From Thermoplasmatales archaeon (GTDB lineage Archaea; Thermoplasmatota; Thermoplasmata; Thermoplasmatales; Thermoplasmataceae), in assembly GCA_016806715.1 (NCBI GenBank), contig CP060531.1, forward strand, positions 791,966 to 855,965: DNA of 64,000 bases. Direction: 5' to 3'. Shown in pieces: positions 1-64,000 of this stretch. Each line of letters begins with the position of its first letter. Positions within the stretch are counted from its first letter, which is position 1. Under the pieces are notes generated by a model, which ran no database searches, had not been told where the DNA came from, and worked only from the letters and a program-made list of their open reading frames with translations. The translations under genes were made by a program, and so were the position numbers.

Positions 1-155
1 GAATGATCAATAAAAGGTTCCAGATTGCAGTAGGGCTGGTAAAAGGCGGGAAGATAACCAATGAAAATATAGATCGGATAGAAACAGCAAATAACGTATC
101 CAGGAAGCTGGACAGGAAGGTCCTGGAATACGCAAGGGAGCTACTGGGAAAATGA
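1..155 (+). CDS. C-terminal end of an unidentified protein (cut by window edge)
   Basis: An open frame enters from the left edge and stops at TGA 153-155. About 50 residues are visible from an in-frame ATG at position 3. They form a charged, probably helical tail rich in Lys, Arg, Asn and Glu and ending in LLGK. The stop overlaps the ATG of the next gene (ATGA, 152-155), so the two are probably cotranscribed and translationally coupled. I do not recognise the family, and I cannot tell whether the ATG at 3 is the true start or an internal methionine. Confidence 0.5.
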   Translation, partial: MINKRFQIAVGLVKGGKITNENIDRIETANNVSRKLDRKVLEYARELLGK

Positions 156-463
156 TCCTCAATTACTATGACATACTAAGTGCAGCGGGTATAATCCCAT
201 CTTTCATGGCAACAGGACTCAACCTGTCGGGAGTCATTGGGGCCAGGATCTACATTTCCCTTTCTCTGAAGCTAAGCATGCTCATAATTGTCCCGGCAAT
301 CGTAACAATATTACTAGCGTTATTGAACAGCTGGATCTCGATTATTTTTCTGGTTGCAACGTTTATCCTGATCGTATTCTCCTACGTATATCTCGCAGTT
401 ATTGTAGATGAACTTTCACATAATGAAAGAGTAGTTGACGAATTGCTGAGAACTAAGCAATAA
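152..463 (+). CDS. Small membrane protein, unknown function
   Basis: This 103-residue protein starts on an ATG inside an ATGA overlap with the upstream gene. Two long hydrophobic stretches are visible, about residues 38-58 and 62-86, with a weaker one near 10-30. A charged C-terminal tail (ELSHNERVVDELLRTKQ) follows and is likely cytoplasmic. No catalytic motif is visible and I do not recognise the family. Its only context is the coupled upstream gene, of which just the end lies in the window. Downstream the operon stops at a transposase remnant on the other strand. Confidence 0.6.
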   Translation: MILNYYDILSAAGIIPSFMATGLNLSGVIGARIYISLSLKLSMLIIVPAIVTILLALLNSWISIIFLVATFILIVFSYVYLAVIVDELSHNERVVDELLRTKQ

Positions 464-486
464 GGTTATGATTTCTGTTAAGCGTA

Positions 487-801
487 TTAACATCCAAGAC
501 TTGGCGGTCTTGTCTCAAATGAGGAGTGGCAGTCATTGCACCTGTATCTCTGGATTTTGATCAATGTTCCTGTTTCAAGCTTCCTGATGAATGTGCCGTT
601 ATTCACAATGTTGTGGGATCCGCGCTGTGAACAGGTCGGTTTTCTATAATAGATAAGATCAGGATCATCGCCGAGAGAAATGTGAACATCCAGTACATTT
701 GGAACGACGATGGTATTCGTCGTGGGTGGATCCACACCGAAGTCGTCCACGTTGAATGTGATTACACGCCGGGATAGGAAAGGATACTTTCGGAAACGCA
801 T
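487..801 (-). pseudogene. N-terminal fragment of a Thermoplasmatales-type transposase
   Basis: A 104-residue minus-strand frame holds a single CxxC pair near its end (RCNDCHSSF) that looks like half of a zinc ribbon, followed by RPPSLGC and a stop. From memory this matches the N-terminal zinc-binding part of a transposase family common in Ferroplasma and relatives, whose catalytic core contains GYFVYDEQYAH. That core is absent here but occurs in the element at 6950-7875. Sequence just upstream of the start (about 825-880) resembles the sequence upstream of the other element (about 7875-7935), which supports a shared family. It is read as a truncated, inactive IS copy, not a working gene. Confidence 0.6.
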
Positions 802-926
802 GTCATGTAATGCTTGAGTAGTATTTCATGATTTCACTTGAAGCGTTCATTTCTTTAAAAAATCAACAAAAAGTTGACAATGTCCGCAGATAACAATGTT
901 TATGAATTCATTGAGATAGTGTTCTA

Positions 927-1856
927 GTGAACCAGGACTATCTGAAAGCATTTGTTGATCTTGCAAGATCGCGTAATATGCGGAAAACAGCTGCAAACTT
1001 GGGGATCACAGAAGCCACTGTGAGCTACAGGTTAAAGCAGCTCGAAAAAATGATCGGACATACCCTCTTTTCTCGCGAGTCAAAAAAATTGGAGATCACA
1101 CAGTTTGGCAAGGAATTCTACCCTGATGCCATACAAGTAGTTTCCATACTGGACAAGTACTCGGCCAACCACACCCTTAACATAGCTTCAAAGGTAATCA
1201 AGGTTTCGTCAGGTGAGATAGCTGCCATATATGTGCTTCCAGGACTTATCAAGAGTTTCAAGGATAAGAACAGGGATATTACAGTAGACATGGAGATCGG
1301 AAGTTCCTACGAAATTGTCCAGGAACTTGTAGATGCAAACTCAGATGTTGGTTTTGTCGTTAGCATCAACTTTCCAGAATTCCACTCTATCTTATCAAAA
1401 ATGAGTGTTACCGAGCTTACTAGCATAGACCTTATATTCATTGCGCCAAGGGACTGTAAGTTCCTTGACAGGAAGATTGTTGCTCCAAAGGACATTGTTG
1501 GTATGCCATACATATCACGGTATGCCAATTCGGGGGTTCAGTCTCAGGTAGAGCAGATTCTCGCAAAGGCAGGGATAACGGAGAACGATCTGAACATTGT
1601 ATTCAGGTTGGAAAATTCCTCGTCGGTAATTAGTGCGGTCTCTGAAGGGCTTGGGGTCTCAATAGTGGCCATGGTTCAGGCCGAGAAACACATAAAGAAT
1701 GGATCCATAGGCTGGCTCCCTCTCGATACGGATCTTAAAACCAGTCTCTATCTGGTGGACAGATGGAATGGAACAAACGACACAGTTAACAGGCTGGTCG
1801 CATTCACAAAATTCTATATGGATAACTATATAAATAAAAAAGAAGTGATAAACTGA
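927..1856 (+). CDS. LysR-family transcriptional regulator
   Basis: This 309-residue protein has an N-terminal winged helix-turn-helix (about residues 1-60; NMRKTAANLGITEATVSYRLKQ cut short here, with the RLKQLE recognition-helix end) followed by a periplasmic-binding-like effector domain from about residue 90. Length and layout fit LysR regulators, which usually sense a small metabolite and control neighbouring catabolic genes. The start is GTG 927; an A/T-rich stretch about 25 bases upstream suggests a leaderless transcript. It ends four bases before the convergent stop of the enolase-superfamily gene. By position it probably regulates the sugar-acid cluster up to 6361. LysR proteins are less common in archaea than in bacteria, so lateral origin is possible. 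Confidence 0.85.
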   Translation: MNQDYLKAFVDLARSRNMRKTAANLGITEATVSYRLKQLEKMIGHTLFSRESKKLEITQFGKEFYPDAIQVVSILDKYSANHTLNIASKVIKVSSGEIAAIYVLPGLIKSFKDKNRDITVDMEIGSSYEIVQELVDANSDVGFVVSINFPEFHSILSKMSVTELTSIDLIFIAPRDCKFLDRKIVAPKDIVGMPYISRYANSGVQSQVEQILAKAGITENDLNIVFRLENSSSVISAVSEGLGVSIVAMVQAEKHIKNGSIGWLPLDTDLKTSLYLVDRWNGTNDTVNRLVAFTKFYMDNYINKKEVIN

Positions 1857-1860
1857 ATCA

Positions 1861-3030
1861 CTACAGAACCAAGTACTTCTTCACTGTCGCTTCATTGAGT
1901 TCTATGCCTAATCCTTCCGTTTTTGGAACCTTGATCATACCGCCAGACTGTGAATCGAGATTAGTCTTCAGCAAATCACTCTTGAGAGGATTAGACTGCT
2001 CATGCGACCATGCAGTCCTCATGTACTCATACGTTAGGAAATTCTGCGCGTAGGCTGCCAGATGTAGCTCTGCTGTCATTGTTACTCCTGAGGAGCTACC
2101 TGTGTGAGGTGCGTACGGAATACCATAAGCCCTTGCCATTGAAAGTATATTCCTGACCTCAGTAAATCCACCGGCACGCCCTACATTCGGCTGAATGATG
2201 TCAATATTTCCGGAAGTTATGAGGTCTCTGAAACCATACTTTGTGAACTCTGATTCACCAGCTGCTATTGGAATGTCGAGCTTCTGGGTAAGTTCATGGT
2301 AGCCTGGCATGTTGTCAGGCGGTATGGGCTCCTCGAACCAGAACACGTCATATTTCTCGAATATCCTGCCAAGTTTAAGGGCCGAATTCACTGTATAGCC
2401 AGAGTTTGCATCCACCATAATTGTCAGGGCGTCACCATACTCCTGCCTCAAGAGTTTCACTGCAAGGGCATCCTCTTCAATCCCTCTTCCTATCTTCAGT
2501 TTAACCTGAGTGAACCCCTCGTCTATGATCTTCTTCACTTCCTGCACAACTTCCTTCGGCTTCTTGAAACGTATTGATGAGGCATAGCACTGTATTTCGT
2601 TCCGGAATTTCCCTCCCAGCAGGCTGTAAATGGGAAGCTTTAACGTCTTGCCCATAAGATCCCATATGGCCATATCTACACCGCTGATTGCTTCAATCAT
2701 GTATCCTTTATAATGCCCACGCTGCTTCATGGTGGCATACATCTCTTCCCACAGAAATTCATAATCATATGCATTCTTTCCCGCAATTATGGGAGCCAGG
2801 ACGTCAAGAATGATGCTTTTGAGTGCCTCTGGAGCAAGCCTTGTCATGCACTCCCCGATCCCGGTAAGACCATTCTCGCCTGTTATCTTTACGATCACAC
2901 TCTTATAGGATCCAAAAACTATGGTCTTGAGTTCCTGATAATAAGGCAGACTCTCAGGTGGCGTTGTAAGATCCGTTATTGGTACTACGAGGTTTAAAAC
3001 CTCAACCCTTGTAATTTTCAACTCCTGCAT
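1861..3030 (-). CDS. Enolase-superfamily (mandelate racemase / sugar-acid dehydratase-like) enzyme
   Basis: The protein has about 389 residues from ATG 3030; an upstream in-frame ATG at 3069 would add 13 residues without family support. The N-terminal capping domain is followed by a TIM barrel with the superfamily landmarks in order: KLKIG (KxK base, near residue 175), VDANS (metal Asp), FEEP (metal Glu), AGES (metal Glu) and PHTGSS (catalytic His). This points to the mandelate racemase subgroup, whose members mostly dehydrate acid sugars or racemise hydroxy acids. The motif usually reading QPD is QPN here, so the partner of the catalytic His may be altered. It is divergent from the MFS/dehydrogenase/cyclase operon, suggesting a joint pathway for a sugar acid or hydroxy dicarboxylate. 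The exact substrate is not readable. Confidence 0.8.
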   Translation of the reverse strand: MQELKITRVEVLNLVVPITDLTTPPESLPYYQELKTIVFGSYKSVIVKITGENGLTGIGECMTRLAPEALKSIILDVLAPIIAGKNAYDYEFLWEEMYATMKQRGHYKGYMIEAISGVDMAIWDLMGKTLKLPIYSLLGGKFRNEIQCYASSIRFKKPKEVVQEVKKIIDEGFTQVKLKIGRGIEEDALAVKLLRQEYGDALTIMVDANSGYTVNSALKLGRIFEKYDVFWFEEPIPPDNMPGYHELTQKLDIPIAAGESEFTKYGFRDLITSGNIDIIQPNVGRAGGFTEVRNILSMARAYGIPYAPHTGSSSGVTMTAELHLAAYAQNFLTYEYMRTAWSHEQSNPLKSDLLKTNLDSQSGGMIKVPKTEGLGIELNEATVKKYLVL

Positions 3031-3176
3031 ATATTTCACTCTTCCGGGGAAAGACTGTATTTTCATCATGTCCCCAAAAAAGTAGTTCTAGGTTGTTTTT
3101 AAGTTTTTCTATCAATCATCACAATGATAGAAATCTTTATACATACAATTGGTTTATACTTTATGAGGAAAGTCAT

Positions 3177-4610
3177 ATGACTGATTCGGTTGATAGAAAT
3201 GGTGGAAGAGTTGGGAACATACCGGCCCGTCTTGAAAGGCTGCCCATTGGCAGATATCACTGGACACTCGTGATCCTGGTTGCATTCATATATATGTATG
3301 AATCACTGGACCTCGGCATAACGGGTACAGTAAGCACAGTACTTGGGCAGTTTCCGGGGCATACCGCTCTTCTCATCGCATTCTTCGGCGTTGCTGTGAC
3401 AGTGGGTATAGTAATTGGAATGGCATTCTCCGGGAGACTCGCGGACAGATATGGAAAGAGGAGAATAGTACTCTACGGACTGCTTGTTCTTCTCGGAATG
3501 TCTGGGATAATAGCCATCATTCCTGCTAACTTTCCGCTTCTCATAGCACTGAGGGTCATACAGGGCATTGGAGCAGGCGCAGTTTATGCATTCCCGTATT
3601 CATACCTGGCTGAATTCATTCCAAAGAGCCGAAGAGGATACTTCATAGGATTCATCGATCTGTTCTTTGTCTTTGGATATTTCCTTGCCCCTCTGATCTC
3701 ACTTTATGCAATTCCGTTTCTGCCCGCATCCCTTTCCTGGAGGGTGGTATTCGCAATTGGCTTTGTTCCCATCGTGCTTTATCCTTTATACTACAAGTAC
3801 ATACCTGAATCCCCCAGATGGCTGGAGAGGAATGGACATTATGAGAAAGCAAACCGGATAGTTTCGGGTATCGAAGACAAGATCAGGAAACAGTATGGAA
3901 AGGACCTTCCTGCCCCTGTAATCACCGAGGATCTCGTTGAGGTTGAGGGAACAAAGCCTGGAATTAGGGACCTTTTCCAGAAAAAGTACCTCCGCTATTC
4001 CATTCCACTGTGGATTTATACATCAGCCATGCTGTCTGGCTTCTATATTTCCACCATATATGCACCCACCATCTTCGAGGCTTTTGGCTTCACGGCTTTC
4101 TATGCTCTTCTGTTTACTATGATCATGAATGGCTTAATGCTGTTTCCGAAGATGGGGGTTATGTTCACAGCGGACAGAGTTGGCAGGAAAAAGCTGGGAA
4201 TATTGCTGATGTCACTGGCAGGCGTATTTGCGATACTACTTTACGCTGTCCACTCCAGCCTTCTGCTGGTTGTTATCCTAGTGTTTGCTGTGTTCTGGGC
4301 TGTTAATGCAAATTCGCCTCTCTGGAGAATGTTTGCAAGTGAAACATACCCTACTACCGCAAGGCAGACCGGTGTATATTTCAATGAGATGGTATCAAGA
4401 CTCTGGTCAGGTGTAATATTCACACTTATCATAGGGTATGACATAGTATCCACATCACTCATTGGATCTGCGAAAATACATGCGATATATTTTTCATATC
4501 TGCTCATTGCCCTAATAAGCATAGTTGGGGCGATGTCGGTGTACCTCCTCAAGGAGACTGCCAACAAACAGCTGGAAAAGATAGAGTATGAGATAGAACA
4601 GGGAAAGTGA
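3177..4610 (+). CDS. MFS transporter, sugar/organic-acid type
   Basis: This membrane protein has 477 residues from ATG 3177. An upstream in-frame ATG at 3093 exists, but 3177 aligns with the paralogue at 47551-48942, which also begins with a short polar N-terminus and the segment ARLERLP. About 12 hydrophobic segments are visible. The MFS signature between helices 2 and 3 reads GRLADRYGKRR, and a matching signature in the second half reads DRVGRKK. The sugar-porter-like motif PESPRWL precedes the central loop. It is first in an operon with the dehydrogenase and the cyclase-family hydrolase, so it probably imports their substrate by proton symport. Confidence 0.85.
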   Translation: MTDSVDRNGGRVGNIPARLERLPIGRYHWTLVILVAFIYMYESLDLGITGTVSTVLGQFPGHTALLIAFFGVAVTVGIVIGMAFSGRLADRYGKRRIVLYGLLVLLGMSGIIAIIPANFPLLIALRVIQGIGAGAVYAFPYSYLAEFIPKSRRGYFIGFIDLFFVFGYFLAPLISLYAIPFLPASLSWRVVFAIGFVPIVLYPLYYKYIPESPRWLERNGHYEKANRIVSGIEDKIRKQYGKDLPAPVITEDLVEVEGTKPGIRDLFQKKYLRYSIPLWIYTSAMLSGFYISTIYAPTIFEAFGFTAFYALLFTMIMNGLMLFPKMGVMFTADRVGRKKLGILLMSLAGVFAILLYAVHSSLLLVVILVFAVFWAVNANSPLWRMFASETYPTTARQTGVYFNEMVSRLWSGVIFTLIIGYDIVSTSLIGSAKIHAIYFSYLLIALISIVGAMSVYLLKETANKQLEKIEYEIEQGK

Positions 4611-4619
4611 GGTGAGACC

Positions 4620-5708
4620 ATAAGCGTATACAGTATTGCAGTTGCAGAGGGCGACAGCATAGGACCAGAAATTGTTAAAGCATCAATGGATGTGCTGAAT
4701 TTTCTGCATGAAATGATATTCAGCGATGTAAAAATTGATTTCAGGGAGGTTGAGGTGGGATGGAAGGGCTTTAAGTCACAGGGGTCGAGCCTCCCGGAGG
4801 AATCCGTACGCTCAATGGAGGCATGCGACGGTCTCATACTTGGCCCCCTCGATGTTGGCAAATATCCTGCAGAGGACCCGGGTGGACCAAGCCCATCGGG
4901 ACATATAAGGAAGCATTTTGATCTCTTTGCCAACATCAGACCGACAGTATCTTATGGAATTAACAGCAGTTATCCTGACGGAGATGTTGATCTCGTAATT
5001 GTCAGGGAGAACACTGAAGGCTTTTACGCAGATAGAAATATGTTCATGGGAAGTGGTGAATTTATGCCCACTCAGGACGTTGCTATGGCACTAAGAGTTG
5101 TCACAAGAAAAGGATCCGAGCGAATAATAAGAGAGGCTTTCAGGATTGCATCCAGCCGCCGGAGGCACGTAACCGCTGTACATAAGGGGAATGTACTTAA
5201 GATCTCAGATGGTATGTTCCTTCAGGTATTCGACAAAATATCCAAGGAATTCCCCAACATAAATAGTGATAACAAAATCGTGGATGCCATGGCTTTTGAC
5301 ATTCTCAGGAGCCCACAGAAATATGACGTTATAGTGACAACGAATATGTTCGGCGATATATTGAGTGATGAGGCCGCAGGAATTGCAGGGAGTCTCGGAT
5401 TGGCGCCTTCCTTGAATTCTGGGGAAAATTATGCCATGGCTCAGGCAGTCCATGGTTCCGCACCAGACATTGCTGGAAAGGGCATATCGAATCCCATAGC
5501 TGAAATTCTTTCTTGCGGAATGCTTCTTGAGTGGCTCGGACAGCGAAACAGGGATTCAAAGCTAATTAAGATGTCAGAATTGATCAGCGTAGCAACCAGA
5601 AAAATGATAAAGAGGAGAGAAAATCTCACACCGGATCTTGGTGGTAATGGTAATACAGAATCCGTAACAAGAGGTATAATCAGCAATATTGAAGGTGTGC
5701 ATAAATGA
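4620..5708 (+). CDS. Isocitrate/isopropylmalate/tartrate dehydrogenase-family enzyme, apparent AUA start
   Basis: This NAD(P)-dependent beta-decarboxylating dehydrogenase has about 362 residues if read from ATA 4620. The conserved N-terminus GDSIGPE (usually GDGIGPE) lies upstream of the first in-frame ATG (4686), so that ATG cannot be the true start. Other family marks are RENTEGFYADR, VTTNMFGDILSDEAA (Mg-binding Asp pair) and HGSAPDIAGKGI. In frame between the previous stop (4608-4610) and the motif there is no ATG, GTG or TTG. A Shine-Dalgarno-like GAGGTGA sits just upstream of ATA 4620; ATT 4635 is another candidate. Its position with a transporter, cyclase and acid-sugar dehydratase suggests a tartrate/malate-type catabolic substrate, not leucine or glutamate synthesis. 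Confidence 0.75.
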   Translation: MSVYSIAVAEGDSIGPEIVKASMDVLNFLHEMIFSDVKIDFREVEVGWKGFKSQGSSLPEESVRSMEACDGLILGPLDVGKYPAEDPGGPSPSGHIRKHFDLFANIRPTVSYGINSSYPDGDVDLVIVRENTEGFYADRNMFMGSGEFMPTQDVAMALRVVTRKGSERIIREAFRIASSRRRHVTAVHKGNVLKISDGMFLQVFDKISKEFPNINSDNKIVDAMAFDILRSPQKYDVIVTTNMFGDILSDEAAGIAGSLGLAPSLNSGENYAMAQAVHGSAPDIAGKGISNPIAEILSCGMLLEWLGQRNRDSKLIKMSELISVATRKMIKRRENLTPDLGGNGNTESVTRGIISNIEGVHK

Positions 5709-6361
5709 AATATAAATGGTTTGATCTGAGTCATACATATGAAGAGGGAATGCCGGAGGCTACGGGACACGCCGCAATGAAGAGTGAAAGCGTGAATAAC
5801 AGGAATACGGGTTCAAGAATAACAAATATAACTTTCAATTCGCACTGCGGCACACACATTGACGCCCCTTATCACTATGTTGATAACGGAAGGACAATAG
5901 ACACCTTCCCGCCGGATTTCTTCTCTGGAACGGCTGCAGTACTGGATCTTCCCAGAGATGATTTCCAACCAGTAACACGTGATGATATCCTGAAAAACCT
6001 CGACCTTGTTTCTGCTGCAGATTTTGTTTTCATTAGAACAGGTTGGGAGGAAAAGTGGAACCGTGAGGAATATGTATGGAAATATCCCTACATCTCCCCA
6101 GAAGCTGCAGAATATCTTGCAAGTTCAAGGATCAGAATATTGGGAACTGATACAATATCCCCTGATCCATCGCTGAAGAGCGGGCTCAGGAAAGGATCTC
6201 CGGCCCACCTTGCTCTCCTGCCCCGGAACATCCTCATCATTGAGAACCTTGCAGGATTGAAACCACTTGCTGGTAAGCTTGTGGAGACCTTCTGTTTCCC
6301 ACTAAAATTCACGGGAGGAGATGGATCACCCGTTAGGGTGGTTGCTAGGATTCCCACGTAA
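5705..6361 (+). CDS. Cyclase-family (kynurenine formamidase-like) metal-dependent hydrolase
   Basis: This 218-residue protein carries the signature of the cyclase family, NSHCGTHIDAPYHY near residue 45. Its two His and one Asp bind a divalent metal. The next conserved block, DFVFIRTGWEEKW, and LGTDTISPD are also present. Members open cyclic amides or act on formyl-kynurenine, isatin and similar compounds; many are uncharacterised. The ATG overlaps the dehydrogenase stop (ATGA, 5705-5708), so the two are translationally coupled and likely share a pathway. Substrate unknown; a lactone or cyclic imide arising in the sugar-acid pathway is possible but speculative. Confidence 0.8.
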   Translation: MKYKWFDLSHTYEEGMPEATGHAAMKSESVNNRNTGSRITNITFNSHCGTHIDAPYHYVDNGRTIDTFPPDFFSGTAAVLDLPRDDFQPVTRDDILKNLDLVSAADFVFIRTGWEEKWNREEYVWKYPYISPEAAEYLASSRIRILGTDTISPDPSLKSGLRKGSPAHLALLPRNILIIENLAGLKPLAGKLVETFCFPLKFTGGDGSPVRVVARIPT

Positions 6362-6374
6362 ATCTGCGGCAGGA

Positions 6375-6698
6375 CTAAAGTCTGCCCAAACAGTTATTCA
6401 TACCAATCATCATATTGCCTTTATCACTCAATTGGCCGAAGTAGACATTTTTGCAAAAGGCGGAAATATGTGCGAATCGTGATTCTGCAATCTCACTCCT
6501 GATGGTGAATTTTACACTTTCAAAATGCACAGCTGTCCCAGCCGATCTTGAAGGGACATTTTTGTTGCTTATTGTTGCGAAGTGGCACCGTACCTTGTGG
6601 CCAATTGATACTTCAGAATTCTGAGAGGCACTTTCATAGCAGAAATGCGTCGCTAGAAGGTATCTTGGTGCAAATTTACGTAAGAGGTTAGACGTCAT
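6375..6698 (-). CDS. Unidentified open reading frame, possibly an IS remnant
   Basis: A 107-residue minus-strand frame with no recognisable motif. It is Ser/Asn/His/Cys-rich with no clear hydrophobic core, and it lies between the end of the catabolic operon and an IS110 remnant. It may be debris from a mobile element or chance; no start signal stands out. I keep it because it fills most of a 500-base stretch with no other candidate, but I do not assert that it is expressed. Confidence 0.2.
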   Translation of the reverse strand: MTSNLLRKFAPRYLLATHFCYESASQNSEVSIGHKVRCHFATISNKNVPSRSAGTAVHFESVKFTIRSEIAESRFAHISAFCKNVYFGQLSDKGNMMIGMNNCLGRL

Positions 6699-6719
6699 GA
6701 AAAAATTCTTTTGTCCATG

Positions 6720-6892
6720 CTGTCATGACGATGACAACGTGAGAGACGGAGAGGCAGTCGACGTAAAACTTGACCTGTGAGGTCGCCGTTTAGATTGACT
6801 ACCCTTCGCGCTTCGACATACTACCCTGCAAGGAAGGTGAATATAAGGCTTGTCGAGATATCTCCGACCCTAAACTCTCACCGCTTAATGAG
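6720..6892 (+). other. Possible left-end non-coding region of the IS110 remnant
   Basis: About 170 bases directly upstream of the IS110 stub have no convincing reading frame but several short GC-rich complementary stretches. IS110-group elements encode their bridge RNA in the non-coding left end upstream of the recombinase. This stretch has the right position and size to be such a relic. No bridge-RNA fold was computed, so this is an inference from position only. Confidence 0.25.
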
Positions 6893-6964
6893 GTGATTAG
6901 AATCTATATAGGATTAGATGTTCATAAACGTACCGTATATGTGACGATGTCAAGATCCGGTTGA
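6893..6964 (+). pseudogene. IS110-family recombinase, N-terminal stub
   Basis: From GTG 6893 the frame reads IRIYIGLDVHKRTVYVT, the typical opening of IS110-family DEDD transposases (first catalytic Asp in GLDVHK). It ends after 23 residues at TGA 6962-6964. The reading stops exactly where the minus-strand transposase of the neighbouring IS ends, so a second element appears to have landed in or replaced the rest of the gene. Only the very start survives and the remainder is not in the window. The identification rests on a short but characteristic motif. Confidence 0.6.
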
Positions 6965-7917
6965 TAAGTACTTGTGATACCAGTAGGATGTTCTCAACAG
7001 TCCCTCCTTTGTCTTGAACCTTTGCTTCAATAGCCATGACTGTATGGAGAAATGCTGCTCCGCCTTGTCTGATGTCTTCTCCACCTCGGGGTTACTGAGA
7101 TACAGGAACACCTCCTTCCTGTGCTTCGTCACAAAAGAAAGTAAGCCTGCCATGATCTTGTCTTCACCATACAGGCTGTGGATCTTGTCGAGCATTATCT
7201 TGTCAACGATCCCATTCTCACTCCTGCCTTCAGCGTTCTTTGTTATTGGTTCACTGTTCTTTCCCTGTCTGTAAAGGTTTGTCCCGTTTGGGAAGAACAT
7301 GTACCTGACCAGCGTCTTTGCCATGTCCATATGCTCTTCCATCCCTGCGTCTTTTATTCCGGGCGCGAAGTCCTTCTCAATGTGGAAGAGGCACCTCTGC
7401 CCCCTTATTAGTATTCCAGGGTGTGACGATACGATTTCCATGACGGATTCGTAGTGGTATCCGTCCGTGGTGATGAATATCTCCTCTGGTATTGTGAACC
7501 TGGAGAGTGCCCTTACAATGAATCCTGCGAGCATATCTTCCCTCAGGTCGTCCAGAATCTCCTCAGCAAAGTTTCCTGCCCCTGCATCCCTGGGGAGCGC
7601 CCTGTATTTCTCTATTCCATCGATGTGTGCGTACTGCTCGTCATAGACGAAATATCCTGATGAGGCCATCATCATGTCCGGAACTGAGGGCGCATCGGGT
7701 TCATGAAGCTGATGAGGTCGTTCTCCTTCAACTCCATGTCCATCATGGGTATATTGTATAACATGAACATTGGAGAAGAATCCGCTGAGGCATAAACGTC
7801 AAGTGATGTTGAAATTCTCTTGAACTCAGTGTATAGTGCCTTTATCAGTTGCATGCGATGAAGTGCCTCCATCACATTTCATGATTTCGCTTCAGAAGCA
7901 CGATTCATGGATAAAAT
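6950..7917 (-). mobile_element. Frameshifted IS element with DDE-type transposase
   Basis: Two minus-strand frames (7672-7875 and 6950-7675) together make one transposase. The downstream part begins within SSGYFVYDEQYAHIDG and contains FITTDGYHY, RGQRCLFHIEKDF and KTSDKAEQHF, marks of a transposase family seen repeatedly in Thermoplasmatales; D, D and E candidates are visible. The upstream part ends at a TGA, while the other frame reads on through PDAPSVPDMMM, so a single-base shift near 7680-7690 separates them. The N-terminal zinc-ribbon part seen at 487-801 is not evident here. Sequence at 7880-7935 resembles that at 825-880. Its low-coordinate edge abuts the IS110 stub. Probably inactive. 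Confidence 0.65.
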
Positions 7918-7947
7918 CAAATAAATTTTGACACCTATTATTTGTTG

Positions 7948-7962
7948 AAACATTTTTATACT
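7948..7962 (+). promoter_or_regulatory. Likely TATA box of the secreted-protein gene
   Basis: The run TTTTTATAC at 7952-7960 looks like an archaeal TATA element. A start site about 25 bases downstream (near 7980) would lie after an ATG at 7942 and before the ATG at 8005. This argues that 8005 is the true start of the following gene. Confidence 0.4.
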
Positions 7963-8004
7963 TTTACCGTTTCTATTCTTTCGGATGAGCTGAGGTCTTC
8001 ATTA

Positions 8005-8712
8005 ATGAAGAAAGTCTATCTATATGCAGTAATAATAGTAATTGCGTTAGTAGTTGCGTCAATTCCAATTTACATAGTGCTGTCAAAGGAATCCCAAACC
8101 TCCCTTACTCCACTCTCTGTAAAATATGACAATACGAAATACTTCTGGCGTGATAACTTTTCTAAAACATACAGCTACGATTCCTCACCTACACTTACTC
8201 TCGGGAATATCACTTCTCATACGAATTTTGGCCCGTCTGGGAACCGGGACTCAACTTTATCAATGACAATCAATGGAACTTCTACGTACATTCAATCCCT
8301 TGGCAACAATGACGTTATGTTTGTTTACATTTCAATTACCGGTAATTTGACCCACTCTCTCCAGCCGAAAAGCATTGTTCTTGATCAAAATTCAAATGGC
8401 TCTTCAAACCTCACAGTTTCGTATGTGGAATTCGCTTGGACTGCCTTGAAGACTGAAAACGTCTCTGTGTCAAATACAATCCCTTCGTATACCGGTTACA
8501 AAAACTTGGTTTTTTCAGCGACTCTATTGAACAATACTATATCTAAAAAAAATTCCAATCATTACTATTTTACGTGGATTTCTGTGCTTCAAATATGGTT
8601 CACTCCCCCGTCAAAGGGGCAGTTGTATCAATTCACCTTTTTGTCGGGCATAACTGGGTTGTCCGATTATGTCTCATCAGAAATTAACCTTGAAGTTGCG
8701 CAGTGGAACTAG
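8005..8712 (+). CDS. Secreted, membrane-anchored glycoprotein-like protein
   Basis: This 235-residue protein starts at ATG 8005; the preceding in-frame ATG at 7942 lies upstream of a likely TATA box. Residues 1-28 form a lysine-preceded hydrophobic signal anchor (MKKVYLYAVIIVIALVVAS). The rest is polar, rich in Ser/Thr/Asn/Tyr, with many N-x-S/T sequons (NIT, NGT, NLT, NGS, NVS, NNT), as expected for a glycosylated surface protein of an acidophile. No enzymatic motif is visible. A broken paralogue follows at 8769-9397, sharing the segments NDVMFVYISI and DDQNMFIYVSI. Function unknown; the location in an IS-rich patch suggests accessory content. Confidence 0.65.
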   Translation: MKKVYLYAVIIVIALVVASIPIYIVLSKESQTSLTPLSVKYDNTKYFWRDNFSKTYSYDSSPTLTLGNITSHTNFGPSGNRDSTLSMTINGTSTYIQSLGNNDVMFVYISITGNLTHSLQPKSIVLDQNSNGSSNLTVSYVEFAWTALKTENVSVSNTIPSYTGYKNLVFSATLLNNTISKKNSNHYYFTWISVLQIWFTPPSKGQLYQFTFLSGITGLSDYVSSEINLEVAQWN

Positions 8713-8768
8713 CAGTCAAAATTATATCGACAGATAGACACATTGCAGTTTTTCCGAAGGAGAACTAA

Positions 8769-9397
8769 ATGTCTAGAAATAAACCGTCAAGGAAAATCAA
8801 CAGTTTTGGAATTGTAGTTTTGATAATGACTTCTGCACTTGCGATATCAATATTAATGGAATCCCCAAATGCTGAAGCTGCGACCCCTACATAGACGTAT
8901 GTGCACACTAATTGGGGAGGTTACGATGGGAATGACACCATATATCTTATCAAAGGTACATATAATCAAAATACACCAGCAACTGATTATACTACTACAG
9001 GAGTATTACTTGGCTATGACATTAACGACACAAACGGTGTCTCTCTTGAGACTGGATCTGACATTTCTGTTTCATTGAACTAGGTGTATTCTTTTACTCC
9101 AGGATTTATCCAAATGATGACCAAAATATGTTCATTTATGTGTCAATTGCATTATCTGGCGTAGCAGAGACCCTCAATTATAGCAGCCCACTTTCGGGCG
9201 CACCTAACATTTCAGTTTGGACGTTCAATTTTTCGGCTAACCTCACCGGTCTTTCTGATTCGAACAGTAAACTCAACTACAGCAAAATGAGTGATTTGAA
9301 TAGCGGTTTCAACTTAACTAATTTGAATGGAGAACAAGTCTCCGGATCTCAGAAGTCAAATCCTCGTTCGCCAGTATTTACAATTTATTTGGAATAG
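8769..9397 (+). pseudogene. Broken paralogue of the preceding secreted protein
   Basis: Read from ATG 8769, the frame encodes a clear signal peptide (hydrophobic core VVLIMTSALAISILM, then AEAATPT). It then meets TAG at 8892-8894, continues in the same frame with extracellular-looking sequence (NWGGYDGNDTIYL), meets a second TAG at 9081-9083 and is continued in another frame to 9397 (RIYPNDDQNMFIYVSIALSG). The third part resembles the end of the intact neighbour, including LTGLSD. Two stops plus a frameshift mark a decayed gene. Sequons (NDT, NYS, NIS, NFS, NLT) show it once encoded a surface protein. Confidence 0.65.
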
Positions 9398-9964
9398 TTG
9401 TCCAGACAGCATATGGGAGAACCATTGCCCCTATTCGGCAACTCGTGTTCCGTCAAGTCTCCAAAGGGACTTTGATAGCGTGAATCCCAATGCTGAAATT
9501 AGCATTATGATTCCGGATAACTCATAAACCGGTATAATGCCTATTAACAATACCAATACACCCCCAACAGCAACAGCCGGCGGACCTCCAATAAAACTAA
9601 AAATACCATCCACTGCAAAGTAACGGCCTCGCAATTTTACCGGAACAATATTCTGTGCAGAAGTAAGCCATACATTTCCTGCAAAGCCAGTGGATAGACC
9701 TAAAACAAAGCATAAAATGATGGCAAGATACGGATTTGGCAGAATGCCCATAAATAGGAACAAAACCCCTTTAACCGCACCGTAAATAATTACCCATGAT
9801 CTCCCGGCATACTTAAGGGCCCATTTCGTTCGCCCAACAAGCGGAGAGCCGATGGCATAACCGACGGCATAGGCAGCTAGTATTGCGCCAAAAATGAGTG
9901 CCCCTGACCGCATTCCAGATACAACGTAGACGACGAGGAAATAATAGGAGATAGTGAAAAAGAA

Positions 9965-9971
9965 ATTAAAC
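9965..9971. repeat. Target-site duplication, left copy
   Basis: ATTAAAC, identical to 11487-11493 on the other side of the IS. It encodes the Phe-Asn codons of the interrupted transporter, so the break point in the protein can be reconstructed. Confidence 0.6.
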
Positions 9972-11486
9972 TTTAACTCTGCCATTCTTGCATAATATGT
10001 TCTCACAGGTCGGTTAATTTTCACTCCGGAATGCGAAGATTCTTGTACTTCCATATTATGCATATACATATATGGCATATCCAGACTGGGTTCTGAAGTA
10101 CAGGAAGAAAGGTACGCTTATAGCAAGGCGTGGCGATCGTTATTATCTATACAGGGTCAGCAGCCACTGGGACAGCATAAAAAAAAGACCACAGTTGAAG
10201 ACTGAGGAATACCTCGGCCGAATCACCCCTGATGGCTTAATAGAGCCAAAGGCAAAGAGGATCATGAAACGGTATGATCAGATCACAGTGAAGGAATATG
10301 GTGCATCATTCCTTCTTTACGAAGTGTCAGATGATCTTCGAAAAGAACTGTCGGAATGTTTTCCAGAATGGAAGGAGATATTCATATTCGCCTGCATGCG
10401 CCTCATGTACACATCTCCAATGAAGAATGTTGAATTCCATTACAGCACCTCGTATATTTCGGAGATGATCCCTGACGCCCATGTATCCCCGGAATCTCTG
10501 GGGAACATGTTAAGGATCACAGGCATGGACAGGGCTTCACAGATAAGATTTATGAAGGCGTTCATGAACGGCGACCGTTATCTGGCCGTCGATCTCACCC
10601 ATGTGCTGAGCATGAGCGATGGTATCGTGGAGGCAACTCTGGGGCACAACAGCATGGAGGAATATTTACCGCAGGTGCAGCTTTTGTTCCTCTTTTCCCT
10701 CTCTCACGACCGTCCTGCATATTTCCGCATACTTCCCGGATCCATAAACAGCGTTATGTCCCTGAAGACAACCATGGAGGAATCGGGTGCATCCAATATC
10801 GTCATGGTCGCTGACACAGGTTTCTATTCCGGGAGGAATCTGAAAGAACTTGAGAGAATGAAAATATCATACATCATACCTCTAAGACGGAATTCAAGAC
10901 TCATAGATTATTCACTTGGATGGGAGAAATATTTCATGTTCCAGGACCACCCGGTATTCTATTCCAGATATGAAATCAAAGGCACATCACGGACCATGTT
11001 CACCTTCAGGAACGATTTCCTGAAGGCTGAGGAGGAGAAGGACTATCTCAGGAGGCATGAAAAGGCGACTGCAGAGTTCAGGAGGATAGCTGAACGCTTC
11101 GGTACGATCTCGGTTATAACGAACCTGCATGTATCAGGGGAGATCGTCTATGACATGCTGAAGTCACGTGTGGACATAGAGCAGGCATATGACACGTTCA
11201 AGAACACAATACATGCGGATCGTACATACATGAGGGACGACCAGCAGCTGAGCGGATGGATGTTTGTTAACTTCATAGCCCTAATACTGCACTACCGGAT
11301 ATACAGCCTCCTCATGAAGCATGACGCACTGAAGAAGTACTCTCCAAAGGATGTGCTGGATCATATGGAAAGAATAAATATGTTACACATCGGCGATGAA
11401 TGGAAGATGTCCGAGATTCCAAAGAAGACGAGGGCAGTGATGGAGAAACTCGAGATACCTATTATGCAAAATAGCGGAAGTTAGAG
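9972..11486 (+). mobile_element. 1.5-kb IS, IS4/IS1634-like, inserted in an MFS gene
   Basis: The element is bounded by the direct repeat ATTAAAC at 9965-9971 and 11487-11493, within a wider imperfect pair (GAAATTAAAC / GAGATTAAAC). Imperfect terminal inverted repeats lie just inside: 9974-9997 on the left and 11461-11484 on the right, sharing the perfect inner block TTGCATAATA and the outer TAACT. One transposase gene fills the element. The size (1515 bases), single frame and terminal structure fit an intact, possibly active IS. The exact ends are uncertain by a few bases because the target repeat is A/T-rich. Confidence 0.7.
10072..11484 (+). CDS. DDE transposase, IS4/IS1634-like
   Basis: This 470-residue protein begins at ATG 10072, about 75 bases after the inverted repeat. 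Catalytic candidates in order are Asp in LAVDLTHVLS (near 175), Asp in MVADTGFYSG (near 245) and Glu in RVDIEQAYDTFKN (near 375); the last matches the Y-(2)-R/K-type E motif of IS4-like enzymes. The N-terminus (YYLYRVSSHWDSIKKRPQ, with a following EYLGRI) is the strand-rich domain typical of IS1634 transposases. It is full length and uninterrupted, so the IS may be competent. The stop lies within the right inverted repeat, a compact arrangement common in such elements. Confidence 0.8.
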   Translation: MAYPDWVLKYRKKGTLIARRGDRYYLYRVSSHWDSIKKRPQLKTEEYLGRITPDGLIEPKAKRIMKRYDQITVKEYGASFLLYEVSDDLRKELSECFPEWKEIFIFACMRLMYTSPMKNVEFHYSTSYISEMIPDAHVSPESLGNMLRITGMDRASQIRFMKAFMNGDRYLAVDLTHVLSMSDGIVEATLGHNSMEEYLPQVQLLFLFSLSHDRPAYFRILPGSINSVMSLKTTMEESGASNIVMVADTGFYSGRNLKELERMKISYIIPLRRNSRLIDYSLGWEKYFMFQDHPVFYSRYEIKGTSRTMFTFRNDFLKAEEEKDYLRRHEKATAEFRRIAERFGTISVITNLHVSGEIVYDMLKSRVDIEQAYDTFKNTIHADRTYMRDDQQLSGWMFVNFIALILHYRIYSLLMKHDALKKYSPKDVLDHMERINMLHIGDEWKMSEIPKKTRAVMEKLEIPIMQNSGS

Positions 11487-11493
11487 ATTAAAC
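11487..11493. repeat. Target-site duplication, right copy
   Basis: ATTAAAC, the second copy of the direct repeat flanking the IS. The surrounding three bases differ slightly (GAG against GAA upstream), so a longer original duplication with later change is possible. Confidence 0.6.
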
Positions 11494-12372
11494 GGTAAAG
11501 CCGACATGGTTAGCCAGAAAAGACCCCGTTGAGAAAGCAGCCACGTGAATCCTTCACGAATTTCCGAGAACCCATTTTTTTTATCCTCTCTCTTCTGAGA
11601 ATTGTGTTTGACAGTGCCTTTACTGGAGACTAGGAGCATGAGGGAAAAGAGGAAAGCGATCAAAAAACCAATAGAACCGTAAGACAATGCAATAGAAGCC
11701 CCAACAAGAAGGATTAGAGTTCCACCTAAGGCATTGGAAACTGCAGAGAATAAACTCGTTCCTGTTCTAATGATACCATTTGCACTCGCCAACCTGTCGT
11801 TTCCGACCAAATCCGGAAGCACAGAGTAGCTCGTCGACCTATAGAGCTCAGAGGCACCGTTCCAAGAAAATAACAAAACGATTACTGCGATTAAGCTGAA
11901 CCCATAAAATTCTGAAAAAAGGACCAGAATTGTTACGCTCAGAACCCTGACTGCATTTGATAATACCAGCAACTTAATGCGATTGTACCTGTCAACCCAT
12001 ACACCTGCCGGGAGTGATAAAATGACGGCGCTCAGAGTTTCAGTTACTCCAACTATTGCGACGTCTATTGATGACGCAGTAACTGAAAAAACGTAAAAGA
12101 CTATTACCAAGCCAAGAACAGAGGTGGCGGATCTTGAACTTAAGTTCATTCCAAAGTAATTTCTAAAATTCCTATTTTTGAATACACCTTCTGCGTTACT
12201 ACTCACTTGAAAAGCATTACCTTTACAACATATAAAATTCTTATTTAATGGTGCTTTTTTGAAATGCTCAAGGACCGGATAGCCTTAAAGGTTAATATTT
12301 CAGCAGTGTTATTGCAGGATCGCTGTTTATGAGCGGAGGCTTTTTATCTCACTTCTGGACGGACAAAAATAA

Positions 12373-12537
12373 TTAATATACCTCCCCTGCCCCATCGCCA
12401 CTTTTCTTTTCAACCCGTTTCTCCCTCTTTATGGTTTTACTATCCCCATTCACTTCCATGGTGTGTCCATTTTCCTCTCTTATCCACTTTTGCGGGATTA
12501 ACCGGTATGGGCATTCCATGCTTGCGAATATACCCAT
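12373..12537 (-). pseudogene. Short transposase-like remnant in a 600-base gap
   Basis: The stretch 12207-12812 holds no solid gene. On the minus strand a 54-codon open frame runs from ATG 12537 to TAA 12373-12375. An overlapping frame in the same place reads KHGMPIPVNPAKVDKRG, which looks like part of an IS transposase; the two frames together suggest a frameshifted scrap. The rest of the gap is non-coding as far as I can see and includes the promoter side of the split MFS gene near 12210-12240. Confidence 0.25.
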
Positions 12538-12812
12538 TTTGAATTGATGGAGAAATCCAGGGGAGTTTCATTCCTGATCACTGATAAGCCTAATTTTTCT
12601 GCCTGCAGCGGAAGTGTTTCTCTCTCTTGTGTTTGGCCGGTGCGATGACTCATGAATCCTGTACGATCCACTTACTGTTACAATACATATTGATCCGGGC
12701 TGCCGCAGGATCTCCTAACTCTATTTAGTTTTCATTCTGTGAATTAAGAAGATATGAAAATTCTCATTGCTTTTTGATGAAAATTGTGGTCAAAGAAACT
12801 GGTTATTCCCGG

Positions 12813-12989
12813 TTACTTTGCGATTTTCCTTATGGTTATCGGAATGACATTATTGTCGTATTCCAGTATCGCAATATCCACCGGATCAACCATGACGCTT
12901 GGCACATCGATTATAACTGGTGCCCCCATGGATATCTGAAGTGCCCTTGCTCCAATAATACGTGCTTTTTCAAATTTAGTGAGTTTCAT
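12813..12989 (-). CDS. rpoK: DNA-directed RNA polymerase subunit K (Rpb6 homologue)
   Basis: A 58-residue protein starting at ATG 12989 (a TTG at 12998 would add three residues). It has the conserved block LTKFEKARIIGARALQISMG, followed by GAPVIIDVP, then DPVDIAILEY and PITIRK, the hallmarks of archaeal RpoK/eukaryotic Rpb6, an assembly subunit that clamps the largest subunit. Length matches archaeal RpoK. A longer opposing frame (12774-13013) covers it completely and is a shadow. A TATA-like A/T run at about 13025-13040 lies upstream. It stands alone here, with metG upstream on the same strand. Confidence 0.9.
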   Translation of the reverse strand: MKLTKFEKARIIGARALQISMGAPVIIDVPSVMVDPVDIAILEYDNNVIPITIRKIAK

Positions 12990-13295
12990 GAGGATCAAAG
13001 AAGTCTATGGTAAATTAATCGCTGTATAATAAATTTTTTATCACGTTTCAAGATAAATTTTTAATCGATTTTAACAACAAGGGAGAGAGCTTGGCTGATG
13101 ACATGAACATCCCCCAATAGAATAAGCGAATGCCCCAGTGGGACAGACCGCCTCTGGAAAGTGTGTTGCCATGCTGTTTAAGGGTATGGACCCAAACTGG
13201 AGTTTCGCAAAATCTCGCAGATTTCCATGAATGGGTGAAATATCCGATGTCATTCTTTTAATATCAGTAACAATGCAGGCCATTCTGGAACTGGA
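12990..13295. other. Intergenic stretch between metG and rpoK
   Basis: About 300 bases without a recognisable gene. The part nearest rpoK (13020-13070) is strongly A/T-rich and probably holds its promoter. Short frames at 13071-13283 show no family features. No tRNA-like fold was noticed. Confidence 0.4.
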
Positions 13296-15419
13296 TCACT
13301 TGATCCGGCACCCATTCTCAACCATTTCGGATACGTAAACGGACTGTCCGGAAACCTCAAGATAACCGCTTTTTCCATCCAGGGATGCCTGAACCTTGCA
13401 GCTTCCTGATGAACATTCAGCTGCCATAGTATATGCATGCACTTCATCTATCGTGATCGTTCCCTTTCCATTATACGGATAACCGTCTATACTGACGGTT
13501 GCGCCCTCCTTGATACTGTCTGGAACTGTTAGGAGCTTTACGACTGCCCCATTATCAGCAGCCAGCAGCATTCCGTTTGAGTCTTCACCCCTGATCCTCG
13601 CCTTCTTCAGGTTCCTGACCACAATAATCTTCCTGCCCAGAAGCTGGTCCATGGTATAATGGTCCCTTAGGCCGGAGACTATCCTCGTCTCGGAATCGCC
13701 AAACGAGACCCTGATGAGATAGAGCTTGTCCGCATTCGGGTGGTATGATACATCCAGGATCTTTCCCACAACCAGATCCATGCTGTTCGGATTTGCAGCG
13801 GTTATGTCCAGCTTCCTGAACGGTGGTTCTCCTTTCACGGGCGAATAAGACGGAACAGAAAACAGGTTATTATCGTCATTTATGCTGAACGCATCGCTTT
13901 TTCCCAGCATTTTCCTGATCAGTACAGAAGAGGAAGGTGTATAGGGGAAAATCATTCCGGAAAGTACGTCTGCTACGCCAAGGCTGACATAGAGTTTTCT
14001 CCTGCATGCCTCCTGGTCTGTTTTTATAAGTGCCCATGGCTGCGATCTGTTGAAGTACGAGTTCGCGTACTTAACCAGTTCGAGCCATTCCTGCAATCCC
14101 TTCTTTATCTGAACATCGGAAATTGCTGACTTCCATGACCTGAATTTTTCCCTGGCGAAATCCATCATGGACGTGTCGTCAGAATCAAATGCATCGCTTC
14201 TCTGTATCTCATTGAAATGTGCGGTAGAGAATGACACGATACGGTTTATGAAGTTGCCGAACTTATCGATGTACTCTGTATTCACCCTGTCCACCAGCTC
14301 TTCCATGGAAAAGTTGGTGTCACCTCCCTCCGGAAGATTGCTGGCCATGTAATACCTGAGGTAATCCTTCGGGACAAGCTTCAGGATCTCGTCAACGGTG
14401 AATCCGATCCCCCTGCTCTTGGAGAATTTCTCTCCCCTGAACCTGAGGTACTCATTGGCAACCACGCGGGTCGGCAGGTTAAGGCCTCCCCTGGCCATCA
14501 GCATGGCGGGCCATATTATCGTATGAAATTCTATGTTGTCCTTGCCCATGAAATAGTATGCCGGTATTCCCGGATCCTGCCAGAATGGTTTCCATCCCTC
14601 TTCGTGCCCGGAGTTCCTGAAAAACAGCTTTGTTGCAGAAAGATAGCCTATGAGAGCCTCAAACCACACGTAAATCCTCTTGTGATCATATCCATCCAGC
14701 GGGATCCTGATACCCCATTCTATGTCCCTTGTTATGGGCCTCTCCCTCAGCCCGGATGATATGAAGTTCCTGGTGAAATTAACCACGTTAGGCCGCCAGT
14801 CTTTTTTGCCGTCGATCCACTCAAGAAGTTTCTCCTGCATCAGGTCCAGCCTCAGGAAGAAGTGGTTTGTCTCCCTGAATTCCGGTATGTCACCGCATAT
14901 CGAGCATCTGGGGTTTATCAGGTCCTTCGCGTCAAGCGTTTTTCCACACTCGTCGCACTGGTCTCCCCTGGCATCCTTGTATCCGCAGTTCGGGCACGTT
15001 CCTACAATGTACCTGTCCGGCATGAACCTGCCACAGCCAGGGCAGTATGGCGCTATCATGCTCCTCTCGACCAGGTATCCTCCCTTGAGAAGATCCAGGA
15101 AGAACTCCGATACAGTCTCCGAGTGTATCTTCTCGGTCGTGCGAGAGAAAATGTCAAAGTCTATGTCGAGGCTGCGAAACGTGTCCAGATGATCTTTGTG
15201 ATAGAAGTCCGCTATTTCACCGGGCGTCTTTCCTTCTTTGTCAGCTCTGATGGTTATGGGTGTTCCGTATTCATCACTGCCGGATACGAACATTACTTCG
15301 TTTCCCATCATCCTCTGGAATCTCACGAATATGTCTGGGCCAAGATATGCCCCCGCTATATGACCGAGATGCAGTGGACCGCTAGCATAAGGAAGTGCAC
15401 AGTTTACAAGTATTTTCAT
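13296..15419 (-). CDS. metG: Methionyl-tRNA synthetase with C-terminal tRNA-binding domain
   Basis: This 707-residue class I synthetase charges tRNA-Met. The nucleotide-binding signatures are HLGH (residue about 17) and KFSKS (about 335). A knuckle region carries four Cys pairs (CPGC, CPNC, CDEC, CSIC), consistent with two bound zincs. The anticodon-binding helical domain follows, then an EMAPII-like tRNA-binding domain from about residue 545 (DLVVGKILDVSYHPNADKLYL, shortened here, with SNGMLLAA). About 58 further residues, containing CSSGSC, extend past the usual end. The start ATG 15419 fits the family N-terminus MKILVNCALPYASG. Fusion of the tRNA-binding domain, which is a separate protein in some archaea, is seen in many MetRS. 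Confidence 0.95.
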   Translation of the reverse strand: MKILVNCALPYASGPLHLGHIAGAYLGPDIFVRFQRMMGNEVMFVSGSDEYGTPITIRADKEGKTPGEIADFYHKDHLDTFRSLDIDFDIFSRTTEKIHSETVSEFFLDLLKGGYLVERSMIAPYCPGCGRFMPDRYIVGTCPNCGYKDARGDQCDECGKTLDAKDLINPRCSICGDIPEFRETNHFFLRLDLMQEKLLEWIDGKKDWRPNVVNFTRNFISSGLRERPITRDIEWGIRIPLDGYDHKRIYVWFEALIGYLSATKLFFRNSGHEEGWKPFWQDPGIPAYYFMGKDNIEFHTIIWPAMLMARGGLNLPTRVVANEYLRFRGEKFSKSRGIGFTVDEILKLVPKDYLRYYMASNLPEGGDTNFSMEELVDRVNTEYIDKFGNFINRIVSFSTAHFNEIQRSDAFDSDDTSMMDFAREKFRSWKSAISDVQIKKGLQEWLELVKYANSYFNRSQPWALIKTDQEACRRKLYVSLGVADVLSGMIFPYTPSSSVLIRKMLGKSDAFSINDDNNLFSVPSYSPVKGEPPFRKLDITAANPNSMDLVVGKILDVSYHPNADKLYLIRVSFGDSETRIVSGLRDHYTMDQLLGRKIIVVRNLKKARIRGEDSNGMLLAADNGAVVKLLTVPDSIKEGATVSIDGYPYNGKGTITIDEVHAYTMAAECSSGSCKVQASLDGKSGYLEVSGQSVYVSEMVENGCRIK

Positions 15420-15909
15420 GAGAGTACCAGTATGGAGAAAACTGGATGTTATTTAAGGGAATCTATGACTTTCAATGCCGCATTCCATGTGTTATGCAAC
15501 ATCGTTTATTCGCCGGAAAGTATCGCTTTGTAAACCTGGATTCCGGGAAGTTTGATCAGTTTCTAATCGCAGGTTGTTTACGGTCATCTGAGCAGAAAGC
15601 CCCATTCCCTCAGGCATGGTATGAATTCAAGAGAAGCAATGATACCCATATAACGGCAACCCGGACACTTTGTTTCAGTTACCAATGTTAAATCCCGCAA
15701 TTCAGGTCTCGGTTCTCTTAATCGGAAGATGCATTATCCTGGACACAGCCTAAAATTGTGTGGATAGCAATGCTCTCGCCAATTTTCTTCTCCATGTTTT
15801 GACAAAAAGGCCCCCGACCAACATGCTATAACTGCCCTTATTCAGCCTTATAGTCCGCTGAAAAAGTATCTCTTTATTTGTTCAGGGCTGTATGTTAATC
15901 CTTCGGGCA
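15420..15909. other. Intergenic stretch between lysS and metG
   Basis: About 490 bases with no supported gene. A plus-strand frame at 15446-15691 shows no domain or start signal. A/T-rich runs near 15430-15450 probably serve the metG promoter. No RNA gene was recognised. Confidence 0.4.
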
Positions 15910-17427
15910 CTAAAATGAAAGAACGGCCGTTATCCTCTTCCGTACAAAGTCGACATCCAGGTTAGAGAGGAAGTATCCCAGCCTTGGCCCTCTTTCCTTG
16001 TTGATCAGGGCCATGTAAAATGCGCCAAATCCTTCCTGCGGCTTTATCCCCTGTGAAGTTATTATTTCATATACAAGGTTGTGCAGGGGCTCAGGTTCCC
16101 ATTGAACCGAGTCGATCTTCGCGGAAAACTCACTGATTACCTTCTTCTGGACCTCGTTCAGGGATACTTCTGCATCTACAGGTTGCAGCCTGAATTTTAT
16201 GTCCTCCGGTGCATACCTGTCCAGCCAGTTGTTGAGCGTCACTATGCGCTCCTGCATCCTGCTGCTTATCCTCTCACCCTCATAACCGTTTCTTTTCAGG
16301 GCTTCAAGGAGTTCGGCATCTCCATGGTATATCTGTATAAGAGTCAGGAGATGCCTGTAACTGATCTTCTCAGGCTTCCTGATCTCGCCCGTAATAACGG
16401 AAAGTTCGTAGACGCGCCTGAAATCATCATCAGACACCTTATCCTCCCCGAAATATGCCTTTTCATACTTCTCAAACTCGTCTATAAGGTTCAGTATGCC
16501 AAGCCCGGGATCGAATACGATGTGCCGGTTTGGGTTGTTGCGCATTATCAGGAATCGCAGTATTTCCGGAGGCGAGAACTTCATCATTTCGGATGCAGCT
16601 ATGGCTATCCCTGTAGATGAATGCATCACTCCGGAACCTTTCAGCAGGATCCTCTCGTATATTGGGGCTATCGGTGCAGCATAGCCGAATATTTCCTCGA
16701 CTATGCGCTTTCCGGTATCATATGAACCGCCTGCCGCACCGTGGTCCTTTCCCATGGGCTCCACAGTTACGCCAAGCACATACCACTTTGCAGGCCACTC
16801 GATCCTCCAGGGCAGCTTTCCCTCATCCTTCCTGATATCAGAGGTGCCGCTGTATCCGCAAGTGCAGTGGTACTCCACCAGTGGATATTTATAACCGTCA
16901 ACAACCGGTCCTTTCATGCTCCCGCAGTTTTTGCATATGGGATTGTATGGGAACCAGCCTGCTTCCAGGTCGCGTCCGGATACCTCCTTCAGTATCCTTG
17001 CAACATCTTCCTTCCTCTTTATGATGATGTCTATCGCCTTTTCAAACGTGCCATTGGCGTAAAGGTCGTGCGTCCTTATGACCTCGACGTGGACATTGAC
17101 CTTGCCGAGGGTTTCGATGAAGGGCTTGAGAAAATATTCTGAGTAAGAGCTGCCTCCATCCGGAGCCCTGATCCTGTAGAGAGGTTTGCCTATCTCGCTG
17201 GAATAGGACTGGTCAAGAAACGGGTAGACTTTCCTCAGGGGGTCGATGTCGTCACACAGGTAGATGAACCTTGCCTCAAGCCCGGCAGAAACCGATGCCT
17301 TGAAGATAGCGTCTCCTGTGAGTATCTCCCGCATGTTCCCAACATGTATTGGTCCGGACGGGGATATCCCCGTAGATACAAGTTGCTTTCCGCTCAGCTT
17401 GGAAGCGACAACGTCTGCCCAGTGCAT
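15910..17427 (-). CDS. lysS: Lysyl-tRNA synthetase, class I (archaeal type)
   Basis: This 505-residue protein is the class I LysRS, unrelated to the class II enzyme of most bacteria and eukaryotes. The HIGH-like motif is HVGN in GPIHVGNMREIL, and the KMSKS-equivalent is MHSSTG, in the position where class I LysRS has a Ser-rich loop. A zinc-binding segment CKNCG...CTCG lies near residue 175. The length matches archaeal LysRS-I. The downstream part is the alpha-helical anticodon domain. It starts eight bases after the gfcR stop on the same strand, so the two are probably cotranscribed. Confidence 0.95.
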   Translation of the reverse strand: MHWADVVASKLSGKQLVSTGISPSGPIHVGNMREILTGDAIFKASVSAGLEARFIYLCDDIDPLRKVYPFLDQSYSSEIGKPLYRIRAPDGGSSYSEYFLKPFIETLGKVNVHVEVIRTHDLYANGTFEKAIDIIIKRKEDVARILKEVSGRDLEAGWFPYNPICKNCGSMKGPVVDGYKYPLVEYHCTCGYSGTSDIRKDEGKLPWRIEWPAKWYVLGVTVEPMGKDHGAAGGSYDTGKRIVEEIFGYAAPIAPIYERILLKGSGVMHSSTGIAIAASEMMKFSPPEILRFLIMRNNPNRHIVFDPGLGILNLIDEFEKYEKAYFGEDKVSDDDFRRVYELSVITGEIRKPEKISYRHLLTLIQIYHGDAELLEALKRNGYEGERISSRMQERIVTLNNWLDRYAPEDIKFRLQPVDAEVSLNEVQKKVISEFSAKIDSVQWEPEPLHNLVYEIITSQGIKPQEGFGAFYMALINKERGPRLGYFLSNLDVDFVRKRITAVLSF

Positions 17428-17434
17428 ATTTTAC

Positions 17435-18031
17435 CTATGGGTTTCCAACCAGCATTGCCCTGAACAGCGACCTGACCTTGACGCCCATTATCTCGTCCGC
17501 GCTGAGCTTCGATGTCAGCACTACGCACAGCAAAACCTTGCCGCCCTGGGATTGCACGTCCATTATGGTCCTCTTCAGGGTCTCACCTGTGCTTGTTACG
17601 TCATCAATGACGATTATCTTCTTTCCCTTGACACGAGCGAAGTTGCTGCTGAAGAATCCCTCTTCCCTTGCCGGGTGAGGCCTGTACACGATCAGTTCCT
17701 TGTCAAGGAGAGTAGAGACCAGGGTGGCATAGGGTATGCCGTTTATTGATATTCCCAGAACGGAATCGTAGTCAAAATCATTCTTTACCGACTCCTCCTC
17801 TATTATGTCAGCTATAACCTCGGCAATGGATTCCATCCTCTTCCCGAAAACGCCAATGCTTCTCCAGCCGATTTTAACGTCCTGAACCTTGCTTTCCTGC
17901 AGGAATTCCTTTCCCAGAAGCCAGGTCACTGTATTCACGGATAAATGCAATTCTGTTGATATTTCCTTGTCAGACATGCCCTTGGACTTGAGTTCAAGGG
18001 CTCTTTTGTAAAGTTCTTCCAGACTTTTCAT
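17435..18031 (-). CDS. gfcR: GfcR-type regulator (HTH plus phosphoribosyltransferase-like domain)
   Basis: 198 residues. The N-terminus (about 1-45) is a helix-turn-helix ([20 protein letters not shown]). The rest is a type I phosphoribosyltransferase fold with the PRPP loop [13 protein letters not shown] near residue 140. This architecture is that of archaeal GfcR, described in haloarchaea as an activator of sugar-catabolic genes, and earlier annotated as an orotate phosphoribosyltransferase-like protein. Catalysis is doubtful; the PRTase part probably senses a ligand. It precedes lysS by eight bases. Its own targets cannot be read here; the gene may sense purine or sugar status. Confidence 0.85.
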
Positions 18032-18092
18032 GATTCACACCGTTTGATGAATTACCATTCTCAATTGCAAATAACTGTCGAGTATTATAATG

Positions 18093-18587
18093 TTAGCGGA
18101 GATTGCTGCGGGCAAGTTCCTCTCGTATCCTGGAAGCTACGGCTTCCAGGTCGGACCTTGATACCCTCTTTCTTTCCCAGTTCAGCCTTCCGTCTCTCGA
18201 GATGAAGTCGTTCATCCGCCTGTTTCCTTTCCTGGCAGTATCCGCTGCTAAACTTGAATCGCACCACCTCGGGATTATGTGCACGTGATAGTGCATCACC
18301 ACCTGGTTTGCACATGGGCCGTTATTCTGGCCTATGTTGATGGCATCGCAACCCAGGGCATTCATTACCGGTTGGCACAGTTTCCTGACAAGCTGCTGTA
18401 CCCTGAGGAAATCCTCCATGTCTATATCGAGAATGTTCACGAAGTGCTTCTTAGGAATAACCAGCAGATGACCGTCTTCAACTGGGGCATGATCAAGGAA
18501 TGCCATTGTGTTCTCATCCTCGTAGACGATTTCTGCGTTCCTCTTTTCCACGACCTCGGTACAGAAGACACAATCAGGATCAAACAT
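18093..18587 (-). CDS. HIT-family nucleotide hydrolase/transferase
   Basis: 164 residues with the histidine triad HYHVHIIPRW near residue 97; the middle His is the catalytic nucleophile. The N-terminus has CVFC and a second Cys-free partner region, and the conserved GHLLVIPKKH block comes before the triad. HIT proteins hydrolyse dinucleoside polyphosphates or AMP-lysine type substrates. The C-terminal extension is charged. It is 62 bases upstream of gfcR on the same strand, so it may belong to that operon or have its own promoter. Confidence 0.9.
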   Translation of the reverse strand: MFDPDCVFCTEVVEKRNAEIVYEDENTMAFLDHAPVEDGHLLVIPKKHFVNILDIDMEDFLRVQQLVRKLCQPVMNALGCDAINIGQNNGPCANQVVMHYHVHIIPRWCDSSLAADTARKGNRRMNDFISRDGRLNWERKRVSRSDLEAVASRIREELARSNLR

Positions 18588-18703
18588 CCTTGTTGGTAAT
18601 GTCCGGATCTAATAAAATGTTTCATGGCTCTCCATCCCGGCGGTATCACGGTTTACATCACATTCCCCGTATTGCGGGCGTACCTGCATACTGGCTGGAG
18701 CCG

Positions 18704-19141
18704 TTATTTAATCATGCCGCCGCTGTAGCGCATGGTGTACACTGTTTCAGAATTCTTCAGTATCCGCTCGGTTCCATAGAATTTCTCAATCTCACCAACG
18801 GCACTGTTTTCGTAGTGAAGACCCTGAGATTGAAACATATCCGGGCCTCGGATGGGAAGCTTGGGGTCCGGGTTCAGCAGGGCCGACTTCAGGAAGGTGT
18901 AAATATGGCCGCTATCCGCGTTCAGTCCGACGATTCCCCCGGAATAAGACATGGACCATATAGGCAATCCCATTGAGTGCACTACCTCCTGGCCAACAAA
19001 AAATAATGAACCGTAGTAAATATCCCTGTACAGAAAGCCACCATCAGCGAACTCAAGCTGCAGAGCCCCGGGAAAAAGCGGGTCACGCCTTCCAGAATTC
19101 CCGGCATATGTGTTGCGTTTTGCCATAACGAGAAAATCCAT
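18704..19141 (-). CDS. DUF5680-like protein
   Basis: 145 residues from ATG 19141; another ATG at 19165 would add eight. The layout fits the DUF5680 family: FLVMAKRNTYAG at the start, DGGFLYRDIYYGS, GLPIWSMSYSGGI and a final YSGGMIK. The family is widespread in bacteria and archaea, often as a stand-alone domain, and has no established role. Assignment is from remembered consensus. It is upstream of the HIT gene, and divergent from glcD with an intergenic region of about 180 bases holding both promoters. Confidence 0.65.
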   Translation of the reverse strand: MDFLVMAKRNTYAGNSGRRDPLFPGALQLEFADGGFLYRDIYYGSLFFVGQEVVHSMGLPIWSMSYSGGIVGLNADSGHIYTFLKSALLNPDPKLPIRGPDMFQSQGLHYENSAVGEIEKFYGTERILKNSETVYTMRYSGGMIK

Positions 19142-19326
19142 GAATCCAGCAGGTAAAACCATCATTTATCCCGTAGAAAATGGACATTTCCTTAATTAAA
19201 TGGTCGCACCTGGAGGTCGTCGTCCGGCTCACGAATGATCTCCCTGAACAACGAGTTGTGTGAAGAAGCACTGCTTTCCGCAGATTGTAAGGAGGAATTA
19301 TTACACATGGTTGACTATGTTTGAAC

Positions 19327-20718
19327 ATGAATCTTGTAGATCGCCTGAAACAGGCCGAAGGAATTTCGGTCCTGACAGAAAAAGAGGATATGGTTCCATA
19401 CAAACGCGATGCATCTTATTTCACCGGAGAAACCCCTGACGCAGTGGTGACACCGGAAAACCCGGCCGGGGTATCGGAAGTGATGAAAATATGCAACGAA
19501 CTGAAAGTTCATGTTACGGTCAGGGGTGGGGGGACTTCACTCACCGGTGCCTCTGTACCTGCAGAGGGTGGAGTGGTAATCAGCATGGCAAGGATGAACA
19601 GGGTGCTTGAGGTTAAGCCATCCGACAGTTATGTCATAGCAGAACCTGGCGTAAGGCTGGACGACCTGAACAGGGTGCTGGGCAAGGCAGGTTTCTTCTA
19701 TCCACCAGATCCTGCCAGTTCCATGGCAGCCACGGTTGGGGGCACAATTTCCACAAATGCCGGAGGACTCAGAGCGGCTACGTACGGTACGACAAAGGAG
19801 TGGATCCTAGGACTTCAGGTTGTTATGCCGACGGGCGAGATAATTGAGACCGGAGGACTGACATTAAAGAGGAGCAAGGGATACGACCTTACTGCACTGA
19901 TGGCAGGGAGTGAGGGGACGCTCGGAATAATAACAAGGGCTGTTCTGAAGATATGGCCGCTACCTGAGGCGACAGGAAGGATAATGGCATATTTCACCGA
20001 GATAGCACCAGCCGGCAGCGCCATTGCCGAGCTAAAGTCAAAGGGTATTGTGCCGTACATTGCTGAATTCATGGACAGGCTTTCACTCGATTCCATCCGA
20101 ACCGCAAGAGGCATCCAGTTTCCGGAGGAGGCCCAGTACCTGCTCCTGGTGGATGTTGCATCCACAAGTGAGTCACTGCACAGGGTGCTGGAGCTTGCTG
20201 CCGGCATTATACGCACCTTCAACCCTTTATCACTGGTAACTACGACTGACAGAGACGAGATGGACAGGATGTATGAGGCAAGAAAGGGGCTGTATTCATC
20301 GTCGCTTATCCAGAGGGATACCCCGGGGGAATACGTTGTGATAGCGGATGTCGTTGTGCCTGCATCCGGCCTGCCCGAAACGCTTGAAGGCATCAGGGCC
20401 TCGGCTGCGGAATTCAGGCTGAAAGTTGTCCTCTTCGGACATATCGGTGACGGGAATATCCATGCCAATATTTTTGCGGACCTTTCTGTGGAGGACATAA
20501 GGAAAAACGTTGACGGGTTCCAGATGTCCATAGCCAGGATAGCCGTTGCCCATGGCGGTTCTGTGTCCGCTGAACACGGAATAGGACTGGAAAAGAAGGA
20601 ACTGCTCAAGATGGAGCTGGAAGAAAGGAAGTCCTCTTATGACCTTGACCTGATGAGGAAGATTAAATCTGTCTTTGACCCGAACAACATACTTAACAGG
20701 GGTAAGATATTTGACTGA
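19327..20718 (+). CDS. glcD: FAD-linked dehydrogenase, glycolate oxidase GlcD / D-lactate dehydrogenase type
   Basis: 463 residues from ATG 19327 (a TTG at 19321 would add two). The PCMH-type FAD domain carries VRGGGTSLTGAS near residue 65, PPDPASSMAATVGG near 125 and GSEGTLGIIT near 200. The C-terminal domain has FGHIGDGNIH and SAEHGIGLEK, typical of the GlcD/D-LDH subfamily. It oxidises glycolate or D-lactate and passes electrons to the Fe-S subunit encoded directly downstream, whose likely start overlaps this stop. A five-codon frame with a strong Shine-Dalgarno (GGAGGA 19291-19296; ATG 19307) ends at the start of this gene. Substrate choice between glycolate and D-lactate is not resolvable. 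Confidence 0.85.
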   Translation: MNLVDRLKQAEGISVLTEKEDMVPYKRDASYFTGETPDAVVTPENPAGVSEVMKICNELKVHVTVRGGGTSLTGASVPAEGGVVISMARMNRVLEVKPSDSYVIAEPGVRLDDLNRVLGKAGFFYPPDPASSMAATVGGTISTNAGGLRAATYGTTKEWILGLQVVMPTGEIIETGGLTLKRSKGYDLTALMAGSEGTLGIITRAVLKIWPLPEATGRIMAYFTEIAPAGSAIAELKSKGIVPYIAEFMDRLSLDSIRTARGIQFPEEAQYLLLVDVASTSESLHRVLELAAGIIRTFNPLSLVTTTDRDEMDRMYEARKGLYSSSLIQRDTPGEYVVIADVVVPASGLPETLEGIRASAAEFRLKVVLFGHIGDGNIHANIFADLSVEDIRKNVDGFQMSIARIAVAHGGSVSAEHGIGLEKKELLKMELEERKSSYDLDLMRKIKSVFDPNNILNRGKIFD

Positions 20719-21976
20719 TATCCGCGAACTTGTCTCCGAAATGGCTGATGAGGTGGAGAAATGCGTCAATTGCGGCTTCTGCGAGAGTGTGTGCCCCACC
20801 CTGCCTGCATCAGGTTTCCGCTCCATAATGGGAGCAAGAGGCAGGGTTGACCTGGGAAAAGCGTTTGTAAACGAGTTTGCCGCAAACGGCAGAAACACCT
20901 TGAAGATCGCAGACTCTTTCTATTCATGCCTTGACTGCTTCGCATGCCTCCAGGTCTGCCCGGCAGGGGTAAATGCAGGGAAGGTAAGCGAGATCGGCCG
21001 GGAGATAGTTACAGCACATGCTCGGACGGATGCAAACCCGGAGAAGCCAGTGGCAGGGATGATAGTTGCAGCAACGATGAAATTCCTGAACCCCCTGGGC
21101 GTAAGAAAGAAGTGCACATCATGGTCAAAAGGGCTTGAGTTTGACCGGGACTCGTCCACCATCCTTTACACAGGGAATATGTACCAGCTGATGGCGTACA
21201 GCATCCCGCTTGGAAAAATGGAGCGCCGCCTTGGGGAAAAAGCCACGAATTTCATGTCGGGGATCATAGCGCATCACCCTGCTGCAATCAGGCTGACCTC
21301 AGCTCTTGTGGACAGGAAAATGCGCAGGCAGATGGACATTTTCCTGCGGAATATATACACGCTCCTGCGTGCGTCCGGAGCCGGGTTCAACTATTTAGGG
21401 GAAGAGGAACCGTACCCGGGAACGTTTATCCACGATCTCGGGTACAGGAGTAATTTCATGGAATACGGCAGGATGGTCATTGATATCTTCAGGAAGCACG
21501 GCGTGAAGACAATAATCACCGTTGATCCCCATACGTATGACATACTGAATGTGCAGTACAGGAAATATTTCAGTGACTTTGATTTCGAGGTTGCCCACTA
21601 CATGGATTACCTGGGAAAGGTGAAATTCTCGAAAACATCGGAAACAATCACCGTGCACGAACCCTGCCATTTCGTTCTCCGCCCCGGAAGCTATTCAGGG
21701 CCCACGGACCTTGCTTCCAGCGTCGCCAGAGTCACGTACCCTGAAAGAAGCGGCAGGCGAACAATGTGCTGTGGAGGGCCGGATGAGCTGCTATTCGGGA
21801 AACTTTCCGGAAATATATCCGGGGAAAGATTTGCGCAACTCAAGGCTACCGGTGCAGAGAGAATAATCACTGCCTGCCCGATCTGCTTTACCAACCTGAA
21901 CAAGGATTCCACGGTGGCTGACATTTCACAGTTACTTGTGGAGAGACTTCAGGCAGAGACCGCACCTGTGCCATGA
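20711..21976 (+). CDS. glcF: Glycolate oxidase/D-lactate dehydrogenase iron-sulfur subunit
   Basis: About 421 residues from TTG 20711, which overlaps the end of glcD and follows AGGGG; ATG 20741 is the alternative and also keeps all motifs. Two [4Fe-4S] motifs, CVNCGFCESVCP and CLDCFACLQVCP, lie within the first 90 residues. The C-terminal half holds CCG-type domains: HEPCHF then CCGGPDE, and CPICF. This matches GlcF-like subunits that carry electrons from the FAD subunit towards quinone. Operon with glcD and the downstream MFS carrier (gap 54 bases), giving an uptake-and-oxidation unit. Confidence 0.85.
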   Translation: MTDIRELVSEMADEVEKCVNCGFCESVCPTLPASGFRSIMGARGRVDLGKAFVNEFAANGRNTLKIADSFYSCLDCFACLQVCPAGVNAGKVSEIGREIVTAHARTDANPEKPVAGMIVAATMKFLNPLGVRKKCTSWSKGLEFDRDSSTILYTGNMYQLMAYSIPLGKMERRLGEKATNFMSGIIAHHPAAIRLTSALVDRKMRRQMDIFLRNIYTLLRASGAGFNYLGEEEPYPGTFIHDLGYRSNFMEYGRMVIDIFRKHGVKTIITVDPHTYDILNVQYRKYFSDFDFEVAHYMDYLGKVKFSKTSETITVHEPCHFVLRPGSYSGPTDLASSVARVTYPERSGRRTMCCGGPDELLFGKLSGNISGERFAQLKATGAERIITACPICFTNLNKDSTVADISQLLVERLQAETAPVP

Positions 21977-22030
21977 ATTCCCGCTTCAGTTTGGTGATCA
22001 TTTATAATGGATGCTTACTTATGATGTAAT

Positions 22031-23299
22031 ATGCAACGCGCTGATTCACTTCCCGTTGAGCAATCCTCTTCCTACAGGTGGGTGATGGCCACAGTTGCCG
22101 GGATATTGATGACGACCAGTTTCATATCCCTGACCGCCTTCAGCATAGTCTCGTCTTCCATAGCGCAGACCATTGGTGTAGGAACAAGCACGGTTGATGC
22201 ATACGGGGTGGATGCTTTCTCTATCGGGCTGTTCGTGGCCTTTTTTCTCGGGCATGGCGGGTTATTCGACACTAGAGTCAAGGCAGGAGTACTTGTCGCC
22301 CAGGCATTCCTGATTATACCGCAATTCATTATTCCAATTGCAGGAAGCCTCGCAATAATAGTGGCATTAAGATTCTTCCAGGGCCTCATGATAATGATGC
22401 TTGCCCTCTTCTCCATCCAGCTCTCAGGCTGGTTCCGCCCTTCAGAGAGGGCAAGGTCGCTTGCTTTCACTCTTGGAGCCATAACACTGGGCAGTGCCGC
22501 AGGCGGCATTCTTTCAGGAGTATTCAGCTCCATGAGCTGGCAGGAGACGTATTATATCACAGGCGTTGTAATGCTGGCAGGCGCCGTGATTTATTTCGTC
22601 TTTGCAAGAAATGCACCGTCACAGAGGGAATCTATCATTAAGGCAAAGAAGGTGAAGCACCAGGGAGCTTGGAGGAATCCAATGACATGGATAATGGGCG
22701 CAGTACAGATCCCCGTGACGTGGACACTGTTCAGCATAGGAGGATTTCTTCCTGAATTTTCAGGGCACCTCGGATACAGCGGACAGCAGACAACTGATCT
22801 TGTAATTGTGTGGGGAATAGCTGGCTTCATTGCAGCCTTCATAGGATCTTTTATAGGCGATTACTGGTCAGGAAAAGGCAGGACTAACCGCCAGATCTTC
22901 AGGTCCCGCATCCGGATAATGGCGATTGCCGACGCACTGATGGGAATCGGCGCACTCCTGATGATCCTTATCGGGCAGTTCTCTTATTACGACCTGATGA
23001 TAGCAGTCGTGATCAATGCGTTCCTGATGATGCTGCCCCCAAATTACTGGGCATCCACAGGAAGCGTTTTCCCGCTTGCGATAATGGGATCGGCAGCATT
23101 CGGTATGGGGCTGATTTCCAACTCAGCCGATGCCATTGGGCCTCTCGTGTCTTCCATCCTTGTTCCGGATTTCGGCTGGGATGGTGTATTCCTTATCATG
23201 GTTGCCCTGTCGATCATCGGCATAGGTATCTGTTTCATGGCTTCCAGAATAAATTTCCCTCTCGCACCTGATTCACAGGATCCCGAGCTGCAGGGGTAA
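22031..23299 (+). CDS. MFS transporter, probably for glycolate/lactate
   Basis: 422 residues with about 12 hydrophobic segments starting near residue 18. The usual helix 2-3 signature is weak; GSFIGDYWSGKGRTNRQ in the central loop takes the place of the second one. Adjacent to glcDF on the same strand with 54 bases between. The position suggests import of the 2-hydroxy acid oxidised by GlcDF. ATG 22031 follows an A/T-rich segment (ataatg... atgatg) so it may also have its own promoter. Confidence 0.75.
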   Translation: MQRADSLPVEQSSSYRWVMATVAGILMTTSFISLTAFSIVSSSIAQTIGVGTSTVDAYGVDAFSIGLFVAFFLGHGGLFDTRVKAGVLVAQAFLIIPQFIIPIAGSLAIIVALRFFQGLMIMMLALFSIQLSGWFRPSERARSLAFTLGAITLGSAAGGILSGVFSSMSWQETYYITGVVMLAGAVIYFVFARNAPSQRESIIKAKKVKHQGAWRNPMTWIMGAVQIPVTWTLFSIGGFLPEFSGHLGYSGQQTTDLVIVWGIAGFIAAFIGSFIGDYWSGKGRTNRQIFRSRIRIMAIADALMGIGALLMILIGQFSYYDLMIAVVINAFLMMLPPNYWASTGSVFPLAIMGSAAFGMGLISNSADAIGPLVSSILVPDFGWDGVFLIMVALSIIGIGICFMASRINFPLAPDSQDPELQG

Positions 23300-23615
23300 G
23301 TGGGGATTACTGGCCATGAATAGTTAACTCATGTCAAAATGTTTCTCCTACATCAAGCATATTTAGCGAGCGTTAAGAAGGCGAAATTCGCCCTGGATAA
23401 TAAAAACGTTCCCCCGAGAACCCATCTGCTCTAGCTGTAATCCGGGTATATTCATGGAAACCATAACCTGGAACCTTCTTCTAAATATGTATTGAACCAT
23501 TCTAAAAAGGAAACTGTCTCCCATGAAGCAGATTGGAACGCCCTGATGCAGGAGGCTATGCAACGCAGTAAACGATCATGGAAGACATAAATAACATTCC
23601 GAAGTTACATCTATC
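23300..23615. other. Intergenic stretch after the GlcDF operon
   Basis: About 315 bases. A 66-codon minus-strand frame (23363-23563) has no recognised motif. The end nearest 23616 includes likely promoter sequence for the following secreted protein. No RNA gene or repeat was seen. Confidence 0.35.
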
Positions 23616-23834
23616 ATGGGCGAAAAAAGGTTCTGGAATTTGCTCGTAATATCTGTTTCCATTATTGTGACTGTGATGACGACCACATGGTTTTCTCCGG
23701 CAACTGACAACTCTAGTAATACACAATCTATGCCTTCACCATCGGTTCCCACTACCCTGTATGCTGGAAACCGAACCGGTTATGTCACGAGCACACCGTA
23801 CAATATAGCTCATACTGAAGGTGACCAATCTTGA
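23616..23834 (+). CDS. Signal-anchored small protein, possibly the 5' part of a split gene
   Basis: 72 residues: Lys/Arg, then a hydrophobic anchor (about residues 8-27), then a Ser/Thr/Pro/Asn-rich stretch with sequons (NSS, NRT) that would face outside. It ends at TGA 23832-23834. The next frame opens at TTG 23831, overlapping as TTGA, and encodes extracellular-looking sequence lacking a signal of its own. Either the two form a coupled pair or one secreted protein has been broken by a one-base shift. No family recognised. Confidence 0.5.
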   Translation: MGEKRFWNLLVISVSIIVTVMTTTWFSPATDNSSNTQSMPSPSVPTTLYAGNRTGYVTSTPYNIAHTEGDQS

Positions 23835-24310
23835 ACCTGTGGATTGACTACAACTTGCCGGATTACGGACATTCTCTTGGCAGGAACATTACGGATGTTT
23901 CATCATCCTGTATTGTTCAGGTCAACGTTTCCGGCTATAACATGAGCCTGTTTATCTCCTTCAACCCTTCAATGGCATCTAAACATTCAAACGTATCCCT
24001 ATCAAATGTGAACGGTAGCGATCCAATTTTCATTTTCGCAAGAAGCGGACCAGGATTGGCTGCCGGACTTGGAGTCGCTCAACTTGACCACGAATCGTCG
24101 TTTTATGTGGAATTTGGCATGAGTTGGAGTACGAGCTGGCTCGGTATATTTACTCATCCGGGCAACAAGGAGGTTTATTCAGACAACGCGGACACCAAAG
24201 ATGGAACGTACTTGCCATTTTTGGCGGCAGGCGGAAATGGGATGTCAATTTCACCCGCGGAATTTCCGCACATAGAACCAGGGAATACTTTCGAGGAGCC
24301 ACCGTGGTAA
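23831..24310 (+). CDS. Extracellular-type protein without its own signal
   Basis: 159 residues from TTG 23831. It is rich in Ser, Asn, Gly and Trp, with sequons NIT, NVS, NMS and NGS, and no signal peptide. The hydrophobic stretch around GPGLAAGLGVAQL is too weak for a membrane span. The product would be cytoplasmic unless continuous with the preceding anchor. It ends at TAA 24308-24310, one base before the ATG of the next membrane gene. Unknown family. Confidence 0.5.
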   Translation: MNLWIDYNLPDYGHSLGRNITDVSSSCIVQVNVSGYNMSLFISFNPSMASKHSNVSLSNVNGSDPIFIFARSGPGLAAGLGVAQLDHESSFYVEFGMSWSTSWLGIFTHPGNKEVYSDNADTKDGTYLPFLAAGGNGMSISPAEFPHIEPGNTFEEPPW

Positions 24311-24311
24311 T

Positions 24312-24626
24312 ATGGGCTTGATTCATCCTCTCCTGCCGATATGGGCATGGTTTCTCACAATTATTGCTTTGCCACTGGTATATATTGTGTTACGTAGATG
24401 GGCACTAGAACAAGCCAGACGAAACAAGTTCACGATAATGCGAGGGGCAGGGTTAATGATATTGGGGGATTCCCTTGCTATACTGTTCGTTGTGATCACA
24501 TATTTTGCCACATCCTGGATCTTTGCCGTACCTATTGCATTTCTTATAAGTGTTGGAATCTTAGTATCGCTCTACAATTTCCTGACCATCCGTTCGAAGA
24601 CAAAGAAAGCCGGGAGGGAATCATAA
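24312..24626 (+). CDS. Small multi-span membrane protein, unknown
   Basis: 104 residues with three hydrophobic segments (about residues 8-27, 45-66 and 70-92) and a basic C-terminus (RSKTKKAGRES). It begins one base after the preceding stop, so it is almost certainly cotranscribed with it. The trio of signal-anchor, extracellular part and membrane protein looks like a local surface unit, but no family or function is recognisable. Confidence 0.55.
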   Translation: MGLIHPLLPIWAWFLTIIALPLVYIVLRRWALEQARRNKFTIMRGAGLMILGDSLAILFVVITYFATSWIFAVPIAFLISVGILVSLYNFLTIRSKTKKAGRES

Positions 24627-24799
24627 ATTCTCACCCTTTTCACTTTGGATGTACCCAACCCAATGTGAATCCCCCTGACGCTGATTAGCCGTCTTTTGGA
24701 TCCCCCATACTCACAGGTGAATCGGTACCTCCGGTTCATTGGGTCATATGCACAGTCCTCAAGTGACCTGATGTACCTGTCCCATCTTCCCTCAGACAC
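24572..24799 (-). other. Minus-strand open frame, possible remnant
   Basis: 75 residues, basic and tyrosine-rich (DRYIRSLEDCAYDPMNRRYRF in shortened form), overlapping the end of the preceding membrane gene by 55 bases. It could be a scrap of a mobile element, as its composition (Arg/Tyr/Cys) resembles zinc-binding transposase ends. No firm match. The remaining bases to 24972 show nothing else. Confidence 0.2.
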
Positions 24800-24972
24800 G
24801 GTGATTATCTTTGTATCCCACGATTACACAACAAATAGAATGGCGAGTTGCACCCACATAACAACCAGCCAACCTATTTTTACCAGAATATTAATGCCCG
24901 TCCAGAACCATGCTTCAGGAAGCTCACTTCAGCAGCCAGAAAAAATAAATAAAAACACTCAATGAGCACCAT

Positions 24973-25200
24973 GTGGATCAATCTAGAAGAAAGAGGATTC
25001 TTATAGAATTAGTACCGGGAGCCATAATATCTGCACCTATTTCTTATGTTCTTGCCCAGGGAAATAATTTCTTGCAAGCTCTGTTCATTTTCTATTTTGG
25101 AATCTGGTGGATTATTTTAGCTGTAACTTATGAGGTTTTCTTCTTTAAGAGAAAGCTAGGAAAGCAAATAGCCGCAAACAGCAATCCAAATCCCAGTTAA
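24973..25200 (+). CDS. Small membrane protein, unknown
   Basis: 75 residues from GTG 24973 (the nearby ATG at 24962 is in another frame). Basic N-terminus (DQSRRKRILIE), two hydrophobic segments (about residues 14-33 and 37-56), then a basic Lys-rich tail with FFFKRKLGKQ. It is a short hairpin-like membrane protein with no recognised family. The 226 bases to the next gene hold no other feature that I can support. Confidence 0.45.
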   Translation: MDQSRRKRILIELVPGAIISAPISYVLAQGNNFLQALFIFYFGIWWIILAVTYEVFFFKRKLGKQIAANSNPNPS

Positions 25201-25426
25201 GACAGGAAATTAATAATTTCTGAACTATCTATCCATTATTCAGCACACATCTTTGAATGCCGCTTTATGGCAGGAAAGTTGCAAGGTCAAATGGGATCAC
25301 TTCATCTCCCTCCAACATCTGAACACCAAATTTCACGGCGAACTCATGCATCTCATGCCACAATGGAACTGTGCAAAGCATTTCCATCAGTGTCAAAGAT
25401 AAAATACACTCCTGCGATTAAGGACT

Positions 25427-26263
25427 ATGCCATCCGGAACAATAAAAGTTAACAAGCCTCCACCACCGCCAATTGTCGGTCCACCTCCGAAATCGACCAA
25501 ATACAAGGGCGTCAAGCATACCATAATGGTAATGAGCGGCAAGGGAGGAGTCGGAAAGTCAACCATAGCAGTGAATCTAGCAGTTACACTGGCTAAGAAG
25601 GGACTGAAGGTCGGGGTTATAGATGCCGACATCAACGGCCCGGATGATCCAAAGATGCTCGGGGTCGACAAGGAGAAGGTCTATGCGGATGAGAGCGGAA
25701 TCTCGCCTGTAGATACAAAATATGGCGTGAAGGTCATATCAATGGCGTTCCTGCTGCCTACGGAAGAAACAGCTGTGGTCTGGAGAGGTGCCCTGAGGCA
25801 CAAGGCCATACAGCAGTTCATAGAGGATGTCGTGTGGAAGGACATGGACTATGTGATCCTTGATCTCCCTCCCGGCACCGGAGATGAAGCCCTGAGCATT
25901 TCACAGATTGTACCGGAAGTTGAAGGAGTGGTAATTGTCATAACACCACAGGACGTTGCCCTCCTTGACGCCAAAAAGGCTATCAACTTTGCCGACCAGA
26001 TGAAGATAAAGGTACTGGGCATAGTGGAGAACATGAGCGGATTCGTCTGCCCGCACTGCGGAGAGATAAGCTATATATTCAAGACAGGAGGCGGCGAGAA
26101 AGCTGCCATTGAACATAAAGTTCCGTTCCTCGGCCGCGTACCGCTTTCACCTGATGTTGTCGAGACCGCTGATGAGGGGATCCCAATAGTCACCAGAAAC
26201 GAGAAAATCATGAAGATATTCGAGGACATCGTTTCAGGGATCACGCAGCAGAATCCTGCATAA
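25427..26263 (+). CDS. Mrp/NBP35-type Fe-S cluster carrier ATPase
   Basis: 278 residues. The deviant Walker A GKGGVGKST is at about residue 39, following a Pro-rich N-terminus (PPPPP). DADINGPDDPKMLG (switch I) and DLPPGTGDEAL (Walker B/switch II) follow. Near the C-terminus, CPHCG provides the CxxC used by dimeric ApbC/NBP35 proteins to bind a [4Fe-4S] cluster. It delivers clusters to apo-proteins; this organism has several Fe-S enzymes nearby (GlcF, TcuB, Zfx, aconitase-like, LipA). The length is close to that of archaeal homologues. It stands alone, with its own leader region. Confidence 0.9.
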   Translation: MPSGTIKVNKPPPPPIVGPPPKSTKYKGVKHTIMVMSGKGGVGKSTIAVNLAVTLAKKGLKVGVIDADINGPDDPKMLGVDKEKVYADESGISPVDTKYGVKVISMAFLLPTEETAVVWRGALRHKAIQQFIEDVVWKDMDYVILDLPPGTGDEALSISQIVPEVEGVVIVITPQDVALLDAKKAINFADQMKIKVLGIVENMSGFVCPHCGEISYIFKTGGGEKAAIEHKVPFLGRVPLSPDVVETADEGIPIVTRNEKIMKIFEDIVSGITQQNPA

Positions 26264-26389
26264 TCCCCCTTCGACCTGGAGTGCATTGCCCTGCTCATCA
26301 CTACAGGATTAGGGAAAATTTCCTGGACTCCATCGGGCAAATGACAGACCCGATGATAACTAATTTTATACACCAATGCATATCAAATC

Positions 26390-26896
26390 GTGAGTACAAT
26401 CATACAGCTGTCGATACTGATTTCTGAAATTGTACTGCTGGTGCTCTGGTTTTCATCCTTTGCCATGTTCCCGCTTGTCATATATCCGTTCATGAAGACT
26501 GCAGATCCGAGAGTGCTGACCACGACTGCTCCACTAATAAGGAGAGAGGCCCTGTATATACGGTACATCGGCATAGCCACTACCGCTTCCTACTTTGTAC
26601 TGAGCATATTCCCCACGTACACGCTTGCCAACATTATGGATCATTTTCGCGGCTTCGGGTTCGACCTTATCCTGGGAGTCATGCTCTTTCTATATGCAGT
26701 CATATCCGAGGGATTTATTCTGAGGTATTCCGCAAAGCTATCGGTGGTTTCAAGCTACAGGACAAGGAATTCCGATGGAGAGACCTATGCACACGAAAGG
26801 CTGGCACAGTTTGTTATAGGAAGGGTCGCTCTCCTTGCATCTGAGCTGACCCTGGCTCTCCTTGTGATATTGGTCTTTTTTAGTGTATATCTATGA
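26390..26896 (+). CDS. Four-span membrane protein, unknown
   Basis: 168 residues from GTG 26390. A TATA-like TTTTATA about 25 bases upstream suggests a leaderless transcript. Hydrophobic segments lie at about residues 7-30, 56-77, 88-108 and 144-166, with a basic/polar loop (YRTRNSDGE) before the last. No catalytic motif. It stands between mrp and the kinase gene; the 59-base gap before the kinase has its own promoter-like A/T stretch. Function unknown. Confidence 0.55.
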   Translation: MSTIIQLSILISEIVLLVLWFSSFAMFPLVIYPFMKTADPRVLTTTAPLIRREALYIRYIGIATTASYFVLSIFPTYTLANIMDHFRGFGFDLILGVMLFLYAVISEGFILRYSAKLSVVSSYRTRNSDGETYAHERLAQFVIGRVALLASELTLALLVILVFFSVYL

Positions 26897-26955
26897 TGGA
26901 TGAAACATGCCTGATTAATTGATATACCAGTTATGGTATACGTCATAGGCACCTT

Positions 26956-28284
26956 ATGCCCTCTACTCATGGAAAGAAACAGGATAATGCTTCGGACCCT
27001 GCATTCACGGTCAACTACAAGGAAGACGTGGAGACAGACAAGCCACAGGTTGTGTCGATAAAGACCAGGGAGAATGTCAGGAAGGTGGAGGTTGCAATAC
27101 TGTATCCAAACGGACAGGCGAAGATGTACAGGAGCAGGATCAGGGACGGTGAGGGAAAGATAGAGCTTTCGGTCCCCATGCCCGGGAAATTCCTCTCTTC
27201 TGTGGCTGTATACGGTAACGGAGGAATCAGGTACATGAAGGATTTCTCCTTCACGGGCAGCAGGCCGGCAGATGGTGCAGTCGAAACAGTCTCAGCAGTG
27301 AATCCCAATCTTGACAGGATCAGGAACCGCGCGATCAAGCTACCAGAGAATTTCCACGCTGACACTGTGCGTGCATGGCCAAATTCTACAGGATATACCC
27401 AGGCCCTGCAGAATCTGGCCTTCAGCATCTCGGATTCCTACCAGGACTTGAAAGGTGGCAAGCTCATAAGGAACCCGAACGTAAAAATACCGTCCTTCAT
27501 TTTCGGGTCCGGAAATTTCGGGACAGTATTCAAGATCAGCTGTGATTCAAGGGATTACGCACTGAAGTGCTTCACGCGTGCAGCATTTGACCTGGCAGAG
27601 AGATATTACTTCATAAGCAGCTATCTCTCAGGCTTATCCCTACCCATGCTTGTGGGTTTCAACTACCTGACTTCGGCAGTGCGCACAATATCAAAGTCCG
27701 GCCAGTATTACCCGGTACTCAAGATGGACTGGATAGAGGGTACCAGCCTGAACTCGTACATTGAGTCAAACTACAGCTCCCAGCCAAAGATGAAAAAGCT
27801 GGCAGACGAATTCCTAAACACGATGATCACGCTCCATGACTATGGGATCGCTCACGGAGACCTGTCAGGCGACAATATACTCGTTGATGATTCAGGTAAA
27901 CTTACCCTGATCGACTATGATGGAATGTACGTTCCACCATTCAATAGCAGGATCGCCCCTGAAAAAGGGCATGAACATTTCCAGCACCCTGGCAGGGGAA
28001 ACCACTACTCCGAGGATCTTGACAATTTCTCTGTGCTTGTTATATACCTGTCCCTTTACGGGATATCGCGAAATCCAGAACTGTGGAAATACAACGGCAG
28101 TGATGGTGACAAACTGATCCTGTCGTCAGGAGACTTCCTTAAGCCGGACGAATCAGGCGTTATAAATGACCTGAAGGCCATTGGAGGGAGGACCAGGAAA
28201 CTTGTAAACCTCCTACTGGAAGCTCTAAACAGGGACCCACTGTGGAAAGGCACAGAGCCGTCCCGGATCAGGAGCCTAAAGTAA
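26956..28284 (+). CDS. Ser/Thr protein kinase with N-terminal beta-rich domain
   Basis: 442 residues. Residues about 28-100 look like a beta-sandwich (alternating hydrophobic/polar strands, Gly-rich turns). The kinase domain follows: glycine loop GSGNFG (184-189), ATP-binding Lys in YALKCF (204), catalytic loop HGDLSGDN (300-307, Asp 302 and Asn 307) and DYDG (320-323) in place of DFG. All residues needed for phosphotransfer seem present. The last 17 bases overlap the end of a PP2C phosphatase gene on the other strand, beyond which lies a VWA gene, forming a kinase/phosphatase/VWA set like the TerY-P triads described in bacteria. No membrane segment, so cytoplasmic. Confidence 0.8.
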   Translation: MPSTHGKKQDNASDPAFTVNYKEDVETDKPQVVSIKTRENVRKVEVAILYPNGQAKMYRSRIRDGEGKIELSVPMPGKFLSSVAVYGNGGIRYMKDFSFTGSRPADGAVETVSAVNPNLDRIRNRAIKLPENFHADTVRAWPNSTGYTQALQNLAFSISDSYQDLKGGKLIRNPNVKIPSFIFGSGNFGTVFKISCDSRDYALKCFTRAAFDLAERYYFISSYLSGLSLPMLVGFNYLTSAVRTISKSGQYYPVLKMDWIEGTSLNSYIESNYSSQPKMKKLADEFLNTMITLHDYGIAHGDLSGDNILVDDSGKLTLIDYDGMYVPPFNSRIAPEKGHEHFQHPGRGNHYSEDLDNFSVLVIYLSLYGISRNPELWKYNGSDGDKLILSSGDFLKPDESGVINDLKAIGGRTRKLVNLLLEALNRDPLWKGTEPSRIRSLK

Positions 28285-28999
28285 CTATAACCAGTGTCAC
28301 GTCGTCGTTCCTCATCTCTTTCCTTGTCCTGATAAGATCAAAATAGGCAGCTGGATCCTCCATTTCCATGAGCGTATCCCAGGAATCCTTCCTGTGCTCA
28401 AGCATCCACTTGGACAGCGCATCCGTTGCCAGCATGAAGCTGCTGCCATGAGGGAAGTTAAAAGAGAATTTCTGCAGAGTAGGTTCCTTCCACTTGAATT
28501 TCCTTTCAAAAGGGGCGCCATATCCGCTCCATATAAGAGAGGGGGTTGAATTGAACCTTGCCGGATCATTTATCGGCTCTCCCTTTATGCCTGAGCCGTT
28601 CCTGAGGATGAAGCACGAATCGCCTACGGTGGATATGTTAGCAGTATAACCGTCCTCTGCCTCCACCATCTCAACTCCCAGAAACGTGGAAAATGAACCT
28701 CTTATTGCCTTGTTCTTGACAAAAAGGCTCAGCTTGTCCCACCTGATTCTGTCATACCACGAGTTCCTGGCGCCGTTGATCAGCCGGTTCAATGATTTCC
28801 CGGTATCCCCATACAGGCTGCCATCCATGCCGGAAAACTCATCCACCAGCGATGATGCCCAGATGCCGGAGAAGATCGAGTCACTTGCCCCATCTGCAAT
28901 AGCCATCCGTGAAAAATCAGCGTTGCTGGAGAAAGCGTCCTCGCACTCCTCATCACTATTGCCCAGCTTGGGCCTGCGAGATGTCCTGACGCTGATCAT
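28268..28999 (-). CDS. PP2C-type protein phosphatase
   Basis: 243 residues with PP2C signatures in order: CEDAF (about 19-23), IADGAS (34-39; metal Asp), STVGDS in the middle, LATDALS and NDDVTLV near the C-terminus (metal Asp). This is a compact, soluble phosphatase. Its ATG (28999) overlaps the stop of the VWA gene (ATGA, 28996-28999), so the two are translationally coupled. Its stop-side coding overlaps the convergent kinase by 17 bases. It probably reverses phosphorylation by that kinase on a shared target. Confidence 0.8.
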   Translation of the reverse strand: MISVRTSRRPKLGNSDEECEDAFSSNADFSRMAIADGASDSIFSGIWASSLVDEFSGMDGSLYGDTGKSLNRLINGARNSWYDRIRWDKLSLFVKNKAIRGSFSTFLGVEMVEAEDGYTANISTVGDSCFILRNGSGIKGEPINDPARFNSTPSLIWSGYGAPFERKFKWKEPTLQKFSFNFPHGSSFMLATDALSKWMLEHRKDSWDTLMEMEDPAAYFDLIRTRKEMRNDDVTLVIVTLGS

Positions 29000-29820
29000 T
29001 TCATCAGTGAAGATACGGCTCTTGTCCCGATGTCAAGCAGTTTGATAAGATCCTCCAGCTGGGCATTGAAGACATAGCCTCTGGCTCCCTGGGAAACATT
29101 CTCGTATTCCTCTTTTGCAATGGCGATCATTTCCTCGGGAAGTTCCGAAGACATCGAGAACATCATCTTCGCATACCTGTCCTCGGGAAGCTGGTGTTCT
29201 GCATATGGGAAAGAAACGGGGTGAACCTTGCTCTCCGATAGGTGGCAGTTCCAGACAAGAACGTTTCCGTCGGAAGTTGAGAGTCCCTGGAGTGTTGCCA
29301 GGGAAGTTATGGGATCTCCGTCAGTTGATTCGCCGTCTGTTATGTTGATCACAATTGGGGGGAACGATTCCTGGTGATTCTCCACCCACGACTTCACCCA
29401 TGAGATTGCAAGCTGCATTGCCTGCACCATGGGCGTATCGCTTGCAGCAACTGGTTCAAACCATATCGGGAATTCATAGTCAACCTCCTGCTCGTCTATT
29501 ACCTGTTTCTGGGTTTCAGTCCTCAGTATTCTTCCTTCCATCTCGGTTATTGGAACAATGGTTGCCTCTGAAAGAAGGGAAGCTGCCTGGCCTCTTTTAA
29601 ACCCATAACCAATTATCCCTATGTCAAAATAGTGCCTCACTCCTTCCGACTTCGTGCACCTGTTAATAATTTCTGCAATCTGCCTGTTTATGGCATCTGC
29701 AGCCTCAATAGCCTTTGATCTCGTGCTCCCTCCAATCTTGTGGCTCATGGACCTTGACTGATCCACCATGAATATGAATAATCCCGGATTATTCCTGCTG
29801 ATTTCCGATGAGTAGGTCAT
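28996..29820 (-). CDS. VWA-domain (TerY-like) protein
   Basis: 274 residues from ATG 29820 (GTG 29829 would add three). The VWA metal site (MIDAS) reads DQSRSMS near residue 20, with a Thr in SDTPMVQA near 140 and Asp in ITDGESTDGDP near 170. This is the TerY-like soluble VWA type, without a transmembrane segment, probably a binding or scaffold partner. Upstream and coupled to the PP2C gene. Promoter likely in the A/T-rich segment 29825-29860. Target unknown. Confidence 0.8.
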   Translation of the reverse strand: MTYSSEISRNNPGLFIFMVDQSRSMSHKIGGSTRSKAIEAADAINRQIAEIINRCTKSEGVRHYFDIGIIGYGFKRGQAASLLSEATIVPITEMEGRILRTETQKQVIDEQEVDYEFPIWFEPVAASDTPMVQAMQLAISWVKSWVENHQESFPPIVINITDGESTDGDPITSLATLQGLSTSDGNVLVWNCHLSESKVHPVSFPYAEHQLPEDRYAKMMFSMSSELPEEMIAIAKEEYENVSQGARGYVFNAQLEDLIKLLDIGTRAVSSLMK

Positions 29821-29829
29821 GTTTTCCAC

Positions 29830-30135
29830 AACCGTTTATGTATTTATAATTCTATTGGTTCAAAGGCGTGCGACAATGTCAGACATTTTTACAATCAGTA
29901 CAGGAAACAGGGAAATTGCGCAGCCTACGCTGCTTATCCGGCCAAAGAGTTTAGCAAGTGTTCACGCAGAACGTCATGAAACTAATGAGCCTATCACGAA
30001 TATTTGATCTCCGGTTAAAGTAGAGCGGATGGAGCCATCTGAATTTATTAAAATATCCAAATGATGCTCTAATGCAACCGAACGTAACAAATATAACAAT
30101 CGAAAAAAAATAAAAATGACGCTTTGGTATGATTA
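29830..30135. other. Intergenic stretch between VWA gene and 23S
   Basis: About 300 bases with no supported gene. A 44-codon plus-strand frame from 29876 (MSDIFTIS...) is too short to support. The A/T-rich run near 30050-30115 on the minus strand, downstream of 23S, includes a T-rich stretch in transcript sense that could end rRNA transcription. Confidence 0.35.
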
Positions 30136-30163
30136 GCCAATCAATAATAATAGTCTCTTTAGC

Positions 30164-30173
<10 letters not shown>
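30136..30173 (-). other. 3' half of the pre-23S processing stem
   Basis: Two blocks are exact reverse complements of blocks at the other end of the gene: 30164-30173 with 33077-33086 (10 bp) and 30136-30146 with 33101-33111 (11 bp). The 17 bases between them pair only in part. This fits the archaeal scheme in which a bulge-helix-bulge stem brackets pre-23S and is cut by the tRNA-splicing endonuclease. Confidence 0.75.
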
Positions 30174-33076
<2,903 letters not shown>

Positions 33077-33086
<10 letters not shown>

Positions 33087-33111
33087 TTTGCTGTTACTAA
33101 TATTGATTGGC
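33077..33111 (-). other. 5' half of the pre-23S processing stem
   Basis: Pairs with 30136-30173: 10 bp inner helix (33077-33086) and 11 bp outer helix (33101-33111), separated by 14 bases here. Short complementary triplets in the loop (AGC with GCT, and TAGT with ACTA in transcript sense) suggest a bulge-helix-bulge, but I could not settle its exact form. Confidence 0.75.
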
Positions 33112-33518
33112 GTCATTGGTCCATATTAAAGACCTCATACCCTTCCCCTCTAAGTGTCAACTCAGAAGGTGCATTAAAGCGTGTAAGCTTGGTATGGCTT
33201 TGCATAATATAAGCGTTTTGGTAAAGGGGGTACGGGATTAAAACGAAACTCTTACAGTACCTTTTCCTAATCATCACTATGATGTTCTCCAAGCGTAAAT
33301 ATTCTTTCTCAGCTTATCCATATTTGGTGATCGATATGCTTCTTTTGCCGTATTTCTTGACTAGGGTTCCATCGTTGATATGTATTCCTTATATGAATGA
33401 TCAGCTGCAGAAAGATATGACCTGCCAAAGATCTAGATGTACTCAAGCCCTTATTCCGGATAAGAAGCTGAAGCTGATCGTCGGTATGTTCCCTATGTGC
33501 GTCATTTAGTCGGGCACT
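33112..33518. other. Leader and upstream region of 23S
   Basis: About 400 bases without a gene. The part to about 33180 is probably transcribed leader; promoter candidates lie at 33204-33214 and near 33290-33300. A plus-strand frame at 33279-33509 shows no family features and is not annotated. Confidence 0.45.
33204..33214 (-). promoter_or_regulatory. Candidate TATA box of the 23S gene
   Basis: In transcript sense CTTATATTAT preceded by AAAACG, resembling a TFB-recognition element plus TATA box. It lies about 95 bases upstream of the processing stem, leaving a short leader. This is a pattern-based inference; a second A/T-rich site near 33290-33300 is an alternative. Confidence 0.45.
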
Positions 33519-34250
33519 TCAATCTCCCGCTGAGGAAGGCTCAACCTGGGATGAAATGGCTTTATTCTTCTTTCGTCTGCCGGCGTTGAATAACTTCAGA
33601 TATGGGATCAGGGCATCCATAAGCCTGTTTTCAGCCTTCCGAAGGTGTTCCTCATACGTTGATCTCGTGATGCCAAGACTCGTGGCGATTGAGTCCGTTG
33701 TAACTTCTCTGGGAGAGGCATAATACCCGTAATCAAATGCCTTTACGACTGCTTCGGCCTGCCTGTCTGTAAGACGCTCGAAAAAGGATTCCACCCATAT
33801 CGTTGACGGCAGAGAATCTATGTGGACAATCTTCTTTCCCAGGAGTTCATTTTGTCCCATTCTGGAAAGGTCAACGAAGAGCTTCTTTGTGCTGTCTTCG
33901 CTAAAACTGATTACCCTGAAATATCCCCACCCATCAAGGTAAACCGCCGGGTGAACTATTGAGCAATTGTTTCTCTCGACTACGTTCCACACGCTATTGA
34001 GGACATCGCAGCTGCATTTCATCGTAAGAACTGTTCCATCGTTGGAACGTTTGTGGTTTTCTATAACCAGGTTTATGCTGTCTGCGTATCCTTCCAGCTC
34101 CGACATGAGGTCTTCATGGTCGAGGGGCACATGGAGCATTTCCCTCTCCCAGACACACCACATCGATATTCTGACTCCAGGATACTTGTTTGACATCTGT
34201 ATGAAAGGATAATCATACTTTATCCTGAAGCTGATCTCCCAAGCTTCCAT
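33519..34250 (-). CDS. HTH_10 (bacterio-opsin activator-like) regulator
   Basis: 243 residues. The C-terminal segment from about residue 165 (LTDRQAEAVVKAFDYGYY, then DSIATSLGITRSTYEEHLRKAE) is the HTH_10 DNA-binding domain common in archaea. The first 150 residues are a mixed alpha/beta sensor without a recognised ligand motif. Its basic tail (GRRKKNK) may aid DNA binding. It lies between the 23S promoter region and a divergent small gene. Target genes unknown; a second family member is encoded at 40059-40706. Confidence 0.8.
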   Translation of the reverse strand: MEAWEISFRIKYDYPFIQMSNKYPGVRISMWCVWEREMLHVPLDHEDLMSELEGYADSINLVIENHKRSNDGTVLTMKCSCDVLNSVWNVVERNNCSIVHPAVYLDGWGYFRVISFSEDSTKKLFVDLSRMGQNELLGKKIVHIDSLPSTIWVESFFERLTDRQAEAVVKAFDYGYYASPREVTTDSIATSLGITRSTYEEHLRKAENRLMDALIPYLKLFNAGRRKKNKAISSQVEPSSAGD

Positions 34251-34361
34251 GACGTATTCAGTTCATGCATGCTATTATACTTAATCCCGTCGTATGAAGG
34301 CTTTCGCTGCAGGTGTAATGCCAATCAAACCGTTGTAAATAATAGGTTAGAGGTGGAAGAA

Positions 34362-34616
34362 ATGTACAGAATTGAAATGAGAAATGGTATAAGCGGAGAA
34401 GAAAACATGATGGTGCTCAGGGGAGCTAGAAGAGAAACTGCACAGTATGTAAGGGATGAGTTCGGGCCATATGTGATCCTCGATTTCGCCAAGAAGAGAA
34501 CCGGCAGGAAGAATATCAGGGCGATCTTCACGAGATCACTCTTTTCCCGTAGATTGCAACATCCCAGAAAGAAGAGCAGGTTCAATCAGTCCCCTGACAG
34601 GAAGTCCGAACCGTGA
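34362..34616 (+). CDS. Small basic protein, unknown
   Basis: 84 residues from ATG 34362, chosen because GAGGTGG lies eight bases upstream; an earlier in-frame ATG at 34269 has no such site. The protein is strongly basic, especially the C-terminal third (RRLQHPRKKSRFN), and could bind nucleic acid, though no known domain is visible. The next 200 bases hold no gene. Function unknown. Confidence 0.4.
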   Translation: MYRIEMRNGISGEENMMVLRGARRETAQYVRDEFGPYVILDFAKKRTGRKNIRAIFTRSLFSRRLQHPRKKSRFNQSPDRKSEP

Positions 34617-34814
34617 TCTTTTTGCTATGGAGAGTGTCGTGAAAACGATCAACCGTATAGTGTGACATTGTCATTCCTTTGAAACGCTGGCCAATGTTGA
34701 TTTATTACGAGCCAAGTGTGCCAAGTTGCCCAAGGGTCTGAAGAGCGGGTAATGCCATGTTTTGCACCTGCTTCAAGCCGGAATAATTTAATAGCCATGT
34801 CCATAATTTACATT

Positions 34815-35369
34815 ATGAAGAAAAATTTCAGGGCTGTTGGAATTGATGATGGTCCATTTATCAAGGGGAGAGACAGGTTATCACCGCTCGTTGGCGTGCT
34901 GATGCGTGCCGATTTTCTCATTGAGAAAATTGCTATTAGGAAAATAACCGTTGATGGAACGGACTCCACCGAGAAAATAATAGAGATCGTGAATGACGAC
35001 TTCAGGAAAAATGCTGCCATCATAATGACATATGGAGTGACGTTCGGAGGATTCAACATCGCAGATCTATTCAAAGTCAGTTCGGAAACCGGTATTCCGG
35101 TGATATCCATAACAAGGAAGATGCCGGATCTCAACGCTATTATTTCAGCAATAGAGAAAACACAGGATAGTATTGATTACAAACTTCAGGTGATGAAATC
35201 CTATGGCATTCAGAAAGTACAAATGAAAAACGGGAGTTGCATTTTCATTAATCTGGCTGGAATTAACCTCGAACCTTCACTTGCATTCATAGAGAAATTA
35301 ACACGCACCGGAAATATTCCTGAACCAGTGCGTACAGCAAATATTGTGGCTTCATCACTGAAGGCCTGA
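34815..35369 (+). CDS. DUF99-family protein
   Basis: 184 residues from ATG 34815; the open frame extends further upstream but the family begins with FRAVGIDDGPF. Conserved features include GIDDGPF, the VGVLMRADFLIEK region, MTYGVTFGGFN and VISITRKMPD. DUF99 proteins are archaeal and structurally related to endonuclease V, but no activity is established. The gene precedes a convergent NifX-like gene. Confidence 0.8.
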   Translation: MKKNFRAVGIDDGPFIKGRDRLSPLVGVLMRADFLIEKIAIRKITVDGTDSTEKIIEIVNDDFRKNAAIIMTYGVTFGGFNIADLFKVSSETGIPVISITRKMPDLNAIISAIEKTQDSIDYKLQVMKSYGIQKVQMKNGSCIFINLAGINLEPSLAFIEKLTRTGNIPEPVRTANIVASSLKA

Positions 35370-35388
35370 AAAAAAATGATTGGAACTT

Positions 35389-35739
35389 TTACTCTCTGTA
35401 CATATCCATATCGAGTTCTGGAACCGCCTGTTTCTTTATTTCCGGCAACTTGTTCATGACCTCGTCCAGTTTCTCTTCTTCTACTGGTATATACTTCATC
35501 TTTCCAAGAGACATATGATACGAACCGGGGCAGAGCGATCCTTCCTTAACGATTATGGCATCAGCCTTCAGCGTAAGGATAGCTGCCATTGCCCTTTCCT
35601 TCCCGCCGTATGGTGATCCAAATCCTGGGTTCTCGTACTCCTTTATCTCCTTTGTCTCGTCGTCTATCTGAAAGATGGAACTACCATATTCCAGTGGGGT
35701 GAGCATGTTTTCCTCGTCTACCACAGCTACTATTTTCAT
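35389..35739 (-). CDS. NifX/dinitrogenase-cofactor-type protein
   Basis: 116 residues from ATG 35739. The fold-type segments MKIVAVVDEEN, FQIDDETKEIKEYENPG and ILTLKADAIIV match the NifX/NifB-C family (COG1433), which bind metal-sulfur cofactor precursors in nitrogen fixers but have other unknown roles in archaea lacking nitrogenase. No nif genes are in the window. It is 80 bases downstream of purM on the same strand. Confidence 0.75.
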   Translation of the reverse strand: MKIVAVVDEENMLTPLEYGSSIFQIDDETKEIKEYENPGFGSPYGGKERAMAAILTLKADAIIVKEGSLCPGSYHMSLGKMKYIPVEEEKLDEVMNKLPEIKKQAVPELDMDMYRE

Positions 35740-35818
35740 AGCAAAATAAGGCAATTCCTGCATTTAATATCAATGTCAGGCGCAATACTACAGAAAAATA
35801 ATGAGGGAATTGCAGGAA

Positions 35819-36835
35819 TCAATAATAGTCCGATAAATTTACGGAGTATTTTGGGATGCTTATTCCCGAACCAGCTTCCACATGACCGATTTCCTTGATT
35901 GATACCCTGCTCTTAAGCGTGTTAATGAAGTCAAGCCTGCTTTCAGGGTCTATGACCACAACAAAGCCCGTGCCCATGTTGAATGTCTCGTACATCTGCT
36001 CATACGGAAGTCCACCAAGATCCATAAGCTGGTTGAAAACATTTGGCGGCTCCACAGGATCATCTATAACGTATTGCATGTCCTTCATGCGCGACAGATT
36101 TTTGAATCCTCCGCCCGTTATGTTTGCCATACCGTGTATGTTCACTATATTCAGGATGTCAAGAATCTCCCTCACATAAATTCTGGTTGGCTCAAGCAAT
36201 ACGTCAACCGTTTTCTTGCTATCGCCAGGGAAAGTGTCATTCAGGCCAATAGCATTCTGCTCGAGAATGTGCCTCACTGTTGTAAATCCGTTCGAGTGAA
36301 GGCCACTGCTCTGAAGAGAGAATACCAGGTCTCCGGGCCGTATGTTCTCCCCATTCACAATCTGGCTTTTCTGGACTATTCCGAACACTGTCCCTGAAAT
36401 ATCGGTGCTCCTAACAAGGTCGGGTATTATTGCCGTTTCTCCTCCTACTATAGTGATGTTTGATATCTGCGCCCCAACGTTGAAACCTGTGCCAAGTTGC
36501 CTGGCCATTTCGGTGTTGGCTTCCCTGAGCGCAATATAATCCACCATAGCTATTGGTTCAGCGCCGACAGTAATTGCATCATTCACGTTCATTGCAATGC
36601 AATCAATGCCCATCGTATCCCACCTGTTAGCCTCTTCGGCTATCATGACCTTTGTTCCAACGCCATCGTTATTGATTGAGACTGCAAAATTACCCAAATC
36701 TATTAGGGAAGTAAAACCGCCGAAACTGCCGATTGTCTTGAAATCTTCTCTCTTGAACTTCAACTGCCTGACGAGTGTGTTTACGAAGTCTCCCTGTGCT
36801 TTCCTGTCGATAATTCCGTTCTTGACTATGGGCAT
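35819..36835 (-). CDS. purM: Phosphoribosylformylglycinamidine cyclo-ligase (AIR synthetase)
   Basis: 338 residues. Motifs: NDGVGTKVMIAEE near residue 57, IDCIAMNVNDAITVGAEP near 77, GGETAIIPD near 130, SSGLHSNGFTTVR near 180 and ITGGGFKNL near 240. It makes 5-aminoimidazole ribonucleotide from FGAM with ATP, the fifth step in purine synthesis. Length and motifs are standard. No other purine gene is in the window; the downstream NifX-like gene is on the same strand. The start ATG 36835 has A/T-rich sequence upstream (36840-36870). Confidence 0.95.
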   Translation of the reverse strand: MPIVKNGIIDRKAQGDFVNTLVRQLKFKREDFKTIGSFGGFTSLIDLGNFAVSINNDGVGTKVMIAEEANRWDTMGIDCIAMNVNDAITVGAEPIAMVDYIALREANTEMARQLGTGFNVGAQISNITIVGGETAIIPDLVRSTDISGTVFGIVQKSQIVNGENIRPGDLVFSLQSSGLHSNGFTTVRHILEQNAIGLNDTFPGDSKKTVDVLLEPTRIYVREILDILNIVNIHGMANITGGGFKNLSRMKDMQYVIDDPVEPPNVFNQLMDLGGLPYEQMYETFNMGTGFVVVIDPESRLDFINTLKSRVSIKEIGHVEAGSGISIPKYSVNLSDYY

Positions 36836-36970
36836 ATTTCACATATCGCATCATTAGTTAAATCTTTATCATTCGCCTGATTTCAATGCAAAAAATACTG
36901 ATTTAATGAGAAAGTGCTTCAATGACAGATAATTTAAATATATTCGTAGGAATATCGACACGGTGATAAT

Positions 36971-37402
36971 TTGGTAAAAGTTGAAACGCTGGATTACAAG
37001 CCAAAGCCCATTGAAGAAAATTTTATGGACGATACTGCAAACTACCCTGTTACTGGCAAACACCACGATCACGAAGTCCGAGGAGAAGGGAAGCAGAGAA
37101 CGGATGCTGAGGGCAAACCCATGCCTATAAGCTTGGGTATCCACGGAACAAAGGTAGCAGTGGACTGGGATGCATGTGTTGCAGACGGCGCCTGTATGGA
37201 CGTCTGTCCTGTGAGTCTTTATGAATGGGAACTCAACCCGGGGCAGATGGGAACAGGAAATGACAAGGATATCTCCAAGGACAAGAGCCTTTACGCAAAG
37301 TACAGAACCGACAAGTGTGACCCTGTCAGGGAAAGCGAGTGCATATTCTGTATGGCCTGCGAAAGCGTGTGCCCTACGAGAGCCATTAAAATCACACCAT
37401 AA
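36971..37402 (+). CDS. zfx: Zinc-containing ferredoxin
   Basis: 143 residues from TTG 36971, preceded by GGTGAT and a TATA-like TTTAAATAT at about 36930-36940. An N-terminal extension carries His residues (GKHHDHE) that with an Asp bind zinc in the Sulfolobus and Thermoplasma ferredoxins. Two cluster motifs follow: CVADGACMDVCP and CIFCMACESVCP. This is the main electron carrier for 2-oxoacid:ferredoxin oxidoreductases in these archaea. A longer antisense frame covers it and is a shadow. Confidence 0.9.
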   Translation: MVKVETLDYKPKPIEENFMDDTANYPVTGKHHDHEVRGEGKQRTDAEGKPMPISLGIHGTKVAVDWDACVADGACMDVCPVSLYEWELNPGQMGTGNDKDISKDKSLYAKYRTDKCDPVRESECIFCMACESVCPTRAIKITP

Positions 37403-37508
37403 ACCAAATTTATTTACTTTTTTGTCAGTTGAAATTACCCGCTTCCAGCAGTAGTACAATTTTTTGGGAAAGGATTAAGAGAATGCGTAATATCTATACC
37501 GCAAGTAT

Positions 37509-37581
37509 AGCCCCGTGGTGTAGTGGCCAAGCATATCGGACTTTGGATCCGACGACGGCAGTTCAAATCTGCCCGGGGCTG
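37509..37581 (+). tRNA. tRNA-Gln (anticodon TTG)
   Basis: Acceptor stem AGCCCCG (37509-37515) pairs with CGGGGCT (37574-37580), discriminator G 37581. Anticodon loop CTTTGGA gives TTG, Gln. The T-loop GTTCAAATC is standard. No intron and no encoded CCA. The SAMP-like gene starts ten bases further on. Confidence 0.95.
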
Positions 37582-37591
37582 TGGAGACAAT

Positions 37592-37786
37592 ATGATAAGG
37601 ATAATTGGCAGGAAGAGGGAGACTTTTCCAATAGATAATCAGGGCACCATAGGGATGCTGGTGAAGACTCTTCACCTGAACGCAAATTCATATATTACAC
37701 TGAAAAATGGAATACCTGTCACCTCCGACGAACCCGTATCTGCCAGTGACGATATAGTGTTCATGGAAGTATTTTCCGGCGGATAA
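37592..37786 (+). CDS. Ubiquitin-like small modifier / sulfur carrier (SAMP/MoaD/ThiS type)
   Basis: 64 residues from ATG 37592; the open frame upstream runs into the tRNA and is not coding. The end reads VFMEVFSGG, the di-Gly terminus needed for activation by an E1-like enzyme. The short beta-grasp pattern (IRIIGRKRETF..., VTSDEPVSASDDI) fits ThiS/MoaD-like and archaeal SAMP proteins, which act in tRNA thiolation, molybdopterin synthesis or protein conjugation. It begins ten bases after tRNA-Gln, so both are likely on one transcript. tRNA-Gln(UUG) is a typical thiolation target, which makes the pairing suggestive, but the position could be chance. Confidence 0.7.
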   Translation: MIRIIGRKRETFPIDNQGTIGMLVKTLHLNANSYITLKNGIPVTSDEPVSASDDIVFMEVFSGG

Positions 37787-39082
37787 TCAGATTAGTTTTT
37801 TAGAATAGAATTTATCGAGAGCGTCGTATCTGACGTTAGAAGAAAACGGGTTCACAATTACCAGCTTATCTCTCATTGTCCCAAGGTTTCTTCCCATTGA
37901 AATTTCAGGCAGGTGATTGGTAACAAACTCTTCAATGCTCTCCGGCTCTGCCCTCACATCTGCATATATTCTGTCCCCCTTCACGTATGGACCTCTTTCC
38001 GAGATTCCCCTGTATTTTCTTATAAAGTCCAGGACATTATCTGAATCGGCCGGAGGGCCGGTCCTCTGCCTTATAACAGGACTGGCAGCCCTCGTGCATT
38101 CAATCACTATCTGCACATCCCCATCTATGCTGATTTCAGAGGATACCGGGCCGAAACCGCCTGAATCCAGGATATCCATAAGTGCATTCCTGAACTTGAC
38201 AGCCTGAGGGTAAATGATATCATCCACCACGTGTGGCCTGGGCAGGCTGAATAACCTTATTGCGGTTCCACGATCCCTGTAATCAGGTTTCGGATTCGGT
38301 GGATGAGGGTCCAGGAACGCCTCTGATGGTTCTGAAACGAAGAGTTTTGATGCAACCTTCATTATTGAAAATGTCTCCAAACTGACCGCAGCAGCAGCAT
38401 TTCTGTCGCTGTCAACCGGGTCAGCTATGACAACCGGCGCATCAGGCAGGTTGTCTCTGGTTATGTTTCCAATTATCAGTTTGCCTGAGAGGCGGGCGAA
38501 CTTGCTGACAACATTCTCAAAACTTTCAAATTTCCATATAAGGAGTTCGCAGATGTATCCCGAAAACCCTGACACCCTGATCTCGGATCCGTAGATCCCG
38601 AAGTGCTTCATGAACAGCTTGAGGAGTATGACCTGGTCCCTCATTCCCTCAGTGAGATTCTTCAGGATAAATTCGGTATGAAGAGGAGTACGGTCAACGG
38701 AACTTACCTTCTTTTCCCCGGGCTCGAGGCGATAACTGGGAACGAGATCGATCTTATACCCGTCTAATTCCCCGGTTACATAAGGATGTTCGGCATATTT
38801 TTCAATGCCCTGTGCAAGCATAGCCCGGCCAATCCTGACACCGATCTTCTCCATGTCACGTTTTTCGTATTTTTTTGAGAACGTAACGAAGATGTCAATG
38901 TCCCCGGACTTCATGTTGGTTCCCTTTGCCACGGACCCAACTAGCACAGGGTCAGCGTCTATAGCTTTCTCTGAACAGTATTCCCTGATTCTGCCGGTTA
39001 TGTCTGCAACAATCGAGTTTATTCTTTCCTTTTCATTATTGTCCGGTTTGTATCTCTGGAGTATCTTCCCGTAATCTATCAT
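37787..39082 (-). CDS. cca: CCA-adding tRNA nucleotidyltransferase, archaeal class I
   Basis: 431 residues. The nucleotidyltransferase signature GSVAKGTNMKSGDIDIF near residue 48 has the two metal Asps, with the third carboxylate in KIDLVPSY near 110. Archaeal class I enzymes, which add CCA to tRNA 3' ends, have this layout and length. Consistent with need, neither tRNA in the window encodes CCA. It starts inside the end of nac (ATGA, 39079-39082), so the two are coupled. The stop abuts the end of the SAMP gene by one base. Confidence 0.9.
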   Translation of the reverse strand: MIDYGKILQRYKPDNNEKERINSIVADITGRIREYCSEKAIDADPVLVGSVAKGTNMKSGDIDIFVTFSKKYEKRDMEKIGVRIGRAMLAQGIEKYAEHPYVTGELDGYKIDLVPSYRLEPGEKKVSSVDRTPLHTEFILKNLTEGMRDQVILLKLFMKHFGIYGSEIRVSGFSGYICELLIWKFESFENVVSKFARLSGKLIIGNITRDNLPDAPVVIADPVDSDRNAAAAVSLETFSIMKVASKLFVSEPSEAFLDPHPPNPKPDYRDRGTAIRLFSLPRPHVVDDIIYPQAVKFRNALMDILDSGGFGPVSSEISIDGDVQIVIECTRAASPVIRQRTGPPADSDNVLDFIRKYRGISERGPYVKGDRIYADVRAEPESIEEFVTNHLPEISMGRNLGTMRDKLVIVNPFSSNVRYDALDKFYSKKLI

Positions 39083-39444
39083 TGGCCGGTCAGATCTATA
39101 ATGGCCTGGGCCGGCTGTCCGTTGGCCTTCTTGAGAGCCTCAATGGCTTTATCTTTGCTGACGCCAGTCTGGTCGATGACCAGTTTAAGGTCATCCTCGT
39201 TGTACTGGGGAGTTGCTGCTTCCTTTTCTGTGCTTGATTTTGGCACCTCCTTCATCGTGCCGACAATCTGGAATGTCTTTTCCCCCCTTGCCTCTATCAT
39301 CATAACCTGTGCATTGGATATCACATAATCCTTTGTCGTTCCCTTGAGTATAACAGTTTTTACATCAGGCATTTCGTCTGACTTGATGCCCATCTGTGCC
39401 ATCATTCTCTTCATTTCCCTGGAATTCATCTTGCCTGGAATCAT
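39079..39444 (-). CDS. nac: Nascent polypeptide-associated complex protein
   Basis: 121 residues. N-terminus MIPGKMNSREMKRMMAQMG, then the NAC beta-barrel domain (residues about 28-75) and a C-terminal UBA domain (about 85-121: EDDLKLVIDQTGVSKDKA, then ALKKANGQPAQAI). It matches archaeal NAC, a homodimer that binds nascent chains at the ribosome. It is first in a coupled pair with cca. Confidence 0.95.
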   Translation of the reverse strand: MIPGKMNSREMKRMMAQMGIKSDEMPDVKTVILKGTTKDYVISNAQVMMIEARGEKTFQIVGTMKEVPKSSTEKEAATPQYNEDDLKLVIDQTGVSKDKAIEALKKANGQPAQAIIDLTGQ

Positions 39445-39548
39445 GATAGAAAACTAATTGCGAATGAGGATAAATAAATTTCACACTCTATTATGACTTT
39501 AGCCGCATAAGAGGAAAATAAATAAACCTCAGGTATATAGAGGTTGAA

Positions 39549-39621
39549 GCCTTGATAGCTCAGTTGGGAGAGCACCAGACTGAAGATCTGGGGGTCGCTG
39601 GTTCAATCCCGGCTCAAGGCA
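39549..39621 (+). tRNA. tRNA-Phe (anticodon GAA)
   Basis: Acceptor stem GCCTTGA (39549-39555) pairs with TCAAGGC (39614-39620), discriminator A 39621. Anticodon loop ACTGAAGAT gives GAA, Phe. D-loop and T-loop (GGTTCAATCC) are standard. No intron, no encoded CCA. An A/T-rich stretch at 39515-39530 (ATAAATAAAC) may be its TATA box. Confidence 0.95.
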
Positions 39622-40058
39622 TGTATTATCCGGTGTGAATCTGCAACTGAGAGGAACGCTATTTGACTCTGAATTGAAAGTTTTCACACTGCTAATTTTT
39701 TCATGAACTTATTCTTTCAATCTCCGTATCCATCCACTTTTGATTCCTACAATTGACTTGAGTAATCATAGAACTATGACAGGTACGCACTAGCCTCGCC
39801 GGCTTTTTCACTCTGCGGTTCTCATCTATGTGGAAACCTGTTTCCAGTGAATGCAGGAACCTTCTGCCACCCACATTGGATGAATACCCGTGTACCGGGA
39901 GCATGCCCGATGCTTCTGGAACAGGAAGAACCGGGATGGTGCAGATCCTCGGCTTGACCTTGCATAAAATTCTATCAGTCTTAGAGAAATATTATTTCTC
40001 ATTAGCCAAATACCAAAAAGATCTTCCCGCAGCGACTGGCTTGCTTATACAGTGAATT
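39622..40058. other. Gap after tRNA-Phe
   Basis: About 440 bases with no supported gene. A minus-strand frame 39701-39904 (67 codons; SNVGGRRFLHSLETGFHI) has the look of a transposase scrap but no catalytic residues, and a plus-strand frame 39828-40055 overlaps it. The HTH_10 gene ends at 40059. Confidence 0.3.
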
Positions 40059-40706
40059 TCAGCCAAAAATTGTCTGCATAATCTTCTTCTCCGCGTTCCT
40101 CATGTGATACAGTAAAGTCGGCTTTGAAAGATTATATTCCCGCTTCATTAGATCGAGGTCGTACATCCTCGGCCATTCAAAAAAGCCACGTTTGTATGCA
40201 GCTTTTATGAGATTCTTCTCTGTGTCCGTAAGATTTACGGTACCCAGGACTCCCCATCTCTTCGTTACATCCATTACCAGCTCACCTCCACTGACCTTAT
40301 CAAAGAAAAAGTTCTCTAAATGACTTCCTGCCTCAAGCGACTCCTCAAGCCTTGAGGGAGCGCTGTCTGTAAGAGACATGAAATCCAGGACTTCTACCCC
40401 AACCCTGGCAATTGTGGGAAAAGACGGGATTGAGCCACTTTCTACTATCGCCTGCATTAGTCCATGGCCCCGTTTTATTCCCTGAATCAAGACTATCCCG
40501 CTATCAGAGTGTATTTTATATGATTCAAAATCCCTTGTAAGGAGTGGTTCAACTTCCTCCTGATTCTTTGATTTCACAATGGAAAACACGTAATTCCTGT
40601 TTTTACCGAGGGGGCAGACAGAAACGGTTATCACAGTCTCGTCGAGCGCTCCTGCTACACTTGCCAAGCTACACTCGCTCTTCACCGTGAAGCTACCGGT
40701 AATCAT
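40059..40706 (-). CDS. HTH_10-type regulator, probably of the tricarboxylate island
   Basis: 215 residues. The C-terminal HTH_10 domain runs from about residue 158 (LTDTEKNLIKAAYKRGFF, then LDLMKREYNLSKPTLLYHMRNAEKKI). The N-terminal part is an uncharacterised sensor. It sits about 150 bases downstream of the CoA-transferase gene, at the edge of the organic-acid cluster, so it is a candidate regulator of that cluster. Position is the only evidence for this. Confidence 0.75.
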   Translation of the reverse strand: MITGSFTVKSECSLASVAGALDETVITVSVCPLGKNRNYVFSIVKSKNQEEVEPLLTRDFESYKIHSDSGIVLIQGIKRGHGLMQAIVESGSIPSFPTIARVGVEVLDFMSLTDSAPSRLEESLEAGSHLENFFFDKVSGGELVMDVTKRWGVLGTVNLTDTEKNLIKAAYKRGFFEWPRMYDLDLMKREYNLSKPTLLYHMRNAEKKIMQTIFG

Positions 40707-40854
40707 TTAGATTGTATATTTACGTGAATCTTTATTAATGTTTCCAACCGGTCTTTACGGAAATCGCAACAGATCGATACTTTCGGAGTTTTATCATGAT
40801 TATTCTAACAACACCACATTCTGCAAAGAATGGGGGTCATGGCCAACACTTTGT

Positions 40855-42036
40855 CTAATGCAATGTGGAGACCTGGTCTGTAACATTTGATCCTGCAGAT
40901 GAGATGGTCTTGCTATCGATCAACTGAGCGATCTCCTGATCTGAATACCCTAGTTCCTTCATTATTTCCAGCGTGTCCTGCCCGAGTATGGGAGGATTTC
41001 CGCAATTCGTCCCGCCCCCGGGAATGGCAGGTACCATCAGTTCCTTCCCGAAATAAGTCTCACTGACAAGATTGCGCTCAGCCTGTTCGTCGGATAACAG
41101 GTCCCAGGGAGTCTTCAATTCTGAATAGGCAATGTTGTTTGTCTGTAGAATGTTTATCAGTTCCTCTCTCTTCATCATTATGGTCTTTTCCTGTATCAGG
41201 GAATGCAGTTCCTCTCTCCTGATAAAGCGTCCCTCGTTCTTCTCAAGATCCGGGCTGTCACACAGACCAAGCCGCATCTCCCTGCAAAAAATCTTCCACT
41301 GGGAGTCTGTAGTCACTGCAATGAAAACCTTTTTGCCGTCGCTGGTGTCGAAGAAATCATAAATTGCCCAAGCAAATCCTTCCTCATTCAAGGGCTTTAA
41401 TGCCCTACGATTGAGCTGATACGTTGCGATATGCTGGCCCATGAAGAACATGGCAGTTTCAAACAGGCCTATGTCTATGAACCTGCCTTTCCCGGTCTTC
41501 TGCCTTTCAAGGAGTGCGTTGAGCGCCTGTATTACCCCGAACATGGCTGCGCCCATGTCAATCATGGAACCACCAACCCTCATTGGTTTATTCGTAAGGC
41601 CCGTCATATAGGCAACTCCGCTGTGTATCTCGATAGGATAGTCAAGTGACTTTCTCTTTTCCATTGGTCCCGCCCCATAGCCCTTTATCGACAGGTATAT
41701 CAGCTTACCATTCAGTGACGATAATTCCTGGTAAGACAGGTGCATTCTTTGCATCGCACCATATCCGAGGTTATCTATGACAATGTCAGAATCCCTGATA
41801 AGCTTCAGGAAAATTTCTCTTCCCTCGGGATTCCCTAGGTCAAGAGCCATGCTCTTCTTGTTCCGGTTATAGAAAGGAAAAGCGCCAGCACTTGATTCTG
41901 TCAGCCTGCGCGCTATATCCCCCTCGCCTGGCTTCTCTATTTTTATAACTTCATACCCGAGTTCCGAGAACAACAAACCAGCTGAAGGCCCGGCAACGAT
42001 ATGCCCGATTTCAATGACTCTTACCAATAATTTCAC
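40855..42036 (-). CDS. Family III CoA-transferase (CaiB/BaiF type)
   Basis: 393 residues. The family III start VRVIEIGHIVAGPSAG and following EKPGEGD are typical. The catalytic Asp is expected in RFIDIGLFETAMF near residue 190. These enzymes move CoA between carboxylates. The ATG 42036 lies 26 bases inside the preceding DRE-TIM gene; a TTG at 42027 is an alternative. Coupled to that gene, so it presumably activates the substrate or product of the same pathway. Candidates such as citramalate, itaconate or a tricarboxylate are inference only. Confidence 0.85.
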   Translation of the reverse strand: MKLLVRVIEIGHIVAGPSAGLLFSELGYEVIKIEKPGEGDIARRLTESSAGAFPFYNRNKKSMALDLGNPEGREIFLKLIRDSDIVIDNLGYGAMQRMHLSYQELSSLNGKLIYLSIKGYGAGPMEKRKSLDYPIEIHSGVAYMTGLTNKPMRVGGSMIDMGAAMFGVIQALNALLERQKTGKGRFIDIGLFETAMFFMGQHIATYQLNRRALKPLNEEGFAWAIYDFFDTSDGKKVFIAVTTDSQWKIFCREMRLGLCDSPDLEKNEGRFIRREELHSLIQEKTIMMKREELINILQTNNIAYSELKTPWDLLSDEQAERNLVSETYFGKELMVPAIPGGGTNCGNPPILGQDTLEIMKELGYSDQEIAQLIDSKTISSAGSNVTDQVSTLH

Positions 42037-43060
42037 CTGCCATTTTTATGATTTCATCACTTGTTACACATTTTCCCGTTTCTGCTGACCGGTTCTTTAC
42101 GGCCATTAGAACATCCCTGACAATCATATCATCCGACTGCATATTAGAGGATTCAAGCACTCTTTTTATCATTGATTTTCCGGCATAAACATTGAAGCTC
42201 ATTCCGCCAGCGGAAAAGACGTCTGAATAAGCTACGTGTGTTCCCGCGGTGTTTGTAATAGTGTTTTCGCCTACTGCAGGAAAATTTCGTGCAAAAAATC
42301 CCGGTCCTGCTTTGCTCAATATCACGTCAAGGATTTTACTGTAGACATGTTTGAGCTCATTTCTATCTATCCCGGTAGATATGCCTTCGGACTCAAGAAT
42401 GCCGGAGAAGGATGCCAGATCGGTAATGCCGTTTCGTTCGCCTATACCATAAACGGTTGCATCGACGTGATCTGCCCCCCCTTCCAGGGCCGCATATGCA
42501 TTTGCAATCGCTCCACCCAGGTCGTTGTGGCAGTGCGTCTCTATTTCAACATCAAGGGAGGCTTTTGCTTCCGTAAATAATGCCCTAATCTTCCTCGGTG
42601 AACCGATGCCCGTGGTGTCAGGAAGTTGAACAATGTCTGCTCCTGCTTCTGATACAAGCTTTGCCATCTTGATCACGTCCTTGATATCGTTCTTCATCAC
42701 ATCGACAACGGCCACTTCCACGATTCTGCCTTTGGTAGAAGCGTATCTTACTGAATCCAGAACCTCGTCCATTCTTTCCATCCTGAATGGGAGATGAAGA
42801 GCTATGTTTGAACCGGTCTCGTATATTGCGTCAACATCATTCCTGATAGCCCGGCCAAGAGCAAAGGTTTCCGGAAATATGTGTTCCTTTACGATCTTCT
42901 CTGTAGCCTGTTTTTCCGAGATGTGGGCAGGTGGATAAGCAACCAGCGCCCTCTTGATTCCGCATTTCCTGATAGCCCTGGCAATCTGGATCTTTTCCTC
43001 GACTGTAAAGGCAATGCCCGGAGCCTGCATGCCTTCACGAAGAGTATCGTCAGTAATCAT
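42011..43060 (-). CDS. DRE-TIM metallolyase-family enzyme (HMG-CoA lyase / LeuA-like)
   Basis: 349 residues. It begins almost immediately with DDTLREGMQAPG, the DRE signature (Asp, Arg, Glu), and has the metal pair in THCHNDLGG near residue 180 and GIGERNG near 210. The superfamily covers HMG-CoA lyase, isopropylmalate/citramalate/homocitrate synthases and related aldolases. The protein is shorter than isopropylmalate synthases with their C-terminal regulatory domain. Paired with a CoA-transferase, a lyase on a CoA-activated acid is plausible. Divergent from tcuA, with an 89-base shared promoter region. Confidence 0.8.
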   Translation of the reverse strand: MITDDTLREGMQAPGIAFTVEEKIQIARAIRKCGIKRALVAYPPAHISEKQATEKIVKEHIFPETFALGRAIRNDVDAIYETGSNIALHLPFRMERMDEVLDSVRYASTKGRIVEVAVVDVMKNDIKDVIKMAKLVSEAGADIVQLPDTTGIGSPRKIRALFTEAKASLDVEIETHCHNDLGGAIANAYAALEGGADHVDATVYGIGERNGITDLASFSGILESEGISTGIDRNELKHVYSKILDVILSKAGPGFFARNFPAVGENTITNTAGTHVAYSDVFSAGGMSFNVYAGKSMIKRVLESSNMQSDDMIVRDVLMAVKNRSAETGKCVTSDEIIKMAGEIIGKSH

Positions 43061-43149
43061 GACTGGTTATTCTCTGCAAATATTATAACCATTAATCTAA
43101 CCAGTTAGAAACAGCTTGGTATAGTTGTAAGCCATGATGTATCATTGAG

Positions 43150-44550
43150 ATGACAGGTAAGCCAGTAAGAAAGTATGATGTCCTTGTTATCGGCGGTGGA
43201 AATGCAGGATTGTGTGCTGCTTTGAGTGCAGCCAAACATTCAGGAAAAGTCCTGCTGATTGAGTCTGCCCATAAGAACGAAAGAGGTGGCAACACAAAAT
43301 ACACCAGGGACATCAGGTATGCCCACAATCCGGACGCTTATTCCGCGGGATCATATTCCGATGAAGAGTTTGTGGAGGATGTTGTCAGGGTAACGCACAA
43401 CAAAACAAATCAAGGTCTGCTGAAAAAAGTAATCGCTGAATCATGGAACATACCTGCATGGCTGGAAGATCATGACGTTATTATCCATAAGGCACTGAAG
43501 GGAACGCTCCATCTTGGAAGAACAAACCTTTTCATGCTTGGCGGCGGAAAGGCCATGATAAACAGCTACTACGATGCTGCTGAGAAGGAAGGGGTAGAGA
43601 TACGCTACGAGACCAGATGCTCCAAGCTCGAGTTGGATGGAAAGAGGGTTTTCGCTGCTGAAATTCATGGCCGGGATGGAAAGGAGACCATTGAAGTGGG
43701 TTCTGTAGTTGTAGCTTCAGGAGGATTTGAAGCAAATCTTGACTGGCTCGGGGAATACTGGGGGGATGCAGCTAAGAATTTCATCGTCAGGGGTTCAAGG
43801 CAAAACACAGGCGACATGCTCAGGATGCTCGTAGGGTTTGGCGCCAGAACGGTCGGAGACCTGAGCCAGTTCCACAGCGTAGCTGTGGATGCCAGATCAC
43901 CGAAATATGATGGTGGCATCGTCACCAGGATAGATTCCATTCCCTTCGGCATAACGGTTAACAAGAGCGGGAAAAGGTTCTATGACGAGGGCGAGGACTT
44001 ATGGCCAAAAAGATATGCCATATGGGGAAGACTGATTGCGGAGCAACCGGATCAGGAAGCCTATTCCATAATCGATTCAAAGGCCAGGGATCTTTTCCTC
44101 CCCACCGTGTTTGAACCAGAAGTAGGAGAAAGTATAACCGAACTCGCCGCAAAGCTTGGCCTGAACCCGGATACTCTCTCAGAAACCGTGCGCGAATACA
44201 ACAACTCTGCATCCGGGAATTGCACATTTGACCCTGGATCACTGGATGACTGCAAGACTTCCAGCCTGGAAATTCCCAAGAGCCATTGGGCAAGGGCGAT
44301 AGATACACCACCATACTACGGATATCCATTCAGGCCCGGAATTACTTTCACTTATTTCGGTGTAATGGTAAATGAAATGGGGCAGGTTATCTCCAACAAC
44401 GGTACACCGTTCGGGAATCTCTTTGCTGCGGGGGAAATAATGTCTGGAAACATCCTTTCCGAGGGTTATCTTGCAGGCTTTGGACTCACTATTGGCACTG
44501 TATTTGGGGTCACTGCCGGAAGGGAGGCCGCTGCCTATGCCGGAAAGTGA
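43150..44550 (+). CDS. tcuA: FAD-dependent tricarballylate dehydrogenase-like flavoprotein
   Basis: 466 residues with the dinucleotide fold VLVIGGGNAGLCAALSAA near residue 13, GGNTKYTRDIRYAHN near 50 and a C-terminal SGNILSEGYLAGFGLT segment that binds FAD. This is the succinate-dehydrogenase/fumarate-reductase flavoprotein group and it most resembles TcuA, which oxidises tricarballylate to cis-aconitate. The TcuB-like partner follows with an overlap of 14 bases. The aconitase-like pair downstream would take cis-aconitate further, supporting the assignment. Other tricarboxylate-like substrates are possible. Confidence 0.75.
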   Translation: MTGKPVRKYDVLVIGGGNAGLCAALSAAKHSGKVLLIESAHKNERGGNTKYTRDIRYAHNPDAYSAGSYSDEEFVEDVVRVTHNKTNQGLLKKVIAESWNIPAWLEDHDVIIHKALKGTLHLGRTNLFMLGGGKAMINSYYDAAEKEGVEIRYETRCSKLELDGKRVFAAEIHGRDGKETIEVGSVVVASGGFEANLDWLGEYWGDAAKNFIVRGSRQNTGDMLRMLVGFGARTVGDLSQFHSVAVDARSPKYDGGIVTRIDSIPFGITVNKSGKRFYDEGEDLWPKRYAIWGRLIAEQPDQEAYSIIDSKARDLFLPTVFEPEVGESITELAAKLGLNPDTLSETVREYNNSASGNCTFDPGSLDDCKTSSLEIPKSHWARAIDTPPYYGYPFRPGITFTYFGVMVNEMGQVISNNGTPFGNLFAAGEIMSGNILSEGYLAGFGLTIGTVFGVTAGREAAAYAGK

Positions 44551-45673
44551 GGAAAAAGCTGAAATGGATTATGAAAGCCTGATCACGGAGGCATCAAGAC
44601 AACTGAACATATGCAATGCCTGCAGATATTGTGAAGGTTTCTGCCCGGTATGGGACGTGATAGAATACAGGAAAAAATTCGGGCGCAGTGACGTGGAATA
44701 TATAGCAAATTTATGCCATGACTGCGGACAGTGTTTCGACGTTTGCCCGTTCACGCCGCCAAACAAGTTCTCCGTAAACATCCCGGCCGTCCTCAGTGAA
44801 GTAAGAACGCAGACCTACAAAGAGTATACCGTTCCCGGAACTGCATCTGTACTCTTTGAAAAGCAGGCCGCCCTTCCCGTGATAGCATTTGCAACGTCAT
44901 TCATCACTTTACTTGTGGTATACTTTCTTACCGGGAGCTCAACACGCTTATTTTATGCCATCTCCGGCCCAGGATCGTTCTACGATATAATTCCTAACGT
45001 AATTCTCGATGTGGCTGGATTATTGCTGGCGTTTTTCATAGTGTTAGTCTGGATCGCTTCCGGTTTAAAGTTCATCAGATCGGTCAACGGATCTGGGAGC
45101 ATACGACCATCGGATTATCTGGCCGCGGCATCCGATTCCTTCGGAGAAAGATGGTTCAAGGGCGGAGGAGCCGGATGCAATTATCCGGACAGGGAGGCGA
45201 GAGGCTCGTACAAAAAACTTGCCGTGCACTCGCTGGTTCTGTACGGCTTCCTGCTCGATCTTCTAGCGACCATGTCTGCCTTTGTAGAGCAGGATTTCAT
45301 GCATATTTTACCCCCTTATCCATTAATCAGTGTTCCAGTTTTATCCGGGCTTGTCGGGGGAATCATGATAATAGTGGGCGTAGTGCTGTTCTTAATATAC
45401 GACAAATTGGGAACAGGTTTCAGGAAGAAGGGAATGAAAAAAATGGATTCAGCGTTCCTCATTACGCTTTCTCTTACAGCATTTACCGGAATCCTTCTTT
45501 TTTCCATGAGAGGCACTAATCTTATGGGGTCACTGCTGCTGATTCATCTTTCGGTTGTTGCAGTGCTTTTTGTGACTGCTCCATACGGCAAGTTTGTGCA
45601 TCTGGTTTACCGTTATCTGTCAATCGCAAAGTACAGGCAGGAGAAAAGAGTATACGAGGGCAGGAACATATGA
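44537..45673 (+). CDS. tcuB: TcuB-like Fe-S/membrane electron-transfer subunit
   Basis: 378 residues from ATG 44537, inside the end of tcuA. The N-terminal ferredoxin-like part has two cluster motifs, CNACRYCEGFCP and CHDCGQCFDVCP. The rest has about six hydrophobic segments (from residue 110). Membrane His residues (AVHSLVLYG, LLIHLSVVAV, GKFVHLVYR) may bind heme, as in the TcuB/CitB family that reoxidises TcuA and feeds electrons to quinone. Translationally coupled to tcuA. Confidence 0.8.
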   Translation: MPESEEKAEMDYESLITEASRQLNICNACRYCEGFCPVWDVIEYRKKFGRSDVEYIANLCHDCGQCFDVCPFTPPNKFSVNIPAVLSEVRTQTYKEYTVPGTASVLFEKQAALPVIAFATSFITLLVVYFLTGSSTRLFYAISGPGSFYDIIPNVILDVAGLLLAFFIVLVWIASGLKFIRSVNGSGSIRPSDYLAAASDSFGERWFKGGGAGCNYPDREARGSYKKLAVHSLVLYGFLLDLLATMSAFVEQDFMHILPPYPLISVPVLSGLVGGIMIIVGVVLFLIYDKLGTGFRKKGMKKMDSAFLITLSLTAFTGILLFSMRGTNLMGSLLLIHLSVVAVLFVTAPYGKFVHLVYRYLSIAKYRQEKRVYEGRNI

Positions 45674-45739
45674 GAAGAGCAAAACTCATTAAAGGTGTAT
45701 TGCAATCATTTAACCACGGATAGCCTGAATGGTGCTGGT

Positions 45740-46993
45740 ATGAAAGGAAAAACAGTTGCTGAAAAAATATTCTCTAATGCATCCGGTAAGGATGTGATGG
45801 CCGGAGACTATGTGTGGGCATCACCAGACTTAATATATATCCACGATGTCCTTGGTCCGCTGACAATCAGTTCCCTGAACAGGATGGGAGTTGCAAGACC
45901 GGCTTTCAGGGGGAAGACCATATTTGTCTTTGATCACATCTTCCCTCCAAAGGATTCTGCAAGCGCCAACAACATACTCCTGATGAAAAAGTTCGCTTCA
46001 GGTCTTGATATAGAAACTATAAGGGAGGGAGATGGCATTGAACATACCCTCCTTGTTGAGAAGGGCATTATCCGGCCCGGAATGTTTGTAATTGGCAGTG
46101 ATTCACATACCGTCACGGCAGGAGGTGTTGGCGCAATGGGAGTGGGCATGGGATCGACGGATATAGCTGCGACACTGGCTCTGGGCCAGAACTGGTTTAT
46201 GGTTCCAGAATCCATGCGAATAATCCTGGACGGGGAGTTAAGGAAACACATCTCAGGCAAGGACATTATCCTGGAAATCCTCAGGATTGTCGGTGCGGAT
46301 GGCGCAAACTACAGGTCCATGGAGTTTTCCGGACCGGCATTGAAACATATTGGTGTAGATAAAAGGCTGGCAATATCAAATATGACCGTTGAAGGGGGAG
46401 CTAAATGCGGAATTGTTGTCCCCGATGAAATGGTCGAAAAGCACTACAAGGCTATGGGCATCGACCCAGAGTTGGTCCTTCCTGATGCGGGTGCAAAATA
46501 TGAAAGCGAGATCAGGCTGGAACTCTCAGACCTCACGCCAAAAATTTCCATGCCTTATTCCCCGGCAAATGTACATGAATTGAAGGATGCAATCGGGACA
46601 AGAATAGATGTGGCCTATCTTGGGAACTGTGCCAACGGAACAATCGGTGATCTAAGGGAGGCTGCGGAGATACTGAAAGGCAGGGAAGTATCAGCAAAAA
46701 CCAAACTGTTCATAGTTCCAGCCACTCGCAAGATCTTTCAACAGGCTCTGGCTGAGGGGATAATAAAGATATTCAGCGATGCCGGTGCGATTATAGCACC
46801 GTCCACGTGCGGCGCCTGCGCAGGTCTGCATATGGGAGTGCTGGGGAAAGGGGAGACAGCGATAACAAACACAAACAGGAATTTCCGTGGACGGATGGGG
46901 GATCCGGACAGCAGAGTATTCCTTGCAAATTCATATGTAGTCGCGGCTTCAGCAGTGTGCGGAGAAATTGTTGACCCGGAGGAATCTGTTTGA
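45740..46993 (+). CDS. Aconitase-family dehydratase large subunit (LeuC/HacA type)
   Basis: 417 residues from ATG 45740 (an earlier in-frame start adds 15 unsupported residues). Fe-S ligands: Cys in YLGNCANGTIGD near residue 298, and CGAC in PSTCGACAGL near 358-361. Other marks: GSDSHTVTAGGVGAMG near 130 and the SNMTVEGGAKCGIV block. This is the large subunit of 3-isopropylmalate/homoaconitase-type enzymes, which isomerise a hydroxy tricarboxylate through a cis-alkene. The small subunit follows with a 4-base overlap. Placement after tcuAB suggests conversion of cis-aconitate or an analogue; leucine synthesis is less likely as no other leu gene is near. Confidence 0.85.
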   Translation: MKGKTVAEKIFSNASGKDVMAGDYVWASPDLIYIHDVLGPLTISSLNRMGVARPAFRGKTIFVFDHIFPPKDSASANNILLMKKFASGLDIETIREGDGIEHTLLVEKGIIRPGMFVIGSDSHTVTAGGVGAMGVGMGSTDIAATLALGQNWFMVPESMRIILDGELRKHISGKDIILEILRIVGADGANYRSMEFSGPALKHIGVDKRLAISNMTVEGGAKCGIVVPDEMVEKHYKAMGIDPELVLPDAGAKYESEIRLELSDLTPKISMPYSPANVHELKDAIGTRIDVAYLGNCANGTIGDLREAAEILKGREVSAKTKLFIVPATRKIFQQALAEGIIKIFSDAGAIIAPSTCGACAGLHMGVLGKGETAITNTNRNFRGRMGDPDSRVFLANSYVVAASAVCGEIVDPEESV

Positions 46994-47520
46994 AAGGAAG
47001 AGTATTCTTATTTGGTGACAACATTGACACAGACATCATTGCCCCCGGCGGTTACCTGCATCTTGGACTGGACGTTTTGAAATTACATTCTATGGAGGCA
47101 CTCGATCAAAACTTCTCGAAAGTGGTAAAACCGGGAGATATAATTGTGGCTGGACATAACTTCGGTGCTGGATCGTCAAGGGAGCAGGCACCGCTGGTGC
47201 TTAAAGACCTTGGAATAGAACTGGTAGTGGCAGTGTCCTTTGCCAGGATATTCTTCCGGAATGCAATAAATGTCGGGCTTAATATAGGGACGATAAATGA
47301 TATGGAATATTCAAGGATTAGAGACCGGGATTCTGTGGAATACAATCAGGAACACGGAATCCTGAAGATAGAGCGGAATGGGCTTTCTGTGCCATACACC
47401 AATCCCAGCGGGCCTGTACTTGAAATTATCGCTTCCGGAGGATTGGTTAACTATGTTAGGAATTTAGTGAAAAGGCAAGATTCTCCACATCCTTATGAAA
47501 CAAAAAAAGATAAAAATTGA
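46990..47520 (+). CDS. Aconitase-family dehydratase small subunit (LeuD type)
   Basis: 176 residues from TTG 46990, overlapping the large-subunit stop as TTGA. It has the swivel-domain features GDNIDTDIIAPGGYLHLG near residue 10 and HNFGAGSSREQAPLVL near 57, which form the substrate pocket. The specificity-loop residues after GG read YLHL. In archaeal enzymes this loop separates isopropylmalate, homoaconitate and citrate-type specificity; I do not recognise this variant as any of the standard ones. The Ser/Arg of SSRE is present. Confidence 0.85.
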   Translation: MKGRVFLFGDNIDTDIIAPGGYLHLGLDVLKLHSMEALDQNFSKVVKPGDIIVAGHNFGAGSSREQAPLVLKDLGIELVVAVSFARIFFRNAINVGLNIGTINDMEYSRIRDRDSVEYNQEHGILKIERNGLSVPYTNPSGPVLEIIASGGLVNYVRNLVKRQDSPHPYETKKDKN

Positions 47521-47550
47521 GAATATTAAATAAAAGAAAATTGTTAATGT

Positions 47551-48942
47551 TTAAACAGCTATTTCTTCAACGAACTTCTGCGTCGACTTTGGTCCCATCA
47601 GTACCAGAACCAAAATGACGACAATCACCAGAACCCATACAAACGTGAATATTCCTGGAGCATTATGAGCTCCGATAAAGGCGGCTATGAACAACACCAG
47701 AATCGTCGTTGAAATTCTGCTTATGGAATACACAAATCCTGCTGCTGTAGTCCTGACCCTCGTCGGAAATATTTCTGCGTTGTACTGATGCAGGAAATTG
47801 GAGAAATTCCAGAGCATGAATGCAGTTAAGAAACCAAATATCACTACCTCATCCAGGCCATGTATCACTGCAAAAAACGTTCCGAAGATCCCTCCAAGTA
47901 TAGCAAAGAGAATGATTCCCCATTTCCTTTCTATCTTGTCAATTATGAATATATTGAATATACTGCCGACGAGAAATCCTGAAAATATTACTGCAGCGGC
48001 ACCCAGTGGATCACTTGCCGGGAATTTCACCGATACAAGGCCTGGGGCAAACGTCACAAAACCGTAAAATATTCCGGACTGGAAGAACATGAATATTGCC
48101 ATCATTATTGTGGTTTTTCTCACATCCGGGGCAAAGATGTCTTTATAAGCAGATATTTTGACCGGCGCCTCAATTTTGTCAGTAACTGGCGGAAGTTCTT
48201 TCAAGCCAGTTTCTTTCATAACCTCTGACTCAATGTCGTCCATCATCTTTTCTGCCTGATCTATCTTCCCATGTGTAGCGAGCCATCTCGGCGATTCCCT
48301 GAGCCTGAATCTGACAAGCCATACAACTATTCCGCTGATCCCCATGAACCAAAGAGGTATCCTGAAAGAATAATAGCCGACCTGCTTATCAATAATACCC
48401 TGGAGCGGCCCAATGCCCTTAGTGAGGGATGTTATGTAAACGATCAATGGCGCGGCAGTCACAGCGATCGTGTAAATCAAGGCCAGCCATGCGCCTCTTC
48501 TTTTCCTGACAAACATTTCCGTGCCGTAACTGTCAACAAGCGGAAATTCTCCACCAACTCCTATTCCGCCTATCAGGACGAAGACGCCAATCAATTGCCA
48601 CGAGTTCATGAAACCGGCAATTATCATTCCTATACCAAAAACCAGCTGGTTTGTCAGGAATACAGCTCTTCGGCCCCTGGTGTCCGCAATTCTCCCAAAA
48701 AATATCGAACCCGCGAACTCGCCCAGGAAAAAGAATGCCGGCAGGGCATAGGCGGACAGGTTACCTCCCAAACCATATGCAGCAGCCACAAGCGTCAATA
48801 TAGCCCCATTTCCCAGGAGCATCAGGCTCTCCGCCCATTCTCCGCTGGCAAGCATCAGGGCAAACTTGACGTGGAAGCCGCTGTAGGGTAACCTCTCCAG
48901 CCTTCCCGCAATGTTTTCTTTATCGGTATTATTTTCCACCAT
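47551..48942 (-). CDS. MFS transporter, candidate tricarboxylate importer
   Basis: 463 residues from ATG 48942 (a further ATG at 48981 adds 13 residues). Twelve hydrophobic segments; the signature GRIADTRGRRAV lies between helices 2 and 3, and PRWLATHGK precedes the central loop. It is a close relative in layout of the transporter at 3177-4610; both start with ARLERLP or GRLERLP. Convergent with the tcu/aconitase operon and next to it, so it may play the TcuC role of bringing in the tricarboxylate. Confidence 0.85.
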   Translation of the reverse strand: MVENNTDKENIAGRLERLPYSGFHVKFALMLASGEWAESLMLLGNGAILTLVAAAYGLGGNLSAYALPAFFFLGEFAGSIFFGRIADTRGRRAVFLTNQLVFGIGMIIAGFMNSWQLIGVFVLIGGIGVGGEFPLVDSYGTEMFVRKRRGAWLALIYTIAVTAAPLIVYITSLTKGIGPLQGIIDKQVGYYSFRIPLWFMGISGIVVWLVRFRLRESPRWLATHGKIDQAEKMMDDIESEVMKETGLKELPPVTDKIEAPVKISAYKDIFAPDVRKTTIMMAIFMFFQSGIFYGFVTFAPGLVSVKFPASDPLGAAAVIFSGFLVGSIFNIFIIDKIERKWGIILFAILGGIFGTFFAVIHGLDEVVIFGFLTAFMLWNFSNFLHQYNAEIFPTRVRTTAAGFVYSISRISTTILVLFIAAFIGAHNAPGIFTFVWVLVIVVILVLVLMGPKSTQKFVEEIAV

Positions 48943-49074
48943 ACGGTAATTAATAAGAGCCGGGAGTATTTTAACCCACATTCTAACAGGTTAGAATTAA
49001 GCGCATCTTCCCTGCAGGAATACAATTCCGTATTCCGACATATTAGGCAGCATGGATTGATGGGTCAGGAAACT

Positions 49075-50253
49075 CTATGCCTCAATGTGGTCTTGGCACA
49101 ATTTCGTCAACACCATGGCCAGAAGGGCTGACCTTGATGGGATCGATGAAGTGTTAACGTACTCAGCATCTGAGTGAGCTCCGGATCCAACAGCACCCAT
49201 GCCGTCAAGTATTGCCATGTTGAATAGAGAAAGGATATTGCCATCGCTCCCCCCGCCGACGGAAACGTCCTCTATCCTGATCCCCAGGGATTCACCGATT
49301 TCCCTGACCCTGACGAGAGCTGCCTCTGTTTTCCTGTTCTTTTTCATCGGGAAGCGGTTAATGCCGCCTGAAACAGATATTCTTGCTCCAGGATCGATGG
49401 GCTTGATGTTCCTGAAGAACGCATCAATCCTATGTGCCTCTTCCATATTGCTTATTCTTACATCCACACCGATTGATGCATGATCAGGGACAACGTTTGT
49501 GGCAATGCCACCGGAGATAGTTCCGACGTTTATTGTTGTTCCTTTCGGGATATCCTGAACTGCTTGCAGCGCTATAACTATCCTTGCAATTTCCGCTATA
49601 GCGTTTATTCCTTCCTCAGGGTGCAGTCCAGCGTGCGCAGACCTGCCGGTTATGGATATGTTGTATGTCCCCACGCCTTTCCTGCCGGTCTTGATCCTGC
49701 CATTCTCACTTGGTTCCAGGACTATACCTGCCCGACACCTGCTCCCCGCTTCCTCTATGTATTTTCCTGATTGCTGGCTTCCGGTCTCCTCATCCGGCGT
49801 GAACAGGAACCTGATTCCACATCCCGGCACTCCTTGTTCTATGAGAAATTTCAGCGCCCATATTCCCTGGATTATCCCCGTCTTCATGTCAAAAACCCCT
49901 GGTCCCCGCAGGATGTCTTCATCATTGGAGAACGGTATCCTTTCCAGTGTTCCCGCCGGGAATACTGTGTCATAGTGGCTGAGGACAATGATGCCTCCGC
50001 TATCCTGTTCCGGACCAATAGAAAGGGATAAGATATCGGAACCATCCGTCAATCTCGTGCGTGAAGGGCGGATGCCCGTCCTTCTCTCAATTATTCCCGA
50101 GATGGTGCCTGCGCATGCATTTAGTAGCTTAACGTTTCCAGACGGGCTCTCCTGTTCCACGATGGCCTTCAGGTCAGCTAGCATCTCAGGAAGGTTTGCC
50201 GTAAAATAACCAAGTGTTTCTGCTGCCGTTTTACCATTCGTAAATAACACCAC
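49075..50253 (-). CDS. M20-family metallohydrolase (deacylase of N-succinyl amino acids?)
   Basis: 392 residues as read from GTG 50253; the start is uncertain. Metal and catalytic motifs: SHYDTV near residue 90, GPGVFDMKTG near 118 (bridging Asp), PDEETGS near 150 (catalytic Glu) and SGAHSDAEY near the end. The dimerisation domain is in the middle (GRSAHAGLHPE). M20 enzymes split N-acyl amino acids or peptides. Its position after the NSAR-like and divergent GNAT genes points to removal of the succinyl group from N-succinyl-L-amino acids, as in the known Geobacillus cluster. Overlaps the NSAR gene by 23 bases. Confidence 0.8.
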   Translation of the reverse strand: MVLFTNGKTAAETLGYFTANLPEMLADLKAIVEQESPSGNVKLLNACAGTISGIIERRTGIRPSRTRLTDGSDILSLSIGPEQDSGGIIVLSHYDTVFPAGTLERIPFSNDEDILRGPGVFDMKTGIIQGIWALKFLIEQGVPGCGIRFLFTPDEETGSQQSGKYIEEAGSRCRAGIVLEPSENGRIKTGRKGVGTYNISITGRSAHAGLHPEEGINAIAEIARIVIALQAVQDIPKGTTINVGTISGGIATNVVPDHASIGVDVRISNMEEAHRIDAFFRNIKPIDPGARISVSGGINRFPMKKNRKTEAALVRVREIGESLGIRIEDVSVGGGSDGNILSLFNMAILDGMGAVGSGAHSDAEYVNTSSIPSRSALLAMVLTKLCQDHIEA

Positions 50254-51328
50254 TTTCGACAGTATATTCGTTCATGGCTTTCTCGTCCACGATATAACCT
50301 GCCCCCGGTTCACTGGATGGCGAAATTCTTCCATCCTTCATGGTGAATGGGTTCGCCACGATATCCCTGTGAAAGTACCTTGAATTGGGGGATGTGTCTC
50401 CCGGGTAGTCGATAAGTGATGATGAGGCCAGGCTCACGTTATATGACCTGCCGATCCCCGTTTCAAGCATTCCACCGACCCATACATGAGCCTTGAATTC
50501 CCTGCAGATTTCGGCAATTTTCATCGAATTCCCCAATCCGCTAACCCTTCCCGGCTTTATGTTTATAACGCTGCATGCCCCTATTTCCAGAGCTTTCAGC
50601 GCCTTCTCCGGAGACGTGATCGACTCATCGAGGCAGATTGGAGTGCTTATCTCCTTTGCCAGCCTGCCGTGATAAATAAGATCGTCGTGATCAAATGGTT
50701 GTTCAATATATTTCAGGTTGTACCTGTCTATTTTCCTGAGGGTATCCATATCCTTGATTGAATAGTCTGAGTTTGCATCTGCCGTAAGCACTATATCAGG
50801 GAAGGCATCTCTAACGGCGGAAAGGATCTCTATTTCCCTCCCTCTCTTTATCTTCACCTTTATCCTGCGGTAACCCATCCTGACGGAATCATCCACCCTG
50901 GCAATCAGTGATTTGATGCTTTCCATGCCGATTGACACTCCCACTTCCGCGTATCCCTTCCCATGCCCAAGCATGCTGTGCAATGACTTGCCGGCCTTCC
51001 TTGCTTCGTGATCCCAGAGAAGCATCTCCAGGGCTGCCTTTGCCATGTTGTGCCCCTTGATCAGAGATGCACTCCTGGTGAATTCATCGTGGTCCCCGGC
51101 AGAAGCAACCATCTTCCCCAGATAACCCTTGATGATGGACATAACTGTTGAATTGGATTCGTAACTGTAAAACGGGTCAACATCTGTCACGCACTCAGAA
51201 TAGCTTGTTATCCCGTCCTTTTCGAGCCTGAATATTATGGGTACCCTTTCAGTCTGCCTTCCGAAACTTGTCTCAAATGGAAAAATCAGTGGCATGCGCA
51301 GTATTCTGTATGAGAGCCTTCCGTTCAT
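50231..51328 (-). CDS. Enolase-superfamily N-succinylamino-acid racemase/OSBS-like enzyme
   Basis: 365 residues. Capping domain, then barrel: KVKIKRG near residue 157 (KxK base), DANSDY near 187, IEQPFD near 215, CLDESI near 240 and the second catalytic Lys in NIKPGRVSG near 262; GGMLETGIGR near 295 is typical of the MLE/NSAR-OSBS subgroup. Two opposed lysines fit racemisation of N-acyl amino acids. No menaquinone genes are near, which makes OSBS less likely. Coupled to the M20 hydrolase; divergent from a GNAT of the type found beside NSAR in bacteria. Confidence 0.8.
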   Translation of the reverse strand: MNGRLSYRILRMPLIFPFETSFGRQTERVPIIFRLEKDGITSYSECVTDVDPFYSYESNSTVMSIIKGYLGKMVASAGDHDEFTRSASLIKGHNMAKAALEMLLWDHEARKAGKSLHSMLGHGKGYAEVGVSIGMESIKSLIARVDDSVRMGYRRIKVKIKRGREIEILSAVRDAFPDIVLTADANSDYSIKDMDTLRKIDRYNLKYIEQPFDHDDLIYHGRLAKEISTPICLDESITSPEKALKALEIGACSVINIKPGRVSGLGNSMKIAEICREFKAHVWVGGMLETGIGRSYNVSLASSSLIDYPGDTSPNSRYFHRDIVANPFTMKDGRISPSSEPGAGYIVDEKAMNEYTVESGVIYEW

Positions 51329-51405
51329 GTCACGGAATACGGGGAAATGATTATTAAGAATTATCCCCGGAACAAATTTAAAACCTCCACTCCATATTGC
51401 CAGTC
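51329..51405. promoter_or_regulatory. Divergent promoter region of the D-amino-acid cluster
   Basis: The 77 bases between the two start codons contain TTTAAA-type sequence at 51377-51384 (about 25 before ATG 51406) and on the other strand TTAATAAT near 51348-51357 (about 25 before the ATG at 51328). Both suggest leaderless transcription from back-to-back TATA boxes. Confidence 0.45.
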
Positions 51406-52203
51406 ATGAGGATAGAGGAGATCAAAGATCCGGACGAGATCAGGGAGATTGTGCCTATCATAAAGTCCGCCTGGGGATTCACGGAACTTGACAGCCTGGT
51501 CAAGGATATTGTCGTAGCCATGAAGTTCCATGGCGGGGTAGTTATCGGTGCCTATGATGGCGACAGGCTTGTAGGAATGAACTTCGGCTTTCCCGGCAGA
51601 AGAAACAATTACGATTATCTCTATTCACACATGACCGGTGTCCTGGAGGATCAGAAATATTCAGGCATTGGGTACAGGATGAAAATGTACCAGAAGGAGT
51701 GGGCCAGATCACATGGCTACGATATGATAGCCTGGACATACGATCCCCTGATGTCCCTCAATGCCAACTTCAACATCCACAAACTGGGTGCGTTTTCAAG
51801 GACTTTCCTCACAAACTTCTATGGGGAGATGGGTGACAGAATAAACGCCGGAATCAGGACGGACAGGTTTGTAGCGGAACTCTGGCTGGAACTTGAAAGA
51901 CCGATTGTGAAGGGAGAGGCAGAAATAGCCCTTGACATGGATGGAGTCGTAAGTAAACGCATTACTGAAATAGCCGCTCACAGTGGCAGGGCCATTGTAC
52001 ACGTACCGGAAAACTTCAATGAAGTAAAGAAAATGGACTCCGCTGAAGCTGCAATGTGGAGGGAAGCTTCAAAGAAAGTGTTTGAGAGCCTCTTCAACGC
52101 CGGCTTTGTTGCCCTGGACTTTCATCGCGGTGAAAATCCGCACTATACCCTTGCCAGAGGTGATTTCCTGCCGGAGAAGATGAGGAAGAACGTGTTCAAG
52201 TGA
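51406..52203 (+). CDS. GNAT acyltransferase (COG3375 type), probable amino-acid N-succinyltransferase
   Basis: 265 residues from ATG 51406 (TTG 51397 would add three). The acyl-CoA fold is in the first 150 residues, with SHMTGVLEDQKYSGIGYRMK near 90-110 as the CoA-binding motif A. The segments YDMIAWTYDPLMSLNANFN and HKLGAFSRTFLTNFYGEMGD are typical of COG3375 proteins, which are often encoded beside NSAR/OSBS genes. In Geobacillus such a GNAT succinylates D-amino acids. Divergent from the NSAR/M20 operon, sharing its promoter region. Confidence 0.8.
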   Translation: MRIEEIKDPDEIREIVPIIKSAWGFTELDSLVKDIVVAMKFHGGVVIGAYDGDRLVGMNFGFPGRRNNYDYLYSHMTGVLEDQKYSGIGYRMKMYQKEWARSHGYDMIAWTYDPLMSLNANFNIHKLGAFSRTFLTNFYGEMGDRINAGIRTDRFVAELWLELERPIVKGEAEIALDMDGVVSKRITEIAAHSGRAIVHVPENFNEVKKMDSAEAAMWREASKKVFESLFNAGFVALDFHRGENPHYTLARGDFLPEKMRKNVFK

Positions 52204-52371
52204 CTTCAGATAAACTGAGTGATACCCCGGAGAAACCATCCGCCAGGAGATCAATGGGTTCTACTTATTATCAATCTCTCCTGTATCTTTGCTGAAAATT
52301 AACAAAGAATTCACCACGTATATGACAATACAGTTATATAACTAAATGGCATTGGCAAACAAGGTGACAAA

Positions 52372-52878
52372 ATGGCCGAACAGGAACTGGATAGAAATGA
52401 ATTGCCCGAATTGAAGCCGAGGATGATACCATCAGCAGAGCTTATGCCCGAGGTTGTACAACACATCCAGGGGCTATACACGGCAGCATTCAGGGGAGGC
52501 GTGCCCCCAGGCACAATAACCCTCATGCACTTGAGGATCAGCCAGATAAATGGATGCAGCTTCTGCGTTGCCAGCGGGTCCAGGGAAGCGCTGGACAGGA
52601 AAGAAACTCCTGAAAGAGTTTATTCTGTGGCAGCATGGAGAGAAGCTCCATATTACACCAACGCTGAGCGTGCTGCTCTTGCACTGGCTGAGGCAGTGAC
52701 AAGAATTGCCGACAGACCAGACCCTGTTTCAGATGAAGTCTGGAATGAGGCAAGAAAATACTATGATGAAAAGGGAATGTCTGCCCTCCTGATTGCAATA
52801 GCAATCACCAACGTTTTCAACAGGTTCAACGTTCCATTGAAGACGGTAGCCGGGACGATGCCTGCATCGGATCAGTAA
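52372..52878 (+). CDS. AhpD-like carboxymuconolactone decarboxylase-family protein
   Basis: 168 residues. The CxxC redox motif is in INGCSFCVASGSREAL near residue 60, with the following His replaced by Gly-Ser-Arg here (family usually CxxCxxxH). The helical layout fits CMD/AhpD proteins, which act as thiol peroxidase partners. The absence of the His may lower AhpD-type activity. It stands between the GNAT gene and the ArsR/SRPBCC pair with about 95 bases on the downstream side; a TATA-like TTATATAAC lies near 52332-52342. Confidence 0.8.
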   Translation: MAEQELDRNELPELKPRMIPSAELMPEVVQHIQGLYTAAFRGGVPPGTITLMHLRISQINGCSFCVASGSREALDRKETPERVYSVAAWREAPYYTNAERAALALAEAVTRIADRPDPVSDEVWNEARKYYDEKGMSALLIAIAITNVFNRFNVPLKTVAGTMPASDQ

Positions 52879-52972
52879 CCCCATGGATCATTATTTATGG
52901 AAAGGTGAAATTATTTGTAGCAGAACGTGGTTAAACCCACGCATTATTTTCAAAAAATCGGGGTAGGGAAAA

Positions 52973-53287
52973 ATGGATGTCTTTACAGCTTTATCGGACC
53001 CGACCAGACGGGCCGTAATGGATATTCTCAGCCAAAAGCCTCTCACAGCTGGAGAGATTGGGTCGCACTTTTCCAATCTGACACAACCGGGAATGTCAAA
53101 ACATCTTGGGGTGCTGAAGAAAGCCAGGCTTGTCAAGGTAACTGTAAAGGCCCAGCAGCGCGTATATTCGTTGAACAGGGAAGGTTTCATGGAACTGGAA
53201 GAGTGGATATCCAAGTACAGGGTTTTCTGGAAAGCAAACCTTGACAGCCTTGGAGAATTTCTGGACAGCCATGGCAGTGAGGATTAA
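52973..53287 (+). CDS. ArsR-family winged-helix regulator
   Basis: 104 residues. Typical ArsR start MDVFTALSDPTRRAVMDIL, recognition region LTQPGMSKHLGVLKKARLV and a wing with VYSLNREGF. No metal-binding Cys pair, so it likely belongs to the ArsR subgroup paired with AHSA1/SRPBCC proteins. Its stop TAA overlaps the next start by one base (53287), so the two are coupled. Confidence 0.9.
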   Translation: MDVFTALSDPTRRAVMDILSQKPLTAGEIGSHFSNLTQPGMSKHLGVLKKARLVKVTVKAQQRVYSLNREGFMELEEWISKYRVFWKANLDSLGEFLDSHGSED

Positions 53288-53835
53288 TGACGAGCGAAAT
53301 CCGTCCAGGGGACCTGGGAAAGATTACTTTTGTTGATGAACAGGCAAGCATTGAGTTTCAGAGGTTCTACGCTCATGCGCCCGAGAAGGTCTGGGCGGCA
53401 ATTACCGACAACAGCAGGCTCGTATCGTGGTTTATCACGAAGGTAAGAATAGAGCCGGGGTTTGGCGGCCTGGTTGAGTCATGGTTCGGGTTTCCTCCAC
53501 ACCATGTCATAGGTAAGATAAAAGTGTGGGATCCGCCACACCTGCTGGAGCATGAGTGGAACATTGAGCCAAGCCAGGCACTCCCCGATGGAGAATTCTC
53601 AATTATGAGATGGGAACTGGAAAGAGTCGATGGTGGGACTATCCTAACACTCAAACACAGGAACCTCACAAGGCAGACGGTTTCAGGGATTAGAAGAGGA
53701 CTCGATCCAGCACCCGCAGAGCATCTCATTCTGGACAGGTTGGAAGCATACCTCTCCTCCAACCCTGCCAGCAATACCCCTGCAAGGATGAGTGAATTGA
53801 TGGCGGAGTACCATAAAATGCGCCATAAGCTCTGA
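53287..53835 (+). CDS. SRPBCC/AHSA1-domain protein
   Basis: 182 residues with the START-like ligand-binding fold: APEKVWAAITDNSRLVSWF near residue 30, IEPGFGGLVESWFG, LEHEWNIEP and LERVDGGTILTLKH. Such proteins bind hydrophobic ligands and often sit beside an ArsR regulator, as here. The ArsR/SRPBCC pair is probably a small ligand-responsive unit. No catalytic residue is recognisable. Confidence 0.85.
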   Translation: MTSEIRPGDLGKITFVDEQASIEFQRFYAHAPEKVWAAITDNSRLVSWFITKVRIEPGFGGLVESWFGFPPHHVIGKIKVWDPPHLLEHEWNIEPSQALPDGEFSIMRWELERVDGGTILTLKHRNLTRQTVSGIRRGLDPAPAEHLILDRLEAYLSSNPASNTPARMSELMAEYHKMRHKL

Positions 53836-54255
53836 TAAAGCGTTACGACTGTTGCCTTTGAAGAGATCCGCAAAGCATTGTCCCTGAAATTTTGTAATAT
53901 TGCTGAAATGAACAGACCTCCTGCAGGAATGTCGGTGAATACAAGCTGGAAATATCCCTGAATTCATTGATTGAGTGACTCCCGGGCTTCGGTTGCCGAG
54001 CCCTTGCACCGGAAAAACTGAAAACCATTGATGGCATGTAATATCTTATATCGTACTGCTGAAGAGGCTCATGAGGGTCATCCGGTGATCTATTGCAGGC
54101 ATGAGGCAAGCGCATGGTAAATCTGACCTTCTTAGCCTCGAAATGCCGGTTATGCATGATAGCTGGAGCACCAACAGGGAATAGGCACCCGTCAGGGACC
54201 GGGGGTCAAGAAAACAATAAGGATAAAAGGCTGTCAAATATCCAGTCCAAGTCGA
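53836..54255. other. Intergenic stretch before an MFS gene
   Basis: About 420 bases without a supported gene. Short frames on both strands lack family features. An A/T-rich segment near 54210-54235 (AATAAGGATAAAAGG) may hold the promoter of the next gene. No RNA gene seen. Confidence 0.35.
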
Positions 54256-55458
54256 ATGGCGAATTCCTCTTTGAGGAGGCTGGTGCCTCCGTTCATACAG
54301 ATTATGATTCTGCAGCTTCTTGCAAATTTCACCAACAATTCATATGCTCCCCTGTCAATATTCATAAAAGGAACGTTCAACATAAATTCCGTTGAACTTG
54401 GCCTGATAACAAGTTCTGTCTTTCTCGGATCCCTGCTGGCTGCCAACATAGGGGGAATAATGGTAGACAGGCTTGGCTCCATGACTGCACTTAAGATTTG
54501 CTTCTTCCTGCTTTCACTGGGGTCACTTGTCGCATTTACTGCACAGACCTACTTTGTTGTGGTCATTGGATATATTGTCATCGGATTTGGCTATGGGATA
54601 GTTACTCCTGCCACCAACAGTGCAATTATAAATGAGTATTATCCAAAACACGCTGTACCCATGGGCGTCAAGCAAGCTGGCGTGCCCATCGGTGCTGCGC
54701 TATCTGCAATAGTTCTCCCATTGATTGCCATCAGATTCTCGCTGAGAGATGCTTTCCTAGCAATGATGGCACTGGCATTTGTCATAGCCATGATTATCAG
54801 GAAGTCAGGGATCATGCCGAGGCAGGAAAGAGCCAGGAGCCAGTTCAACCGGACATTCTTCAATGCGCTCAGGAACCATAACCTTGTAATGATAAGTATT
54901 GTTGCAATATTCCTGTCTCTTGGCCAGCAGTCTATATTCACCTATTTTGTCGTATTCCTCAAATTCAGGGGATATGAGGTGTTTTTTGCAGAGCTGATGC
55001 TGGCAGTCATGCTGGCCGGAGCAGTCGCAGGAAGGGTTGCATGGCCAATACTTAGCCAGTATGTTTTTCACTTGAACCAGAGGGCGTTGCTGCTGGTCAT
55101 AGTTGTACTTTCCGGGATAATGCTGATCCTGGTTCCCATTGAGGCATCTGAATGGTATCTTACCTCAATTGGATCGTTTTTCCTGGGTTTCACCGCTGTT
55201 GCTTGGAACTCGACCTACGTCACGATAATATCCGAAGAGGCACCGAGGGAGAATGTTGGAGTTTACAGCGGTGCAGCCCTCAGCATAATGTACATAGGCG
55301 TGATTGTTGGCACCCCTCTGTACGGTTATATCATTGACACGGTGACCTATACAACAATGTGGAGGACTGCAGGCTCGCTGCTTCTTGCAGTTTCTCTTTT
55401 GCTTTTACTGTATGAGCTGAAATCACGCAGGGACGCCAGGAAAAAGTCAAGCCCGTAA
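54256..55458 (+). CDS. MFS transporter, oxalate/antibiotic-like group
   Basis: 400 residues with about 12 hydrophobic segments. The helix 2-3 signature reads GGIMVDRLGSMTALK; GVKQAGVPIGAAL in helix 5 region is typical of MFS carriers of the CynX/oxalate-like group. Substrate unknown. It is the fifth MFS gene in the window counting the broken one. No catabolic gene is directly coupled; 53 bases separate it from the following small gene. Confidence 0.8.
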   Translation: MANSSLRRLVPPFIQIMILQLLANFTNNSYAPLSIFIKGTFNINSVELGLITSSVFLGSLLAANIGGIMVDRLGSMTALKICFFLLSLGSLVAFTAQTYFVVVIGYIVIGFGYGIVTPATNSAIINEYYPKHAVPMGVKQAGVPIGAALSAIVLPLIAIRFSLRDAFLAMMALAFVIAMIIRKSGIMPRQERARSQFNRTFFNALRNHNLVMISIVAIFLSLGQQSIFTYFVVFLKFRGYEVFFAELMLAVMLAGAVAGRVAWPILSQYVFHLNQRALLLVIVVLSGIMLILVPIEASEWYLTSIGSFFLGFTAVAWNSTYVTIISEEAPRENVGVYSGAALSIMYIGVIVGTPLYGYIIDTVTYTTMWRTAGSLLLAVSLLLLLYELKSRRDARKKSSP

Positions 55459-55511
55459 TTTATATTCGCTGCTAAACAATATTTTTATTCACCGAGTCCT
55501 GAGGATATATT

Positions 55512-55862
55512 ATGAAAATTGGGGATGACGATTTCTCGGACCTGGTGACATACTTCTCAAACCTTTTCAGGCTGAAGAAAATGCGGACAATTCAGGTGGA
55601 TAAATACGCAATCTCTTATCAGGGTTGTGATATCTTCAAAGGGAACGACACTGATGATGTTGTCCGAAAGAACGGCTTTCCAGAGATGAACGATATCGAC
55701 AGGATAAGGAGCATTATTTTTTCCGTCACCGGAATCGTCCCGAATATGGAAATCAGTGTCAAGGTCTCCTGGGATTACGTGGAATTTACACCGGATCCTG
55801 ATCCGATCGCCGCCGAGGACTTCCTGAACCAGCTGGACAGGTCAACTTTCAGGTATTTCTAG
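55512..55862 (+). CDS. Hypothetical acidic protein
   Basis: 116 residues, acidic (many Asp, with PDPDPIAAEDF near the end), alternating hydrophobic pattern consistent with a small alpha/beta fold. No motif recognised. ATG 55512 has a TATA-like AATATTTTTATT about 20-30 bases upstream. Followed by a membrane protein gene with its own promoter-like sequence. Confidence 0.5.
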   Translation: MKIGDDDFSDLVTYFSNLFRLKKMRTIQVDKYAISYQGCDIFKGNDTDDVVRKNGFPEMNDIDRIRSIIFSVTGIVPNMEISVKVSWDYVEFTPDPDPIAAEDFLNQLDRSTFRYF

Positions 55863-55919
55863 AATATTGCATTAAAATATGCAGAAAACTTTTAAATATG
55901 TGTATTAGAATAGGATTTC

Positions 55920-56357
55920 ATGGATGAACAGTCAAGGCTCAGTTACACCGGTAACGTTGCAGCAGGAATCGTGGCTGGATTAGCTATCATCGTTCTGCTG
56001 ATCAACCTGAGTTTCTTCGTCATCCTCGTCGCAGGAATCGTGGCGGGACTCATAGCACGCGGAGCAGCAAGAGGGGCCGTTGCAGGTGCCATTTCAGGAG
56101 CTGTACTTTCAATTGCGGTTATCGTACTTGCAATACTTGGATCCAGTGCAATGAGCGTCTTCACGCCGTATGCATCATACTCAACAATAATTTCCAGCGA
56201 CCTTTCACTTGTTTCATATTTAACCGGGTTAGGCAACACTGCAATGTACATCAGGCTGGTCGTATTTGGCATCGTGTTCCAGGGTGTTGGTGGTACGATC
56301 GGAGGCTTGCTTCTTCCACACCAGGTCTGGTCAAAGGTTTCCAGTAACAAAGCTTAA
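55920..56357 (+). CDS. Gly/Ala-rich membrane protein (DUF5518-like)
   Basis: 145 residues with four hydrophobic segments (about 12-30, 32-48, 50-75 and 110-135). Repeated small-residue patterns (AGIVAGL, ARGAARGAVAGAISGAV) suit tight helix packing, as in archaeal DUF5518-type proteins. A TATA-like TTTTAAATAT lies at about 55889-55898, suggesting a leaderless transcript. Function unknown. Confidence 0.55.
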   Translation: MDEQSRLSYTGNVAAGIVAGLAIIVLLINLSFFVILVAGIVAGLIARGAARGAVAGAISGAVLSIAVIVLAILGSSAMSVFTPYASYSTIISSDLSLVSYLTGLGNTAMYIRLVVFGIVFQGVGGTIGGLLLPHQVWSKVSSNKA

Positions 56358-56380
56358 GTTTTTCGACCAGTTCGACAGGA

Positions 56381-56914
56381 ATGTTTACCAGGAGAGGAGA
56401 TACAGGCGAAACCGATACCCCGCTTAAGAAGAGGGTTGGCAAGGCATCGCCGCTCGTTGAATTCGAGGGGACGCTTGACGAAGCCATTTCTTTCATCGGC
56501 AACGCACTGGTCCTGACCAGGTGGGATGATGTCAGGCAGGATCTGGGTGCTGCACAGGAAGATCTTTATGCACTGGGCGAGGACGTGTCCGCAGAGGGGA
56601 ATGCACGGACTATAAAACCTGAAAGGGTAGACTGGCTTGAACTGCGAACGAGAGAATACAAGGCAGAGATTGGGAAAGTGAGGTTGTTCGTGATTCCGGG
56701 AGGATCGGTTGAGGCAACCTCAATGCACATGGCCAGAACAGTTACAAGAAGGCTTGAGAGACTGGCAGTCTACCTTTCTACCGAGATGAAGATCAACAGG
56801 TTCGTGATGATCTACCTCAACAGGCTGTCCTCACTCCTGTTCATGACTGCACTTTTATCCAATCGGCGCCTTGGAATAGAAGAGAGGATATGGGACATCA
56901 GGAGAGAGTCGTAG
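56381..56914 (+). CDS. Cob(I)alamin adenosyltransferase, PduO type
   Basis: 177 residues. N-terminus FTRRGDTGETDTP is the ATP-binding start of the PduO family (T-x-x-G-D-x-G). The C-terminal region has the conserved RTVTRRLER and YLNRLSSLLF segments (Arg of R-x-x-x-R-R-x-E and N-R-L-S). It converts cob(I)alamin to adenosylcobalamin, needed by B12-dependent mutases or ribonucleotide reductase. Convergent with lipB, overlapping by 17 bases. Confidence 0.9.
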   Translation: MFTRRGDTGETDTPLKKRVGKASPLVEFEGTLDEAISFIGNALVLTRWDDVRQDLGAAQEDLYALGEDVSAEGNARTIKPERVDWLELRTREYKAEIGKVRLFVIPGGSVEATSMHMARTVTRRLERLAVYLSTEMKINRFVMIYLNRLSSLLFMTALLSNRRLGIEERIWDIRRES

Positions 56915-57563
56915 CGGCTTCCATGAGTTCCCGCCTGCTCAGTTCATTGAAAGGACCGAATCTATCGGCAAAATTCCTGACAATTTCCCTGATCACCGCG
57001 GATCGTTCCAGTGGAACGTAACCCATCACGGCAGGGTCCAGCCCGCAAGGATTCACCGCAGTAAAACCTTCTATGGGCTCCCTGGTAAGATTCAGTGCGA
57101 ATCCATGGTAGGAGATATTACCGTCTATAGCCATACCGATTGACGCAACCTTCCTGTCCGGGTTTCTGATCCATATGCCCGGTTCCTCTCCAACATATGA
57201 CTCATATCCAAAAAACCTGAGGGTATCCATTATGACTCCTTCCACGGAGTGCACAAATTTCCTCACATCCCTCTTCCCGTCTTTCTCTGTGTTAAATATT
57301 ATGTATGACACGAGCTGGCCTGGAGAATGATACGTCACGTCACCGCCCCTGTCCGTTTTCACAACCTCAACTCCGTTGAAGTTCTTCGGATCCGCCTTTC
57401 TTCCAATTGTATATACCGGAGGGTAATGCTCCAGGAAGAGGAGGACATTCCCCACCTTTCCAGCTTTCCTTAAGCTCACCAGTTTCATCTGCAGATCCAG
57501 GCAATCCGCATATGAAATCCTGCCCAGGTCAGTGTGCAGGTTTGAAGTGGAGAGGTTTTCCAT
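56898..57563 (-). CDS. lipB: Octanoyltransferase LipB
   Basis: 221 residues. Family motifs: LGRISYADCLDLQ, LFLEHYPPVYTIGR, RGGDVTYHSPGQL near residue 72, and catalytic-type residues in KVASIGMAIDGNISYHGFALNL and NPCGLDP (Cys). It moves octanoyl from acyl carrier to the E2 lipoyl domain; LipA then inserts sulfur. Last gene in the lipA-E1-E2-E3-lipB row; its ATG lies 35 bases inside lpdA. Pairing with LipA means de novo lipoylation, unlike T. acidophilum, which is known to use a lipoate ligase. How an archaeon without fatty-acid synthesis supplies octanoyl is open. Confidence 0.85.
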   Translation of the reverse strand: MENLSTSNLHTDLGRISYADCLDLQMKLVSLRKAGKVGNVLLFLEHYPPVYTIGRKADPKNFNGVEVVKTDRGGDVTYHSPGQLVSYIIFNTEKDGKRDVRKFVHSVEGVIMDTLRFFGYESYVGEEPGIWIRNPDRKVASIGMAIDGNISYHGFALNLTREPIEGFTAVNPCGLDPAVMGYVPLERSAVIREIVRNFADRFGPFNELSRRELMEAATTLS

Positions 57564-58848
57564 ATGCCGCTTCCGCTGATTCCTTAACGCCTTCTGATAC
57601 AGTCGGATGCGGGTGTATTGTGAGTCCTATGTCCATGGCGTTGAGACCGGATTCCACCGCCAGTGAAATTTCTGAGATCATTTCTGAGGCGTGAGGCGCT
57701 ACGATCCCTGCACCCTTGACGTTCCCATTCCCGTCGTGATATATCCTGAACCCGCCGATTGTTGCGTTCATGCTGAGTGCCCGGCCGTTTGCGGCGACCG
57801 GAAAATAAGTTTCAGCCTTGGATTTTGAGCCTGTGTATGCAATTTCCGGATCCGAGTATATGACGTATGGCATCGCCAGGTAGTCAACTTCGCTGTCAAT
57901 ACCGCATATATTATCAGATGCTATGTCCGCGTCGTAATATGCCTTGTGTGCCAGCATGGGCTGGCCGGATACATCGCCTATTGCGTATACATTTGGATTG
58001 CTTGTCCTCTTCCTGGTGTCTGTCTTTATGAAGTTCCCGTCCATGGCCAGGCCGAGTTTTTCCAGCCCAAATCCAGATATGTTTGGCTTCCTTCCCACGG
58101 TCAGCATGACAATGTCTGCGGAGATCGTATTCCCGTTTTCCAGAAGAACGGAGTACTTTTCTCCTTTTGTGACCGACTTCACCTTTGTGCCTGTGAATAC
58201 AGTCATCCCGAGTTCCCTGATTTTCCTTTCCACGGGTTTTACAAGATCAGGGTCAACACCCGGCAGGATTGTCGGCATCATTTCAATGACAGTTACCTTT
58301 GATCCCAGTTTTGCCATGGCAGTACCGAGCTCGATGCCTATATATCCACCGCCAATTACAACCAGCGTTTCCGGAATGGACTTAAGGTCGAGCATCTCCC
58401 TGTTGTAAAGGACGCCCTGGAAGCTATCGAATTTGACTGGAGACGATCCTGTTGCTATGATAAGATTCTCTGCTTCGTATGTCTTATCGTTGACCGCAAC
58501 GTGATGCCCGTCGATTATCATGCCTGCTCCCTTCACTATCTCAACAGAATAGCCCCTGCAGAGCGTTTCGACTCCACCGGTCAGCCTGTTTATCATACCC
58601 CATTTCCATTCCTGCCACTGGTCCATATCCATTTTCAGGTCCATCTGAACCCCTTTCATTCTCTTCAGGTAGTCAATGGAACTGGCGAGCTCGATTATGG
58701 CCTTTGAAGGTATGCACCCGTAGTTGAGGCATTCTCCCCCTATCCTGTCCTTCTCGATGAGGACAACCTTCTTCCCCTTCTGGCCAAGCCTTATTGCTGC
58801 TGCATAGCCACCTGGGCCAGCCCCTATAATTATTGCATCATACTTCAT
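57529..58848 (-). CDS. lpdA: Dihydrolipoamide dehydrogenase (E3)
   Basis: 439 residues. FAD fold AIIIGAGPGGYAAAIRLG at the start, redox disulfide GGECLNYGCIPSK near residue 40, NAD-binding VVIGGGYIGIELG near 165, second FAD motif VYAIGDVSGQPMLAH near 295, and C-terminal His-Glu HPHPTVSEG. It reoxidises the dihydrolipoyl arm of E2. 11 bases after the E2 stop, in the same operon; the lipB start is inside its end. Confidence 0.95.
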   Translation of the reverse strand: MKYDAIIIGAGPGGYAAAIRLGQKGKKVVLIEKDRIGGECLNYGCIPSKAIIELASSIDYLKRMKGVQMDLKMDMDQWQEWKWGMINRLTGGVETLCRGYSVEIVKGAGMIIDGHHVAVNDKTYEAENLIIATGSSPVKFDSFQGVLYNREMLDLKSIPETLVVIGGGYIGIELGTAMAKLGSKVTVIEMMPTILPGVDPDLVKPVERKIRELGMTVFTGTKVKSVTKGEKYSVLLENGNTISADIVMLTVGRKPNISGFGLEKLGLAMDGNFIKTDTRKRTSNPNVYAIGDVSGQPMLAHKAYYDADIASDNICGIDSEVDYLAMPYVIYSDPEIAYTGSKSKAETYFPVAANGRALSMNATIGGFRIYHDGNGNVKGAGIVAPHASEMISEISLAVESGLNAMDIGLTIHPHPTVSEGVKESAEAAYGKPLHFKPAH

Positions 58849-58859
58849 GTTACCACCAG

Positions 58860-60038
58860 TTACTGTGCCAGGAAGACAATGGGGTTCTCCAGGTACCCCT
58901 TAATATCGGTTATGAACCTGGCAGCTTCGGCGCCATCAATGAGCCTGTGATCGCAGGAGAGGGAGATGAACATCTTCCTGGTTTCTTTTCCGCTTCCGTC
59001 CACCGACGAGATAATGCGATGGACACCGAGTATTGCCACCTCCGGATAATTTATGATTGGAGTGGACATTATTCCTCCGATAGTTCCAACGTTTGTCACA
59101 GTAAATGTTGACCCCTGCACTTCCTTCAGCTTCAACTGTCCCTTCCTCGCCCTGTCAGCCAGGTCGGCTATTTCTGCAGAAACTTCAACAAGGCTCTTCC
59201 TGTCTGCATCGCTTACGACGGCAACCGTCAGCCCGTCCGGTGTGTCTATTGCGATACCGATGTTGTACTGCTTTCGTATTGTGTAGTTTTTCCTGTCCTC
59301 ATTATATACTGCATTCAGGTACGGATGCTTCTTCAATGCCACGACGGATGCCTTGACAAAAAATGGCGTAAATGACACGGAAATGCCTTTCTCTCTCAGC
59401 TTTTCCCTTGACTCTATCATTGACGATACGTCTATTTCCTCCATCACCGTGAAGTGTGGCATGGTCTGCTTTGATTTTGTCATCTTGTCGAATATCAGCC
59501 TGCGCAGTCCCCTCATCTCAATGAGCTCATCCGCCGAAGAAACCTGTTTTTCCTGTGCCCGCACGGTTTGAGGCACAGGGACGGATTGCGGCTTTTCGAC
59601 CGGTCTTTCAAGATCTTCGAGAGTGATTCTTCCCCCCGGCCCGGTACCTTTTACCTGTGCAAGATTTATCCCCTTTTCCCGGGAAATGCGTCTCACAGCC
59701 GGTGAAGCAGTCACTGCCCCCGATGGTGCCTGTTGTTGTACTGCAGGCTCGTTGTGCACTGCCGGTGTCTCGCGTTTTTCGTTAGCCGGTGCAGGTGCTG
59801 AGGAACCGTCATCTATCTGCAGAAGGACTGTCCCGACCTGCACAACCTGTCCCTCGGGAAACATGATTTTTGAGACCCTGCCCTCGACAGGGGATGGTAT
59901 CTTGACCGTGACCTTGTCGGTCATTATCTCCACCATGTCCTGGTCTTTCTTTACAGTGTCACCCTCAACGACATGCCACTTTACTATCTCGCCTTCTGTT
60001 ACTCCTTCTCCAATGTCCGGAAGCTTGAATCCATACAT
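58860..60038 (-). CDS. Dihydrolipoamide acyltransferase (E2)
   Basis: 392 residues. Lipoyl domain (1-78) with the lipoylated Lys in MTDKVTVKIP near residue 42; Pro/Ala-rich linker; peripheral subunit-binding domain near residue 112-145 (SPAVRRISREKGINLAQVKG, shortened); catalytic domain to the end with SLSCDHRLIDGAEAARF (His and Asp). One lipoyl domain per chain. It takes the acyl group from E1 to CoA. Branched-chain or acetoin-type substrates are possible; T. acidophilum's homologous complex is known to act on branched-chain 2-oxoacids. Confidence 0.95.
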   Translation of the reverse strand: MYGFKLPDIGEGVTEGEIVKWHVVEGDTVKKDQDMVEIMTDKVTVKIPSPVEGRVSKIMFPEGQVVQVGTVLLQIDDGSSAPAPANEKRETPAVHNEPAVQQQAPSGAVTASPAVRRISREKGINLAQVKGTGPGGRITLEDLERPVEKPQSVPVPQTVRAQEKQVSSADELIEMRGLRRLIFDKMTKSKQTMPHFTVMEEIDVSSMIESREKLREKGISVSFTPFFVKASVVALKKHPYLNAVYNEDRKNYTIRKQYNIGIAIDTPDGLTVAVVSDADRKSLVEVSAEIADLADRARKGQLKLKEVQGSTFTVTNVGTIGGIMSTPIINYPEVAILGVHRIISSVDGSGKETRKMFISLSCDHRLIDGAEAARFITDIKGYLENPIVFLAQ

Positions 60039-60042
60039 ATGA

Positions 60043-61011
60043 TCACCTGAATTCCATTACCCTGTTCACAGCCTTCATGATCCGCGTTTCGTTTGGCATA
60101 TAGTAGTCCTCAAGCCTGTATGGGAACGGTATATCCGGACCCGTAACCCTCAGTATTGGCGCATAGAGATATTCTATTGCCCGCTCTGAAATCAGCGCAG
60201 AAATTTCAGCTCCCATCCCAAGTGTTCTCGGTGCTTCGTGCACGATTACCACCCGGCCTGTTTTCTTTACCGAAGAGATTATGGCGTTGACGTCCATGGG
60301 AAGGAGCGTCCTCAGGTCGATCACATCGGCGTTTACGCTGTTCTTTTTCATGGTGTTCAGAACGGTCGGAACCATTGACCCGTAGGTGACTACGGTGATG
60401 TCGTCTCCTTCCATTGGTTTTGCAGCCTCGCCTATCCTGACCCTGAAGTCCTCATCCGGAACCTCTACTTTTGCTGCCCTGTATAGCCTCTTTGGTTCCA
60501 GGAATATCACGGGATCCGGGCTTTCCACGGATGAGAGCAGCAAGCCCTTTGCATCGTATGGGTTGGACGGCGTTACGACAACCAGTCCTGCAGTATGGGC
60601 AAAGTATGCCTCGCCGCTCTGTGAATGGTACAGTCCTCCCTTTATTCCTCCTCCGTATGGAGTCCTGAGTACCATGGGAAGGGTAAAGCCTCCGCCCGAT
60701 CTGTATCTCATCTTGGCCATCTGGTTTATTATCTGGTCAAATGCGGTATAAATGAAATCCTGGAATTGAATTTCCGGAATCGCTTTTACACCCATCAGCG
60801 ACATGCCAACGGACATGCCGACAATGCCAAGTTCCACGAGGGGAGTGTCTATTACCCTTTCCTCGCCGTACTTGCCCTGCAGACCCTCGGTAACCCTGAA
60901 TACCCCTCCATCCTTACCGATGTCTTCTCCAAGGAGAATCACGCTTGAGTCCTTTGACATTACGTGATCCAGTGTAGAATTTAGAGCCTGTACCATATTC
61001 ATAGTGCTCAA
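60043..61011 (-). CDS. 2-oxoacid dehydrogenase E1 component, beta subunit
   Basis: 322 residues. Conserved transketolase-like pyrimidine domain (ILLGEDIGKDGGVFRVTEGL, DTPLVELGIVG, PEIQFQDF) and C-terminal domain (VIDLRTLLPMDVNAI, VVIHEAPRTLGMGAEI). With the alpha subunit it forms the ThDP-dependent decarboxylase. Four bases after E1 beta begins the E2 gene, and it overlaps the alpha subunit by four bases (61008-61011). Confidence 0.95.
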   Translation of the reverse strand: MSTMNMVQALNSTLDHVMSKDSSVILLGEDIGKDGGVFRVTEGLQGKYGEERVIDTPLVELGIVGMSVGMSLMGVKAIPEIQFQDFIYTAFDQIINQMAKMRYRSGGGFTLPMVLRTPYGGGIKGGLYHSQSGEAYFAHTAGLVVVTPSNPYDAKGLLLSSVESPDPVIFLEPKRLYRAAKVEVPDEDFRVRIGEAAKPMEGDDITVVTYGSMVPTVLNTMKKNSVNADVIDLRTLLPMDVNAIISSVKKTGRVVIVHEAPRTLGMGAEISALISERAIEYLYAPILRVTGPDIPFPYRLEDYYMPNETRIMKAVNRVMEFR

Positions 61012-62021
61012 AGGATATCATCCTCCTCTTCCTTTATTATCCAGTTCTTTTCCGCATAAACATCGTCAAACATGGTCTTTGGTTCTGGAGGCGGTATTTT
61101 CTCCTGGATGTCGAACTTGTCGTTCACTATCTTCACGGATTCCTCCTTTATCTTTGCAATAAGGGAATCATTGAGGTATCCCAGTGACTTGAGCTGGTCC
61201 TCGGCAACAGTGATCGGGTCTTTTTCGCTGCCTTCCTCCACCGATTCGCTCCTGTACTTTGACGGATCGTCTGAGGTGGAATGCGCCCCCATCCTGAAGC
61301 TTATGGCATCTATAAGCGTCGGTCCCTTGCCGGTTCTCGCCCTCTCTACGGCATCCATTGCCGCCCTGTAAGTCTCGATGAAGTTGTTCCCATCAACCTT
61401 TATGCCCTTCATGCCGTACGCGGCGGCTTTCTCAGATATTTCGACCTTTGTCTGCTTATCAGTTGGCAGCGATATTGCCCACCCATTATTCTCGCACAGG
61501 AAAACTACCGGCAGATTGAAAACCGCTGCAAGATTCATTGCTGCATGGAAGTCTGGAGTTGATGTCGAACCGTCGCCAAAGGTTGCAACAACAACAGTAT
61601 CTTTCTTCTGGTACCTGAGTGCATATGCCGCACCTACGGCTAGCGGAAGGTTCGTTGCCACCGGGCTCTGCACAGACATGAAATTGTATTTCTTGGCAGT
61701 ATAGTGGCTGGGCATCTGCCTTCCCTTTGACTCGTCCTCCTCGTTTCCCATGATCTGGTCGAGTATGACCTCTATAGGCACACCGCGATGGATCATCAGT
61801 GCAACGTCCCTGTAATACTGGAAGATTATGTCTTTCTGGTCAAGAGCCATGGAAAACCCGACCTGTGTGGCCTCCTGCCCTATGGAAGGAGTGTAGAACC
61901 CAATCCTTCCCTGCCTCTGAGCTGTCACAATTTTCTTGTCAAACGTCCTGGACAGCACCATTGCAGTGTATGCCCTGACGTAAACGTCCTTTTCATTCTG
62001 TTCATTCACCATTTCTGTCAT
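61008..62021 (-). CDS. 2-oxoacid dehydrogenase E1 component, alpha subunit
   Basis: 337 residues. ThDP-binding motif starts at GDGSTSTPDFHAAMN near residue 145 and ends with CENNGWAIS near 175 (GDG...NN). Phosphorylation-loop-like RMGAHSTSDDPSKY near 240. FYTPSIGQEATQVG near 42 is typical of the branched-chain/acetoin-type E1. Its ATG overlaps the end of lipA by 20 bases and its end overlaps E1 beta by four. Confidence 0.95.
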   Translation of the reverse strand: MTEMVNEQNEKDVYVRAYTAMVLSRTFDKKIVTAQRQGRIGFYTPSIGQEATQVGFSMALDQKDIIFQYYRDVALMIHRGVPIEVILDQIMGNEEDESKGRQMPSHYTAKKYNFMSVQSPVATNLPLAVGAAYALRYQKKDTVVVATFGDGSTSTPDFHAAMNLAAVFNLPVVFLCENNGWAISLPTDKQTKVEISEKAAAYGMKGIKVDGNNFIETYRAAMDAVERARTGKGPTLIDAISFRMGAHSTSDDPSKYRSESVEEGSEKDPITVAEDQLKSLGYLNDSLIAKIKEESVKIVNDKFDIQEKIPPPEPKTMFDDVYAEKNWIIKEEEDDIL

Positions 62022-62871
62022 TGTTCAACCTCCGTAATGTCCACGCTTCCGCTGCCCTGTAGGATGTCCTGACCAGGGGGCCCGACGCAACGTAGGAGAA
62101 ACCGAGCCTGTACCCGATCTCCCCCAATCTTCTGAACCTCTCCTCCGGACAGTATTCCTTCACCTCGATCTGCTTCTTTGACGGCCGCAGGTACTGGCCG
62201 ATGGTAAGGATATCCACGCCTGCGCCTCTTAGGTCCTCCATGGTATCTATGACTTCCTCATCGGACTCACCGTTTCCGAGCATAATTGAAGATTTTGTGA
62301 TCTGCCTGCTATTTGATTCCTTCACATACCTCAGTAAGGATAATGACTGGTCATACCCAGCCCTGGCGTCCCTGATAACAGGAGTCAACCGCCGGACCGT
62401 TTCCACGTTGTGTGCAAGTACCTCGGGCTTTTCCCTGATTATATTGTCAATCAGGTCCCTCCTTCCCTGGAAGTCTGGTATTAGTACCTCAACATAGACT
62501 CCCGATTCCTTCACCTTCCTGATTACCCGGGAAAAATGGATCGACCCCTGGTCAGGGAGATCATCCCTGTCAACCGACGTAATAACAACATATTTTAATG
62601 CCATTGCCTCAACCGACTGGGCAACCTTTTCAGGTTCTTCCACGTCCAGCGGAAGCATTCCTCCATGTGTAACTGAGCAGAACCTGCAACCGCGGGAGCA
62701 GTTGCTCCCCATGATCATAAACGTTGCAGTGCCGCTGTCCCAGCACTCCGCGATATTCGGGCACCTTGCCTCCTCACACACAGTGTGAAGGGAACGTTCC
62801 CTTAAGGTGCCCTTTATGAAATTGTAACTGTTGCCCGAAGGTATGCTGACCTTCACATACTCTGGCTTCAC
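62002..62871 (-). CDS. lipA: Lipoyl synthase
   Basis: 289 residues. Auxiliary cluster CEEARCPNIAEC near residue 32 (CxxxxCxxxxxC), radical SAM cluster CSRGCRFC near 58, and the C-terminal RTSYRA with the Ser that ligates the auxiliary cluster. It inserts sulfur at C6 and C8 of octanoyl-E2. First gene of the operon; overlapped by E1 alpha. The upstream 52 bases hold an A/T-rich run (62880-62915) as promoter candidate. Confidence 0.95.
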   Translation of the reverse strand: MKPEYVKVSIPSGNSYNFIKGTLRERSLHTVCEEARCPNIAECWDSGTATFMIMGSNCSRGCRFCSVTHGGMLPLDVEEPEKVAQSVEAMALKYVVITSVDRDDLPDQGSIHFSRVIRKVKESGVYVEVLIPDFQGRRDLIDNIIREKPEVLAHNVETVRRLTPVIRDARAGYDQSLSLLRYVKESNSRQITKSSIMLGNGESDEEVIDTMEDLRGAGVDILTIGQYLRPSKKQIEVKEYCPEERFRRLGEIGYRLGFSYVASGPLVRTSYRAAEAWTLRRLNNDRNGE

Positions 62872-62923
62872 GCACTTTAATGACTTGAAGATATACTAAA
62901 CTATCGTAAATTTGGCAAGAGGC

Positions 62924-63967
62924 TCAGCTAAGTCTCTTGAAGAAGCTCCGGAGGAGGTCTAATGCCTTTTCCAGGTGCGCGGTTTCGGGAGTGAAGCAGA
63001 GCCTGAATGAGTTTACCGACCCGAAATATTCTCCGGAAGATATCAGCACACCTGTTTTTTCCAGGACCTGCCTGCACAGATCCACTGGTTTAATCCTCGC
63101 ACTGTATTCCATGAGGCAGTAGGGCGTTACCCCCTCTTTCACCTCGGATTTCAAGCCGGTTTCCTCCGCGAAGTCTGAGACTATCCTCCTGTTTTTATCC
63201 ACGAGTTTCCTGGCCTGGTTGAAGAAATAATCCCTTTTCTGGAGAATCTGTGCTGCGATCCAGAGAATATACGACGAATTGCCACCCGTGAAAAGGCTCT
63301 TGAGGTGGTTGATCTTCCCAATAGTTTCCTCATCAGAGATTACGTACCCTGTCCTCATGAAACCCAAGCCATAGAACTTCGAAAATGTATTGGAATACAT
63401 TACTCCTTCACTTACATTTATTTTCTGTGGCTTTTCATAGGAGAAGTCCATAAATGCCTCGTCTATGAGTGCATGAGTTTTATTGCCTGCGACGGATTCC
63501 GTTATCTGCTCAATTATTTCCTTGCTGTACCTTATTCCGCGCGGGTTGTTTGGATCACTTGTCATGAATGATGAATTACTGCTGATTTTTCCCGGAAAGT
63601 CGTGCCAGCCAGCTTTATTGACCTGGACTCCAAGCATCTCAGGAACCGAGAACATGGGCTCATACTCAGGCACAGGTATTGATATGACTTCATTGTTCAT
63701 GGACATCAGGGATGCCGCGATGAAGATAGCCTGTGAACCACCAATAGTGGAAACGACATTCTCTTCCCTCACAGAATGCAACTTTGCAACAGTTTTCCGG
63801 AAAAGGAGTTCGCCGTCAATGTTTGCAGATGCGTACTCCTGGAAATCTGTATTTATGCCAATTTTTGAAATGTCCGTCTGATTCATGCCACTCTGACTGA
63901 GGTTGTACTTTGTCCTGGGCATGCCTTCCATCAGCCAGTCATATAGCTTGAAACTGGAATCCTGCAT
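62924..63967 (-). CDS. PLP-dependent aminotransferase, class I/II
   Basis: 347 residues, HisC-like in size. The PLP Lys is in SNTFSKFYGLGFMRTGY near residue 200; Asp in ALIDEAFMDFS near 168; TSDPNNPRG near 138 (Asn) and a C-terminal SFRLCFTPE (Arg). Substrate not readable: histidinol phosphate, aromatic or branched-chain amino acids are possible. Lying upstream of the 2-oxoacid dehydrogenase operon on the same strand (gap 52 bases), it could provide branched-chain 2-oxoacids, which is inference. Confidence 0.85.
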   Translation of the reverse strand: MQDSSFKLYDWLMEGMPRTKYNLSQSGMNQTDISKIGINTDFQEYASANIDGELLFRKTVAKLHSVREENVVSTIGGSQAIFIAASLMSMNNEVISIPVPEYEPMFSVPEMLGVQVNKAGWHDFPGKISSNSSFMTSDPNNPRGIRYSKEIIEQITESVAGNKTHALIDEAFMDFSYEKPQKINVSEGVMYSNTFSKFYGLGFMRTGYVISDEETIGKINHLKSLFTGGNSSYILWIAAQILQKRDYFFNQARKLVDKNRRIVSDFAEETGLKSEVKEGVTPYCLMEYSARIKPVDLCRQVLEKTGVLISSGEYFGSVNSFRLCFTPETAHLEKALDLLRSFFKRLS

Positions 63968-64000
63968 GATGCAAAGTAACGCTGTTACTCCTAATAATGT

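Follow-up and report, generated by a model that had tools for sequence, protein, structure and literature searches.

A 64,000-nucleotide stretch of a Thermoplasmatales genome (the window) encodes a Ser/Thr kinase, a PP2C-type phosphatase and a TerY-like VWA protein that stay physically together under purifying selection and retain their catalytic and MIDAS residues. By sequence comparison, this archaeal triad is a related variant of the bacterial TerY-P system and not a typical member, because the C-terminal OB/zinc-ribbon region of the kinase and the co-directional operon are both missing. An exchangeable N-terminal kinase domain stands in for the bacterial C-terminal OB domain. We put a probability of about 0.5 on the reading that the triad is a Thermoplasmatales phospho-switch, acting at or near the membrane, with an inducible stress or antiviral role rather than a housekeeping one.

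The Hanks-type kinase (STK) is encoded on the plus strand (26956-28284; 442 aa) and the phosphatase on the minus strand (28268-28999; 243 aa), and their coding ends overlap tail-to-tail by 17 bp (28268-28284). The TerY gene, also on the minus strand (28996-29829; 277 aa if read from a GTG), is coupled to the phosphatase gene through a shared ATGA (28996-28999). We thereby confirmed by direct reading the layout proposed in an earlier sequence-only reading, which had placed three open reading frames within 26956-29820, the kinase convergent with the phosphatase and overlapping it by 17 bases, and VWA and PP2C joined by ATGA. TerY probably starts at the ATG at 29820 (274 aa) and not at the GTG at 29829, since its relatives start with M-x-Y and the spacing to a putative TATA box fits. 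This element, TTATAAATA (29841-29849, minus strand), is assigned to the TerY-PP2C unit by sequence match only and precedes the ATG by about 25 bp; in many relatives, TerY is preceded by a comparable AT-rich element at roughly this spacing. Upstream of the TerY promoter, TGTCTGACATTGTC (29872-29885, minus strand) is a possible operator with alternating TGTC/GACA half-sites. The pattern TGTCnGACAnTGTC recurs upstream of the TerY promoter in three of three congeners (L058, L047 and L132) with varying spacer bases, and occurs nowhere else in the genome. TGTCTGACA is likewise found before TerY in the ASS_A1 locus. A perfect palindrome 15 bp before the kinase start, TATACCA-GTTA-TGGTATA (26923-26940), is also unique in the genome, and was put down to chance because the nearest relative does not keep it.

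Each protein matches its corresponding PADLOC TerY-P model, in line with the resemblance to a TerY-P module suggested earlier: TerY at 1.6e-83, PP2C at 4.2e-28, and the kinase at 5.6e-59 to STK_OB, covering profile positions 3-274 of 562. The kinase also matches Pfam Pkinase (8.9e-14). Pfam alone was weak for the other two proteins (PP2C, 0.013; VWA, 0.003), and because PF13672 failed to detect PP2C genome-wide, we used purpose-built alignments and PADLOC models for the triad searches. The kinase core (residues about 141-442; 27376-28281, plus strand) is defined by the STK_OB match, its invariant residues and an AlphaFold2 (AF2) model with a mean pLDDT of 86. Its full set of catalytic motifs, correctly read from the sequence, comprises GSGNFG (184-189), K204, HGDLSGDN (300-307) and DYDG (320-323), and an alignment shows these to be invariant across 16 relatives. 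The protein stops after STK_OB profile position 274, and we found neither an OB fold nor a zinc ribbon at its C-terminus. In phmmer searches of the PDB, the kinase returned generic kinases and TerY returned nothing; a match of PP2C was taken as chance. The DxSxS site reported as intact in the VWA protein held up on alignment, which had been proposed as a test of the triad: MIDAS residues D23, S25, S27, T132 and D165 (DxSxS...T...D) are invariant in 16 aligned sequences. PP2C residues E20, D21, D36, G37, G126, D127, D193, N231, D232 and D233 are likewise invariant in 16. One relative (G011) carries a second triad-type PP2C about 7 kb upstream of its triad (L145 8350-9081), which is probably a pseudo-phosphatase, since its DGAS metal motif is lost.

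Across the family, the three genes are kept together. We compared 28 relatives from 16 genera, including the window's own, all in one Thermoplasmatales family, and wherever the contig covers the locus, TerY and PP2C share a strand and the kinase is convergent. Only the three triad genes are widely common among these neighborhoods, while the flanks change. Profile searches and neighborhood comparison thus answered the other test proposed earlier: the homologues stay together. Many loci come from MAGs, and missing triad pieces reflect contig ends or a run of N; the latter explains an apparent loss of PP2C and kinase in G027. TerY occurs as one copy each in 29 of 37 genomes searched of the window's family; 24 genomes from the order's other families yielded none. 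When 390 genomes sampled across the phylum were searched, matches fell in 22 genomes of the window's family and in two others of the same class (G361 and G403). Three genera (g10, g18 and g19) lack TerY in their near-complete genomes (11 in all), and a search with the PP2C alignment found none in G012, G028, G020, G036 and G021 (four TerY-less genomes and one more). Of the 80 loci kept in our genome scan, those from archaea were by title confined to Thermoplasmatota (with one titled 'uncultured archaeon ASS_A1') and the others were bacterial; loci of both kinds were annotated with purpose-built profiles. Counting loci with all three genes recognized, kinase and PP2C lie tail-to-tail in 44 of 44 archaeal loci, from a 17 bp overlap to a 12 bp gap, in contrast to a co-directional triad in 12 of 12 bacterial loci. 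Against the nearest relative, dN/dS is 0.066-0.067 for the kinase and for a membrane-protein gene upstream of it; for TerY and PP2C, dS is saturated and dN is 0.021 and 0.175, respectively. Between congeners (G000 and G003), TerY is 75%, the kinase 57% and PP2C 51% identical, compared to about 60-94% for protein-coding flanks, making the triad proteins more diverged than most flanking genes.

As the sequence-only reading proposed, the kinase has an extra N-terminal beta-rich domain. Residues 28-100 had been suggested for structure prediction, and AF2 predicts an eight-stranded beta-sandwich at residues about 17-102 (27004-27261, plus strand), with block pLDDT mostly 85-89. The domain has no Pfam match, and its profile matches filamin Ig repeats weakly (E=0.006); Foldseek with full models was dominated by the kinase domains and uninformative on N-terminal domains. 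Archaeal kinases bear one of three such N-terminal modules: the Ig-like beta-sandwich of the window, a PH-like domain, or hydrophobic transmembrane (TM) segments, which hydropathy places in the kinase itself (multi-TM). The PH-like domain has seven strands and a helix in AF2, its profile matches Vps36 weakly (0.41), and the g14 kinase appears by eye to contain two copies. The models were built on 13-22 sequences, and we use the names Ig-like and PH-like tentatively.

These three front ends are not inherited along with the organisms. With G403 left aside, the archaeal members of the TerY tree form one clade (support 97/98), and each front-end type is a single clade; the PP2C and kinase-core trees give the same grouping with the fewest possible changes, with weaker support at some nodes. 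We used two marker genes as species trees. Rpb2, for which a few rows are partial, rejects each type as an organismal clade (AU 1.4e-5 for Ig, 8.9e-4 for PH and 1e-72 for TM), and EF-2 rejects the two types tested (Ig, 0.013; PH, 0.0018). Both markers place g15 (Ig), g11 (PH) and g16 (TM) in one clade. Because type clades in the TerY tree are rejected as organismal by Rpb2 and EF-2, exchange is the simplest reading of these trees, and the cassette seems to have moved between lineages as a unit. One exchanged cassette shared with Sysuiplasma (G361, L089), which belongs to another order, is most simply read in the same way. Differential loss of three ancestral paralogues is disfavored as an alternative to transfer, since no searched genome of the family has two TerY copies.

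In the window's lineage the unit also takes in a gene for a 168-aa membrane protein (26390-26896, plus strand), which lies beyond the boundaries of the sequence-only reading and was missed there. Homologues and hydropathy mark it as a lineage-specific fourth component. The gene is co-directional with the kinase and ends 59 bp upstream of it, and the protein, called 4-TM, has three hydrophobic segments over a simple hydropathy cut. Homologues lie directly upstream of the kinase in all seven genomes of the Ig subclade nearest the window (three from g1, one each from g4 and g9, and two from g15). A profile built from these seven recovers them, as expected; elsewhere in 61 relatives it gave weak matches at most, the best (7.9e-6, in G009) on a contig other than that of the triad, and the gene does not adjoin the kinase in PH-type and remaining Ig-type loci. 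The protein is unmatched in Pfam and diverges fastest here, at 26% identity for the congeneric pair G000 and G003.

The window neighbors are ordinary genes: an NBP35-type ATPase, 23S rRNA, an HTH-10 regulator, endonuclease dU and the CCA-adding enzyme. A PADLOC scan of ten neighbors found no defense gene, only short P-loop and nucleotidyltransferase cross-matches, and those ten genes do not place the triad in a defense island or a restriction/DNA-processing location. Context at other loci was compared by shared genes only. The earlier observation that TerC and TerD are missing is borne out among the Pfam-annotated window neighbors. We found no TerY in phage and viral collections in a scan by short peptide patterns, which can miss distant TerY. 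A complete 23S rRNA gene (30165-33085, minus strand) adjoins the triad, and no 16S or 5S gene was found within 24500-40000.

How might such a switch work? We propose that the N-terminal domain and the membrane partner would position the kinase and make it responsive to a signal linked to the envelope or to infection, and that the kinase would phosphorylate Ser/Thr on a target that TerY presents or binds by way of its metal site. PP2C, produced alongside TerY, may hold the switch off until the signal shifts the balance, and separate promoters for the writer (membrane protein and kinase) and for the adaptor and eraser (TerY and PP2C) could set their ratio.

The strongest competitor to a stress or antiviral switch, and to our minds a somewhat less probable one, is a domesticated housekeeping switch: the main Ser/Thr kinase/phosphatase pair of these cells, serving envelope or general stress physiology without a role in virus defense. 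The near-fixation of the triad and its plain neighbors, among them the NBP35-type ATPase, 23S rRNA and CCA-adding enzyme genes, favor this reading in part, as do its single copy and purifying selection. It also gains from kinase content, in that 5 of the 12 triad genomes searched have no Pkinase match above the Pfam cut-off other than the triad kinase, and in a sixth (G008) this kinase is the best match, though below the cut-off. Defense systems are typically patchy in distribution, and the antiviral reading must contend with a triad that is essentially fixed, outside three genera, in near-complete genomes of the family. The lack of a defense gene among the scanned neighbors and of TerY in the phage and viral collections likewise speaks against it. 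A housekeeping role fits poorly with an inheritance that departs from that of the organisms, with triad genes that diverge more than most of their neighbors, and with three whole genera that live without them. Cassette exchange and fast divergence lead us to rank the stress or antiviral switch above the housekeeping one.

Two other explanations fare worse. A recent transplant of a bacterial stand-alone TerY-P antiphage system, acting as in Escherichia and Pseudomonas, would explain why all three TerY-P models matched and why TerY is about 44% identical to that of Burkholderia and Pseudomonas, but it is improbable: the archaeal kinase lacks the OB domain, its gene is inverted and it carries a different N-terminal module, and the separate, well-supported archaeal TerY clade argues that the split from bacterial TerY is not recent. 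A chance cluster of three unrelated genes, to which the opposite strand of the kinase might point, is refuted by a tail-to-tail layout that stays the same across the 44 archaeal loci while the flanks change. We also entertain a bolder and rather doubtful reading: a near-universal archaeal phospho-relay cassette for immunity, kept at one copy per genome and replaced whole between lineages, whose exchangeable front end, be it the Ig-like domain with its membrane partner, the PH-like domain or a built-in TM domain, would define what membrane-side cue is sensed, and whose writer and eraser, in opposed overlapping units, might give bistable control.

Archaeal Ser/Thr phosphorylation switches are little understood. 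Because the triad kinase is the sole conventional Hanks-type kinase above the Pfam cut-off in several genomes, its substrates could be read there directly by phosphoproteomics. FHA phospho-readers are absent from 7 of the 12 triad genomes searched, so we found no universal reader partner. Being almost always present, in single copy and not inherited with the organism is unusual for housekeeping and typical defense modules alike, and this pattern makes the purpose of the switch testable.

TerY-P was reportedly described by Gao in 2020 as a stand-alone antiphage system. The literature treats TerY-P with an OB kinase as an antiphage system (PMC11090510, PMC7699616); bacterial TerY-P gives protection from T7-like phages and leaves most cells alive (PMC10889362; PMC7699616), and that of Pseudomonas acts on Autographiviridae, again with survival of most cells (PMC10889362). 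The suggestion that the triad is an undescribed system therefore stands only in part: TerY-P is already named and has been tested against phages in bacteria (PMC11090510, PMC10889362), and what the window adds is a related variant. TerY goes unmentioned in a survey of immunity in archaea (PMC12988326), and we found no description of TerY-P-like modules in Thermoplasmatales in the literature searched, a search whose reach did not extend to most subscription papers. Like stand-alone TerY-P, the archaeal triad has the same three proteins, PP2C directly after TerY, and a kinase core homologous to the first half of STK_OB; Pseudomonas-type kinases span this profile end to end, whereas archaeal kinases span its kinase half only. 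Unlike stand-alone TerY-P, it has an inverted kinase gene, no C-terminal OB domain, an N-terminal Ig-like, PH-like or TM module, and near-fixation in its family without defense context. Both layouts exist in the class, since G403, an archaeon of the same class, encodes a co-directional, bacterial-style TerY-PP2C-kinase triad (L144 7093-10445); at its second locus (L143 10774-12105), another TerY match lies next to a kinase-like ORF. Among the bacterial loci, the kinase of a Thermotogae TerY-PP2C-kinase operon (L121 9740-12910) carries a fused FGE-sulfatase domain at its C-terminus (Pfam 1.8e-52), and Chthonomonas (L114 11885-15149) encodes a tandem pair of TerY-P-type kinases after PP2C.

Triads in CoCoNuT and Ter contexts also combine VWA, PP2C and a Ser/Thr kinase, and the passage on them in PMC11090510, citing Anantharaman 2012, gives this kinase a C-terminal zinc ribbon; the archaeal kinase lacks the ribbon, and no gene for TerC/TerD, McrBC or a helicase is among its annotated neighbors. 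Magnetospirillum-type triads, whose kinase is only about 321 aa long, share the missing OB half, but differ in their co-directional order and in a kinase without an N-terminal module. In actinobacterial GTPase-linked kinase-PP2C-VWA sets, some kinases have a zinc ribbon and a beta-rich domain or TM helices (PMC7159879). We saw no GTPase genes at the archaeal triad; compared by description, both encode beside PP2C and VWA a kinase that carries a fused beta-rich domain or TM helices.
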